Assembly: GCA_015956445.1 (NCBI GenBank) | Contig: WIUZ02000030.1 | Span: 62,001-126,000 of the forward strand | Length of the DNA: 64,000 bases | Source: Thelephora terrestris | Taxonomy: Eukaryota > Basidiomycota > Agaricomycetes > Thelephorales > Thelephoraceae | Direction of reading: 5' to 3' | Shown here: one piece after another, positions 1 through 64,000 of the stretch | How positions within the stretch are numbered: the stretch's first letter is position 1 | Layout of the letters: each line of letters begins with the position of its first letter | Notes under the pieces: generated by a model | Told to the model about the DNA's origin: nothing | Seen by the model: only the letters and a program-made list of their open reading frames with translations | The model's database searches: none | Made by a program: the position numbers and the translations under genes

Positions 1-1064
1 GGACCCGTAAGCTGTTTTTGGTGGTCTTCGGAGAAGCGGCCATGAGACAATTCGCTGTTGCCGAGTTAGGGATTGCGGAGGACGACTCGAGGGGATTCCG
101 CTTACTTCATTTTCTTCATGACGGTCTTGAACATGACACCCGTTCCAAGTCTCGCTCCTCGCAGGTACTTTTGTGCCTTCGTTGATAACAAGATTCGCCA
201 CTCTCCGAATCCCTCTACAATATCGAAGCACAGGGAGGCCCTAATCGATTCGGCTATGGGCCCTGCCGCTGTGATTCCTGACTCTTCGAGTTGGCGCTTG
301 AATAGATCTGACACCGTAGCTTGCCTTAGGAAGTGTAGGAAGACCTAAAATCGGGTAAGTGTTTCAAGGTAAGCCTGAGGGACAGGGATACACGCACCCC
401 CAGTATATCCTTCAGTCGAAGTAGGATATCATCATACACTGTGCGGACTTCGTGGTAAGTCGTTGGTACTGGAATCCCTGCACAGTAGAAGGGATCTGGA
501 TCGAGTCGTAACTTCCTCGCCGATGCTTTCGGCTTTTTACGGCCGGTTGGAAGCACGTTTACATCAATTGAAGCTCGGTCTATGCATCCATCAAGTTCCT
601 TGATTGCATCCAGAGACAAGCCAATTTTCCTTCGAAACCCCCTGAGCTCATTACGTTGTTCCGCTGGTACCACAGTTTCTGCAGGTGTCAAGGAGGAGGA
701 TAGTTGTTTGAGGAGTTTGATGCCCAACGCCTCCGTCATATTGGGCTCGTCGGGTGTGGGGAACCGGGCAATAACCCACTTCGCTAATTTCTCGAAGTGT
801 TGGTTATCCAAGGCTAGAGGAACAGAGTTTGATGAGACGCATTGTAAGTACAAGCGAACGGAACGTACTCGACATGGTGTACTCAAAAACGTTAGGGCGA
901 CGACTGAGCTCCGCAATCATATGCATTATTGAGGAATCATCGTGATAACAGACCCTTTCAATCGAGCACAGGGCAATTTGAAGCCCGCCTCGGGTCGTCA
1001 ACGCATCCGGTTCAAGGAGATCGGTGTCGAAACTTTGCGGGGAGGATGGACGTTTTCGCGGCAT
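1..1064 (-). CDS. TRANK1/UvrD-like P-loop helicase, 5' end (partial)
   Basis: N-terminal part of a large basidiomycete P-loop/UvrD-like protein of the TRANK1 type; the gene runs off the left edge. Model: exons 1064-869, 813-398, 344-106 and 11-1, with introns of 55, 53 and 94 bp whose phases agree. The recognisable part is the third exon: a block reading FDIVEGFGEWRILLSTKAQK followed by MFKTVMKKM. This block precedes the conserved region of this family in Agaricomycetes, as I remember those sequences. The helicase motifs themselves lie outside the window, so function is inferred from that block only. The start at 1064 (MPRKRPSS) is the second in-frame Met; 1094 is possible. The last intron acceptor at 12-14 is the least certain splice site. 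The role of this family in fungi is not established. Confidence 0.6.
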
Positions 1065-1776
1065 GATATGAGTGAGACGAAGATTGGCCGCCACACTTTC
1101 TCGACTTGGAGCGTGGTTTGGTAAATTGGGCGCTCAGATTTACAGATAGGTATACTAGAAAGGTCGACCACGTTGCCTGAATTTCATACATGGATGAAGC
1201 GCGCATGATTCCGACTCCCGCGACGTAGCAGCGACCGTCGTTGATCATGTTATGACTGTAAGCCGCTCCTAGTCGTTCGAAGCTTCTTGAGCACGGAGAA
1301 GAATAAAGCGAGACGGGCAGCTCTGGGCAGAGGGGAAAGAGGCCTCGGAAGATGCCGAGGTCCGAGGCATGGAGGAGCTGCACGTGAGCTTCTTCCATCG
1401 CTAAACATCTCACTGGTAACCCTTGGTAACCCCGGCAATGGACTGAAAATGCCTACCTTCGCGAGTAACCGTTCATGCCCCCCCAGCCGAGGATCTTCTG
1501 CCTTCTTACGTTCCCTCAAGTTAACCCAATCAAATATCCTAGCCATCGTTATGTAAAGGGTGCTTGAAGTGTATCAAACATGGGGGTACATAAGTACGCG
1601 AAAGCGCGGGCTAGTTCTTCATCAAACAAGCGACTTCAGGCGTAAACGCCTAAACAGCCAGGATGAGCGCACGAGCTCAGCGTTTGTTATGACGTGTGAA
1701 AAGAAAAGAGATATTTACCATCGGATTTGCCAAGGTTGTAGAGTTGGGCGAAAAATCTGATTGTTGCGTTGAGACC
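1065..1776. other. Intergenic, no gene seen
   Basis: About 700 bases between the helicase start and the end of the repeat-peptide gene. Open frames here are short, overlap each other and show no intron logic or family resemblance. Presumably it holds the helicase promoter and the 3' end of the peptide gene. Just past the stop of the peptide gene (1760-1776) the DNA still resembles the start of a further repeat unit. Confidence 0.5.
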
Positions 1777-2398
1777 TCATTTAGGTCCGTATCCCTGTCC
1801 GCCGCTAGCCTCCCCCTGGCCTTGTAAAAATTGGTCATTGAGGAGATTAGATATTTGGTTCGTCAACGAGTCGAGATCCTGCCTCTTGAGGCCAGGGAGA
1901 GCGACGCTGACATGGCCATCGGAGCCGAGATTTACAGCCGCGGAGGCAGGGTCCGCCACCGGCTCGTTCGCGTCGAGACCTCGCTTAGATCCGTGCCCTT
2001 GTTCGTTGCTGACCTCCCCCTGACCTTGCGAAAGTTGGTTGAGGAGATTGGAGATTTGGGTAGCCACGGAGTCGAAATCCTGCCTCTTGAGACCCGGGAG
2101 AGCGATGCCGACGTCGCTGGTGGAGCCGAGGTCGACATCTACCGAGGCTCTCTTGAGAAGGATGCCAAAGTCGAGGTTGGCGACAAGATCCGAGGATGGC
2201 TCCCTCTTCGAAAAGGTGTCTGGGAAAGGCTGGATCTTGACTGGCCCTGGGCCAAACTCGATCGGTACGCCTTGGGGTGTGCGGTCAGCGAGATGGAAGC
2301 GTTGGAGAACGGGGTGGGGACGTACGATAGTCAGCGACGGGAGCTGCGTTGACGAAAGTGGCGAAGGCGAACAGAAAGAGGGCGGATTTGGCGAACAT
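1777..2398 (-). CDS. Secreted Kex2-type repeat peptide precursor
   Basis: Predicted 188-residue secreted protein; exons 2398-2326 and 2270-1777, one 55 bp intron with a CTGAC branch site. Residues 1-18 are a clear signal peptide (MFAKSALFLFAFATFVNA). The rest carries five Lys-Arg sites (in FSKR, LLKR, GLKR, GSKR, GLKR) that would release five segments. Two of them are variants of QD(F/L)DS..TQISNLLN followed by a Gly/Gln-rich tail, and two end in GIALPGLKR or SVALPGLKR, so the protein is an imperfect tandem duplication. There is no cysteine-rich or enzymatic domain. This architecture is the one known for fungal kexin-processed proteins (Ustilago Rep1-like, mating-pheromone-like, KEPs). Processing by Kex2 and the role of the peptides are inference. 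A TATAAAAAA lies about 155 bp upstream. The last repeat ends Lys-stop where the earlier unit has Lys-Arg. Confidence 0.75.
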
Positions 2399-2552
2399 GT
2401 CGGAAGGAGATGTGGATGGTTAGGATAATGAAGATGACTGGTCGTAAGAAGGCACCGGGCCCTAAGAACTAAAATATTGGTGGTGAGAAGAAGACGAAGG
2501 GGAGCCGTGCTCGCACTGCTGGCCTGGGAGAAACCTGGTGCTGGCTGAGGGG

Positions 2553-2561
2553 TTTTTTATA
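2553..2561 (-). promoter_or_regulatory. TATA box of the repeat-peptide gene
   Basis: TATAAAAAA on the minus strand, about 155 bp upstream of the ATG at 2398. The spacing suits a fungal core promoter with a leader of roughly 100 bases. A strong TATA is typical of regulated, highly expressed secreted-protein genes. Confidence 0.5.
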
Positions 2562-2989
2562 CTATTTCGAGAGGCAGCGGGCGGGCGTTTCGAGCTACCC
2601 CTCCGTGGGCAGGATCATGATGGTCAGGATGATCGTTTGAGAGTCAGCGGGATGCTGTGAATTGAGTTTCTGGTGGGCGAGGCATGAAAGCGCTTCGCCT
2701 GGGGTCAGACGTTTCGCTGGGATGTGGCAGTTCTCTTGTGATGGACCCGGGGAAGAGATCGAGTGAACGAATGATTGACGCTGATCATTACGATGCACAC
2801 AGCGTTTATTGATGGATTCAAACGGGGCGCTGGGGACCACAACTGACAACTTACGGAGGTCGCTCATCGTCAAACGTACGTCAACAGTTAACGGTGTCAC
2901 CGCGCAAGTCAACGTCCGGGGGAAGACTTGCTGAACGGATTGGAGGCTGCCGGACCCTGCCGGTTTTCGATCACACAAGCTCAGCGCTC

Positions 2990-3480
2990 GAAGTTGAACC
3001 TTTTGGTGGCCTTGCGGCTGTGAAGTCACTGCTCTCTTTCGCACCTCGAACTCAGATCAGGTCGAATTCTTCCAAATGAGCCGCCTTGGTCGGACTAGAT
3101 GCCGGAGCGAGAGTGAACCAAATGCCGAGAAAGGCCAGGGAACCGTGGTAGATAATTTTTGTAGACGCCGGGCCATTTAGCAAAGGTCACTAAAATTTAC
3201 GTTGAAAACGACAACGATCAGATGCAACAGCCTGAGTGGGTCGAGCTCAAATGCCGTTGGCGAGGCGCCCATTCTCTTGCAACCCAAGTATGGTAAGGCT
3301 TGCTGGCGCTGACATTGATCATATAAAGTGGTTCCTTCGAGCGCATGCCATCTGAGATTTACTGGCAACTCGCCCTTGCATCCCCCCATTCTTCGTCACG
3401 ACCCGCAGTTCAGTGTTGTGATGGAACGATATCCGTGGACAGAAGTATTTCTCCTCATGCTCCTTCAACAGGCGAAAGAA
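2990..3480 (+). pseudogene. Decayed copy of PIG-U exon 1 plus wax synthase 5' end
   Basis: This stretch is a diverged copy of about 5645-6175. Its left part (about 2998-3065) still translates to GLAAVKSLLSFAP, matching the start of PIG-U ([13 protein letters not shown] at 9.4 kb). Its right part (about 3345-3480) matches the 5' end of the wax synthase gene, including a block reading RYPWTEVFLL after a start-like Met, then breaks off after about 15 codons where the similarity ends. No downstream acyltransferase sequence follows, so it is a truncated duplicate. It lies just beyond the 3' end of the minus-strand membrane-protein gene (stop at 3549). Confidence 0.65.
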
Positions 3481-3548
3481 ATCATCCGTATGAGGGATGT
3501 AAAACAAGAGTCACAGCCACAACGTGACCTTTTAAATTTTAAGCCCCG

Positions 3549-4848
3549 TCATAATGGAACTTCCTCAATAGCAGTGCCCGACCCAGCACCGGACTCGCCA
3601 GGAACCTCCACGTGTGTATCCATCGAACTCGTGGCATATCCATCAGGGAGGGTCTCATCACCACCCGTCGACTCCTCTTGGCTCCCAAAGTGAAGCGAAC
3701 TGATGTTACCAGAGGCAATGGCCTCGCTCGTCAACGCCCTCTGGTTGGCAACTCGTAGAATGATGAGGAGCGGAGAGATTACCTGTTCGTCATCCTGATT
3801 AGACAGCATCTGGACGTTGCGGTGCGACGAACCTGAGTCTCCACAAGCATTGAGCTGAACGTATATTCAAGGGCACTCCCGGCGCCCCACGGTCCAAGAT
3901 ATAGCAGAGAAGCAACGGTGTAGAGGGCACAGGACTCGACGAGGATGGTGACGATGGCCTCGTACACTCCGCTAGCTCCCGCTGAAGCCCCCATGGCCTT
4001 TCGGATGTTCCTCCTGTGAACGACGAGTCGTACGACGATCATGGATGTGAGGATGACGTTGAGCGAAACGGAAATCGTGAAGTATGAAAGTCCGGCGTTG
4101 ATAGTTGGAGCGTTCGAGAGCTCCGGTTGGACGGTTTGGTACATGAACCTGATTCCAGTCGCTACATCGATGATGTTAGTCAGGTGTCACTGTTGACTTG
4201 CAGAGGACCCGAACGCGCACCGAAACAGGCTAGATACACCAAGAAGGGGAAGGCGATGACCCAGTAGTTCTTGGCATAAACAATGAAGCAACGATAGAGC
4301 TGGAGGTGCGGCAAATGTTAGAGGTCTGGATGGCTCAGTCAAAATGGGACTCGCCAAAAAGCCATCTGCTAGCCATTCATTCAAGAGGTACATAGCATTG
4401 GGAACATATGATACTGCCGCGTCATTTGTACTGAACAGGTATCCGAGAGGTCCAGGAAGTGACACCTGGTCAACACCTCCAGAGAACTCTCGATTGTCAA
4501 CGAAGCAAAGGGACGAAAGGTCGAGGCCAATCGCGGTAGCTATAGTCACAAATGTGAACGTAGCCACGGCGTGGACCACAAGACCCCACTTGACACCCCC
4601 TCTTCCGTGGTTGGCGGGGTTGAGCAACGCGCCCATGCATTGGAAAAACAGAACGATGACGATTCCTAGAACGACGGATTGAATAAATGACGTGAACGCA
4701 GATAGGTGGACACACGAGTCAACGCACCATAGAATATTGAGCCTAAGAGAGGTCCAGCAAACGTCACTTTCTCTGCAAAGTGCAAGAAGAGTGGGATCTG
4801 CGGAGCATTGGGGTTATTGGACCAGGGCTCTTCTGAGGGGTCAGACAT
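3549..4848 (-). CDS. Multi-pass (about 7 TM) membrane protein, Agaricomycete family
   Basis: 357-residue integral membrane protein; exons 4848-4728, 4665-4355, 4299-4221, 4161-3833 and 3782-3549, all phases consistent. The order of motifs (LLGSIFYGIVIVLFF, GGVKWGLVVH, CFVDNREF, LLNEWLADGFL, YRCFIVYAKNYWVIAFP, LEYTFSSMLVETQ, SPLLIILRVANQRALT) is that of a large uncharacterised basidiomycete membrane family with about seven segments. The C-terminal 60 residues are hydrophilic and acidic. Intron 2 (4354-4300) starts with GC (GCGAGT) rather than GT; phase and family alignment require it. Function is unknown; a receptor-like role is often guessed for such proteins but nothing here shows it. Confidence 0.85.
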
Positions 4849-5560
4849 GGTTCGGGCGTGTGCAACGTTCTGGCAGAGGGCGGGGCAAAGGAGCCACCTC
4901 AGAAGTTTGTGAAGGAGGTGAAGAGGGTCGACAGGTTATAAACACCCCAGGGTCCAATCCAAAGATAGGTGATACATGATCCATATCGACATATGAACAT
5001 GAGTAATTGGCGGGGCGACAAGTTCTTCGATCAAAACAACACTTCTCAGGCCTCGCGGCCCTGCAGGGGAAGCGCTCAGGGGTTTTCCCACCCGGCGTGA
5101 GTGCAAACAAGACGTCGCAGTTGCTGTGCTGAGTCTCTGCATTCCAGGTCTTCATCGGCACCCTCGCGGGAAAGTCAAGTCAAGTACGTGGCAGCACACG
5201 ACCTTTACCCATGGGTCACAAATCCCTGCTCTCTCGCTACGGTACCGCCTGGATTGCGATTGGCAGAGAAAGGGAACGTCTATCTTCTCACCATTCCGAT
5301 AACTTTGATGGTTCGTCAAACTCAAGAACCTATGCACATCAAACCAGGCCGCTCGTATTGTATGAACTCTGAAGCAAAGTACGTTATGCAGGGTCGACAT
5401 GCGCCTGATATCATCCTGAATAACAAACTGAGTTCCTCCTATCACTTAACTTATATTTGTTTCTGGTGTTACACCAAGTAGGCTGCAAGTTATGTGGATG
5501 GAACGTCGGGCCGATTGATTTTACACACCAATCTCCGGCTGCCTTGCTCGCGGGTGAGCG
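4849..5560. other. Intergenic, no gene seen
   Basis: Upstream region of the membrane-protein gene. Open frames are short and overlapping without splice logic. No repeats or RNA genes recognised. Confidence 0.45.
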
Positions 5561-5564
5561 CTAG

Positions 5565-5760
5565 AAAGCCAGACGGCCAACATCCCCCAAGACGAGCAAA
5601 GAGTGATTGACACAAGCCTCCGACGACGTCCAATACCACTGCAAATACAGCCGCATCGGAGATGTGAACCTTTTGGTGGCCTTGTAGCTGCAAGGCCACT
5701 GCTCTTTTTTGCGCCTCTGCCAGATCAGTTCAAATTCTTACAAATGAACTACCTTGGTCG
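5565..5760 (+). pseudogene. Relic of PIG-U exon 1
   Basis: About 5660-5750 translates to GLVAARPLLFFAPLPDQFKF, nearly the same as [20 protein letters not shown] at the start of the real PIG-U gene (about 9405-9465). DNA similarity extends some 80-100 bases upstream, into the region next to the PIG-U start. No further PIG-U exons follow; instead the wax synthase gene begins about 400 bases later. A start codon equivalent is not kept (the homologous ATG position reads GTG). It is an exon-scale duplicate, better preserved than the relic at about 3.0 kb. Confidence 0.7.
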
Positions 5761-6128
5761 GACTAGATGATGGAGCGAGAGTGAACCGTGAAAATTGTAC
5801 CGAGAAAGGCCAGGGAACAGGATAGATAAGTAGGTGATCGTGAGCCGTAATACGTGGTCTGCTTGAGGAGACCAAAAATTTACGTGGAAATTCAAAAAGA
5901 CAACGATCAGAGGCATGGTTGGTCGAGCTCAAATGCCGTTGGCGATGTGCCCATTCTCTTGCAACTCGTCATCGATTCATCGCTCGCGGGCCAAGTATGC
6001 CGCTTTGGCGCTCATGATTGCAGGTGTCGTTGATCACATAAAATCCTTCGAGCGCATGCCATCTGGGATTTACCAACTCGCCCTTGCATCCCCTCATTCT
6101 TCGTCACGACCCGCAGTTCAGTGTTGCG

Positions 6129-7471
6129 ATGGGACGATACCCGTGGACAGAAGTCTTTCTCCTCGAGCTCCTTCGCATCCTCGTTTTCTACCCAACGCGT
6201 CACCGTGTTTACCGGCTCCTCATTCTCGCCGCCATGATCTACCTCGCAGCCCAAATCTACCTAACGCCGGAAGTCACCGATCCGCTTTCGATTACCTACA
6301 CCGTCGGCGGCACGATCCCTCTCGCCTTCGCATACGCCGCCCACGTTCTGTATGGGCAGGGGCCCTTCCCTGATCACTGGAGACGCGTTCGCGACGAGGT
6401 CCACGCCGAAGCCGATGCAGACCGCTTGGATAACCTACCGTCGAATTTCTCATTCGTGAAGAAGCTTTGGTGGATGCTCGACCTCGCGTACAGCATCCGA
6501 ATGATTGGATGGGTTCAAGAACCACGAGACTCCCTACCGTCCCGCCCGCCACCCTCGCGCCAAACGTTCTTCTGGAAGACCTTCTTGAAACTCATCGTCA
6601 ACCTCGCCATCGTGGATCTCACCACCATAGTTTTCGCTCAAAGCCCAGCGTTCGACTCCCGCGTGCACGATCCTTCCGACGGCCCAGAGACGTACCTCGC
6701 CGCGGTCCCGCTCCCGCACCGTGCGCCTTACATCCTGGCGCTCGCCCTTATGATGGCATGCGGGTTCAGCGCCGTTCACAACCTTATGGCTTTAACGTGC
6801 GTCGGTATCGGTCGCTCGAGCCCCACGCTGTGGCCAGACATCGGGGGACGCTGGGAAGATTCGTACACCCTTCGCAAATTCTGGGGGTACGTAAACCGAG
6901 CGACCTCCCGCTCCCATCATCCATTGACAAAACATATCTCAGTCGAACGTGGCACCAACGTATGCGACTGGTACGATCGCTCGTTCTGTTCCCCCGTATA
7001 TTCTGAACGACTTGAGCGGTTTAGACGGTCGCGGGGCTAGGAAAGCTCGTCGCGAACAAAACTTTGAAATTCCCCCGCGGTACCAAAAGATCATCCTACG
7101 TTCAACTCTATCTCGCCTTCTTCCTATCAGGGATCTTCCACTTCGCCGGCGATTTCATGTACGAGAAACGGTTCGTATCCCGCTCCTTCAAATTCTTCCT
7201 TCTCCAAGCCGTCGCCATAACCTTCGAAGACTTCGTTCTCTCTCTCGCGAAGCGTTACCTACCACAAAGTGGAATCGAGTCCAAGCTGAGGGACGCTGGT
7301 TGGTCTTGGCTAGAAGTGGTCGTAAGGGTCGTGGGTTATTGCTGGGTGATCCTATGGTTTTGTTTGACGGTTCCGGTGTGGATGGACGAATCCAGCGCCG
7401 CAGGGTTCGGTATCGCCAACAGAGGGCCCATCGCTCAGTTCTTAATGGATACATGGAAAAAGCGGGTGTGA
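6129..7471 (+). CDS. Wax synthase-like membrane-bound O-acyltransferase
   Basis: 410-residue membrane acyltransferase of the fungal wax-synthase domain family (MBOAT_2 type). These enzymes move acyl or acetyl groups from CoA to alcohols or terpenoids in the ER membrane; the substrate here is unknown. Exons 6129-6886, 6943-6970 and 7025-7471; introns of 56 and 54 bp. The middle exon is only 28 nt and carries the family signature RTWHQ (His257, expected catalytic), preceded by LWPDIGGRWEDSYTLRKFWG. Several hydrophobic segments: around residues 16-40, 52-75, 155-175, 200-225 and three near the C terminus. The Met at 6129 is chosen because the preceding 15 residues (from 6084) look untypical; 6084 remains possible. 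Related genes often sit in terpenoid clusters, but no terpene synthase is visible nearby. Confidence 0.85.
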
Positions 7472-7670
7472 CTCGAGCGATATATCTGTGCATCTAGTTG
7501 TATTGTTATCGTGTTTTGGGCCGTGACCTAGTCCTCCCTTAGAATACACCTTTGTTCCCCATGTGGCGAGGTCCGTCGGGGCGAGAAACACGCACTCGCA
7601 ATACTAGATTGAAAGCAAGTATGGCACGATCACGGCCAGCGTACACATATCGGCGATGAAACACAGCAAA

Positions 7671-9191
7671 CTAATCCCAGTCTGCACCAAAAAGGAACCG
7701 AACAGTCCCCTCGTTCCTACCAAGACCCTCGCTAATGGCCGGTTCACCGCCTGGTCCCTCGCCAGGTTGCCCATTCCCCTGACCATACCCCCAGTTGTTG
7801 TTGTTATTGTTGTGGTAATTTGAAGATAACCCGGTCCTGTTATGCCCCGGTACGAATGCGGTCAACGATGCTCTTGGCGGCCGCTCAGCTTCTCGATCTC
7901 GCATGGCGATCTTCAGCCGCATTAGTTGGTCTGATTTAAACGGTAGACTCGTCGTTAGGTGTTGTGGATGAGGTTGAGAGGAATGAGAGAGGTGACGGGG
8001 TGGGGACGATGGGGTACTAGGAGAAGTGTTTGCCGAGGGTGCCCCTGATGCGGGGCTTTGACCGACCTGCACGAAGAGGTCTATGATCTCGTGTGCGATC
8101 TCTGCAACACCGAACGTGTCAGATTGTTGTGGTGAGGAAGATGCTCAGCGTACGCTCTAGATGATTCGCGTCGATGGTGAACTGCTCTTCCCATTCTCCA
8201 CCTTGTGTTAACAACGATATCAGTTGTAGTGGTGTCATCGCCTCTTGCTGGAAAGTTTGGGACGTGGGTGGTGGGGGTTGTTCAAAGGTCGTCAACAACG
8301 CGGCGAGATATAGGCATCCCAAGGCTACGGTGTGAGGAGGGTACATCAGTGGCACGTGTGTCCGGTATGCATCGACGGCAAGACGCCACGCAAATTTCGT
8401 GAGCAGCTTCGAGACTGGATAGCGGAGGGGTAAGAGGGCAACAAAAACCAGGCGAAGTTGAGAGGGACCAACCATTGAAATACCTCCCAAACTTGATGAC
8501 GAACGGGAAAGCCATTTTTGAGAGGAAGTTGAAACATATCGTCTCCAGAATCAGCCTCTCGATAGCAAGCAGTCTCTGCCTATCGGATTCCAGAGCCTAC
8601 CACGCCACTATGTCAGACCTACTGGAAGGGGATCTTTGACTGACCACACCTGTGGGTCCACATCCACTTCTCTGACGAGCGTCTTGGACTTGAGGGCTTT
8701 CTCAGGAAAACGAACGGCGTAAGAAGCCGTCAAGATATCTTTAGGTTTCTTGAGCGTATCGTGCATTTTCGTTGAGACGTAGAGGGCGGCAAGACAGACG
8801 TCCTGGTTGGCGATTAGTCGAAACGCATCGGGGCGAAATGGCGAGTACGACACCCACGTATGTACCAAAGTCTTTCCTTGGGAAAAACAAATGGAAGCGG
8901 TGGTACAGACTTTGAGCTGTGGCAATCGTCTTCCTTGGACTGTAACAGACGAAGATAATGAGGACACGCAGTCAAGCTGGAGGGGGTACGTGATTCCAGA
9001 CGCACTCACAATCCGATCTTTGCTCCTACTGCTTCAATAAACGTACACGCGTGCTGACGCGTCTTCTCCTCCTGCGAAATGGAGAGTTTTCCTCGCGTCT
9101 TTTCGCACAAGTCCTGGACTTGCTGAGGAGTGAAATACGGTTTGTGTAGTTTGACGGTCGAGACGGGGATTCCGATCCTAGATTCAGCCAT
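7671..9191 (-). CDS. CTK2: Cyclin of the CTD kinase type (Ctk2/cyclin K-like)
   Basis: 410-residue cyclin; exons 9191-9010, 8939-8858, 8802-8650, 8596-8473, 8414-8154 and 8101-7671, lengths in frame throughout. The first cyclin box runs through HACTFIEAVGAKIGFPRKTIATAQ and DVCLAALYVSTKMHDTLKK; the second through KFAWRLAVDAYRTHVPLMYPPHTVALGCLYLAAL. The C-terminal third is a Ser/Pro-, Asn- and Gly-rich tail with a poly-Asn run. This form (N-terminal KPYFTPQQVQDL, cyclin boxes, long disordered tail) fits transcriptional cyclins partnering a CDK that phosphorylates the RNA polymerase II CTD (CTDK-I beta / cyclin K). A cyclin T or L assignment cannot be excluded without an alignment. It is transcribed divergently from PIG-U over 192 bp. 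Confidence 0.8.
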
Positions 9192-9383
9192 CTTGTGTGC
9201 AGGGATCAGACGTGTACGGTCAGGCGAAGCCGTGGTGGTATTGACAGCCCAGGTGGCGGTCACCAATCCGAAGCGAGAGAAGGTTGGCGTGTACGGAGAT
9301 GATCACGCGGGTCAAAAGTGATCGATGTAAGACGGCCCTCTGACGAAACCGAATACGACTGCGATCACCACCGCGCCGGGGAT
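9192..9383. promoter_or_regulatory. Shared bidirectional promoter region, cyclin / PIG-U
   Basis: 192 bp separate the two divergent start codons, so both promoters must lie here or overlap the first exons. I see no TATA box. Part of this region is what was co-duplicated with PIG-U exon 1 to about 5.6 kb. Confidence 0.5.
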
Positions 9384-10981
9384 ATGGACGTCGACTTGGC
9401 TTTTGGCGGACTCGTTGCTGCGAGGCTACTGCTCGCTTTTGCACCTCTGCCAGAACAGTTCAAGTTCGACCACCTGCTGTCTTCCCCCTTGACTTCAAAC
9501 CTACGATGTAACTACCCCTTCTAAAGTTTGGATTCGAACCCGGTCGGGTTGATACGTACACCACAGTGCACGAAGGGGTTTATCTTTTTAAGAATGGCGT
9601 CGACCCATATTCGGGAGGGATATTTTACCAGGTTCGATCGACCATTCTCTCAATTACCCATGTTCACTGAACCCTCCCATCGTCGCAGTCTCCTCTTTAC
9701 TTGTCGGTGTTCTCGACCCTCCTACCACTGAACCGAGTCTCGAGTCCAGTAATTTGGACGCTGGTCGATGCGGTTAGCGCTTACGCTCTTGTTCAAACAT
9801 GGAGAGCGAGAAGTGGTGTGGGTAAATCCAAGAGAGACGCGCTGCTCGCAGCTTTGTACGTCGCAAACCTCGGCACGGACTTGTAGGGCTGACGAGGTCC
9901 TTTTCGTCAGCTACTTATTCAACCCGTATCTGTTCCTCCCATCGCTGGCTTTCTCTACATCATCGATATCCAACATGTTGCACTTGTTGAGCATTATGTT
10001 TGCCGCGCGTGGTCAGTCAACATCCAATCCTACGCGCTCCCGTCCGTAGCTCATACCACATGCCGAGTAGGAGAGACTTCTCCTGCGCTCTTCTGCCTCG
10101 CGGCACTTGTACATGTCTCCTTGTCGTCCATCTTGCTGGTGCTGCCTGTCATAATGCTCATACTCGGTCAGCCAAAGTCTGGTCTGGCTGACCCCAAACC
10201 AATCTCTATCAACTTCAAGAAAGGGAGGGCGATTGGCCTTGAATTCCTCGGCCATTTTTCAGTCCTGACCCTAACCTCGACATTGGTTTCCGGTGGATTC
10301 CAGTGGATGCGGCAAACGTGGTTTGTCGAGTGGGTTTTCAACCCCCTCTTCCCGAAACCTCGGCCGACTTGTTTTCAACAGGCTCTCGCTCCTCGATCTG
10401 ACCCCAAACCCTGGCTTATGGTGGTATTTCTTCACCGAAATGTTTGACCACTTTCGTCCATTCTTCTTGATGGCGTTTTCGGTACTCCGACATCCAGCCT
10501 GTAGCTGACGGCCGCTGATGTGAAGTTAGGTTCATCTGCTGATCTATATCGCACCTGTGTGCATCAAGTTCCAGTATGACCCACTGTATGCGGCTTTCAT
10601 ACTCACTGGCGTTCTGGGAACCGTCAAGGCTTATCCGACGCTATCAGACCCCGGCTTGTTCCTCACGATGACGTCGCTCTTTCCAGAGATACTTCCATGT
10701 AAGCGCAAATATACCTCTATGCAACCCAGTTCGTTTATCCCCGTCCATCAGATCTTCGATACCCAGTTGTGACTTCCCTCATCCACCTGCACGCTTCTCT
10801 ACTCCTTCCGTTGTTCAATCACTTGTGGTTGAGTCAAGGGACAGGTAACGCGAATTTCTTTTACGCGTCCACGCTAGTTTTCGGGATCGGTAATGGGGTG
10901 GCTCTGATGGACTGCGTATGGGCAGGGTTGAGGATTGCGTTGGGAGAAACGAAGGAAGGGTACGATGTCATACAACAGTGA
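9384..10981 (+). CDS. PIGU: GPI transamidase subunit PIG-U
   Basis: 401-residue multi-pass ER protein, a subunit of the GPI transamidase that attaches GPI anchors to secreted proteins (yeast Gab1). Eight exons: 9384-9507, 9567-9631, 9689-9855, 9911-10011, 10071-10320, 10382-10481, 10530-10698 and 10752-10981; seven introns of 48-61 bp. Family marks: [10 protein letters not shown] near residue 55, [16 protein letters not shown], the best conserved motif [20 protein letters not shown] around residues 240-260, [12 protein letters not shown], and [17 protein letters not shown] near the C terminus. Length matches the family (about 400-435). The start at 9384 gives the usual short hydrophobic N terminus; 9318 is an alternative. 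Two decayed copies of exon 1 lie upstream at about 5.65 and 3.0 kb. Confidence 0.93.
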
Positions 10982-11786
10982 TATCCCTGCCTTCCAGCCT
11001 GACGCGAGTGCGATGAGTGTGGAGGGTTGTTTCGGGAACAACGCATTGGCTTTTAAAATACGTTGTCATCATGTGGGCCGTCTATAAGTCGTGTGCATTG
11101 TGCATAATCTTCGCATTTTTGATGCGTCGGTCTGGGGATGTTTTTCACGAAAGCTCCCGTGGTGGAGCAAATCACACAGAATTCGGTATCCACAAACTTA
11201 CACCTTCACATCTTTCCGAATTACCAGAGGGTTACATTCCGAGATCATTTCAAAAATCGTGCGAGTCTACTATGCGTCCGTGAATAGGGGGATGAGGCAG
11301 TGCCGAGAAGGGGGGGTTCTAGCAGAAAACGGTGGAGGCAATTCGAGATATTGGAACCGAGTGGGCTAAGATCGCAGGGCCCGGGGTAGCCAGCGGGGGT
11401 GAAAGGTAAAAATTGGGGTTACAGTATTATTCTTACACTTGGAAAAGGAAGAGAAATATGGTATCGGGAATGGAACCAGCAGACGATATGAGGACACGAA
11501 GAGATGTCAAAACAATAGAACTAGGAACATATCAAAAGCCAGAGAGCAAACGAGGGGAAAGAAAAAGAAAAAGAAAAACGCCAGAGAACTCATACACTTC
11601 GGTGTGACAGATGATGGTGTCAGAAATGGAGCGATGGGGTGAGAGGAAATCGGTCTGGGTGAATCGAGGGGATATCAGGCATCAGATGAGTACTAACATG
11701 GGGAATACAGTGACCTCGACTCGCGAGCGTGCGAAGGGGTCGAAAATTCACAACGAAGATCGAAGGCGTTCAACTATGCACAAATC
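10982..11786. other. Intergenic between convergent genes
   Basis: About 800 bases holding the 3' regions of PIG-U (plus) and the PH-domain gene (minus). The part at 11430-11600 is purine-rich on the plus strand (GAAAGAAAAAG runs). No gene recognised. Confidence 0.5.
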
Positions 11787-14700
11787 TTAAATCGAGAGGT
11801 TGGTGATCGAATGAGAGTCAGCACTCGACATTTGCGGAGTTAACGATACAGGAGGGGTCGTTCGTGGCGCAAATAGTGGTGGAGAATCCATGAACGTCGG
11901 TGGAGGGCGATCATCTTTTTGCTCAGCCTCAGCCGAGCCATCCTTCGGCGGCATTGCAGGAATGACACTCGTCCTCCTCGCCGCTTTCCATGGTGGCGGT
12001 GACAAGGAATTTATCTCCGGCGCCAGTTGTTGTATCGCAGGAGGGACCGACTGAGATCTCGAGTTCTGAGATAGGGCCGGACTAGGAGGCTTCGGTAACT
12101 GCCTAAACGGACTCCTCGGTGGAACAGGCAACGGCGTCAGTTGCGGTGACCGTTGGGGGTATTCCGGGTACTGGGATGGAGGTGGGGAGAGCGTCGAAGA
12201 TGGAGGGAACTGGGTCTGAGTAGGTAAGGGGGAGGATGGGTTCGAGGGAATAAATACGGATGAAGGTCGTGAGGGCTGACCCGACAGCCGAATGGGCAGT
12301 GGAGGAGGGGAGATCGGAGGGGTGCTCATCAACAAAAAGCTGGGATCGTTCTGCATCGTCGTGATCGGCTCCCCAACCAACAGCCTCGTGTGTACTGACC
12401 CATAGTTATTCTCTCCTTCCGTATGATGCTTGACGATCGTCTGATCAGCAGCCAGCAGCTGCGTCGAGACTGACGAGTTCGGGGGTGGTGTTGCAGGGAG
12501 GGGATCAGTAGGAACAGTCGTCGATGCTGGTGCGCTCAACATCCTCAGCCTTTGCTTCAGAGTCAAGTTCAGGGTATTTTGCTGCCTTTCCTTTTCGTGG
12601 AACGTAGGTGGTAGGAGGTCCGGGTCACCACTTGCTGGACTCGGGCTCCCAGGGATGGTATACAACGTATTTGGCCTGGAAGTCCCTCCAACACTGAGAC
12701 CGCCAGTGCTGTTACTCCTCCGATGTCCCTCGACGAAAGCAGGATCATCTGGACGAGGCGGAAGGTTCGTCGTCGGTGGCGTTTTCTGCGGTAATCCTGC
12801 AAGACTCAACCTCAGTGCCCGCTGGGTCAGGCTATCCCTGAACGAGGACTTCGAAGCTGAGGGTGGACTGGGGGGACCCGCGCTCAATAGCCCCGGGGCG
12901 GGAATCTGCGGCTCCTGTTCCGTCGGGGTGGGAGGCAACGCCGTGTTTGGTGCAGGCCGTTGAGGTGGTGCCAGACTGAGCCGATTCTGAATCGACAGCA
13001 CCGGTCGCTGGATGTACGAACCCACGCCGCTGTTTCCCGTGCCAGATCCAGTGCTCGTCCGCGTGTGGACCTGTGAGCTGACGTTGCTCATGCTCGTCGC
13101 ACTTTGGAAACTGGATCCAGATTGCCTCTTTAAGAATGAAGGAGCCGAGAACCCGTTCTGAGGGTTATTCACGTTGGAGTACGACAGTGAATTGGCTGGG
13201 GAGTCTTGGTTGGAATAGGATGAAGACCTGCTGGGAGACCGTTCCCTATCGAAGGAGTAGGGATGCGGTGATGCAATTCTTGGTGTTGTGGCCTCTTCCT
13301 CCATACTCGATACGGGGATGGAAGGCAACGCTCCACTGGGCGGGGTCAACCTCTTTGGCAACACTCCCTGTCGTGACCATCTCTTGGGACCCCCAGTGAC
13401 GCTTTCGTTATTCGATGATGTCGAAGTCGAAGTCCAACTCGGCGGTCGCTGCTTCTTCTCGCCTCCACCAACTCCTCCCAAGGACCCCTTGGCAGACCCT
13501 CCAGCACCCGTTCCACTCCCGCTCTTCTGAGACTCTCTACCCGAGCTCAGATCCAACGAAGGTCTGGTCCCATTTATCGAGCGCCGGCTCGGAGGATGGG
13601 TGTTGTGGACGCCAAAGCTCTCGACTGCACTCATGTTTGTATGGAGGTATCGGTAAGCCCCAGAGTCTGGCTCGGATAAGTCCACTTGGCTCTGTGGTAA
13701 GGATTGCGTGACAGGCGGTGGTCCTGTGGACTGCTTCCTCCAGGGAGGAGGCTGCAGCGGCGAAGATACAGAATTTACCAACCCGCTTCCATGAAGTCCC
13801 GCCAACTGCTGAGATATGGAGCTCTGCTTTCGCTGGGTAATCGTCCGATTTGATCCTGATGGTCCATGTATGGATACGTCGGTCTGGTCTTGGAGAATCT
13901 TCCGATCCAGCTCGGCCGAAGTCGACGGAGGATCAGAGGTGCCAACGTGATTATTCGTAGCGGTGGAGATAGAAGCAACCGAAGGAGTGTAGCCCAGCGG
14001 GCTGAGAGGTCGCGCGTCAGAGTTCCCTCGCAGCCGATTGAGTATATGCGTGCTGGCGGACGTTGTGGGTAATGACTGATGCGAGAGGGTAGGGGTGGAT
14101 GTGAATGAGGACTGGAGGGGTGAAGGCTCATCCTTCTTCGCGCTACCATTCGACCCACGTGGGGAGGGAGTACGGGGTCGATTGGGTGCAGCAAAGAAAC
14201 CTTTCAAGGTGATTGGCAATTTGGGCGATGCAGGAGAAATGGGTGTCTGTGCCTTCGACTGAGGAGATCGGGAATTTGAATTTAAGTTTGAATTATCGCT
14301 GCCGTTATTCCATGAGTCAGAATTCGAGTTCGTGGCTCTGTTCCTCGATGATATGAGGCCCTGTGCCCTCATAGAGAGCATGACATCCAGATCACCGCGA
14401 GGCTCCACTCCACCGTAACTAGACGAAGGGAATCCCAAGCCAGCACGCACAGATCTATCAAGAATCAGAACCCGCGTCGCATCGGATGGCGAAAGAGGGA
14501 GGAGCAAAATCATAGGAGGGGTTTGGGGAACCGAAACGGTAAAGTCAATCGCACCTTTGGCTCAACACTGCGTTTTTGATTGCCGAGATTAACCGCTGCA
14601 GCTCTTGCTGATCAGAGACCTGGAGCAGCCACATAGTCCTCCCTCCCTCTTCGACGTTGAGATCCTTCTTCATAGCCCCGCAATCAACACCTCCGACGCG

Positions 14701-15842
14701 CAGCACGTTTCGCCGTCCAGAGATCTCTTCGTTGTTTTCGTTGACGAACACAACACTATCTTCGTTGATCTCGAGTCGCTCGAGCTCCTTCTCGGAAGGG
14801 TTGCTAGATTTGAAAAGGTGAAGGTAGGAAACCGTCGGTGCGGTCGTGGGAGTGGGACGTGAAGAATAGGAATAAGTAAGGGTCTGTTGGCAGGGCGAAG
14901 ACATCACGATGAATCTGTTTTTCCACTGCTTCGTTAAAGCGAACTTCAACAGTTGGTTACCAGGGTAATACTTGGGCAAAACGAGCGAGAGCTGGGTGCA
15001 ATTTTCCAAGCCGGCCACCGTCGTAGGATACACAGGAATAGGAGTGACAGCGGGCGCGCAAGTGTTTGAACTCTTTACCGCGTTTGCGGATCCCGGACGT
15101 CCACGATGACCGAGGGAAGAAGAAAGGTCGTTCCCCCACATCGAATTCGAAATGTAAGAGCCTTCTCGACTGGGTTCGGGCGACCCAGACGTCGGGTTTT
15201 CGGTTTCGGCGTCATCGTCGTGATCGGATCCATGATGATCGTCGTCGAATCCAAAGTCAAGGTTGCCTAGCACACTGGTCGGAGACTTGGACATCAAATC
15301 GGGATCGAGTCCGATGGATTGCGCTGCTGCATCGCGTAGCCGCTCCCGCTCCTCCTCCTCTTCCAGGGTTGTGGCAATAATACTGTTACGCTTCGTCTCT
15401 GTCGCGGTTATCTCGATGACGTCGGGGAGAAAGGTGGAAGTGGGAATGATGGGAGGTTTCTTCTTTCTCCCAAACGTTTTGAGCATAAACGCATCCTGAG
15501 CCGTGGCAAGGAAGCCTGTTCGTGAGCGTTTGGGAGGTGTATTTGGTCCCACAAGAGGACCGTCTAAGGTATACATGGGCGTAGGGGCATGAAGATCTGT
15601 AAGTTGGAGTGAGTCTTTGCTGCGCGGTGAATGAGCGCTCAGCGTGACGTATCGCACGCACCGTAAATGCGTGACGAGCGAGAGGGCTCTTGTTGTGGTT
15701 GTTTACTCTTCGAGGAAGAAGTCCGAGGGCGGTCGTGAGGGGTTGAAGTGAGAAGTTCCGTGAGCCTAAAGCGCGGGGTGCTCGATGAGCTGCCCCCACG
15801 GGAACCTTGAGAAAATGAAGCGGACGAAGGTCCGGAATCCAT
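11787..15842 (-). CDS. PH-domain protein with long disordered Ser/Pro tail
   Basis: 1,296-residue protein; exons 15842-15662, 14454-11787 and between them 15596-14555, introns of 65 and 100 bp. Residues 1-100 are basic and Ser-rich, 115-215 acidic, and about 230-407 hold a PH-like domain (LLKFALTKQWKNRFIVMSS, later RTMWLLQVSDQQELQRLISAIKN, the C-terminal helix). After it comes VRAGLGFPSSSYGG and MLSMRAQGL, then about 850 residues of low-complexity Ser/Pro/Thr sequence with many PPxP and SP sites. The last coding exon is a single 2.67 kb block, unusual next to the fragmented neighbours. A membrane-signalling scaffold, possibly SH3-binding, is a fair inference; no catalytic domain is visible. 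Confidence 0.85.
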
Positions 15843-16279
15843 CGCCCAGCTCCTGTATGTGGCGGCTGAGAGTAGGGAAATGGGCCGATTTGGGCGGGTT
15901 GGCTATGAGGAGGAGAGAAGAGACATGGATACAATGAAAGGTGTCAGTTCGCTTGTTGAACGGTCAAGTCAACGAGAGCAATCCAAGCTTTACCGACTTT
16001 GAAATTCGTGTAATTACTTCCCGCACCTGTCAGATCCGGTTCCTGTCTTCGGATGTCAGTCGATAAAGGCCGCGGCATCGTCAATGACGGTGGCGACGGT
16101 GTGAAGGAAACGATAAAGGGTGCTCGGCCAAGGAGACTCCCACAGGATGGGCGCCCCGTAAGAAACGATTATGTCTGGTAATTACTTTTGATGCATGTGT
16201 TTGAAGTAAGATTAAATATACTACAAGTCTCGGTATACATATGCTGTGTACTCAGCCCACCCTCCCGGGGATTCGCCGG
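15843..16279. other. Intergenic, no gene seen
   Basis: About 440 bases between the start of the PH-domain gene and the end of the next minus-strand gene; it should hold the PH-gene promoter. No TATA-like or repeated element stood out. Confidence 0.45.
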
Positions 16280-17388
16280 TTACCCAGCGAGTCGCATCCG
16301 CTTAAACGTACCAAAAGGTCCGACGGATCCCGGCGTGCCTCCTAGGATCTTTTGAGGTCCCTTCCCGGGCCCCGTCACGACCGTGAGAGGTTTCTCCTCC
16401 TCACCGATCTGGCTCCGCTGACCTTGCCCGTTCTGTTCGGAACCCGTTGTCGACAAGTTCGACAAAGAAATCGATGTCTGCTCAACTTCAACTCCAAATC
16501 CCAACATACGCCTCAGCTCAACGTTCTCTTTCTCCAAGCGAGCCAATTCGCATTCACGATCAAGCGCCCACTCGCTCGCGGCGAGAACGGTCATGTCGTC
16601 GCGTTCTTCTCCGGTCTCCTGTGTGTCTTCACCATCCAGAGCACGCAGAGCCTTCCGGAGGTTCTTTCCGAGTGTAGAAACTGAGGAAGAGAAGGCCATG
16701 TTTGCATCCAAATCTTCCATCAGTTGTTCTGCTTCCTTCGCCAAGAGTGCAGCTTCGTATTTCCGTATCAATTCAAGCTCCCGCTCTTGGATCTCGTGCT
16801 GTACGGCCCAACATGAGTTATCTGAGACGTTGTGACCATCTGCCGGAGGAACTCACGGCCCGTTTCCTGAACGTTGTCATCAGGGTCTCAAGCGTCTGTT
16901 CATACTCCTTGATCAAGAGGTTCAGCTGCTTGTTTTCGTATTGGAGGGCTTGGTTCTCTGCTGTGATCGCGTTGGTCATCCGATCAAGTTCCCCATCATA
17001 CTCCTCTGTTCGCCGAGGAGAAAGGGTCAGTAAGGATGGGTCAAAAGAGGGACTGAATACAAACCCTGAGACTTATCCATATTGAACCTACACACACGTG
17101 GGATGAACATAATTTAAAACCGATTACAGGTCGTGAAAACACACCTGCGTAACACGAAGCCAGTTTGAGTGTGGACGGCTTGGTTCTAGGACATTCGAAA
17201 ATCTGACATGAGGACCTCCGTTGCATATCATTCCACCCTACACCATGAGAACCCACTTTGATACCTTCGGCCTGATTCCTTAAAGCTGAAGCTGTAGCCC
17301 GGTGCTGGTTCAGCTGTTCAGACAAGTCGGAGATGATTCCCAACAACCGCATCATCTCCTGGTCGTAGTTCGCGTCCATTATCGCCAT
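16280..17388 (-). CDS. SIKE/FGFR1OP2-like coiled-coil protein (STRIPAK-associated)
   Basis: 287-residue coiled-coil protein; exons 17388-17257, 17185-17145, 17087-17065, 17005-16857 and 16798-16280. Two exons are tiny (41 and 23 nt), and only this choice of splice sites keeps the frame and the family pattern. After a helical N terminus comes NQAVHTQTGFVLRRFNMD, then EEYDGELDRMTNAITAENQAL, then YENKQLNLLIKEYEQTLETL followed by MTTFR. The last block matches the human SIKE1/FGFR1OP2 pattern (ENxxL..L.EHQDALELIMSKYR). Those proteins, and small coiled-coil partners in filamentous fungi such as Sordaria SCI1, bind the striatin-interacting phosphatase and kinase complex, which controls cell fusion and development. 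The C-terminal 170 residues are helical then disordered. The link to STRIPAK is by homology only. Confidence 0.8.
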
Positions 17389-18281
17389 CGTGTAGCGTCT
17401 GTATCGAATTGAATAGCCATGTCACCGGAGAGTAGCAAAGGTTGTGTGCGGTACCTTGGTGGCAAAGCTACCTCAAGGTAGTTGATGAGTGGGGGGGACG
17501 GGGATTGCCGAACGATCTTGATTCAAGTTGGGCATTACCCATCCGCTCCTCTACACTGGCGTTGAACGACAGAATTCCGAAGATGCTCTCAAGACAAAAT
17601 GTGCAGCATCATTCATAACAAGGTCCGCGAGTGCTTATTCACTATGCCTTCACAGCCGTGTTCAAGGTGTGTAGTGCAGTATCTGATTTGTTCCATGCAT
17701 TTTCCTGGCGTTGTTATGTTCGTATCACTCGTATGGACCCAAAGCGGTCCCATCATATCGGTACTTGGTCAAATTTTCAGTCGCGTTCACCTCTTAGAAA
17801 CATGGATTTGCCAAGTTTTCGAGGCTTGAGCGGTTGCGCCGAAGTCACCCATTTTGGTCGGCCTGATAGTTCTTGAATATGGTGACTTGAGCCACGCAGC
17901 ACATCGAAACCCGTGGTGCCAGCCGTGTGAGCCTGACGCAACAGCTGGGGCACAATCTGTGATCTGCCTCGTTTCCGGGAGCATTCATCTGAGTCCAATC
18001 TTTCATTTAATGCAAGGCGAATCATACTTTGCGCGGTCGGATCGTGTCTGCGCATTGAGTACTCGAGTCTCTCGCTGGCCTCGCCACTCAGTACTCAGGT
18101 GCTCGAGCCTAAGCCTAAGGGCAGTGTGCAAAAAGGTAATACGGGGCACTGAGCAATGATGAAGTCGTGAGAAAGGTCCCGGCCCGGCGCGAGCTTCCGG
18201 CCCCAGATGAGCTGCGGCATCTCGGTTATAAGTAATCTTGTGCTAAGTTAGGGTGCTCTTCTCACCAAACTCCTCACCACG
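17389..18281. other. Intergenic between divergent genes
   Basis: About 890 bases between the divergent starts of the coiled-coil gene and the phospholipase D gene. No gene recognised; short frames overlap without splice logic. It must contain both promoters. Confidence 0.5.
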
Positions 18282-21200
18282 ATGACGTCCCTAGCGGATG
18301 TAGTCTTGAATGTTCAGAAATCCGCGAAACCCGACAAACAACCCGCTAAGGATGTTCCTGCCGTCGCACCAACCAACGTTACGGGCTCCAACCCTGCCGT
18401 CAGAGCAGACGACGCATCTGGTTCTCCCAACTTGAACACCAACCACCGCCACAAGGCGACCGGCTCGTCTCATCCAAAGCGTCGGTCAATGCAATCCTCT
18501 TACAAGCAAACCTCTATGTCGTATTCTCACACGACGCCGTCTGAACGCACCGGCCCTCCGCGTTCGATCTCCTTCAGTTCCCTCCCCAATTCGCGTGTGG
18601 TTTCGCGCACGAATTCTCGAACCGATGGTGTTTATCCGCCACAGACGGATATATCTCCCGTTGCTGGTCCTTCGACCCAGCTGAGCCTTGATGTCAACTT
18701 GCAGTCACTTCCGGAACCCGAGAGCTCTCGACCCCAGTTCCGCGACGCACTCGAGTATGCCGACCCTGATCAACGCGAGAAGGAAAGGGAGTATTTCGAT
18801 CGGGTCGAGAGAAGGAAGCTCAGGGATAGCAGACTCGAGGAGTGGAATCCCATTAGGTGGCTTTCGGATTCACCTCGGGAGACTCCAAGGGAAGAACACG
18901 CGCCTTTCGAATTTGGAGCCGCTTCTGAAACAGAGAAGGAGAAGCACCGTGATAAGCGGCCCAAGTTGACCCTCCCCCTCAGCTTTAGTGTTCGATCTGA
19001 TGATTCACCTTCACAACGGCAACTGGATTCCGGGAGGTCTAGCTCCCTCCCTTATCCCCCGAGGCGCCAAGATTCCAAGAGCAAGGAGAAGGGGACAAGC
19101 GCGCCTAGATGGGGCCGGCTTCGCTCTCTACTCCCCACGGTTACTGGCCGAAGCCATTCTCAGACCTCGCATCCGGGAGGTTCCAGCGCCCTGGCTCAAA
19201 ACAGCGTAAACATCACCGACGAACTAATCACTGGTGGTCTCTCCGCACTCATGCTCAAACTTTGGTTCGAAAGGGACGAGAAAGGCCACCGTCGTGTGCC
19301 CATCCTTCTGCATCGACTCCGGATCCGGATTAGCGACAGCTTGCATCCGCTCGACGGCAACAAATCCGTCTTTAGGATCGAGTGCGAGTATGCCAATGGG
19401 GCGGTTAGGTGGGTTATTTATAGACAGCTCAGGGAATTCTTGTCTTTGCACACCCACTACGCGTTTTCCAACGCATATAACCGCAATATCGGGGCATTGC
19501 CCGAGTTTCCGAAAACGAGTAAGAAAATCATTCGTCCTCGAGGGCAGTCATATTCGCTAATCATTTTAGGCTTGCCGTACCTCAAATTCTTGAAGAAAGA
19601 AGGGAGAGAGAAAGGCCGCAAAGTGCGACATGCAGAATTTGCTCGGATGCAACGGGAGCTTCTCGAAAATTACCTAGTCGGGCTCATCCGCGCAGTGGTA
19701 ATACCCTACACAATTTGACTTACCCTTGCCCTAATTATAGTTGCTTAGATGTTTCATTCAACAATTAACAGGCTGGCTGGGTTTCTTGAAATCAGTGCTC
19801 TTTCGATCACCCTTGCCCACTCCGGGGGCGTCCAGTACAAGGCTGGGTTCCTTCACTTGGAGATTAGTAAGGGAGTTGGTCTTGGGTCTAAGTCTGCGAG
19901 TAGGAAGACCAGGCACTCGCAAAAATGGTGTGCTGTTAGGGAGAGTTACTTGGTCATTTCTGAGGAACTTGGAGAGGTGACTCTTACCCCCTTCCCTTCT
20001 GCGCACGAGAGAACTCATCCATCCCGGACAGCTGACTGTGTTTGACGTGTTCCTCCTCGACTCGGACTTTAAGATGGAACGCCCAAAGAGGTACTATCGT
20101 CAAGGGCTTCATCTGCTTAGGGACAGTGTCGAAGACGACGAGAAAAAGGCGGCGAAGAGCAAGGGCAAGGAAAGAGAACGTGTCACCAGTCAAGAACAGA
20201 AGGAGAATGACGCCGAGAATGGCCACCTCGCATTACCCAACGAAACTGACTGTATGTCAACCTTTGGGTCGATCAGAAGCAAGATGTCGAAGGTTTTCAA
20301 ACGGAAGAAGGTGCAGGAAGCGGAGGCGCCTTCACAGCCCTCCGGCTCCGGTTCTGGACAACCTCCTCGAATTTCTTCTGACGGTGCCTCGTACGCTGAA
20401 TCAACCGCCTCGTTGCCTTCCGAACGAGCCCCTACTCCGATGCTCGATCCATCGACGAACACGAACCCTCTTCTTGACCCGGAGGAGAATCAGGACCATC
20501 CTGACCCTTCGAAGAAGAGGAAATCCCGCGATGAGATGTCCAAACACACCTTCTATATCCAGAATAGCCAGATGAAACTCAAGATCAACGCCAAGAACGA
20601 AAGGCAGATGTTACAATGGATCGCTGCCTTCGAGAAAGCAGCTGCAACGTGTCCTTTCACTAGGAGGAGTAGATTTGACAGTTTTGCTCCGATCCGACTG
20701 AATGTTGCTGCACAGTGGTTGGTTGATGGGGTAAGTTTTTGACCCAGCCTCTGCTCCCTCTCAGGATTCATGCGATTACCGTTCAGCGTGACTATTTTTG
20801 GAACCTTTCTCGTGCCATATTGCTTGCAAAAGAGTCGATCTATATCCATGATTGGTGGTTGTCCCCCGGTTATTTCAACCATTTGTGTCCCCTGGCTCGC
20901 TTCTAATACAAACGCGCATATCGTAGAACTCCAGTTGCGCCGACCTGGGAAGGAAAGATATCGCCTCGATAGGTTGCTCCAGAGGAAAGCCCAGGAGGGT
21001 GTCAAGATATACATCATTCTTTAGTGGGGACCTTTTACTTCTCAATGACTTTGGGTAACGATGCTAAAGTCTCCCTGCAGTAACGAGGTTTCGAGTAGGA
21101 CGACCCCGACGGACAGCGGGTACGCATCACTTCTTTTCTTATTTGCCGACCCTTACCAACCTTCCGATGTAGTTACACGAAACAATACCTGATGAACTTG

Positions 21201-24200
21201 CACGAAGAGAACATCATGGTTCAGCGTTCCCCTAGCCACTTCCAGACTGGGACGTTTTATTGGGCTCATGTACGATACCCCCTTCACTCAGTTTTTCATC
21301 TAAGTCTGGATGACCTTTCACTAGCATGAGAAGTTGTGCGTTATCGACCAGGCCATCGCGTTCATGGGTGGACTGGACCTATGTTTTGGTCGTTGGGACA
21401 CCCCACAACACGTTCTGGTTGACGATCCGGATACATTGGATTTCGAAGCTAACGATCAAGTTTGGCCAGGTCAGTTCGCCGGTTTCAGTGCGTTATATGC
21501 TACCGAATTTCGAATTGAACATTCCGTGATTGCAGGCAAGGATTACAGCAACGGTCGAGTTGGGGACTTCCACACTTTGAACAAACCCGAGGAAGATATG
21601 TACGATAGGGGTAAGGTTCCTCGGATGCCTTGGCATGACGTTGGGATGCAAGTCGTTGGACAACCCGCCCGGGACCTCGCACGCCACTTCATTGAACGGT
21701 GGAACTATCTCCTTCGTATCAAGGTGAGTACGCCCTGCCTTTGGTTTGTGACATTGACTGAAGAGCGTTCGCACCGTAGAACCACTCCCGCCAGATGCCG
21801 TGTCTTTTGCCTCCGCCCGAGTTCAAACCGGGCGAATTGACTTCCATGGGACTTACAGGGACCTGTGAGATGCAGATCGTAAGGTCCACTGGACCCTGGT
21901 CTTTGGGTACCCCAGATAGGATCGAACAGTCGATCCAGAACGCTTATTTAAAAGGTCAGTTTGCCTAAGACGACCAAGTCCGACTGTCGAGTTTTGATCC
22001 ATTTTGGCAGCGATTCAACTTTCCGAACACTTCGTATACATTGAGAACCAGTTCTTCATTACCTCGTGAGTCTCGTTCGCCTCAACGCTCTCCTATTCCA
22101 CGTTATATCCCCTTGCGGTTTGCTCATTTTCCGGGCGGGGTGACAGGACGGTCGTGGCCGACGTGAAAGTGGAGAATAGGATCGGCGATGCGATCGTTCA
22201 TCGGGCGATCAGGGCACACCGAGAAGGGACACCATGGAAATGCTGCATCCTCATTCCCGTACTTCCTGGTTTCCCCTTCCCCATCGATCATAGCGACGCG
22301 AGTTCTGTGAGCACGCATCTGTTTCAGTTTCCATTCGCCCGCATTAATTTATGGGTCTCAGATCCGGATCATTCTGGAGGCTCAGAATAGAACGATTTGT
22401 AGGGGTCCGAACTCGATCTTTGGCAGGTTGAGGAAGGAGGGTATTGATGTATGTGTAAAAGGAGCTTGGTTTTGTGTTGGAGAATTGACGTCCACTCTAG
22501 CCAACTAACTATGTTTCAGTCTTCTCGCTTCGCAACTGGGCGAAGTTGCGCGGGAGCGTCTTGACCACAGAGCAGGTGTACATCCATGGGAAGATCTGCA
22601 TCGTTGACGATAGGTTGGCAATCATCGGGAGCGCCAATATAAATGAACGGTCTCAACGAGGGGATCGTGATTCAGAGTTAGCTGCTGTGATTCGAGATAC
22701 GGATATGATCGATGGGTGAGGGTGACGTTGCGGATTCGAACGACCGAGGTGCTTACATATTTTCCCATTAGCACCATGGCGGGGAAACCGTTCAAAGTTG
22801 GTCGCTTCGCGCATACCTTACGAGTCAGGTTGATGCGGGAACACCTGGGCGTTGACGTTGATGGCATGTACGAGGAGGATCTGATGGCCGCGGAGCCTCA
22901 GAAGCCGCATTACGACCAACAAGTTTGGGATCCTGATCAGGAGGAGACAGACAAGTCTGGCGTCACCCACGTAAAACCGAAAAAGAGTACCTCGGGGGTC
23001 GGCAGTGCCGCCGTTGCAGGTATTCCCCTGCCAGAATGCAAGTTGTTGCGTGGTTTCGCTGACCGATCGTCTTTGCAAAGCTCTTGGCGCTCTAGGAGAG
23101 ATCATCCATACTGACACTGGCGGAGCGATTCGTAAAGTTATGGGGCAGAGCAACAACCTGGTCTACATCGAGTCCGGAGCTGGTGATAAATCTTTGGGAG
23201 AGGAACGTACGATGGAATCGCGAGATCATGAGAAGGTCCATGGGTTCCCCAGTTCTATTGTTCCTACGATGGAGGAAAAGGTTGTCATGAACACACTGAA
23301 CTCTATTCCTGAGGACGGCGGATCTTCTAGGGAGAGCAATGCCGGGGAGGCAGAAACTGATAAGCCGCAGAGACCACTGAACTGGGATGCTCCAGAAACT
23401 CGGGAGAATGCAACTTCTGTGGAACCCACCAACCAAGATGTTACGAACGGTGACGCGCAGGTCCTGGAGGTGAAGCAGGATCGTGGTGACGTCAAGACCT
23501 CGGGGTCTGCGAAATCTTTCTGCGATTCTACAGCACCCTCCACTGCCGTAGAAGCCCGAGTGGACGGCGGAGAGCTCTATGGTGCTCCTGCAGATGCCTC
23601 CAGAAATCTCAAGACGGACGATCAGCCTCCCCATGCTGTATCTGGCAAGAACGATGCTACTGACACGGAATGGAAAGCAGTTCACGCGCGTGCAGAGATT
23701 AGGAAGCACCTTTCGACCAAGTTTAATCCGAAGATTTGGACCCTGCCTACGCCCACTCCGGACGTCGACCCGCATGGATTTGAGGACCCGATTTCTGACG
23801 AGTTTTGGGAGCAGGTTTGGGTGGCGTGCGCCGTCCACAACGTGGGTGACACAGGTGGATACTTTCTGCTAAATATCACTGAGGATCTTTCCCCCCTCTT
23901 AGACCGAGATCTATCGGAAGGTCTTCCACGCTGTCCCTGACGATCTTGTTACCACTTGGAAACAGTACAAGGATTTCATACTCTACCATGAGCGTTTGAA
24001 CAAGCCGGTGAGGGTGTAATCCCATCTTTTTAACTTGATCCACTCATTGGATTTTTAGACAAAGGACGGCAACTTTGAGGCCGTCGCACGGGTGCCGTCT
24101 GAAGCTGGAGATGAGCAAGCTCCGGAGCCCTTCAAGTCGATGGAGAACATCGAACAAACCCTCGGCGGCGAGAAACCGGGGGGAGATAACGGTTACTGTA

Positions 24201-24508
24201 AGGAGAATCCCGACCACAGACCGTCTACGACCGATACTCCCGGTGACAAGGAGAAGGATAAGGAAAAAAAGAAGCCAGTCAAACTTGACCAAGAACCGTT
24301 TGAAACCTGGGAACGAGAAGAAATGGAAAACTTGTTGGGGGAGTTGCGTGGTCACTTGGGTAAGACCGATGCCAGGATTCCAGATGTAGCGGTTTTGCTC
24401 ACGCCTGCCATAGTCATATACCCGACGCGATTCTTGGAAGGAGAGGATATCGCGAACAATTTCCTTTTCAACGCGGACAGACTTATGCCGTTGCAGATTT
24501 ATAACTAA
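18282..24508 (+). CDS. PLD1: PX-PH phospholipase D (Spo14/PLD1 type)
   Basis: Hydrolyses phosphatidylcholine to phosphatidic acid and choline on membranes (secretion, sporulation, signalling). 1,726 residues, 19 exons: 18282-19518, 19570-19697, 19749-19976, 20032-20730, 20787-20868, 20927-21023, 21081-21119, 21173-21269, 21325-21469, 21536-21723, 21780-21954, 22011-22065, 22147-22306, 22362-22452, 22520-22715, 22772-23019, 23081-23841, 23903-24007, 24059-24508. Order: disordered Ser-rich N terminus (1-300); PX domain about 340-455; PH domain about 457-770 interrupted by a long charged insert; first catalytic motif HEKLCVID at about 870-877; second HGKICIVD at about 1163-1170 followed by [17 protein letters not shown]. 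Both H-x-K-x4-D motifs are intact, so it should be active. The C-terminal third has an acidic insert and the conserved end [20 protein letters not shown]. The exon 14 donor (GTGTAA) is the weakest site. Confidence 0.93.
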
Positions 24509-24783
24509 TTCCCTCTCCGTAATCATCCATGATCATCATCCCACATATAGCACGGCCGGTCACTAGTTCATTTCCTTAATCGTTCATTTGGATACCCCAC
24601 CTACCCTTCCGTCGCTTTCCTTACAACTTTCTCATTATAATCTTGCACGCATTCGGACGACAGAAAGCCTTAGTGTACATCAGACGTAGTTGTTTTTGTG
24701 TAGGATCTATGGAGGGGGCTTAATTACGAACGCGACACTCATGTACCCTCTCGCACACAACAAGCTGTGAATGGGGACGAGTT

Positions 24784-27700
24784 TCACCGCTTCAAGGTCC
24801 TCTGTTTCTCAGCGAACTCCACGATCTTGCGATCGACGAAGAGACCTTTGCGTTCTCGAACACTGTCCATGTAAGCTTTGGCGACGTTTTCCCTGTCGGC
24901 TTTCTCTCCAAGATCCTCGAGTTCTTCCTCAGTGGTGGGCACCCAGAAGGGATCTATGTCAAGCATTTCGTAACTGAGTGAAAAAAGTCAGCTACCGCAG
25001 TTGCGTTTAGCGAATGACACTTGCCCGCTGAAGATTAACTGGGGACTCGCTGCCCCAGAAGTTCTCTTCCTGATGTCTGGGAATGCCAACCGAGCACCGA
25101 CAATCAATAAATCCTTCTCGCTTCCCGATAGGTAGGATTTTCCATACCGTCCGCGAAACCAAAACTTTCCGCCACAGGGAGCAAGGCAGACACAGTAAAG
25201 AACGAAGTGCCTTCTTTCATCTCTTCGGCCACGATGCGACCTCTTCGTTTTGCAACGACTCCATAAACCTTTCCAAGAACGTCCGCTGCAGGAAAGGGAA
25301 TTAATCAGGGGGACTTTAGGGGCTGATCAGGGCCAGAACGCTAGGAGCTTACTCGCAGCCTGGATATCACACGAATACATGGCCAACATCAGCCTTGGAG
25401 ACCAGTCGAGTAAACCATTCCTGCAGGCGTCTCTTATAACGGTCATCAGCGAACCCGAGGCTTGTGCGTAGTTCGGTTGGACTATGAACGCATTTCTCAG
25501 CCGACAAGGATTGTGGGGGTGGAAAGAAGCATACCCCCGGTCTCTGATTTCGCCTCGTCCGAAGCTACTTCTAGGGATTCGAGGAAGTAAGCCATTCCTT
25601 CTACGGGCTCGGAGCAAAGAGGTCCTTGGAAAGTGGCCAGTTGGAATCCAGTTTCGATGTGGTGGTCGAAATCGTGACCTAGTCCGCCCTCGACAACACT
25701 CTCCTCGTCGATGCTCGCCTCCGCAGCTCTCGTTCGATCTAACTTCTTCCGTAATCTGGTATAAATCAGAGAGGTTAAAACCATTAACCCAAGGGAGGGG
25801 CATACGAGTTTGGGGTCCGGATGTTCTTCCTGGCGTCGATTAGTAGGCACCCACAAGCTTTATGCGGTCCGAAGGCCCATATCCTATCAACGATGCGCTT
25901 GTTCCAATCTCCACCTGCCTTCTCACAAACCGCCTCCAGCTCTGCCCAGAACCGGTCAGGTCGAACGGTTGGTTTCCTAAGTGTCCCCTCGGAATCGTCA
26001 TCTTCTTCATCCTGATCGCGATCGTTTGCCGAGTCTCCCGGTGTATTCCTCCGCTCCCGCTGAAGTCTTTTCAAGATTGAGACATTATCGAGGATGAACT
26101 CGAGCAAGGATTTTGGTAATGGAGTGGCACGAATTGAGAACTTGACGAGACCTTGGGCACTTGAACCATTCACCAAACCGCGTTTTGAAGAGTACTTCGG
26201 GGGAGCCATTTCTAATAGACACTTTACTCGAAGCCCGGTTAGAGCGAAGAGGACGAGAGAGCTTACCTGTCGCCTTGACTGCTGTCTCCCGGAACGGGAC
26301 AATAGGCTTTGAAGCTTGAATCTCCACCTTTGCAAACCTTTCTCGAAGGTCCTTCAGGCACCTCTGTTGCGTAGAAGCCACTTAACCTCAGCCTGCGAAT
26401 GTGAGACAGATGAACATACCTCAAGATGTAACTCTCCGGCAGTCAAAATGACATGCTCTCCGGTCTGTTGCTGGAAAGTCTCGACACACGGATCCGCTTG
26501 ACTCAAGAGTTTCAACCCCTTCACAAGCTTTGGCATATCCGCAGGTACCCGCGGTTCCAAGGCAACCCTGACGATCGGATATACCTACCGGAAGCTATCA
26601 TCAATCTCGGCGACGACACAGAAGCAAGCCGCCTTACCGGTCGCGAAATTCCACCCAAGTTGAGGACGCACTCTGGATTTTCTGCCTCAACCTCCTCGTC
26701 CGATAGTCCCTGATGATTGGGAGCACATATCGTCGCACTTCTCATAACTTTACCCTCCAATCCCCTGATCGCAAAGACATTCCCAGCTGGGACATTATCA
26801 ACTCGTACGAGATCCTTCCCCATCATCGTATACAAGCCCTCCACTACCGTGGTGATTGCGTGTGGGACGTTCCGGGGGTGGGTGGGAGGGAAGTTATTGT
26901 TGTATTTTGGGAGGATGCACCAGACCCTCGACCCAACTCTGATATTACCCGAATAGATCCGAGCAAATCCGAGGAGGATGTCTTCGTCTTCGCGGACTTG
27001 CTCTTTTCCCTTCCCCTCGACATCTTCCCCTTGGCCGTTGGAAGCCTCGGTCAAAGTTGACGGCGAATTGCCGTTTGCCTCGGCCGTAGTGGCAATTGAG
27101 GCAGCAGAAGCTCTCTCCCTTGCGGCCTTGGCTTTGGCTCGCATTTGTTCAGCAGTGATTGTGGCCTTCTTATTCTCCGGAAGATCCTTGACAGGTACGG
27201 CAAACATCTTGCTCACGTATCCAATCACAAAAGCCTCCTCTCCATCGTGGCAATTCCATAGATCTTTCTCTAGCTGGTTCTTGGGGGGAATGGTGGGTTC
27301 GAGCAGGTCAGGATACAATATTTTGGGGATTCGGTTGGGTTGCGCAGAGGATGGAGGCGGGACGACGTCAATCGTAGACTGGATGACGCAAGTTGAGAGT
27401 GACAACCATTGGGACATGACGAGCTGGAGGAGGTTCCTAGTATCTTTCGATTTAAGTTCTCTCGGCGGGATCTTGGGATTCAATGTCGTGACGATTTTTG
27501 ACACCTTATCGGGGTTCCTGTCACGGACGGTCAGGACGTCAATGGTCCGCTGATAGAGTAAAGGATCCATACGGATTAATTACGATAGCATCGTATACTG
27601 CCCAGATATTATCCAGCACAAACTGCACGAACAAAGGCTTCAAGTTCCTGCCCTTGAGTTGTTTGTGGGTGATGACCCGCTTGGTCTTGGCATCCAGGTA

Positions 27701-28703
27701 AAAGTCTCCCCAGAGGACGCGCTTGAAGTTAGCCTCCCTGATCCCCAGTTTGCTCGCATATAACTGTGCGAATTTGCCGATCCGGAAACCCCACCCATCG
27801 ATCGCGGAGGCGAAGACGACGTTGCCTTTTTCCGGGGCAAAATACAAGTCTTCGTCATCCCTCTCCTGGTATTGGTCGTCGGTATCCGGAGCGCTATCAC
27901 CGTTTATGCTTCCGTTTGATGTGGCGGCAGCATCCGCGGCAGCTTCATCGGCCCTCGCTTCTCTCTTGGCTGCCAGTCTCCTTTCACGCTCCTCTCTCCA
28001 CCGTAGGTCGTCCTCCATTCTCTCCCCTGCAAAGAAGCTGCCCATGACCGCGTTTACTTGCTCGATTAGTTGGGAGAGGTGATGGTATGCTTCGATCGGG
28101 GAGAGTTTGAGCTCGGTGATGAGACGATCGAATTTGTTAATGATGAGGATTGGTCGTAAACGGTCTGACCATGCCTGACGCAGAACAGCAATGGTCTACC
28201 ATGAGGCAGGGGTCAGGTCTCGGTAATTCACGAGAACAGCACACGAACCTGCGTGCAGACGCCTTCCACCACATCCACGAGGACGAGCGCTCCGTCGCAT
28301 AACCGTGAGGCCGTGGAAACTTCGCTTGAGAAATCAACGTGTCCAGGGGTGTCTATCATATTGACCACGTATGTTCTTGGACTTTCTAGAAACGCTCGTT
28401 ATCCCAACCAAACCGACTGGACTTCCAGAATTACCCACCGGCAGGACCAGATCTTGATGTAGATTGGGGAGCGAGGACCTTGAACCGAAGTGAAACCGCG
28501 GAATTCTCCATAGTAATGCCCCGTTGCTGCTCGTCCTCCCTGCTGTCAAGGTATCTGATTTTACCTGCCATTCTAGAGGAGATAATGTTGTTCGCGGCGA
28601 GGAGAGCGTCCATAAGTGTTGTCTTTCCGTGGTCCACATGGCCAATGGTGGTCACATTCCTGACCAACAAAGCATTAGTTGCCTGCTCCGATGTGACCGC
28701 CAT
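24784..28703 (-). CDS. EFL1: Ribosome-assembly GTPase EFL1 (Ria1)
   Basis: EF-2-like cytoplasmic GTPase which, with SBDS/Sdo1, releases eIF6/Tif6 from pre-60S subunits. 1,093 residues (family about 1,100). Twelve exons: 28703-28439, 28385-28249, 28195-27573, 27517-26638, 26584-26420, 26363-26267, 26211-25806, 25755-25535, 25460-25353, 25285-25148, 25076-25025, 24973-24784. G motifs: GHVDHGKTT at 21-29, DTPGH at 100-104, NKFD at 154-157. It has the EFL1-specific charged insertion ([16 protein letters not shown] onward) and the family end [18 protein letters not shown] followed by KQRTLKR. The last intron (25024-24974) is GC-AG (GCAAGT); both phase and protein need it. Its 3' end converges with PLD1 (275 bp between stops). 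Confidence 0.95.
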
Positions 28704-30034
28704 CCGTTCGAGCAATAACCTTGAGAACAAGTGAGAGGTGAAGTACAAAGCCTAAAGCGCAAAGCGGCAGCCCGAACGCAAGGCGAATTTGCAGAAAGTT
28801 TCGAGCTTTGCATGACCGTGACTGATCTTGACCTTTCCGGTGATCGGAGTTGACTCGGTCGGAGCCGAGTGAGAGTGATCCTTCTCTCGAGAACCCCACG
28901 CTCACACCACATTGAGGCTGAGCGCTGAATGCCAGCCTACACCACACATACAGCCCAATAATTTGAGGTCTAGAGCGACTGCTTTATATGAAGGGCACGT
29001 TCAATACGCTCCGGCGCATGATCTCTCCTCCACTCTCCTATTATCGCGGAGCTTCTTCTTGAAGCAGTTTAGGAATGAGTACCCCAAATGTTCTATCAAT
29101 GACCATGATGATATTCGTCTTGTTAGTGATTGCCAACGACCGCCGCATACAGCCAGGCTTAATCCCCCCGCCTTCCGAACAGGAACCTTAACGGTATTCC
29201 AGTCCTACCAAGCAGAGTTTCTTTCTCCTTTGTCACCTACCACCGGCGTAACATTGGTCAGCGGTCTCACTTCAAAGGTCATGCCATTTCGCATTACAGG
29301 CCCTTATGCCCCATGGTCTGCTGGCAATTTGATAATTAACGGTCAATATGAAACCCCGTACCATAGTGAGTTCAAGACCGCTTTCTACCAGGAGCTTACC
29401 GCTTTATCACAGGCATTGGTTCACTCTCCAGGTGAGTAAGCAAAGCTTCGAGGAAGAATCTTGTCCGCCAAATTTGGTGAACCCATGGTCGTGGCGGATG
29501 GTAAACACGACCTCAGCGTCCGACAACCATGCGTGTTCCCCACGCCGCCATCACACATCATCCCTATCCAGCTCGTCTCCAGGTGGACTGGACCAGGACA
29601 TCAACCCGAAGATCACATAGGCCGTCAAGTCGGGCTTTCAAGAACTTCCCATCGCTCTTTCGGTGGATAAGTTTCACCGAAGCGATACATGACGTCTCGA
29701 GGGTGGTCATGCGGAGATTTTTGCTCCGGTCAAGAGGTAAAATTGAAGTTTTTCCTTTGGCCGAATAGTAGTATCGCTATTCGGACATCCCCTAATGAAT
29801 GCTTCGACCCAGAAATCGAGGGATAGTTAAAGCAATTCGGGAATTCCATTACGAAAACCTTCCAAAGGGTGCTCAAGCTTAATTTCGACATGGTCTGGGG
29901 ACCTCAATGAAGGGTCCATCGGAGGGGAGACAGGCAGCGGAATTGCACTCTTTGCAACCGATACTCTGTACTTAAGCAGGCTCGGCTCCCCCTTTTCGCA
30001 ACTCTCTCCAACAACACAAATCGCTCCCCTTGCC
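28704..30034. other. Intergenic with a possible unassigned exon at about 29075-29431
   Basis: About 1.3 kb between EFL1 and the first kinase-like gene. An open plus-strand frame (28912-29439) ends next to a textbook donor (GTGAGT at about 29432) and translates to a plausible globular stretch (VTLVSGLTSKVMPFRITGPY, NLIINGQYETPYHSEF). I cannot find a start, further exons or a family, so this is at most a gene fragment. The rest (29450-30034) shows nothing clear apart from the promoter of the kinase-like gene. Confidence 0.3.
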
Positions 30035-31273
30035 ATGAGAACGCCTCAGGTTTTCTCCCTCGTTGAATCCTTCGTTGCCAGTGCTGTTTGCCGGTTCTCT
30101 TGGCGTTCTTCCACGCAAGAGAGCACGACTTACCTGTCGTCGCCCAACCCCCAACCAGCGCCGATAATCGGCAACGACTTGCCACACGAACGCTACCATG
30201 AAGCACTCCGAGAGCTGCGTCCGCTGTTTCCGCCCAACTGCCCCTCATTCGAAGCCGACAGAGTCAAGGTGGTCGGCGACAAACCCATCGATGCAGGGGG
30301 CCATGCAGACATCTGGAAGGCAACGTTAACCCCCGACGGTCATGACGTCATCCAGAAGTCTTACAGATTTCAAGAAATCTGCGACACCGAATCTCTTTTT
30401 CGAGTGAGACATTTTTTCTTCGCACATCCCGTGGCTCATGGGTCGTTCCAGAGATACCGCAGAGAAGTTTCTGCATGCAGTCAGCTCTCCCATCCGAACG
30501 TTATCCCGCTTGTCGGGATTATATCCACGCCAGATCACCCTTTCTCCCTCGCCTTTGACACCGCGGGTCATTTAGGGCTCAGAGAATACCTCAACAGGAA
30601 CCCCCAAGCTGACAAACTGGGCATCCATATCTACATGTCACAATATTGCTCACCTTACACTTCGGTCTTAGGTCCAGGGTATCGCGCGCGGGCTGAAACA
30701 CGTGCACCATCTTGATATTGTCCATGGTCGTCTCTGTTCTGTAAGATCGCCATCAACTTGACGCTTCTGGGACCTTCGAAGTCTCACATCCGTACAGCAG
30801 AACATCTTGGTTGGCCCTGATGGAACCCCTCGCATCACGGGCTTTGGCTCCTCCTTCTTAATATCGCGCCCAGATTTGTGGTCTGATAAGGACGTCGCGG
30901 CCTTCCATCGTGGCAGTGCCCCAGAACTTATGAAGCCCGGAAGACCCCAACCTACGAAAGAAAGCGACATGTACGCATTCGGAATGCTCACCTGGGAGGT
31001 GAGATTTTTTCTCCTCCATCGCATTCTCCGATCATGATTAGGTTGATGCGGTTCCTTATCATATCCTAGATCTTCTCGGGAAAAGACCCATTTCCAGGAG
31101 ATCTCGATGCCGCCGTCGTTATTCGAGTGCTAAAAGAGGATCGGCCGCCACGTCCCGACAACTGTGTTGGACTTTCTAGGAAGACGTGGAAGATGGTGAA
31201 GGCATGTTGGCGTGATGCGCCATCAAAACGCATGGCAGTTGGGGAGGTTATGGCCCTTCTTGATGCTGAGTAG
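30035..31273 (+). CDS. Kinase-like protein lacking catalytic Asp residues, copy 1
   Basis: Predicted 336-residue TKL-like kinase fold; exons 30035-30403, 30452-30619, 30672-30740, 30798-30998 and 31070-31273, matching copy 2 exon for exon. Glycine-rich loop region DAGGHADIWKA; a lysine follows in VIQKSYR. The HRD position reads VHGRLCSQNIL (H197-G-R199, so the catalytic Asp is Arg) and the DFG position reads GFG, so both catalytic and metal-binding aspartates are missing, while the APE motif (GSAPELM) and the C-lobe (YAFGMLTWE, PFPGDLDAA) remain. It should be a pseudokinase. One splice problem: at the expected donor after Leu179 the genome reads GG (CTG|GGCATC) where copy 2 has GT, so this copy may be mis-spliced or a pseudogene. 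The N terminus (about 20 residues) may be membrane-seeking. Confidence 0.7.
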
Positions 31274-34200
31274 TCCCGCCCGGTGCCCGAGTTAAATAAA
31301 CGTTAATGCTTTAGAGATCCCCTCAAATTACCTTCCCGTCACATGTTCCATCTATTCATCCTGCACCACCAGTTTTTTGTTCAGCGACTGCAGTGACCAT
31401 GCAGAACTCGATTCCTCCTACAATTTATGATAACAGACGCCTTTATTTGTATAATTTTATGATATCCCGATTTCGGCCACCCTTCGCCTAGCATACATCT
31501 CTCGGTGGGGGCTGTAGAGATTTTTCGTATACCTGCATCATGACCTACATCTTATGCTGACGAATTTTTCGAATTCCCTACTATGTTTTAATTTTGGCAC
31601 CATACGCGTTGCACGCAAGAAACGAAACACCCTGCACCCACGTATGATGGTCAATCCTAATTCCCAAGGCGGTTGGGACCGTGGCGCGGCTAGCCATTCG
31701 CTGTGCTTGGAGAAAAATCAGCAAGACGTAGAGGGGAGCGTTTGCGCGGGGAGCTGGTTGCTCGGCGAATGCCGCTAAGGCTGTGTGTGCATAACGAGAT
31801 AACGTCAGCTCAACAGTGGAATCCTCAGCGGCTGTCAACTCGATTCATCGTGTGGACGATGTCTTCCAGTGTAACAGGGGACCCCGGGGTTTTCATTACC
31901 GAAGCCGAGTCAGTCTCTCTTCTCGATCGGTGGTGAGACCTTGAAGCCTGAGGGCTACATCACTATCGGCCGTGCCAGCACCCGCCCGTGGTAGAACTGG
32001 GAAAGTTCACGGTCGACACCTTACGCTCCCTTCCACGGGCACTCTCTTCCACAGGGAGAAACTTCAACCGGCCGCTAAAAAATCGTTGAGACGATACAGA
32101 CAGGTCGCCCGCTCCGAGCAAACAAGGTAACGAGCAATTAGCTAGTAACAAGGCAATCCCAGCGTGCTGCGGAACGTGCGTTGCCCTTGTGGGCACGCTC
32201 CTCGCATCGGCTCCCGGACCATCGTGAGGCTGGCAAGCGCTGGTCGTAAGTACATCAATTAGTTCAACGGTGCTGTGTGAAGATGACCTACCTTGCTTGC
32301 AAAATTTCCCTTTTCCCATCCTCCTAAAATATAAGCGCCACCTCCGTGTAACAGTAGTGGAGTCCGGCGTCGCAAACGACCCGAGCCAACTCGTTAGTCT
32401 TTCCCAAAATGAGCTACATACAAAGTTAAACCTACTGAGCCTGCCCGGCATCAGGCGACCTTCGCCACATCGTGGGTGCAGGCGACCTGGCCCATAATAC
32501 AAAAGGTACGTCGCTTAACGTCATGATGGTGATGCGCACTACATAGGTTTGTATAGCCTCGGAGCTCCGGATGAAGTGTACACAAGCGCACCGATGATGC
32601 CTGAAATGTGAAATGCCGAAACGGAGCATACCAGCACACTTTAACTGGAACTTGAATCCGGTAACACACAGCTGACCTCTACGGGCGAGGACGTGCATCC
32701 TACGGCACAAGTTGGGCAACGAGGCCGTGGGAGGCGAACTGCGGCACTGCAGGAGGAACAGAGGCTAGTCCTTATCCCTGCCTTGGGGCAGTGCAATAGG
32801 TGGCATTGGGGTTTTACGGTTCGGATTGTCCTGACCCGGAGATACCAATCAGCACCCCCGGCGGACGACTCGTGCATCCTGTACGACTTACGCGCCCGCG
32901 GTACTCGGATTGTGTGCAAGTTTTGGCCCCACGGCTGCTCATCGGAGGGTGGCTTACGTTCGCTTGGAAAGTTCCGTTAAGGTTCGATTTGACCCCCGCC
33001 AGATCTTTCGTGTTGAGGTGCTGGCGATTTGGTTCGATCCGAGAAGTGACAACGTCAGCCACGATCCGCCACAGCTTTCATAGTATCCTGTCATGCCCCA
33101 CCTGGTTCCTGCAGAACCTGATCAATGGAACCCCTCACGTGAGTGCCAACATCCACTAACCTGGCATACCCGTCACCACGATCATCACCATTCAAAGGAT
33201 GCATCAATCCCCGAGGACTTCCTGCTCCTTTTGGCTTGTATTTAATTGACGTCCAAGGGGGAGAGATCGCAATGAGGCCCAGGCTTAAATATTGAATGAC
33301 TGCAGGATCGCATCGGCGCGTTGGCCATTGCATGTGATATCGTGACAGAGTCAAGTCCGAAGGTGCTCTGGCGACTCATCGACCAGAAGATGCTCCCTCT
33401 GAATGGTTTTGTGGAAATTTTACACTAGCCACGTCAGAATATGTCTGCAGAGCGGGCCCAATACCTGCTGCTCGGTTCTCTGTCCAGAACTATGTTAGTT
33501 ACCAGTTTTCCAAAAAAACGCACCTGTGGTCTCTGTTGCGGGGCAGGACTTTCCCGGATCTGGATTTCGAGAGGAAGAAAGATCAGATGCACGTCGCCGG
33601 GACGTTGTTGTGTAGCTTTGTGCACTAATGGGGATAGCGACCAGAGTACCAGAGGTAATTAAGACCCTAGACGGGACAGCCCTAGACTCCCCATAGTCTG
33701 ATCCGATGATATGGACTTAGGTCAGCGCTATATTATTACTGGAAAACGTCTGGAAGTTTGGGGTGGGTATCACGCGCCAACGAGGAATCAGGGTATTGAG
33801 AGGGAAGACTAGAAGGGTGGAACGATCATAAGTACGAGATGGTGCGAGATGGTGGGAACTCGATGTACGCACGGCCATAAGTATTCAAAAATTTCCACAC
33901 GCACGGACGTCGGCTGCGATATTCAAATGGTTAGAGTTCAATCAGAGTTACAGCTGGTCTCAAAAAGATAGACCGTTTTCCACCCCGAATTTTTGGTTAC
34001 CCTTGGATGGCATTGGGGCCCGGCATGATACTCAGTGCCGGGTCAAGTCCCTCGACGTGACTCACCCTCTCAGAAAATTTGTGATACATCCCTGGCAATT
34101 GACCACGGGTAGTCAACGACCCTGAGGACCGAGAGTCAAAGGAACTACGGGGATTTGCGCGTCACGAACTACTGCAGGTCCGTGTACAAACCGGCAGGTG

Positions 34201-35244
34201 CCGCGATGCCGGCTGCCGGGCCCGAATACCATCAAAATCTAGGACTGTACCTCCGGAAACGATCTACTTATATCGGTTTGGAAATAGATGTGACTTGGAT
34301 GTGACTGTTAGAGTTTGGCGGGCGAAACAAAGGCGCCCGGGACCGTACGATCAGAGCATCTTCAAGTACCCCTAGCCCCTAGGGATGTACAGGTGTCTCC
34401 ATAGTTTCATGATATGTCAGTTTTAAGTCGGCCCTTTGGCTCCTCGGTTCTTTGCGTAATTGAGCGTGTCCTCGGCCGTTTGATTTTTAAAAGTTGGCCC
34501 GTGCGTTCTGCCAGCCGATTTGTTTGGCGCCTAATCCACTCTCATAGCTTTTCAGGCACTTTTCAACTAGAAAAACGCCGACTTCGCGTCGGCAGAAACC
34601 TTGCTTGCTCAAAATCAAGATTCATGCCCAATTTTTATTTCATTTCTCAAGGGGTCACGCGTCCCTGGCACGTCTGGCCTGATCAAAAACCGCGTCCCGT
34701 TGCGGGACGATATTTTCTTTTCGCGCGGCCGCTGCCGGGTCAAGGACATCTGGCGTAGAGGATGCAGGCGAAGCGAGGCAGGGTTCCTTCGTAGACATGA
34801 CATGTACATGAATCCAATTTTTGACTGCTTCTCTGGTGAGAAAGATTGAGTACTCAATCCGGTGACCATTTGGCGTCGAGCGAGCGTGTTCAGGCGCGCT
34901 CTCTCCTGCGGCTGATATATTTTTCAAGTCGGACCGGGAGTCAGCGCTTCAGCGATCGGCCGTGAGTAAATTATTTTAACATCTCAACGGTAAATATGTT
35001 CAGTAATACGGACGCGGCGCTTACACATAATTTAGGGGGGTCGAACGTCGAAGGAACCTTGCAAGCAAGGTGAATGACTCTGTGCTATGATCGAACGATC
35101 GATAAAGTCACGGTGCGCCGGGGCCATTGCTCCCGCAAAAACCGTAAGAAATCATGTGCACTTCGGTGCTCTATTTAATGGCCCATTGCTCCTCAGTGTT
35201 ATTCCAATCTCCGCTCCTGTAACCCCAAGCTACCGTCCTTCGAC
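31274..35244. other. About 4 kb without a convincing gene
   Basis: Between the two kinase-like copies. Many short frames on both strands, none with splice-site logic, a recognisable motif or sustained codon structure. The part at 33.7-35.1 kb has several short GC-rich palindromes (for example GCCGACTTCGCGTCGGC at about 34575). Nothing indicates an intact transposon or RNA gene. Possibly old, heavily mutated repeat DNA. Confidence 0.5.
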
Positions 35245-36505
35245 ATGAGAGATCTTCGACTTCCCCCTCTAGCAAATTCCTTCGTTGTCCAAGCGGCTCG
35301 TCTGTTTTACCAGTGTTTTTCTTCATCAGGGAACGATGTTTCCTCGCCATCACTCGCCTCACCACCGAGGCCTGTTGTTGACAACGACATACCATACGAA
35401 CGCTACTCCGACGCAGTCGAACAACTGCGTCCGTTATTCCCACCCAACTGCATATCTTTCGGGGCGGATGAAGTGGAGGTCGTTGGAGATATTCCCCTCG
35501 GGGCCGGGGGGTACGCAAATATCTGGGTGGCAACCCTCTGCGGCCGTAGTGTGATCCGAAAGTCTTACAGACGTTATGAAAACGATGACGTTGAGTCTAT
35601 TTTCCAAGTAAGGAATGACAATCCTTCACGCGATGTATCGCTCACACTTTGCTCCAGAGGTACTGCAGAGAAGTTACGGTATGCAGCCAGCTCTCCCACC
35701 CGAACATTGTTCCGTTTGTTGGATTTGTCATCACGTCAAACCACTCCTTCTCCCTGATCTTCGACACCGCTGGTCATCTCGGGCTCAGAGAATACCTCGA
35801 AATGCACCCCCAGGCTGACAAAATGGATCTGGTTCGCCTTTCACTGCTCAGCGTTCGGTTGCAGTATTATTGATCTTCCATTTCGATGCCAGGTCCGGGG
35901 TATCGCTTGTGGGTTGAAACACGTGCACGATCTCGACGTCATCCACGGTCGTCTCTGTTCCGTAAGATTGTCACCAATTTCACACTTCCAGAACCCCCGA
36001 AGGCTCACTCCCCCACAGCAGAACGTCTTGGTCGGCCCCGATGGGATCCCTCGCATCGCGGGCTTCGGTTCCTCCCTCATGATGTCCCGTCCGGATTTGG
36101 GGTCAGATGAGGACGTCGTGGGCTTCCACCGTGGCAGCGCTCCGGAACTTATGCGACCCCCCAAGCCCGGCAAGCCTGTCACCCGGATCACGAAAGAGAG
36201 CGACATGTACGCATTTGGGATGCTTACCTGGGAGGTGCGATTGTCCATGGTATCACAGATAACAATCAAACATCTTACTGGGATCTTAGATCTTCTCCGG
36301 AAAAGATCCGTTTCGAGGAGATCTAGATGCCACCGTCGTCGTTCGAGTGTTGAAAGGAGATCGGCCGCCACATCCCAAAAACTGCAATGGACTTTCTCGC
36401 CAGGTATGGAATATGGTGAAGGTGTGCTGGTCTGATTCACCATCACGTCGCATGACAGTTGGAGAAGTTCTCAATCTCCTTGATGCCGCCTGCCGCCCGA
36501 GTTAG
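35245..36505 (+). CDS. Kinase-like protein lacking catalytic Asp residues, copy 2
   Basis: 345 residues; exons 35245-35607, 35658-35831, 35893-35961, 36019-36234 and 36290-36505, all with canonical splice sites. Tandem paralogue of the gene at 30.0 kb, same orientation. Glycine loop GAGGYANIW, probable ATP-lysine in VIRKSYR (about Lys106). The catalytic loop is VIHGRLCSQNVL (H197-G198-R199): the Asn of HRDxxxxN is kept but Asp is Arg, and DFG is GFG (217-219). APE region GSAPELM is present. In known kinases loss of both aspartates abolishes phosphotransfer, so a binding or regulatory pseudokinase role is the reasonable inference. TKL-like kinases are strongly expanded in Agaricomycetes; the partner here is unknown. 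Confidence 0.85.
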
Positions 36506-37078
36506 TCGGATCCTCCAAAAATTCCCCCCACACTGACCCTCCCAATCTCTTCCCTGTGTGCCACCTCAGGCCGTTCATTGACCGCAAGGACGCTTATGCA
36601 CCACCACATGCAGATTTTTGTTCCTCCATCTTTTTCCCCGTGGAGCTCGGAATCTTCCATGTCTATGTAAATCTCACCTTTTTCCCAATTTCCAAAAACA
36701 CGATATATGCAGTACGTAATGTATACGTGAGTCCGCGACCATGCTCTCTTCCCCAGTCTTCCCCTTCCTCGTCTCCTTTTCTCCTTGTTTTCTCCCACCC
36801 TCTGGCGACATAGATCCTAGACTAGTAGACACTATCATGTAGCTTGCTAGAATCCATCATAGAAGGACATCGAAGTTCACGTCGTCCGCGACCCGACGGA
36901 GCGGATGGGCTCCGGTGTCTTCCTCAATCGTCCTCATTATATGGGTTGATTGACATATATGCAGAACAGTCATACTATTGACGGTGATCTATTATAGTAG
37001 GGCACGAACGCTCGGATTTCTTCTGATCGCAGTGCTTGTCCAACGTGTTCAAACAGTTGGATGACCCAATGGAGTCAC
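36506..37078. other. Intergenic, convergent 3' regions
   Basis: About 570 bases between the end of the second kinase-like gene and the end of ZNG1. Pyrimidine-rich on the plus strand around 36750-36800. No gene seen. Confidence 0.5.
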
Positions 37079-38588
37079 TCAAACCCGTACTGTTGCTTCC
37101 AAACTACTTCGGACTCTATTGCTCAGACCTTTGCCAATGAAAACAAGCTTGCCGATCTCTCCAGCCCCATCCGAGTCCTCCGTCGATTCAGCGGGGGAGA
37201 GATCATACATCTCTCTAACGCCCTGCAAAACGTAAACTTCCCCTGCATCGGTTCTGAACATCCCCTTGCACCTCAATACCTCCAGGCCCTCCACATCCTC
37301 TTCGTTTGGTAACTTGTGTTCCCAAAGAACTGACCGTATCCATTGGTCGAGAACCTCGACCTGCACAGCGGGCAAAACTGGTACGGGTACAAGGATACTT
37401 GATATCCCCCGGATAGTGTAATGCGTCGACTTTGGATGCGATTCGGGATCTGGACATATCCCATCGGCGTGGTCATGGCGGTGGTTTGCCTCTGAAACGG
37501 AAGAGGGCGGTATACGAGACGCATATGCGTTCAGGTTCATGACCAATCCGAGGTTAATGTTCGACTGGGCTGTCCGATGCGTGGTGGCCAATGGATTGAT
37601 ACCGTGAATGATGCCTTCCAGCGTGGATATATCAGTTTCTGAAGCCAAGTCGATCTTGTTGACGAGGATCACATCCGAACATGCTACCTGTCTGAGGTGA
37701 TCCCGATAAGTTCAAGGTCGAAAGTCCTCGACTTAGAGACCCCACTTAACGCTCTCTCCTTCCCCTTCGCTGGCATAATCTTCTTCGATTTGCTGCAGAA
37801 CATAAAAATCAAACAATTTCGTTCCGGGAGAATGCACCCACCCGTTGGCCGTACACTGCATCCACAAGGCACACCACACCGTCCAGGTAGATATCCTTTC
37901 CCAGCCCCATCGAGTATTCCTCATTGTGCCAAAATATTCCAGCGATTGGCCCTTGATGATCAAATCAGGACATGGTACGACCCACTCGAGAAGCAACAAA
38001 TGTACGCACCAGGGTCAGCGAGCCCGGTGGTTTCCAACAAGATATAATCAAAGGCACCTTTCCTCTTCATAAGGTTTTCGATGGCAGCGACTCCTGTGTC
38101 CTTGATGCTGCAGCACAAGCATCCGTTTGCGAGTTCGAGGAACTCATCTGACTGCTGAGAGTCCGAAGAAACGTTTATCGTCTTCGCTGTTTGTTTGTGA
38201 GTTTATCCAGAGAGATTTTGAGAGGCTTGGGGCGTACCTTCGATGTCCTGAAATTCCCCAAGGGATCAGTCCCGGGCTTGAAACATTGAGATCTTGGAGA
38301 AACCCACGGCCGTGTCCCCGAACTCGTTCATGATCACAGCTATTCGGTACCCATGTCTCTCTGTTAATACTCGCCTTGGGTCATATCGTCTCGGTGAGTG
38401 AGGAAATGAGTGAAGACTGCGGGATAAACGGACCTGACGAGTGTCGATTTCCCTGCGCCGAGGAACCCAGAGATGATCGTTACCGGAACTCTCTTCTCTC
38501 TTTCGAGCAAAGTCCTGGAATGTCTTCAGACGGCCAATACTTCGGACAAAAAAGGGTATACGTACGGGACGTCCTCGTCCTCGTCCAT
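37079..38588 (-). CDS. ZNG1: Zinc chaperone GTPase ZNG1 (CobW/COG0523 family)
   Basis: 375-residue GTPase of the COG0523 family; ZNG1 hands zinc to methionine aminopeptidase under zinc shortage. Eight exons: 38588-38566, 38514-38434, 38374-38308, 38247-38238, 38186-38010, 37951-37842, 37792-37746 and 37691-37079. The fourth exon is only 10 nt (GACATCGAAG) and is needed for frame and alignment. Motifs: Walker [10 protein letters not shown] at 24-32, MNEFGD at 50-55, the metal-binding GCLCC at 82-86, LETTGLADP, and VNKIDLASE for guanine recognition. The C-terminal domain ends RLVFIG-like (KLVFIGKGL) as in human ZNG1. The acidic N terminus (MDEDEDVP) is short. The donor of the last intron (AA|GTGGGG) is the weakest call. 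Divergent from the STYX-like gene. Confidence 0.92.
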
Positions 38589-38704
38589 GGCAGAAATCCA
38601 GGCAAGAGAGAGAGTAGGTCACGTGTGATTCGCTTACTCGCTCCTTCAGCTTCAGCATCCATCCCGCCAAAGTCTAATTACCGCGACCTTTACTGGAACG
38701 TGCG
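38589..38704. promoter_or_regulatory. 116-bp bidirectional promoter, ZNG1 / STYX-like
   Basis: Only 116 bp lie between the two divergent ATGs, so the core promoters must overlap. No TATA box seen. The spacing predicts shared nucleosome-free DNA and probably joint expression. Confidence 0.55.
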
Positions 38705-39990
38705 ATGACGATCTCTCAAACGATGACTGAAGACCAGCTCCGGGAGCTCATTCAGGGTCCCCAAGACGTCGAGTGGAAGTATGCGGTACCTCTCCTTTCA
38801 TCGGATTGTCGGTTCCCAATTGCTCACTGTGGCTACCTTCCCTTCCTCTGCGCCTCTCGGTGAACGGTGATAGATACGAAATGCGTAGAGAGTGCCAAGA
38901 AATCCTCCCAGGTCTCATCTTAGGTCCGTTACAGGCCGCAAAGTCTTTGAACATCCTGCAAGGACTCGGAGTCACTCATGTGTATGTGCCCTCATTCAAC
39001 GTTCCCCCCTCAACTCGCGATCGGGGTTACTAATTTAGCGGAACACGTCCTCGCGCGTCCGCTCGCTCCGCCCACAGCCTGTGCATTCGGGATGCGAAAG
39101 AGGCTTTCTCAGTCAAACCACGGTTCCCGGAAATCTTCAGATACATGGTCGTAGATCTCGCGGACTCGGAGGAACAAAATCTCATTCGGTACTTTCCAGC
39201 GTGAGGGACATTCAGGTGTATAGTCATCTACCCGCGTACGATTGAAGGTCCTTGTTTGTCTGTAGGGCCAGGGCGTTCATCGACAATGCCATCCAAGGCG
39301 GAGGGCGGGTTCTAGTCCATTGCAACGGTGCGCGATCCGACCTTAGTTCGACTATCCCGCCCATTTCTGTTGGTGCTAGGCGCCCGTTGAAGGCGTCCTC
39401 ATTCGCACAGATCCGTGACCGGCCGACGGCTACTCTTGTCATCACACAACGACTGACGCACCCCCTGTTCCAGGTGGTATCTCGTCCTCGCCAGCGTTCG
39501 TGATTATGTTCGTCATGCAACATTTCCAGATCGCTTGGGAAGATGCTATGCATTACGTTCAAAACCGAAGGTACTGCATCTCTCCCAATAGCGGATTCAT
39601 CTCCCAGATTAAGGTTTGTCTTTCAACCCATTCCCGTACTCGACTCTTGGATGCTTCATCCGGCCAAGTGCGGGGCTCACCCAGAGATTTGACCATTAAC
39701 GCCGATTCCTTTGCGCTGGTTCAGGAATATGAGCCGATATACAAAGCCAGTGTCGCGGTTGCCCAGCATCCCGCCCCACAGATCGATCGATCGGCTTCCA
39801 GGCGCAAACGTGAAGCGGACGAGGACGAGGAGGAAACGGGGAGGTACGGCGTTTCCGTTTCATCTTTTCCAGATTTGCGCTCGTGTCTCTCAATTCCCTT
39901 GTGTTCCGCACGTGCCGTAGGTCCGACAAGCGCCAAGCTGTGGACGAGGAGGAGGAGGACGGAAACGATCCGAATGCTATGGAGTTCTAG
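38705..39990 (+). CDS. STYX-like dual-specificity pseudophosphatase
   Basis: 231 residues; exons 38705-38778, 38874-38981, 39078-39200, 39266-39327, 39474-39613, 39725-39843 and 39921-39990. The DSP fold is clear: EILPGLILGPLQAA, THVLCIRDAKEAFSVKPRFP, VVDLADSEEQNLIRYFP, AFIDNAIQGGGRVLVHCNGG and YVQNRRYCISPNSGFISQIKEYE. This matches STYX end to end. The signature loop is HCNGGISSSP: the cysteine (Cys121) is present, but the arginine of HCx5R is serine (position 127), so phosphate binding should fail. Human STYX has the opposite change (Gly for Cys, Arg kept). The C-terminal tail is acidic (DEEEEDG). STYX acts as a competitor or anchor for MAPK and F-box proteins in animals; the fungal role is unknown. 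Confidence 0.88.
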
Positions 39991-40486
39991 GCTTTCACCC
40001 GGTTTTTCCATTCTCCCATCCCATCCCTCTCATATTTTGTCATCCATATCTTTTCTTCTGTGTGTTCCTTCCTGCAATGCATCAAAACTGTACCCCAACA
40101 GCACACAGGGCCCGCCACTTGCATAACTTAGTGCTCCGTCGTTTATTATCATTCATCCCACCCATTAGTTTTTCGTTCCTGCAATTCCCCTTCGTAATCA
40201 GAGAGTTGGATTACTACCCGTAAGAGTAGAAAGTCCTCTCTTCTAGAATATCAGTCTTGCCTCAATAATCTGTGCAGCGCGCCTCCGATTGTGACAACGT
40301 CGATGACACCCGTTTGGGTGATTCATGGGACTGCACCAAGTGCCTCGATGTCCTTAAATTGACCTTTGTAATCCACCTCATTGACCCGCATGTGTACGAT
40401 GCATATGCCAGACTTCATAATCATTATCATAATGACATTCAGTGCTCGCGAACACGTGAGCCACACCTCTGTTGGGAGTCGCGATC
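39991..40486. other. Intergenic, no gene seen
   Basis: About 500 bases between the STYX-like stop and the first F-box start. It holds the STYX 3' end and the first F-box promoter; the last 60 bases resemble the upstream DNA of the other F-box copies. Confidence 0.5.
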
Positions 40487-42812
40487 ATGTCCCGAGAAGC
40501 CGCTCACAGCCTCTCCATCTCAGACCTCCTCAGCGTGTTGCGCGAGAAACTTGGCTTGGAATCTTCAAAGTTGCGAGAGATCTCTCTTCCTCTCACATCT
40601 CCCGCCAGCTCGCTGCAATCAGAAGTGAGTGTGCGCTGGTAAATCAATGTTGACAGGTAATATGGGGACCGGCAACCCGCCTTGGGCGCGCGTTCTGATG
40701 TGAAATTCATTTTTAGTGAAGAGTACCATGGCCTGTTTTCCAGCACACCAAAGGTGAGCACATCGGACTAGATACACGGAAATAATACATGGCGTCATTG
40801 TGCACCTATCGGTGACGGGAATTTATTTAGTATGAAATACCCAGCATGAAATGTCCGTTCTGGTGGTTATAAAAGGAGTAACCTTGCTCAGCAGTCGGGG
40901 TGTTACAATCCTCGAGTTTTGCCGCATTCTGGTTCGTTGGGTGTTACACTTGACACTGTGTTTACCAACATATGGCGCATCTCACGCCAGGCCCAAGGGA
41001 CGGGCTCTCTATCCCCATGGTCCCTTATACCCGGGTTACAGCCGTTGCGTTCAAGGGAGGGCTGTGGCGCAGACCCTGTCCTGTGGAGCCGCTTCACCCA
41101 GTTCGATCACTGAGATTTTGGGAAAAACCTCAAATTCCGCCGTTTGAGAAACCTTCACAAAAAATCCCGTTACCAAATCGAAGCCTAAGGTACCCCCTCA
41201 CGCTACATGTTTTTTAATTGAGTGTAGTATGCAACAGTCCAGAGCAAACTGGTTTCGAAAAATGCGGGCAGAGCTGAGTGTGTGGGAATTCCGCGTGGAG
41301 CCAAAATTTGGCAGAGGGTTGCCGGTCCCCACAGGTAACCAACGAAAGCGAATCCCACAGATCGACAGCCTGGAAGCCACAGCGCAAGATGTTCTGAGAG
41401 TCATCCCGTCCTTGCGGAACCCTTTGCAGCCAGTCAACAGGATGCCACCAGAGATCCTGTCTCACGTCGCCCGATATCTCATCGAGGACGAGGACGATGA
41501 TGCAATCTCGATTGTTCCACTGACACAAGTGTGCCGATACTGGCGCGAGTCCATCATCTCAACCCCCTCGAATTGGACGTTAATATCCAACAAGAACAAG
41601 GACATGACTGCGGCTTGCCTGCAACGTGCCAAGGCAGCCCCCCTGGAAATCACCCTCGAGATGCCCTTAGACCCCTCATTCTCCGACATATTTGCACCCC
41701 ACTCCCAGAACACACGAACCCTGACCGTTCGTTCCATTTCGACGTGCGAGGAGCTCACGGATGCATTTCCAAATTTCCCACAGTCGATGCCCACTCTCCG
41801 ATCACTGGCACTGGTCCGGCGACATGGTACAGACTGGGACCAGTCAATCGATCCATTTCAGTCGTTCGTCCCGGCTTTGGAGCGTCTCCGACTGAGCGGC
41901 GTTCCCCTCTATCCCTCACTGCTCGGACTTGGAACCCTCACGGAGTTCACTATCCGAGCCTCTCTGTTCAAACTCCACTTGGATACCCTCCTGGACTTTA
42001 TGGAAGGAAACCCTTCGCTTGAACGGGCAACACTAGATGTCTGGTTTATCCACATCTCCCTCCTCACTTCGGAGCGTAAAACGCCGATGAGGAACCAACT
42101 CCGATACCTAACCGTTGAAAGCATTGACAAGAGGGATGCCCAAGCCCTTCTCTCCAGCATACCCCTCCAGAGAGGTGCAGACCTGCACGTTAACCTCAGT
42201 GATAAACTCGCGGTGTTGAGCAACTTCCTTCCTGGTGTCTCTGCGGCACATCTTTCAGACCCACCATCACCCACTTTCTTCCAACTCGGGCATTCACCCC
42301 ACGACAATCACATCATATTGGACGGTCCAGGTGGAAAGCTCTCATTTTCCGGGATTTCCATGTCGAAGGTATTGTTCGCAGATCTCACAGTGCTCCCTTT
42401 AGGCAATGTCCGGGAGGTGCGCCTCCACTACTGGGAGGGGGATCCGGTGGTGACCACCCCCGAACCCCCGGTGTTCAATCCGTCATATTTTCCTGCCCTC
42501 GAGACACTGGCCATCGATTGCGATGTCGACGTGCTGGACATCCTCTCAGTCTTGCTGTCAAATACACCACCTTCTCCATCGCTGAAAACCATCGGATTCC
42601 TCAACTGCGATCTTTCGGAAGATGTCATGGAGGAATTAACGAAATTCGCTTCTGAACGCCGGAATATCCCCACTTCGACCCCGTTGCATCGCGTTCAAAT
42701 AGTCCATAAAGACGGGGTTTTCCCGAGTGCAGCTTCGATCCGCAGGTTGAGAGAGTATGTAAACGTTGTTGAAGCGCGGATAGAGGATGAGTTCTCGGCG
42801 GATATGGTGTGA
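40487..42812 (+). CDS. F-box protein, array copy 1 (large first intron)
   Basis: 529-residue F-box protein; exons 40487-40624 and 41361-42812. The first exon encodes a 46-residue leader (MSREAAHSLSISDLL...), the second the F-box (RMPPEILSHVARYLI, SIVPLTQVCRYWRESIIS, PSNWTLI) and a C-terminal leucine-rich region typical of Agaricomycete F-box genes. Such proteins recruit substrates to SCF ubiquitin ligases; the substrate is unknown. The intron is 736 bp against 58-59 bp in copies 2 and 3, because about 670 bp with terminal inverted repeats is inserted in it. An open frame starting inside the insert at 41229 runs without a break into exon 2 (527 residues), so an alternative N terminus is possible. 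Confidence 0.85.
40661..41331. mobile_element. Non-autonomous DNA transposon (MITE-like) in an F-box intron
   Basis: Bounded by a perfect 16-bp terminal inverted repeat TGGGGACCGGCAACCC: left 40663-40678, right 41316-41331 (inverted). The sequence ACAGGTAA flanks both sides (40653-40660 and 41331-41338), as expected of an 8-bp target-site duplication; the left TIR is preceded by two or three extra bases. The paralogous introns in copies 2 and 3 lack it. About 670 bp without a transposase frame. An 8-bp duplication suggests hAT, but the family is not certain. Confidence 0.8.
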
Positions 42813-43164
42813 GGAGGCGGGTACTATATCACTTTGACAGTCACTAGCTACGGTTGTTGCAATTGGGTGGGTGGTCGCCAGTCGCTCATACATTCGAGGC
42901 CTATGTCGTTCACTGGCTGTTGTCTATCGTTTAGATGTTGTACATCTCAACCAACCCTGTGCCTTGTGCAATGCTTGTCCTCGTTGGGAATGTTCAGCAC
43001 ATTGACTTACACGAGAGTCTGAAGCACATATATTCCTTTTTCCGATGTTGACAATTGAAGCCACCCCACCGCAAAACCGTTAGGGCTGGCTCCAGCCGAG
43101 AGGATCTCATTGGCCGCGGAATCAAATCACGTTGCTGGTCACACCTCTGCTGGAAGCCACGACC

Positions 43165-44892
43165 ATGGCTCAAGCAGCCGCTCACAGCCTCTCCATCTCA
43201 GACCTCCTCCACGTGTTGAATGAGAAACTCGGCTTGGAATCTTCCAGGTTACGAGCGAACACTCTTCCTCCCATTTTTAACAATGGCTCGCTGGAATCAG
43301 AGGTGAGTGCACACTGGTAACTCAACCATGACGAGGGACTGACGGAGATGAACTCGGTAGATTGTCAGCCTGGAAGCCAGAACGCAGGATATGTTAAGAG
43401 TCATCTCGTCTCTACGAAACCTTTTGCGGCCAGTCAACAGGATGCCACCAGAGATCCTTTCTCACGTCGCCCGACACCTCATCAACGAGCAAGACAGTGA
43501 TGCAATCTCGATCGTCCCACTGACGCATGTATGCCGATACTGGCGCGAGTCCATTATCTCCGCTCCTGTGAACTGGACGTTGATATCTGACCAGGACGAA
43601 GACATGGCTGCGACCTGCCTGCAGCGTGCCAAGGCAGCTCCTCTGAAGATCACTCTCCACATGCCCTTGGTCTCTTCATTACACGATGTCTTTGCGCCCT
43701 ACTTCCGGAATGTACGAACCCTATCCATTCATTCCATATCATCGATCGAGGAGTTCGCGGACACGTTTCCAGCTTTCCCGAGGTCGATGCCCAATCTCCG
43801 ATCGCTGGTACTGGGCCAGTTACTCGATGAAGACGGGTTTCAAATAGGGTCCAACTCAATCTTTTCAGTCGATCCGTTTGGGCCATTCATCCCTCCTTTG
43901 GAGCATCTCCTGCTACGAGACATCCCTCTCTATCCCTCACTTCGTGGACTTAAAACTCTCACGGAGATTTACATCGAATACTGTGAGCTCGACTTCCACT
44001 TGAATACGCTCCTGGACTTTTTGGAAGCAAACCATTCCCTCGAAAGGGTAACACTTGACATCCAATTTGCGGAGTCCTCTATCCTTAGCCCGCCACACAA
44101 AACAATCAGGAACCAACTTCGATACCTATCCACCAAACTAACAAGATTAGTTCCCAAGCCCTTCTCTCCAGCAGACCCCTCCAGAGAGGTGCAGAGTTGC
44201 ATGTTTCCATCTTGGAACCATACCAATGCACAACGTTGGACGACTTCTTCCCCGATATTGCCATGGCACACCTTTCAAACCCACCATCACCCACGTTCTT
44301 TAAACTAGAACATGGACCCTACTCTAATCGCATCATACTGGACGGCCCAGGTGGAAAGCTCTCGTTAATCAGGATTTCCTTGTCGGAGGTATCGTTCGCA
44401 CATCTCACAGTGGAGCTCCCTTTAGCCAATGTTCGGGAGGTGCACCTTCAATACCGGAAGGGGAATCCGGACAATTGGGAACCACCAGTGTTCTACCCGT
44501 CATATTTTCTTGCCCTCGAGACACTTACCGTCGATTGCGATGCCGACTTAGGGAACATGCTTTCAGTCCTGCTGTCAAATTCGCCACCTTCTCCATCCCT
44601 GGAAACCATCGTATTCCTTGACTGCGATCTTTCCAAAAATCTTGTGAAGAGATTGGCGAAATTCGCCTCCGAACGTCGGAATATCCCCACTTCGGCCCTG
44701 TTGCATCGTGTTCAAATCGTCCATAGAGACAGGACTTTCCCGCCGAGTGAAGCTTGGATCCGCAGGCTGAGGGAGCATATCAACATTGTTGAGGTTCGAA
44801 TGGAGGAAGGCCCATCAGGAAGGACAAGCAGTCCATTTTCACGTCATTCCGCACTTGTATGGCATGCAGTCACGAATAATTTGGCTATATAA
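43165..44892 (+). pseudogene. F-box protein, array copy 2 (frameshifted)
   Basis: Exon 1 43165-43302 (MAQAAAHSLSISDLL leader), 58 bp intron, exon 2 from 43361. The F-box (RMPPEILSHVARHLI, SIVPLTHVCRYWRESIIS) is intact, but around 44145-44160 the frame shifts relative to copies 1 and 3: the first frame ends at 44308, while homology continues in another frame from about 44160 to 44800 (FFPDIAMAHLSNPPSPTFF, LVKRLAKFASERRN). No splice sites explain the switch. The C-terminal end (from about 44812) also diverges from the EGFSAD ending of the other copies. Either a recent pseudogene or a truncated F-box protein of about 350 residues. Confidence 0.75.
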
Positions 44893-45016
44893 TCTAGGTC
44901 ACGATTACAAATTTGACTCATGATTTTGTCGCGCGGTTTACGGGTTGAAGACAAGTTTGATACAACTTACAAGTCTGAGATCAAATCACGTTACACCTCT
45001 GCTGGAGGCCGCGATC

Positions 45017-46662
45017 ATGTCCCGAGAAGTCGCGCACGGCCTCTCAATCTCAGACCTCCTCAGCGTGTTGAACGAGAAACTTGGCTTGGAATGCTCCAAG
45101 TTACGAGATCTCTCTCTTCCTCCCACATTTTCTGCCAGCTCACTGGCATCGGAGGTGAGTATGCTCTGGTAAATCAATCTTGAAAGGTACCCAACGAAAG
45201 TGAATCCCAACAGATCGACAGCCTGGAAGCCACAGCGCAAGATGTTTTGAGAGTCATCCCGTCCTTGCGGAACCTTTTGCGGCCAGTCAACAGGATGCCG
45301 CCCGAGATCCTCTCTCATGTCGCCCGATATCTCATCGACGACCTCAGCGTTGATCCAATCTCGATTGTTCCACTGACACACGTGTGCCGATACTGGCGCG
45401 AGTCCGTCATCTCAACTCCCTCGAATTGGACGTTGATATCCAGCAAGAATGAGGACATGACTGCAGCTTGCCTGCAACGTGCCAAGGCAGCCCCCCTTGA
45501 AATCACCCTCGAGATGCCCTTATACCCCTCATTCACCGACATCTTTGCACTCCACTTCCAGACCACACGAACCCTGGTCGTTGATTTCTTATCGATGATT
45601 GAGGAAATCACGAATTTATTTCCAAATTTCCCACAGTCGATGCCCACTCTCCGATCGCTGGAACTGGTCCGGAAAGGTGGTGTAGACTGGGACCAGTCGA
45701 TCGATCCGTTTCAGTCGTTCGTCCCGGCTTTGGAGCGTCTCCGGCTGAGCGGCGTTCCCCTCTATCCCTCACTGCTTGGACTTGAAACTCTTACGGAGTT
45801 TACCATCCGAGACTTGCAGTTCAACCTCCACTTGGATACCCTCTTGGGCTTTATGGAAGGAAACCATTCGCTTGAACGGGCTACCCTAGATCTCTACTTT
45901 ACCGACGAACTTTCCCTTCTCAACTCGGAGCGTAAATCGCCGATGAGGAACAAACTCCGATACCTATCCATTAGTTCCTGCGGCTTGGCCGATGCCCAAG
46001 CCCTTCTCTCCAACATACCCCTCCAGAGAGGTGCGGACCTGCACATGAACCTCACCCTCTTCGGTGAACACGCGCAATTGAGCGACTTTCTTCCCGATAT
46101 CTCCGCGGCACATCTTTCAAACCCACCATCACCCACTTGCTTCCAACTAGGGCATTCACACCATCCTCAACACATCACACTGGAGGGTCCAGGTGGAAAG
46201 CTCTCAGTTCAGGGGCTTTCCTGGCCAGAGGTCTCGTTCGCAGACTTTGCAGTACTCCCTCTCGCTAACGTTCGGGAGGTTCGCATTTACTACCGGAAGG
46301 GGACCACCCTCGAACCCCCGGTGTTCTACCCGTCGTATTTTCCTTCCCTTGAGACGCTCACCTTCGATTGCGATGTTGACGTTCTGGACGTTCTCTCGGT
46401 CTTGCTGTCAAATTCACCACCTTCTCCATCCCTGAAAACCATCGGATTCCTCCACTGCGATCTTTCAGAGGATGTTGTGAAGGCATTAACGAGATTCGCT
46501 TCCGAACGTCGGAATATCGCCACTTCGACCCGGTTGCATCGCGTTCAAATCGTCCATAGAGACGAGGTATTCCCGAGTGCTGCTTTGATCCGCAGGCTGA
46601 GGGAGCATGTAAACATTGTTGAGGTTCGGATGGAGGAGGGGTTCTCGGCTGATCTATTGTGA
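45017..46662 (+). CDS. F-box protein, array copy 3
   Basis: 528 residues; exons 45017-45154 and 45214-46662, 59 bp intron. Leader MSREVAHGLSISDLL, F-box RMPPEILSHVARYLI and VCRYWRESVIS, then a long region with leucine-rich repeats (for example VPALERLRLSGVPLYPSLLG, NPPSPTCFQLGH, SLKTIGFLHCDLSEDVV) ending RMEEGFSADLL. Closest to copy 1 by eye, including long identical DNA blocks, which suggests recent duplication or gene conversion. Expected role: substrate adaptor of an SCF ubiquitin ligase; no substrate can be deduced. Confidence 0.88.
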
Positions 46663-47085
46663 GGAGGCGGGTATATCACGCTGACAGTCACTCTCAACGG
46701 TAGTTCCAATTGGGATGGTAGTCGCTGGTTGCTGCCAATATGTTCGAGGTCGATCTTGTAGAAGTCGTGCGCGATGAGTTATCGTGCACCCCGTGTACCC
46801 CTGTATCTCGTGTGGTGCTTGTCCTCGTTGAATGTATATTTGCTTTTGTGTGCACGGAGCAAATCGGTGCGACGCAAGTTTTGACTCTGAAGCTGGGGGG
46901 TACATTCGCATGGGGTGTTCGATATACCAATGCGTTTTGTTGGGGAGCCGAGAGCATACGCTAAACGAGTATCCGTTCCAGAAATCCCACTCTTATCGAA
47001 CATCGGCACTCGCATTACGGCGGAACGGGAATCCATGAATAACAATAGGAATAATGACAGGATGACGCAACGAAGAGTCCGAGAT
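46663..47085. other. Intergenic, convergent 3' regions
   Basis: About 420 bases between F-box copy 3 and the end of HUT1. The first 60 bases resemble the DNA after copy 1 (similar GAGGAGGCGGGTA..TATCAC and following). No gene seen. Confidence 0.5.
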
Positions 47086-48650
47086 CTACAATTCTTTGAT
47101 CTTCGCCTTCTCCTTCTCCTGCGCAACGCGTTTGGCGTGAACATCTGAAAACGACGGTCAGTTCTCTCCCCGTGAAGAGATCCAGCGGCGAGCTGCGAGG
47201 GTTTTCCTCACCTTTACGCTTGACCCAAGCCTCGACCGAGATTCCTGCAAAGACGATTCCTGTACCGATCCACTGGCCAGCAGTGAGTGTGTGGTTGTAC
47301 ACGACGACGGAGAGGAGCATCGTGAAGAGTTTCCTCGTTAGCGTGATCGTGCTGAGGACAAGATGTCGAGAGTTAGTGTGAGCGAGGAGGAAGGAGAGAG
47401 GATCGTGATCCGTACACGAGAGTTAATGATCCGAAATGTTGTAGGGTCTCGAAGATGAACAGTTGACCCAAAGCGCCGGTGATTGCGAATTGGACCAGCG
47501 CCTTTAGAGCGTCCGGATGCGTCTTTAAAAAGTTGACGGCGTACAGCAACTCGAGCTCCCCCGCATCGGTGGGGTGGATGACCGGGATGTGAGGTAACGG
47601 TAAAACGCTCAAGACCGACGAGATCAAGGTAGAGAACAGATTGATGTGTAACATCATCTGTTGCCCCGTCGGTTTGAAGGTTTGGAAGATCTGATCTTGC
47701 GTGCTGTTCACGACCCCGTCAAGCAACAGGTTCGCCAACAGGTATCCCATCCCTATAAGCTGCATCCACCCGCCCGAAGAGGCTTTACCCGCCCCTTTGT
47801 GACCTTTCTTCTCGTTTCCGAAGAACATGAAGGAGGTGATGCCGAGGGTCACGAGGGCGACGACGAGGTATTTGTAGGGAGCGAATTTGCGGCGGTAGAG
47901 AAGGACGTTCATGAGCATGACCGGGACGAGTTTGCATGATTTTGCGAGGACCATAGCTGGATATGAGATGTACGCGAGGGCTGCGAACCCGAAGGGAGAG
48001 GCTGCGGTGATGATAACGGCGCATTGGAAATATTGCCACAAGAGAGCCTTGGCGTACCCCTTTGCGGCGGCCAAGGGGATCCCATGTTCAACGAGCTTCT
48101 GCGCTTTCGTCTTGTGCTCGTGCTTGTGTTTCTGGCGATGGTGCTCCTCGTGGATGTTCGTGGTGCCGTTCGCGTGGGAGCCGTTTTGTTGAGGGTTATC
48201 GTGGAGGTGGGGAGGGGGGACGAGGCCGAGCGTTTGTTTGAAAGAGTGTTTTGGGTCTCTCCTGACGAGGAGGTATGCGAGAGCGGAGATGCAACTGAAT
48301 AGACTCTGGAGGTCGCTGATCATTAGGGCCGATCTGAATTTTGCAGGGGCAGAGCCATCATTAGATTCGAAGGGTGCGGATACTGATGTCAAAAGTCAGT
48401 TGCCGAACAGACGGTGTCGCACGGCGGAAGAATGGGGACGCACGACGTTCTTGAGCGATGGCCCAAAGCTAAGAACAGAAAACGGGTGTCAGAGCGCTTG
48501 ACGGTTCGTCTGGTTCCGGGTGACAGCGGATACTGACCAGAAACATTGAGTACACCCCCGCCACGCATATGCCTAACCTGCGGACCCGCGCTGAGTGTGT
48601 GTCGGGCGGAGGTGATCGGTGTTTTGCGGGACACACCTGAGGAGAGCCAT
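47086..48650 (-). CDS. HUT1: ER nucleotide-sugar (UDP-galactose/UDP-glucose) transporter HUT1
   Basis: 414-residue transporter of the SLC35B1/Hut1 family that moves UDP-sugars into the ER lumen. Six exons: 48650-48637, 48577-48538, 48468-48444, 48382-47416, 47351-47212 and 47144-47086; the first three are only 14, 40 and 25 nt. Family marks: [21 protein letters not shown] at the N terminus, [88 protein letters not shown] and [14 protein letters not shown]. About eight to ten TM segments. A His/Lys-rich loop lies near residues 70-95. The C terminus is lysine-rich (KEKAKIKEL), compatible with ER retention. The 3' part is duplicated in inverted orientation at 56.7 kb. Confidence 0.92.
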
Positions 48651-49360
48651 GGGTGCTCAAATGAAAGTTGGATCGAGGATAGTTAACGGACACGTCAGAG
48701 CGATCAAGTTTGGGTGCTTCGGGCGACGTGTTAGATCACGTGAACTCAACGGAACGTCAGGTGAGAGGCGCGGACCCCGTTGGTGACCCTGGGCGAGAGC
48801 GAGAGTTCGGTTTCTCCGAGTGTCTCCGACGACCTCCGACCTGGCTCAAATGCGATCGAGGGATGAAAAAGCCCGGCCGGTTATGTATGGCGGATTGATC
48901 TGATATATCCCGCAAATACAAAAGGCGATGCGGGGGACGCCCAGCTTTCGCGTGAGGTGAGCGAAACCGAGCGGGTGAGAACCAGAATGGGATGGCTCGG
49001 GTTGGAGGAATCCATCTCCGCTGTTTCGGTCGGATGCGAGATGCAAACTTGGAATCCTGGGATTGCACTTCCCTCCTTTGCTTTCTACTTCTCCATAGTC
49101 CGCAGCATATCTCGTATGCGCAAAACCCGTTAGCCCGGGCACGTCGGTGAAGTGACGAGGGGTCGTTGACGGGCAATTGGCTTGTTGCCGCACGCCCCTC
49201 GAATCACGAAATCAAATCCAACTCAATATGTCGCGGGTTCTGTGACATCAAACCAGTTACCCTGTCACGCTCGACCATCAAATAAGTATCAAGAGTCCAA
49301 AAGTCGGACCCCCACCCGGACAGGTCCTCTCTCCCCTACTGTAGTTCCCCACTCTTCGCC
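48651..49360. other. Intergenic between divergent genes
   Basis: About 710 bases between the divergent starts of HUT1 and the DUF6533-type gene; promoters of both must lie here. No gene or repeat recognised. Confidence 0.5.
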
Positions 49361-50932
49361 ATGGCCGATATCATAAGTGCGTCCCCCCACACTTTCATAT
49401 CTCTCGCTCTCGATACTCACCACGGATCCACACACAGGCCTGCTCCCAGACTCTCTCAAGCTCCCGCCACACCTCTCGGCTCACAAGTATTTTTTCGTGT
49501 GCTCGTTGACCGTCGCCGCTTGGGACACTCTCGTTCTTTCCCCGAGGACTTGGAAGCTCCTTCGCACCAAGGAATGGCCGCCGCTGAAGATTATCTATCA
49601 CTTTATCAGGGTCTTTATGCCAGTTTGCTTCACCGTAACCGGTTCGTATCCGCCCGCATCTTTCCCGATAATTAGCCGACTGTTGTTACAGCTGTCCAGT
49701 TCTTCGACACAAGGTGGACACAATCGGTACGTTCCCTGTCCGAAGTTGTCGCTTCCCCATATCTGACGCCAACGCCCGGACGCTAGCAATGTGACAAGAC
49801 TTACTTGTTTGAGCCAATTACCACCGCTATCCTGCTCGCCTGCTGCTCCGGTAAAACTAACTTTCCCGTTGCCGATCACAACCTCCGTCTCCTTACCTTG
49901 TCTCTACAGCGGCCCATGTGATCAGGATCCGTGCTATCTTTGACAAGGACCGGACCGTCTTTGCAGTCATGGGTGTTCTCTGGGCGGTTCAATTCGTTGT
50001 CACCGCCGTTTGCTGTGCATTCTACTTTTGTACGTCCAAATGTCAAATCGAGCCTGGACGGCGTCTGATCCCTATTTTTGTCAGCCGTCCCGTTGTTAGA
50101 AGGTCAGGGATGCATTGCAGGGCCAAAGCACACCTGGGTAGGAATTTACTGGGTCGTACCAACTCTGCTCTATACTGCTTCCGTAAGTTCTCCCGGTTCC
50201 ACTATAGTTTTGCCGGTCTCACCTTGGGATCACCCATCATTTTTAGTTTGGTCTCGCCCTTCTCCGCTCGATCAAGTCGCTCGAAGTCAAGCAGATGAAT
50301 CTCTGGAAGTTGATGCTCCGTGATGGTCTCAACCTCTACGGCGTTCGTAGCCCCTTTTCCCTCCTGATCGCATCTCGTTAACTCCCAGTGCTCCCATAGT
50401 CCATCTGGATCGTCAACATCACCAACGTCTTGTTCTGGTTCATTATCAAGCCGACTGGCTCCGATGACGCCGTCAGGACCATTGTCACCAGGTAACTTTT
50501 GTCATCTCTCCCCCCAAACATAGCACCGACCCTAAACTTCTCCATAGCATGGCTGCCGTTCTTACCACGACCATGACCATGCGCATCGTCCTCTCCGTCC
50601 GTGGGTCGCTCGTTCACGGTGGATCTTTCACTGGATCCTACTCTGGATCCCATTCTTCTGCGAGTGGCTCCCGCGCCACCCGCTCTAACCCCGCTCACAC
50701 CGCCAACTCCGTTCTCAACATCAACCCACACCCCAACCAGACGTACACCATCGGTGACATTGCCAAGCAGAGTGTCAAAGTTGACAGCGACGGCAAGAGC
50801 AGCGTTCTTGATTCAAAGGGTGAAAATGGGTACGATGACCGGCATGTGGTCCCTGATCACAATAACGGTGCTCTTGACGTCAAGATCACGGTCGATACTG
50901 AGGTTGAATATGATAACAGGTATGAGAAATGA
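49361..50932 (+). CDS. DUF6533-type multi-pass membrane protein
   Basis: 369-residue integral membrane protein; nine exons: 49361-49376, 49438-49641, 49692-49726, 49787-49850, 49910-50029, 50085-50182, 50247-50342, 50400-50491 and 50548-50932. It begins MADIISLLPDSLKLPP, then KYFFVCSLTVAAWDTLVLSP, the usual first segment of the Agaricomycete DUF6533-like family, followed by about six more hydrophobic segments (HFIRVFMPVCFT, FEPITTAILLACCSAAHVIR, FAVMGVLWAVQFVVTAVCC, WVGIYWVVPTLLYTAS, IWIVNITNVLFWFII, MAAVLTTTMTMRIVLS). The C-terminal 110 residues are soluble, Ser/Gly-rich then acidic. Membership and topology are seen; function is unknown. It is a different family from the membrane protein at 3.5 kb. 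Confidence 0.82.
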
Positions 50933-53900
50933 ACGCAAAGAAGGTCTGCGGGAGAAAAATGAATTGGGTCCCTCCTCACCCCCATCCTCGCTTTGATTCC
51001 CTATGTACTTGATATCCATCATCTCTCAGTGGTTGATATGGAGCTTTCCCGAGTTGGTATCGCTTACGTCTCTCATCCACCACCCTCCTGTGCTTGTGCG
51101 TGCATCGTTTCTTACTTAGTGGGCTCTTTCCTCTGACATATAGGAGGTTATATATATCTATCGTCTTGTCCCAGTTCCCGCAACGTGTGTTGAGAAATAC
51201 AAAGTGAATGAACTGACTCCTCGCCCGGCAATCACGGATTAACGTCGCCCATTCCTCTGCATTCCCGCTTGTGCGACTTCTCGTCGACGGCTGGGCAGGG
51301 ATCGTGACCTCATGAAGGGCCGATCTCGATCGCTCGCTGTTGCAGGGTCGGACGCACGATCAAGGGTCATCTTGACGCGCTGACAAGCACGTTCTGATCT
51401 TGTGCACCAAACCAGAGCTCTGCGTGCACCAGCCGCTATTCGCAGCAGCTCTTCAATTCAGATATACAGCTCCATCACGCGTCCACGGCGATGCGGGGAA
51501 CTATGTCTAAATTCGAGGAGATGCGAACAGTTCGTGGGAACGCGTTTCGTTCGACTTGATTTGGGGTCCATCAGGGTCCATCCTCCGAGGTTGGCCCATC
51601 GCCTCAATGAATCAAGGAGCGATGCACGACACATCAGTCACGGGAGCTTGGAAGGTTGAGGGATGCTGTGAGCCTTCCCCCTTTTTCTTGTTCCCTTCCT
51701 TCGCCGGCGCCCAACAAGAGGGAAGGTTTCCGGAATACCGCGTTTGGGTTTATTACGCTCAACTGCGAACGTAAACCGTTCCATTCATGTGTTACGCATG
51801 ATGTGTAGGCCATCAGCCAAACCCTGGAGCGATTCGTGATCCTTTGGACTAGGACGATGAATAAAGATCACTCCTTGGTGAGTCGTACAACTGATGTCGC
51901 CCCAGACGCTGATGAAACACCACGAAGAAATGAACATGACCCTGAGCGCTTGGAAGGTAGGCGCGGGGAGGGGCCATGCCTCGCTGCCTTTCGTTGGTCC
52001 TCGAATCTGAGGGTGGCCCTTTCGCGTTTTCTGGTTATCGCCTTTGCCTTGTGTATCCAACAGTCAGCGTTCAAATCGATCCCTCGGTCCCACAAAAAAA
52101 ATCCGTCGATCCATCTCCGGCTTATCGTTGCCCCCTCACCATGGCGGTGTTACCTGCGGCGGAGGTCCCGTTTAATTCCACAGCCACAGGTAGGGGCGGT
52201 TAACTCATAAGATGATCACTGTTCATCACGCCTCCCTGGCGATCTGAGCTGATTCACGATCAGGACGCTAGGTGAGGTTTGGATCTCGCGTGGTTTGCTA
52301 CTCGGTTGTGGGTGACTAAGCGTTCATCGACATCCATGGAGCGTTAGCTTGATTCTCCATTTACGGGCTGTGTTTCATTTAATTTGCGGGGGGGTCGCGC
52401 CGGTGAGCGACCGAAGCCCACACCCCAGAAAACCAGAAATTGAGTGATTCCACTCCTTTGGTCATCGGTCGGAGTCCACGGATTACGTGCGATGTTAATG
52501 AGCGATGGAACGAGCGCCGCGTCCTTCATCAACCGGTTCATACATATAACACACCTGATGAAGATCCCTCCCGGTAGTTCTAATCTACAACTGCCCCACA
52601 AGCGCGTTTCGTTCGCATTTACATCCTGGCCATCGAAACCCAGAGACCGTCTGTTTTATGAAAACGATGAAGCCTAAGTACTTCTTCAACTCTGTAATCT
52701 AAATTATACGCGGTTCATTCGGTTCCCACTTCCACCCAAAGCCAGACTCAACAAGGTTTAGAGGGGAAAAATGCAACACTGACGGTACAGATCGTCGACA
52801 TGACGATGCATCGAGCCTCGAGGGTGATGTTGAGTCCGCTCTTGAATCCGTTGACCTTGCGACAACGTGATTTGCTGCCGGATCGATTCGATTCTCTCGG
52901 CGTCGGAGGCGTTGTCGGTGTCCGACTCCAACTGCTTGGATGAGATCGTTCGTTGGGGACCCCCCACTGGTGACTGTGGCGGATCAACGTGCGCTTGCTT
53001 GGGGACGACGACGCTGAGGTTCCCGACCGACCTCGAAGGACTGGGCATCGGATCGGCTTCACGATCAAAAGTGGGTGGTGCGGCTCGGGTCAATAACGAT
53101 GGATTAATAACGGGAGGGCGGTCTAGTGGTGTCGTCGGCTTCGGGGAGATAGCGGAACATAGGCGCTCGAAGACGTGGAAGTTGCGCATGCAGCTGGGGG
53201 TCCTTCCCCTTCAGACCCCGTTTTGTAACAGCATCGAGGCACTGATCGCTGCCAGACCACCGTGACCCCGCTTGAGGTTATTGATCTTCCATGGGTACCC
53301 ACAACCGGGCCACAGGTGCTTACGCTGGGACGAAGCCTTAGGCCTTTGGGGTGGAGATTGGTGTTGTCCCACTCTGACCGGCCTGGCGGTGTCATCTCCA
53401 CCCACCATCCACACAGATAAACATCCGGTCGACCCAGTTTGATGATGCCTTGCGCATCGAGTTCCACATGCGCAGGTTCGGATCACGCGCTCGGGAGGTT
53501 CGTTGGGTCGACCACAGCCATGCATCGGACCAGCGGTGCAGCGATTCGTTTTTGGTTGTACTAGTTCTCAGTCAGTCTCAGTCTTAGGCTGACCGTGCGC
53601 GTGGTCTCTATCCCACGTGTTTGCGAACACCATCTCGGATACTTATTCCGCGTCCGCCTACAAAGGGTAAACAAAGACAAGAGTTGGGGCGCGCGCCAGC
53701 GTACGTGACCTTGCGGAACGCCCGGCTGTTCATCGATGTCATCCGGCGCCACGAACTTGGAACAGCATCCATCTTTAAGCCTTGCTGTACCGACCCCACC
53801 AGTTCGGATAGCCATATGATGGCCTACCAGGAGGTCCGCCCGCTGGGTTCCCGTTCAGGTGTCATCGTCATCGGGCGGCTCGCTGGGCTCGGCTCCGTGT

Positions 53901-54566
53901 CATTGATTGAGGTCGCCCGTGAAATCCACGGGGGACCGCCTGGCGGCTCTAGTCTTTTCCTGCGGGAGCAACCGCCCTGGGTGCTTGAGCGTTCGGTGCG
54001 GGAGGGTGCTCCTTGCAATTGCCGCTTCATTGGTTCCTCGCGTCTGTACAAGACTACAAGAGAAAAACCTCGAGTGAGGTTTTTTCCCACGGTCGCCGAC
54101 TGAAGGAATATTTTTGACGACTTCTGTGCTCTTTAATTGGCGTCAACACTGTGATTAAGTCGACGCTCGGTACGCCAATTTAAGACCACCTCTGCCCCCG
54201 AGATCACACTGGACTGCCAGCGTCATGGGCGTTTAGGGTAACTCTACTTTCCATCTGAGCTGTGTTTACTAGGGATCAATCCAATCGCGCTGCCCATACA
54301 CGATTGTGGACTGACAGGGGACTAGTAATTACTGAACGGAGATGGCGGTGACCACGTTAGAATAGTGGGTGCATTCTGCGCGTACGACGGACGAGGTACA
54401 TTCGTTGACAAGGTAGGTAACATGAAGAAGGAAAAACATCGGGGAATCAAAGTATTTGCCCTACGGAGAGATGTGAATGGTTTTGAGGGTGCGTAAAGAA
54501 ACATTACATACCTCAAGGCTGGGAGTTCGCTGCGCCAGGGTCTTTCAGTTAAACATGCATCCCTAT
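50933..54566. other. About 3.6 kb gene-poor; possible minus-strand exon 53189-52758
   Basis: No recognisable family. The best coding-like stretch is on the minus strand from the Met at 53189 (MRNFHVFERLCSAISPKP..., Ser/Pro-rich, then DNASDAERIESIRQQITLSQ), about 140 residues with a donor-like GTCAAC after SQ; it may be an exon of an unknown gene. Open frames at 53.1-54.1 kb overlap on both strands and give no clear choice. A 9-bp stem with a 4-base loop (AAAAACCTC/GAGGTTTTT) lies at about 54063-54084. Confidence 0.35.
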
Positions 54567-55873
54567 TTACGCATGGGTAATAACTCCCTTCCCCCCAACG
54601 GACCGCCTCGAACAAATCCACAACACCATAACAGTGCATACCGCCACTATAAACATTTGTGGGAAGAACCCCACCACGTCTAAAGAGTAATGTAAACCCT
54701 TGGAAGAGTGGGGTAGTACGGGTCCGATGCGCACCGAGGAATATGCCAAACGGCGGTGCACCTGGGTACAGATTCCGGATGGCTGGGATAACCAGAATAA
54801 CCGTAATGGGGAGAAGGGCAACCCCATCTTTCACTTCGCTCCCCCGGTCGAAGATGATTGACGTTGTGATCATTGAGCACAAAGCCATCATCCAATTGGT
54901 CGCGAACATGAAAAAAGTGAGCGCCTTTCCACGCTTGGAACGTCTTATGGTGGGGTATAGCGTGTAAGAATCGACCAGTATGCCCGGTCCAGGAGAGACA
55001 TCGGGGGTAAACAGGCTACTGCTTGGTACCCCGTCAGGTTCCGATTTCACCGAGAAATCGCCGGCCCCAGAGTTCGCCAAGCCGAAATAAGTGATTGGCG
55101 CATAAATTGGCGCAGAAATGTTCGTATCCCTTTCGATAACGAAAGTGAACACAGTGAACGAGTACCAATCATTAGGCGCTTTATACTCGGGTTCGCCAAA
55201 ATCTATCTTGTGTTCTGTGGTGAAGGTAACGAATTCATTGAGGCTGAGAAGGTGAACCGTGTCAAATCATCGGAATCATGCATATGCAGAACCTCACATC
55301 GGCATCCAATTGCCTCTGGGACCCGGTATATTGGCTGGATCGTACGAAAACATTGGGCTGAAAACGCTGGCATTTCCTTGTTGAGCAACCTCCAGGGGCG
55401 GAAAAGGCCGGATTTATACTCACTTACAGATGTACACATCCAGAGCTACGTTGGGAGGCATGGCTTGGTTATGGTAATATGTGTTTGCCTCTTGCAAGCC
55501 GTACTTTCCACGGCCCATGAGCATCCAGGACACGAATACCGCTTCCGCTGTTGACCAATCAAAATGGGAAATACGGCCAACTATCGCTATCTGGGGGACG
55601 TAAGTCACTTGGAGCATCCTGACAGATTGCATTTGAAGAACCTACACCGTCAGCATTAAGCGGGAAAGAACCGTCGAATATCACTTCGGACCCTCGGAGT
55701 ATTTCCAAATCATGCGGGTTGGAAAGAAGGGCGGGGGAGAAAGAAACAATCGAAACCACGACCAGGACCATGAAAACCTTGACCGATGGTTTGGAGACCC
55801 AATGCCGTAGGACCATAAAAACCTTGACCGATGGTCTGGAGACCCAACGCCGTATCTGGTGGTAGCGATTCAT
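54567..55873 (-). CDS. DUF4436-family membrane protein
   Basis: 358 residues; exons 55873-55646, 55590-55424, 55357-55298, 55243-54735 and 54679-54567. One N-terminal TM segment (FMVLVVVSIVSFSPALL), a luminal beta-rich domain (IAIVGRISHFDWSTAEAVF, CNPMFSYDPANIPGP, EYKAPNDWYSFTVFTFVIER) and, near the C terminus, three TM segments (ALTFFMFATNWMMALCSM, LLPITVILVIPAIRNLYPG, GFFPQMFIVAVCTVMVLWI). The motif AIRNLYPGAPPFG is typical of DUF4436 proteins; function unknown. The N-terminal 30 residues hold a 15-residue tandem duplication (RRWVSRPSVKVFMVL / RHWVSKPSVKVFMVL) from a 45-bp DNA repeat. An upstream in-frame Met at 56011 would add 46 residues. Confidence 0.8.
55768..55855. repeat. Two-copy 45-bp tandem repeat inside coding DNA
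   Basis: Copies at 55768-55810 and 55813-55855 differ at only a few bases and are in frame, doubling a 15-residue unit in front of the TM anchor of the DUF4436 protein. A second, smaller direct repeat (13 bp, TTTCCAGGTCGTG) follows at 55886-55911, upstream of the chosen ATG. Confidence 0.85.
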
Positions 55874-56723
55874 GCGGTGCTGGAGTTTCCAGGTCGTGTT
55901 TCCAGGTCGTGTAGTATTGATGGAGCGAGGAGTTTTAGCTCCAGCGGGTGTAACGGAACGTGGCTCGTGCAACAACGCTCGCTTCAGGCCAAGGGTGGGG
56001 GATGGGAGCACTCTGACAAACCGTCAAACCGTATGTGTACTTGGGTTACTCCAACCTTATATGCTGGCCGGCAGCGGTCTGGAATCCAGGAACGTGCCCT
56101 ACTAAGCCTTACCCCGATATAGTGACTTTAGTCGATTGGAACTAGTCCCACCGTTATCAGCCCGGCGATGGCCAGATATAGAAACGCTCAAGTTGCCTGC
56201 AGATGTTTGTCAATCTCGACGCCAACAAGTCTGCCACCTACCTTGACAAAAGTCCATCTGCGGGCTGCAATATAACCCCACACCACACTCCGATAGAGAG
56301 CATGACCCATCGTACTTTCGAAAAAGATTCGATCAGTTTACGAGAAAAATCCACTTACTCGACGCCTACGGTGAGCACCTCCGATGAAAGTTGGTTTCGG
56401 GCAGTTGGTGTCCAACGATCTGCAATCATACCCCCCATTTTCGGAGTTCGCTGCTGCGAGCATCACTGGATGGGGAACGGATGTTGACGTGAAGTTTAGC
56501 GTTGTGTGATTCCCATCCCACACTGGCCGACATCCATGCGCTCCTTGTCTTCCATGATCAATAGCTGTTATGGATTGTCTAGATTCTCCACATATCTTAG
56601 CACGGAAAAGAACCAAAAAGAGACGAAGAGAAGAACCTTGGAATGACCTTAATTTTAGTACCACGGTATCGTAGAGAAGCATAACACACGAAAAAAGTCC
56701 CTTTGGGGAAAGAGTAAGAGCAG
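55874..56723. other. Intergenic, no gene seen
   Basis: About 850 bases upstream of the DUF4436 gene. Short frames without splice logic on both strands; no family recognised. Confidence 0.45.
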
Positions 56724-57142
56724 GATCATCTTCGAGAGTCGAGACCCTACAAAATTTCGGATCATTAACTCTCGTGTACTACGGATCACGGTCCTCTCTC
56801 CTTCCTCCTCGCTCACACTAACTCTCGACAGCTTGTTCTCAGCACGATCACGCTAACGAGGAAGTTCTTCACGATGCTCATCTCTGTTGTCGTGTACAAC
56901 CACAAACTCACTGCTGGCCAGTGGATCGGTACAGGAATCGTTTTCGCAGGAATCTCGGTCGAGGCTTGGGTCAAGCGTAAAGGTGAGGAAAACCCTCGCA
57001 GCTCGCCGCTGGATCTCTTCACGAGAAGAACTGACCGTCCGTTCCAGATGTTCACGCCAAACGCGTTGCGCAGGAGAAGGAGAAGGCGAAGATCAAGGGA
57101 TTGTAGATCTCGGACTCCTCGTTGCGTCATCCTGTCATTATA
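56724..57142 (+). pseudogene. Inverted duplicate of the HUT1 3' end
   Basis: Matches the HUT1 region 47051-47460 in opposite orientation over about 410 bp at roughly 90-95% identity by eye. It carries the end of exon 4, both following introns, exon 5 ([18 protein letters not shown]) and exon 6 with the stop, plus some 3' DNA. Introns are kept, so this was a DNA-level duplication, not a retrocopy. It has no 5' part and no start, so it is a gene fragment. Confidence 0.9.
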
Positions 57143-57164
57143 CTATCCTGTACGGATCGGTTCA

Positions 57165-57445
57165 AAAATAATAGGCCCGATTATCGCGATTATTGCCCTA
57201 TTTTCGCCATTTATAGCTCCTTTCTTTGCAAGTCCAAACCTTCTCCCTATCCACGCTTTTCAATGATAGGATATGATACCCCTTTTCCCAAATACAGGTT
57301 TTTTTCGATTATTGCCTCAGATTGTTCGATTATTGGTGTTAAAGGTATTGTACACTAGGATAAAATCATTGATTCATATGCTTCTATGTGCGCAATAATT
57401 GCATCCAATAATTGTGTGCAATAATTGCGCCCAATAATTGCATAA
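57165..57445. repeat. AT-rich fold-back-like repeat
   Basis: The left part has several (C)GATTATTG words (57191, 57311, 57332 area), the right part four CAATAATTG words spaced 12-15 bases (57390-57440). The opposite orientations could pair into an imperfect hairpin of about 280 bp. It starts some 25 bases after the HUT1 fragment ends. Resembles a degenerate MITE or fold-back element. Confidence 0.5.
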
Positions 57446-57524
57446 AAGGTTTTGATAAACGTGCACAAACAACACGGGTTGAAATGCTATGTCGTGCCAC
57501 AATGTGATCGATCAATTTGAACCA

Positions 57525-57850
57525 CATCCAGCCCGATCAGGATATACTGGAAGGGTGGCTAACCCGGATGTCTGGGGGAGCCCTTGTGGTGGTTATGCTG
57601 CACCCTCAGTCTAACCAGGATGTCCTGGAAAGATGCGGCCTTCCTGGATGTCCAGGGAGGCCAGAGGAGCATGCATCTGATCATTTGTTTCGCCTTAGAT
57701 TCCAACCAGGCCTTCCTGGGGGGGATGTGGCCTTCCTGGATGTCCAGGGAGGCCAGAAGAGCATACAATTGGTCGTTTGCTTCACCCTTCAATCTGCCAG
57801 GATGTCCTGGAAGGAGTTGGCTGACCTGGAAGTCCAGGAACGTCAGGGGT
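57525..57850. repeat. Minisatellite, about 85-92 bp units
   Basis: Imperfect direct repeats start near 57525, 57610, 57702 and 57793 (last unit partial). The shared core reads CCAGGATGTCCTGGA and CTTCCTGGATGTCCAGGGAG, itself nearly palindromic. Similar CCAG..ATCCTG words recur at 63960-64000, at the right edge of the window. Confidence 0.75.
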
Positions 57851-58478
57851 GATGTGTATTAAATATTGCTTAATATATACATATATGGTATTTACCTGCT
57901 CATCTGTAGGAGCCTTGAGGGAGAGTGGCGACCAGGGGTAATTTATGAGGGTAGCAACAAGAAATGAGATGGGTCACGACTGTGAGATGACCCATGCACA
58001 GAGAGGGAGAATCTAGTATATTCTGCGTGGCTACACTGACTTAAATACAAAGTCAAACTGGAGACACTGCAAAGGGTTTGGAAACCGGACTTTATGTCAT
58101 GAACCCCATGAGGTCAAGTGATTGTGACATGGAGTCAACTCACATCAGGATTGCAATGGTGTCAAGCAATCTCTTGAAGGTCTTATATGAAGATCAATGC
58201 AAGAAGATGGACATGTACTTTATCCGCCATTGGAGGCACTGGGGGGGGATAGCTGTGATCATCATTGTATACACGTTCATGATTAGGGAGACAGGTAGAC
58301 AGATTCTGTACGTAAAGATTATTGCTAGTAGGCGATGCGGAAGAAACAGAGTCTGCTATGTCATTATGGACGGGACAGGAATGATGGACATGAAGGATGC
58401 GTAAAGAGAGCGACACGAGTTAGTCAGAAACGGAGAATGGGGCACCTATGGGAACAGGACAGGGTGGAACAGCGGACA
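57851..58478. other. Intergenic, no gene seen
   Basis: About 630 bases between the minisatellite and the next gene. One plus-strand frame (58078-58404, Met-rich) has no family resemblance and unusual composition; not accepted as a gene. Confidence 0.4.
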
Positions 58479-59962
58479 TCAAAAGTTCCAAAGCTCTGAT
58501 TCCTCGTCGCTCAACCAGGCCGGATTGTCAATCTCATTCTTGAATGAGGCGGAGTGTTGGAGGCGGAGTGCCAACGTATTGACGTCGCGGTGGTTGTCAT
58601 GGGAGGATCCCTTGATGAACTCTGGTGTTTCAGGGACGATCGTATCTTGGGCCTTTAGAGGCATGCCTATAGAAACCCTATTAGTATGCTATCCACTGTG
58701 TATGTGAAGGACATAACTTACGGTGGGCACGCTTCTTGGGATGTTCAACGACCTTGACGTCGTCGACCTCAGTGTCCTCATCGATATCAATGGTGGAGAT
58801 ATCTTTGGGGCTGTCTGAGGAGTCAGAGGAGATGGATACTGAATCTGTGAGGTGCTATGAGACTGCCACTGATTAGGCTGGACTATATGCTTACTGGATC
58901 TACGACGCTTTAGGGAGTCGACCGGAATCAGGGGAGCTTGGGATGGAGAGAACCACTCGTCAATGACCTCCTGTGGGATGCGTCTTCTGGTAACTTTTAC
59001 CGGCCTGTTAGTGCCCTTCAATTGGGTATATGTATGGAATGACTTACCTAGATAGAGGGTCTTGGCCTTGAACCCTACACCCTTTGCCTTTCCACTGCTC
59101 ATGGAGTCTACATATGAGTCGGCGGTTGGGTGGGTGTCGTCAACCAGGGAGTAGTTCTTCCGGTTCTTCTTGAGGAGGATGTAAGGCAATTGGTAGCTGA
59201 GCCTCTTCAGGCCAGTAGAGTCGGACTCGTCAGGGATGTCTTGGAATCCAGTGGTGGTTGCATCAAAGTAGCCGAAGAGGGTGGGGAAGTGGAGGCGAAG
59301 GAAGGCATTCATTTGTTTGGTGCCCCAACTGAGACGGATCGAAAACCCTGGCTTGCTGGCCTCATTGGCTAGGCCAGCATTAATCCAAGGCTCTAATGCT
59401 GTAGAGTTGATTGACGGAAAGGTGAATCGGGTGAGGTTCTAGTCAAATGTCAGATAAAGCATTCACTGATGAATGCAGGTGGTCGGCATACCTGTTCACC
59501 ACATGGGAAGAACACGATCCTACCAAATGCTACTGAATCCTTCACCTTGCTTTGGGTGGCGACCCTACTGGAGACAGCCCTGGACGTAGTCTTCCCCTTG
59601 GTGGATGGGGCATTGGACTGATGGCGTCAGATGTGGGGTTAGCAGGTGGTGGAATAGAGAGATAATGGACTCACCGAAGCCGATGGGGTTGGACGGAAGC
59701 CCTGCAGGGTTTCCTTCCTCGCCTTCTCATGTGTGGCAGAGGCCTTGAGGGACTTAGCTAGACGATCAACATACTTGTTGTGGTCCCGTTGAGTTGCTGC
59801 AACAGCAATATGCTCATGGGATTGGGTGGCAGGGGGATCGGAGTGCGAGGCCAGGCTATGATTGCATTCCTTGCACCTCGACTTCCTTGACTTCCTGGGA
59901 ACAAAGGCCACACATTCACAGTCGACGTCTTCATCTGAAGATCCAAGGCAGATCGAAGGCAT
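58479..59962 (-). CDS. Unrecognised protein with CxC...CxxCxH finger-like motif
   Basis: 404 residues; exons 59962-59675, 59617-59492, 59438-59048, 58993-58895, 58844-58722 and 58666-58479, all phases agree. N terminus: acidic, then CECVAFVP...CKECNHSLASHSD, a short Cys/His cluster like the CxC-type fingers seen in some eukaryotic families, followed by a basic helical stretch (DRLAKSLKASATHEKARK). The middle (VKDSVAFGRIVFFPCGEQ, MNAFLRLHFPTLFGYFD, YQLPYILLKKNRKNYSLV) looks globular and DNA- or nucleotide-related by charge, but I recognise no family. The C terminus is Ser/Asp-rich with a basic PKKRAH patch, possibly a nuclear signal. Divergent from the BTB-like gene (230 bp). A nuclear, repeat-associated role is only a guess. 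Confidence 0.75.
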
Positions 59963-60192
59963 TGGGAGGGAAACCCTGGGGATGGTGGGAATAGAGAAGG
60001 AAAAGGAGTGTGGGGGTAAATGTTGAGAGGAGGGAAAGAGGAGATGATGAGAGGAGAAGGCGGAATCCTGCTTTATGTGGTCCATGGTAGACATAGATCA
60101 CGTGATGGGGCGATCATACAGGATGAGATAAAAGAGAACGTGGGCTGCGCATGCCATCTCTCATCCCCCACCCTTCACACTTCCCATCCAGA

Positions 60193-61018
60193 ATGTCAGA
60201 TATCACCATGCCGCCAACGCCTCCACCAACACAAAACCCACAAGAGCAGTGGGTGATTAGACGGAATGGTCAGGCGATTCGGCATGCGCACTTTTACGAC
60301 ACAGGCAAAACACTAAGGGATCCTGTAATCCTGCGGGTGGGTTCCATTTGTCATGTTCACTATCACACCGCGATTTATTGTGCAGGCAGAGGATACCCTC
60401 TACAGACAATCGGCTCACTCCCTTAGCCGAGTGAGCAACTTCTTTGCTTCTGCCTTCTCGATTTCAGGCATCACAAGCCCTGAGGAGGGGACCTCAGATG
60501 ATTGCCCCATCTTCCTCCCTTCATCAGTCACATGTGCGGACTTTGAGGTCCTCCTATGGTTCCAGATAGAGTAGGTCTATTTCCCTCAATCGCTGAGGTA
60601 TCACTTACAAATTGGGCATGATGCCAGCTACAATCCGGATCCCTCACAGGACACCCTCTTACGTGCAATATCAATCTCCAGGCGTTGGTCGGTTCAAAGC
60701 CTGTACAATTACGCGTTTGACCACTTCAAGCGAAAGTTTGAGAGTGGTAACATTCACCCTGCCATTGTCCTTGGTGTTGCCCGAGAGTATGGTATCCCTG
60801 CCCTCATCAGCCCAGCAGTCAGGGCCTTGGCCAGCCCTGACATATCACTCTCCAGCTGGTCAGTCAACCTCGACATCATACTCCACATGTCTGTTGTGGA
60901 TATTGGTGCCATTGGCCGGATGAAGGAGAGACTCCTTGATACACGCACCGCCCTCTGCACACCACCACCTGACATTCACGATCAGGGGACATGCTCAGGC
61001 ACAAATCGCACTCTGTGA
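60193..61018 (+). CDS. BTB/POZ-like domain protein
   Basis: 239 residues; exons 60193-60336, 60386-60570 and 60628-61018. Order fits the Agaricomycete BTB/POZ proteins: VILRAEDTLYRQSAHSLSRVSNFFASAF, then PIFLPSSVTCADFEVLLWFQ, then DTLLRAISISRRWSVQSLYNYAFDHF and IVLGVAREYGIPALISPAVRAL. Such proteins usually form dimers or bind cullin-3; nothing more specific can be said. The C-terminal 30 residues are polar. It shares a 230-bp upstream region with the minus-strand finger-protein gene. Confidence 0.8.
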
Positions 61019-61478
61019 TGATTTCGCCGTTTTACCCCCTTTCATTTCCTTTATTTAACGCCTCATCACCACTAAGTCAGTTGGTGCCCTGCCCTAAACA
61101 CGGCGGTAAACTGTTTATTATGCAGTATGCCCTATGCTTAACGACTCAAAGTCCAATACGTGGAACGTGCTACTCGTCAAGATACCCCAGAAGACCCGAG
61201 GTATAATACGTGAACATGTACCGGCGGACCTTCATACGAAGATCCCCCCTACCTGGCCCTCCGTTGCCCCTGGACGACTAGTAGATATTCAGGCTACCGA
61301 CAACAAGGGATGTATTAATAAGCGTCGCGCGCTGACCTCTCGCAGAAGTCAACCGGCTTATTAATCTGACCCTTGGATTGGACTTATGAAAACCATTATG
61401 CTTTACGACTCATGGATCACGCGCAATAGACAAAATAGAAAGAAGATTAATTGGAAGCCGACAGTACAAAAGAGTTAT
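61019..61478. other. Intergenic, convergent 3' regions
   Basis: About 460 bases between the stops of the BTB-like and coiled-coil genes. No gene or repeat recognised. Confidence 0.5.
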
Positions 61479-62745
61479 TTAATCAATATCTCTTCGAATC
61501 CTTTGTACTACTTCCAACGCCGATCTCACCAACTCCTCATTCACCCAGTTCTGCTCCCGGATCTCGTTCGGGTCTACGTCCGACAGGTCGTCGTAATCTG
61601 GAAGCTCTGTGTCAGAGTTCGGTTCGCTATCAGGAACGAACTCGGCATACGGATCGTACTCCAGAGCAGGCCATTGACGGCGACTACCCCAAGGAGTAGA
61701 TACGAATCCAGGACGAGGAGTGTCCCGACGAACAACTCCCAAGTTCTGATAGAACTCGTCGCTCCCGATCTCGATAACCTCATCATCAACAGGAACCAAC
61801 CTGTTCTCGTGTCGAACCAACAAGCGAGCGGGTGGCGACTCAGCCCGATTGGGAATTATCGGCGACCCGGCCCGATACAGAACCTCCTCTCCCTCTTCTT
61901 CTTCGACTCGGACCTCCGGCTCGTTACACCTCCTCTGGAGATCCCGGACTTCTCCGGTCAACTCGGAGACACGACGAGTAAGGCGAACCTAAAACGAATA
62001 GGGTTAGAAGACATCAAAAACCTTCAACCCCTACTCGTTACCTTATCGTCTTCCAACTCTCCGGTTTTAGTAACCAGAGCCCGGACCAAGTCCTTGAGAG
62101 TGGTCACCTCTCCCTAAAAAGAAAGTTTGAGTTAGAAAGGTCAATTACTCCTGACCCAAACTTTCTTACCTTCAACAAATTGATATCGGCCCCCTGCCGA
62201 ACAACGGTATCCTCCTGTCCATGAATGACCCCCTGCATATCCTCCTTCCAATTCTCCAAAGCTTCTATCTCCTCCCGACGACCATCAATACGCTCGTTGA
62301 CATGAGCCACTTCGTCCATTAACATGGACCCAACGTTCCCTGTATGGAGAACGCTGGCCTCCAACACGGAGTTGAAGGTCTCGTTGGACTCGGTCACAAA
62401 CTCGACACCCCTATTGAGGAGTTCGGTCGCATACGGGTTAGTCTCGATGCGCGCCAACTTGCGCCGAGACACCCTACGAGCGGCCTGGAGGAAGTCCCTG
62501 AAACCTAAAAGGAGTTAGCTTGAATTCCTAAACCGGAATGTGCAAGCAGGGCCCCCACCTAAATCAGAGAATCCCTCATTGGGATCGGCGGTGGCGGTCC
62601 TATCCATAACCGCTCCTAAAGTAGGATAAGGGCGGGACGGATCACGGCGGGCATGGGAGAAGCGGTCGATGTTGAAGTTGTTCTCCTGAACAGGAGAGTA
62701 GGAGGAGGAACGACGAGTGGGATTACGAGTAGAGGCTCGAGGCAT
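61479..62745 (-). CDS. Unrecognised coiled-coil protein, acidic C terminus
   Basis: 367 residues; exons 62745-62559, 62504-62170, 62113-62042 and 61988-61479, phases agree. Basic, Ser/Arg-rich N terminus (MPRASTRNPTRRSSSYSP), then a long helical part with heptad character (FRDFLQAARRVSRRKLARIE, EVAHVNERIDGRREEIEALE, LKDLVRALVTKTGELEDDK, VRLTRRVSELTGEVRDLQRR), then an acidic, disordered C terminus (EPEVRVEEEEGEEV, DTELPDYDDLSDVDPNEI) ending VVQRIRRDID. No known domain recognised. The combination of basic head, coiled coil and acidic tail is common in structural or repeat-associated proteins of Agaricomycetes, but I would not assign a role. Confidence 0.72.
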
Positions 62746-64000
62746 GTTGGCTGTATGTAACAAAGGGAGGTTTGTTGGAAGACCAGTCATCCAACCCCCT
62801 TTGGTTATATACCAAATGCCACGCCCCTTCCACGACTCAGGAGTTGAGTCATCATTTCTATTGTTTACTGCGCATGACCCACATGACATCATATGCCCCT
62901 ATCTTTAGTCATATGCTCCCTTTTTGCCATTGGCTGTTAGTCAGCCATACCCACATTCCTTCCGAACATTCTCAGGATACGTCATGCTTTGTAACTGCTT
63001 TGTAATGCTCTCAAATTGCTATTGGCCGCCACACTTTCGTTTATCAGCTGATAATTTGTAGCATTAGTCACCACGTAACGCACAGACCATGCAGTGCTGC
63101 GCACGGACCATGTTTGTCTGTGTTTGTATCCATAGTATAGTTACATGTGACGGTCACATCACAAATCTAAGTAGTATATATACTCGGAGTAGTTTAGCCT
63201 GTACTCCTTAGATTTGTTATCATCAGACTCTCCGTGACCTCTACTGCTGTGTGCTTAGAGCAAGAGTGCCTGAAGACCCTTGTCTCCTTCTTTCTCCTCT
63301 TCTCCAATCTAGTCTGTGAAGAGACTTCCGATATCCCTGGGTTTGCAACAGGGTTATAACTGTGTGTTTGACCCCTGAGTGTGATAGGTTTGAATAGCAA
63401 GAGTGCTATTAAACTGTAGAGGTCGCGTCGGCCTGACACACTCTGTGTTCTGCATCCTGGAGGAGCTTCTGGGCTTCGGAAGTCGTGCCACAACTTCTGG
63501 GGACCAATGGCAAGGATGCCAGTAGGCTCCAGGAGGTAAGGGATGGTGTCATGAATGCCAAGGTCCTCGGAATGATGGGGAAGTGTATAACCCAAACAGT
63601 CACAGGTGCAATCGGAAAGCCTGCATGGAAGGCTGAAGCAAAGATTACTGATGGGGCGGTGAAACTCCTCATGGTTGAGGAGCGTGGTATGCTGGCGGCA
63701 GGGGACATTTCAGATGATGAAGTGAAGATGGCTGAGTGATGTGACACTTTTGGGGTATCTAGTGACAAGGCCTCCAGAGATCTCTGTTGTTATTCTGCTC
63801 TCCACCCTTGAGGTGAACCTCCTTTGCTCTCGTGCCCCCCCCCCTTTGTAGTTTACGTCATGGACTATCTCTTGCCTTCACCCATGCCTATCCCTTTGTG
63901 ATTCTTCCAGGGTTTTTTGTGGATCATCTAGGTGGGGCAATGCAACCCCATTACATATGCCAGTCATCCTGTACACGTCTATATGAGGCCAGCCATCCTG
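62746..64000. other. Right-edge region, repeat-rich, no clear host gene
   Basis: About 1.25 kb. A TATATATAC element lies at about 63173, followed by a pyrimidine-rich tract (63265-63305). This arrangement is reminiscent of a long terminal repeat, but I see no paired copy or coding part. A short plus-strand frame (63485-63739) is not recognised. Near the edge CCAGTCATCCTG and GGCCAGCCATCCTG resemble the minisatellite core at 57.6 kb. Confidence 0.35.

What the first reader, a model, noticed from the sequence alone, without database searches (positions are those of the whole stretch)
1777..2398. Candidate undescribed secreted peptide precursor with Lys-Arg-bounded repeats
A signal peptide is followed by five Lys-Arg sites and two diverged copies of a two-peptide unit: (D/N)LGS...ALPGLKR, then QD(F/L)DS..TQISNLLN with a Gly/Gln-rich tail. 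The QDFDS and QDLDS peptides would begin with Gln, which can cyclise. I know of no named family with these cores. Kex2-released peptides in basidiomycetes include repellents and pheromone-like signals, so this may be a new signalling or surface peptide.
Basis: partly seen in the sequence, partly recalled or inferred. Interest (0 to 1): 0.85.

Follow-up and report, generated by a model that had tools for sequence, protein, structure and literature searches.

The report
Two-unit Kex2-cut secreted peptide precursor
This fungal gene encodes a small secreted-looking protein built to be cut at Lys-Arg sites into short peptides, two of them near-copies of one 34-residue peptide; it looks like a real gene and its peptide was not found in our limited searches, but the way it is built belongs to a known fungal class whose functions are mostly unknown.

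Summary
On the minus strand (window 2398 to 1777) a 55-nt intron joins two exons into a 188-aa protein with a signal-peptide-like start, five KR sites and two copies of a two-peptide unit. Two intact paralogs on the same contig keep the intron position: B (86%) keeps all five KR sites, with A/B dN/dS 0.31; C (52%) is rearranged. A broken fragment lies on contig C23. The three intact genes share a conserved TATA-plus-leader block found at no fourth place. The genome has kexin and glutaminyl cyclase loci. Best reading: a Kex2-processed repeat protein (KEP) releasing two acidic, amphipathic peptides of about 32-34 aa with N-terminal Gln, probably capped as pyroglutamate. KEPs are a published class; this member has two repeats where the automatic screens I read ask for three. 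No UstYa match lies on its contig and the end is not CaaX, so it is not filed as dikaritin or basidiomycete mating pheromone. Function is undecided. Expression, processing and presence in other fungi could not be tested: no fungal collection was available beyond this genome.

The parts
1777..2398 (-). KEP-like gene A, start codon to stop, one intron, 188 aa
   Evidence: paralogs B and C with the same intron position; A/B dN/dS 0.31
2556..2561 (-). TATAAA, 163 nt upstream of the ATG; also at -159 in B and -156 in C
2399..2563 (-). conserved promoter/leader block shared by the three intact copies; no ATG between the TATA box and the start codon
   Evidence: A-C 142/160 identical against 212/290 in the flank further upstream; three places in the genome, these three genes
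2345..2398 (-). putative signal peptide MFAKSALFLFAFATFVNA
   Evidence: hydropathy mean 2.24 over its core; -3/-1 rule by eye (inference)
2326..2398 (-). exon 1
2271..2325 (-). 55-nt intron, phase 1
1777..2270 (-). exon 2 with stop codon
2149..2202 (-). fragment EPSSDLVANLDFGILLKR (pro-region, marginally like the ALPGLKR spacers)
   Evidence: 30 of 1,000 shuffles reach its score against fragment 3
2083..2148 (-). spacer 1 ASVDVDLGSTSDVGIALPGLKR
1981..2082 (-). cargo peptide 1 QDFDSVATQISNLLNQLSQGQGEVSNEQGHGSKR
   Evidence: best helical moment 0.526, 0.7% of shuffles as high
1882..1980 (-). spacer 2 GLDANEPVADPASAAVNLGSDGHVSVALPGLKR
1780..1881 (-). cargo peptide 2 QDLDSLTNQISNLLNDQFLQGQGEASGGQGYGPK
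   Evidence: best helical moment 0.452, 1.3% of shuffles as high
1777..1779 (-). TGA stop at the place of the CGA (Arg) of the internal GSKR; repeat similarity runs about 11 nt past it
1..2986 (.). window part of the right arm of a ~10-kb inverted duplication (C24:54934-64986), whose left arm (C24:39705-49666) carries paralog B

Best explanation
A Kex2-processed repeat protein (KEP). The precursor enters the ER by its signal peptide. Kexin cuts after the five KR sites and a Kex1-type carboxypeptidase trims the basic ends. This frees two diverged copies of an acidic peptide of about 32-34 aa, with an amphipathic N-terminal half and a Gly/Gln-rich tail, and two spacer peptides ending in ALPGL. 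The N-terminal Gln left by the cut is then cyclised to pyroglutamate, which would protect the peptide outside the cell. Shown here: sequence anatomy, paralogs, purifying selection between A and B, presence of kexin and glutaminyl cyclase loci. Inferred: secretion, cutting, trimming, capping. For function I commit, weakly (about 40% on its own), to an extracellular or hyphal-surface role of the amphipathic Q-peptide in dealings with the surroundings, as proposed for other mushroom KEPs and reported for Rep1 of Ustilago, rather than to mating signalling. The confidence below is for the KEP mechanism, not for this function.
For: KR enrichment and repeat register. Intact paralogs B and C with the same intron position and phase. 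B keeps all five KR sites; the codons differ between sites (AGG, AGA, CGA) and once between A and B (AAG/AAA). A/B: 26.5 synonymous differences on 134.8 sites against 28.5 replacement differences on 429.2 sites, dN/dS 0.31, Fisher p 4e-5. Shared TATA and leader. Kexin locus: best PDB hits are kexin, E 2e-70, with an S8 and a P-domain at one place. Glutaminyl cyclase locus: PDB hits E 4e-33. Precedent: pyro-Gln KEP peptides of 8 to 19 aa detected in Coprinopsis cinerea, whose genome encodes a putative glutaminyl cyclase (PMC9769878, results parts 1-2 of 3 read).
Against: No expression or peptide data. Only two copies of each peptide, where the automatic screens I read ask for three. Paralog C lacks the ALPGLKR-QDFDS stretch and has GSKL for GSKR, so this exact processing is not needed in every copy. 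The last peptide has no KR behind it. No homologue seen outside this genome (no fungal collection on hand). In Neurospora the glutaminyl cyclases are ER proteins (PMC5241404, passages) while Kex2 acts later, in the Golgi (PMC9769878), so capping may be spontaneous or partial.
Confidence: 0.78

Rival explanations
1. Repellent-like surface peptide (a functional sub-case of the KEP reading): the released amphipathic peptides assemble on hyphal walls and change wettability or attachment, as Rep1 peptides do in Ustilago maydis.
For: Length (34 aa) and amphipathic character resemble Rep1 (repeats of 34-55 aa) and Hum3 (31-36 aa), both with Kex2 sites (PMC4617103, passages); helical moment above 98.7-99.3% of shuffles.
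Against: Two copies, not twelve or seventeen; hydrophilic Gly/Gln tail; amphipathicity was computed for a helix whereas Rep1 peptides form amyloid-like fibrils; sequence similarity to Rep1 not tested.
Confidence: 0.25
2. Secreted signal (a functional sub-case of the KEP reading): a pyro-Gln peptide read by a receptor of the same or another fungus.
For: N-terminal Gln exposed in both cargo copies of A and of B; dN/dS about 0.3 in all segments between A and B; a gene for a protein with several hydrophobic spans lies about 1.1 kb away in the window.
Against: No CaaX end and no Cys in A, B or C; no Ste13-type XA/XP start on the cargo peptides; the membrane protein has no Pfam match and its relative lies about 9 kb from paralog B, not beside it.
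Confidence: 0.25
3. Dikaritin-type RiPP precursor, with cores cyclised by UstYa oxidases.
For: Signal-peptide-like start and KR-bounded repeats; the genome has two UstYa matches.
Against: Both UstYa matches are on other contigs (C1, C12), none on C24; the repeated cores hold no Tyr except GYGPK at the end of the last one.
Confidence: 0.04
4. Ordinary small secreted protein that acts uncut; the KR pairs are incidental.
For: Paralog C keeps only two of the homologous KR sites, and its two further ones stand before Pro, where cutting is unlikely (recalled rule).
Against: 0 of 20,000 shuffles give five KR; KR sits at the same place in both units and all five are kept in B.
Confidence: 0.12
5. Decaying family: recent duplicates on the way to pseudogenes, without present function.
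For: Copy D on C23 is a broken fragment; C is rearranged; A and B lie in a large inverted duplication.
Against: A and B are intact, differ by one in-frame two-codon gap, and show dN/dS 0.31, p 4e-5; C is open throughout.
Confidence: 0.08

Closest known systems
Kex2-processed repeat proteins (KEPs), e.g. C. cinerea KEP 497993 (PMC9769878)
   Same: Secretory start, dibasic sites, repeated peptides; N-terminal Gln found as pyro-Gln in C. cinerea; linear peptides; function mostly unknown
   Different: Two repeats where the automatic screens ask for three; longer cargo (34 aa; 8-19 aa detected from KEP 497993 in C. cinerea); two alternating peptide types; no core shared with the peptides named in the sections I read
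Rep1 and Hum3 of Ustilago maydis (PMC4617103, passages)
   Same: Amphipathic repeats of 31-55 aa with Kex2 sites between them
   Different: 12 and 17 repeats; Hum3 has a hydrophobin domain; fibril formation not tested here; sequences not compared
Dikaritins (ustiloxin, phomopsin)
   Same: Signal peptide and KR-bounded repeats
   Different: No UstYa match on the contig; no Tyr-centred short core
Alpha-type pheromone precursors
   Same: Kex2-cut secretory precursor
   Different: No XA/XP lead on the cargo peptides, no Trp in A, longer cargo (34 aa against the 9-24 aa given for alpha-type pheromones in PMC6339444)

Membership tests
KEP | N-terminal signal peptide | tested here: inconclusive
   Hydropathy mean and VNA|A cut site by eye; no predictor on hand
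KEP | Repeated peptides bounded by KR/RR/KK | tested here: met
   Five KR in register with a two-fold repeat
KEP | At least three similar fragments: rule of the screens in PMC6339444, PMC7329392 and method 1 of PMC9769878 | tested here: not met
   Only pairs are alike (F3-F5, F4-F6); F2-F3 is marginal, 30 of 1,000 shuffles. The authors' pipelines were not run. It is a screening threshold: PMC6339444 says it was set to reduce false positives and that some alpha-pheromone precursors have fewer repeats than most KEPs. Method 2 of PMC9769878 (repeat finder plus visual choice, under 300 aa) states no such number and might pick this protein
KEP | Kexin present in the genome | tested here: met
KEP | Peptides released in vivo | not testable with these tools
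   needs mass spectrometry
Dikaritin | Linked UstYa (DUF3328) gene | tested here: not met
   2 matches in the genome, on C1 and C12; none on C24 (exon-wise search, lower bound)
Rep1/Hum3-type repellents | Amphipathic 31-55-aa peptides between Kex2 sites | tested here: met
   34-aa cargo, best helical moments 0.526 and 0.452; the last cargo has a KR only before it
Rep1/Hum3-type repellents | Many repeats (12 and 17 in the two known cases) | tested here: not met
   two units
Rep1/Hum3-type repellents | Surface-active amyloid-like fibrils (Rep1) | not testable with these tools
   bench assay
Basidiomycete mating pheromone | C-terminal CaaX (recalled) | tested here: not met
   ends QGYGPK, QGYGPE, TKSARP; no Cys in A, B, C
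Alpha-type pheromone precursor | Ste13 XA/XP lead after the KR sites | tested here: not met
   Cargo starts QD in A; only the pro-region fragment starts EP

The most novel reading that the evidence does not exclude
A family of low-copy, two-cargo Kex2 precursors that the three-repeat screens skip, here releasing a long acidic amphipathic pyro-Gln peptide that is a new type of fungal surface or signal peptide, under a shared conserved promoter/leader, with the array shortened by an Arg-to-stop change inside a Kex2 site.
Probability: 0.25. Interest if true: 0.55.

Novelty: new member of a known kind. Interest (0 to 1): 0.38.

Why it matters
KEP-derived peptides are widespread in fungi and their functions largely unknown (abstract of PMC9769878). 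This is a clean, testable case: a small gene family with purifying selection between two members, a shared leader, and a cargo peptide that is easy to synthesise. It also suggests (inference) that a three-repeat rule leaves out real precursors, so the number of such peptides in fungi may be underestimated.

Tried and rejected
A 9-base pattern search of the genome was uninformative (205 and 223 matches against 169 and 167 for the control). Pfam on A, B and C gave nothing above the curated cut-off. The PDB search gave one weak match, to a LacI-type regulator (E 0.003), taken as chance. Relatives in IMG/VR (two scans) and GTDB contigs (one scan): 28, 5 and 37 pattern hits, none confirmed by tblastn; metagenome scans were capped at none. 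Core strings in papers: no paper held any of six strings; sequences in figures or supplements would be missed. Faster evolution of the KEP gene than of its neighbourhood was considered because the outer part of the inverted duplication is less alike; dropped because the gene (89-91% in 300-column bins) lies within the range of its neighbours on that side (81-96%). Cargo under positive selection: not supported, dN/dS 0.25-0.32 in all seven segments (few sites each).

Full report
What is there. The minus strand of window 1777-2398 encodes, after removal of a 55-nt intron, a 188-aa protein. After a putative 18-residue signal peptide, cutting at KR gives six fragments of 29, 18, 22, 34, 33 and 34 aa. 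Fragments 3 and 5 share the spacer (D/N)LGS...ALPGLKR, and fragments 4 and 6 the cargo QD(F/L)DS...QISNLLN...QGQGE.S..QG.G. Five KR in 170 residues were reached in 0 of 20,000 shuffles, and the two units align with a score of 164 against at most 52 in 1,000 shuffles.

It is a real gene as far as sequence can say. The genome (40.6 Mb, 60 contigs, unnamed; I did not establish the species) holds four loci of the family, seen as seven exon-level matches: A (this gene, C24:64398-63777, minus), B (C24:40302-40929, plus, 190 aa, 86% identical to A), C (C24:38679-39367, plus, 208 aa, 52%), and D (C23:24576-24965, minus), a fragment with a stop and frame changes and no exon 1 match. Searches with C (11 matches) and with the unit alone (7 matches) hit the same four loci and no other. 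A, B and C carry the intron after CDS nt 73; its length is 55, 55 and 62 nt. A against B has 26.5 synonymous differences on 134.8 sites and 28.5 replacement differences on 429.2 sites, dN/dS 0.31, Fisher p 4e-5. Caveat: the test treats sites as independent, and if the inverted duplication were an assembly error A and B would be alleles rather than paralogs; the inference of constraint would stand.

Promoter and leader. A TATAAA lies at -163, -159 and -156 in A, B and C, and no ATG lies between it and the start codon. Between A and C the 165-bp block is 142/160 identical (gapped columns left out), against 212/290 for the 330 bp further upstream (p 7e-5), 40/52 in the intron (p 0.04) and 101/128 in the start of exon 2 (p 0.03). 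A DNA search with this block and the start of exon 1 found three places in the genome, the three genes. Constraint or an old gene conversion could explain this; I cannot separate them.

Array history. The stop of A reads AAA-TGA where the internal copy reads AAG-CGA (KR), and the repeat similarity runs about 11 nt past the stop. B also has TGA there; C reads TTG and continues into three copies of a Pro-rich repeat, two of which hold KR followed by Pro. So A and B most simply end inside a former Kex2 site (inference). C lacks the ALPGLKR-QDFDS stretch, so that spacer and cargo form one fragment; this speaks against a strict need for that cut in every paralog.

Processing machinery. One locus on C1 (about 998.6 kb) holds an S8 domain and a P-domain; the best PDB matches of the S8 part are kexin (E 2e-70), then furin. 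Of nine M28 exon matches I compared one locus with the PDB, C1:4412.7-4413.5 kb; its best matches are glutaminyl-peptide cyclotransferases (E 4e-33). Kex1 and Ste13 genes were not searched.

Peptide properties. The N-terminal half of both cargo peptides is amphipathic if helical (best 18-residue moments 0.526 and 0.452; 0.7% and 1.3% of 5,000 shuffles of the same peptide are as high), with net charge -2 and -3 as cut fragments, or -4 each once the basic ends are trimmed (counted by eye). That argues against a classic cationic membrane-active peptide. No fold was computed.

Comparison with what is known. I read parts of three KEP papers: PMC6339444 (abstract, sections 6, 10, 24), PMC7329392 (abstract, sections 6, 13) and PMC9769878 (abstract, introduction, results parts 1-2 of 3, discussion, screening method). 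Their class description fits. The screens of the first two and method 1 of the third ask for three similar fragments and this protein has clear pairs only, so they would probably pass it over; I did not run their pipelines, and the visual method 2 of PMC9769878 might catch it. PMC9769878 reports pyro-Gln KEP peptides in culture fluid, mycelium and caps, no phenotype for six kep deletions, and no antibacterial activity of the synthetic peptides tested. Rep1 and Hum3, seen here in passages of PMC4617103, and Rep1 in passages of PMC2515848 and PMC8528282, have Kex2-bounded amphipathic peptides of similar length. UstYa matches exist in this genome, but not on this contig, and there is no CaaX end.

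Verdict. A new member of a known kind, with a core not found within the limits, and in a two-unit form that three-repeat screens skip. Processing is likely, function open.

Noticed in passing
window 1-2986 and C24:39705-49666 (L019, L020): Right arm of a ~10-kb inverted duplication with a 5.3-kb spacer; identity is 100% at the inner end and falls to about 91% or less at the outer end, which suggests gene conversion from the centre or an assembly effect. The arms also carry a helicase-like gene (weak ResIII/DEAD matches below cut-off).
   Followed up: partly
C24:38679-39367 (L012): Paralog C has, in place of the second unit, a basic Pro-rich tail of three ~30-aa repeats with KR-Pro in two of them, a different kind of cargo behind the same secretory start.
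   Followed up: partly
window about 3545-4849 (-) and C24:50143-51573 (-): Two related stretches (65% DNA identity) coding for proteins with several hydrophobic spans and no Pfam match, one of them next to the KEP gene.
   Followed up: partly
window 2995-3690 and 5665-7494: The stretch at 2995-3690 looks like a decayed 5' copy of the gene starting near 6042 (weak MBOAT-like match below cut-off, E 0.039; 73.7% identity over 529 columns).
   Followed up: no
window 2399-2563: Leader block more conserved between A and C than intron and flank; reason unknown.
   Followed up: partly
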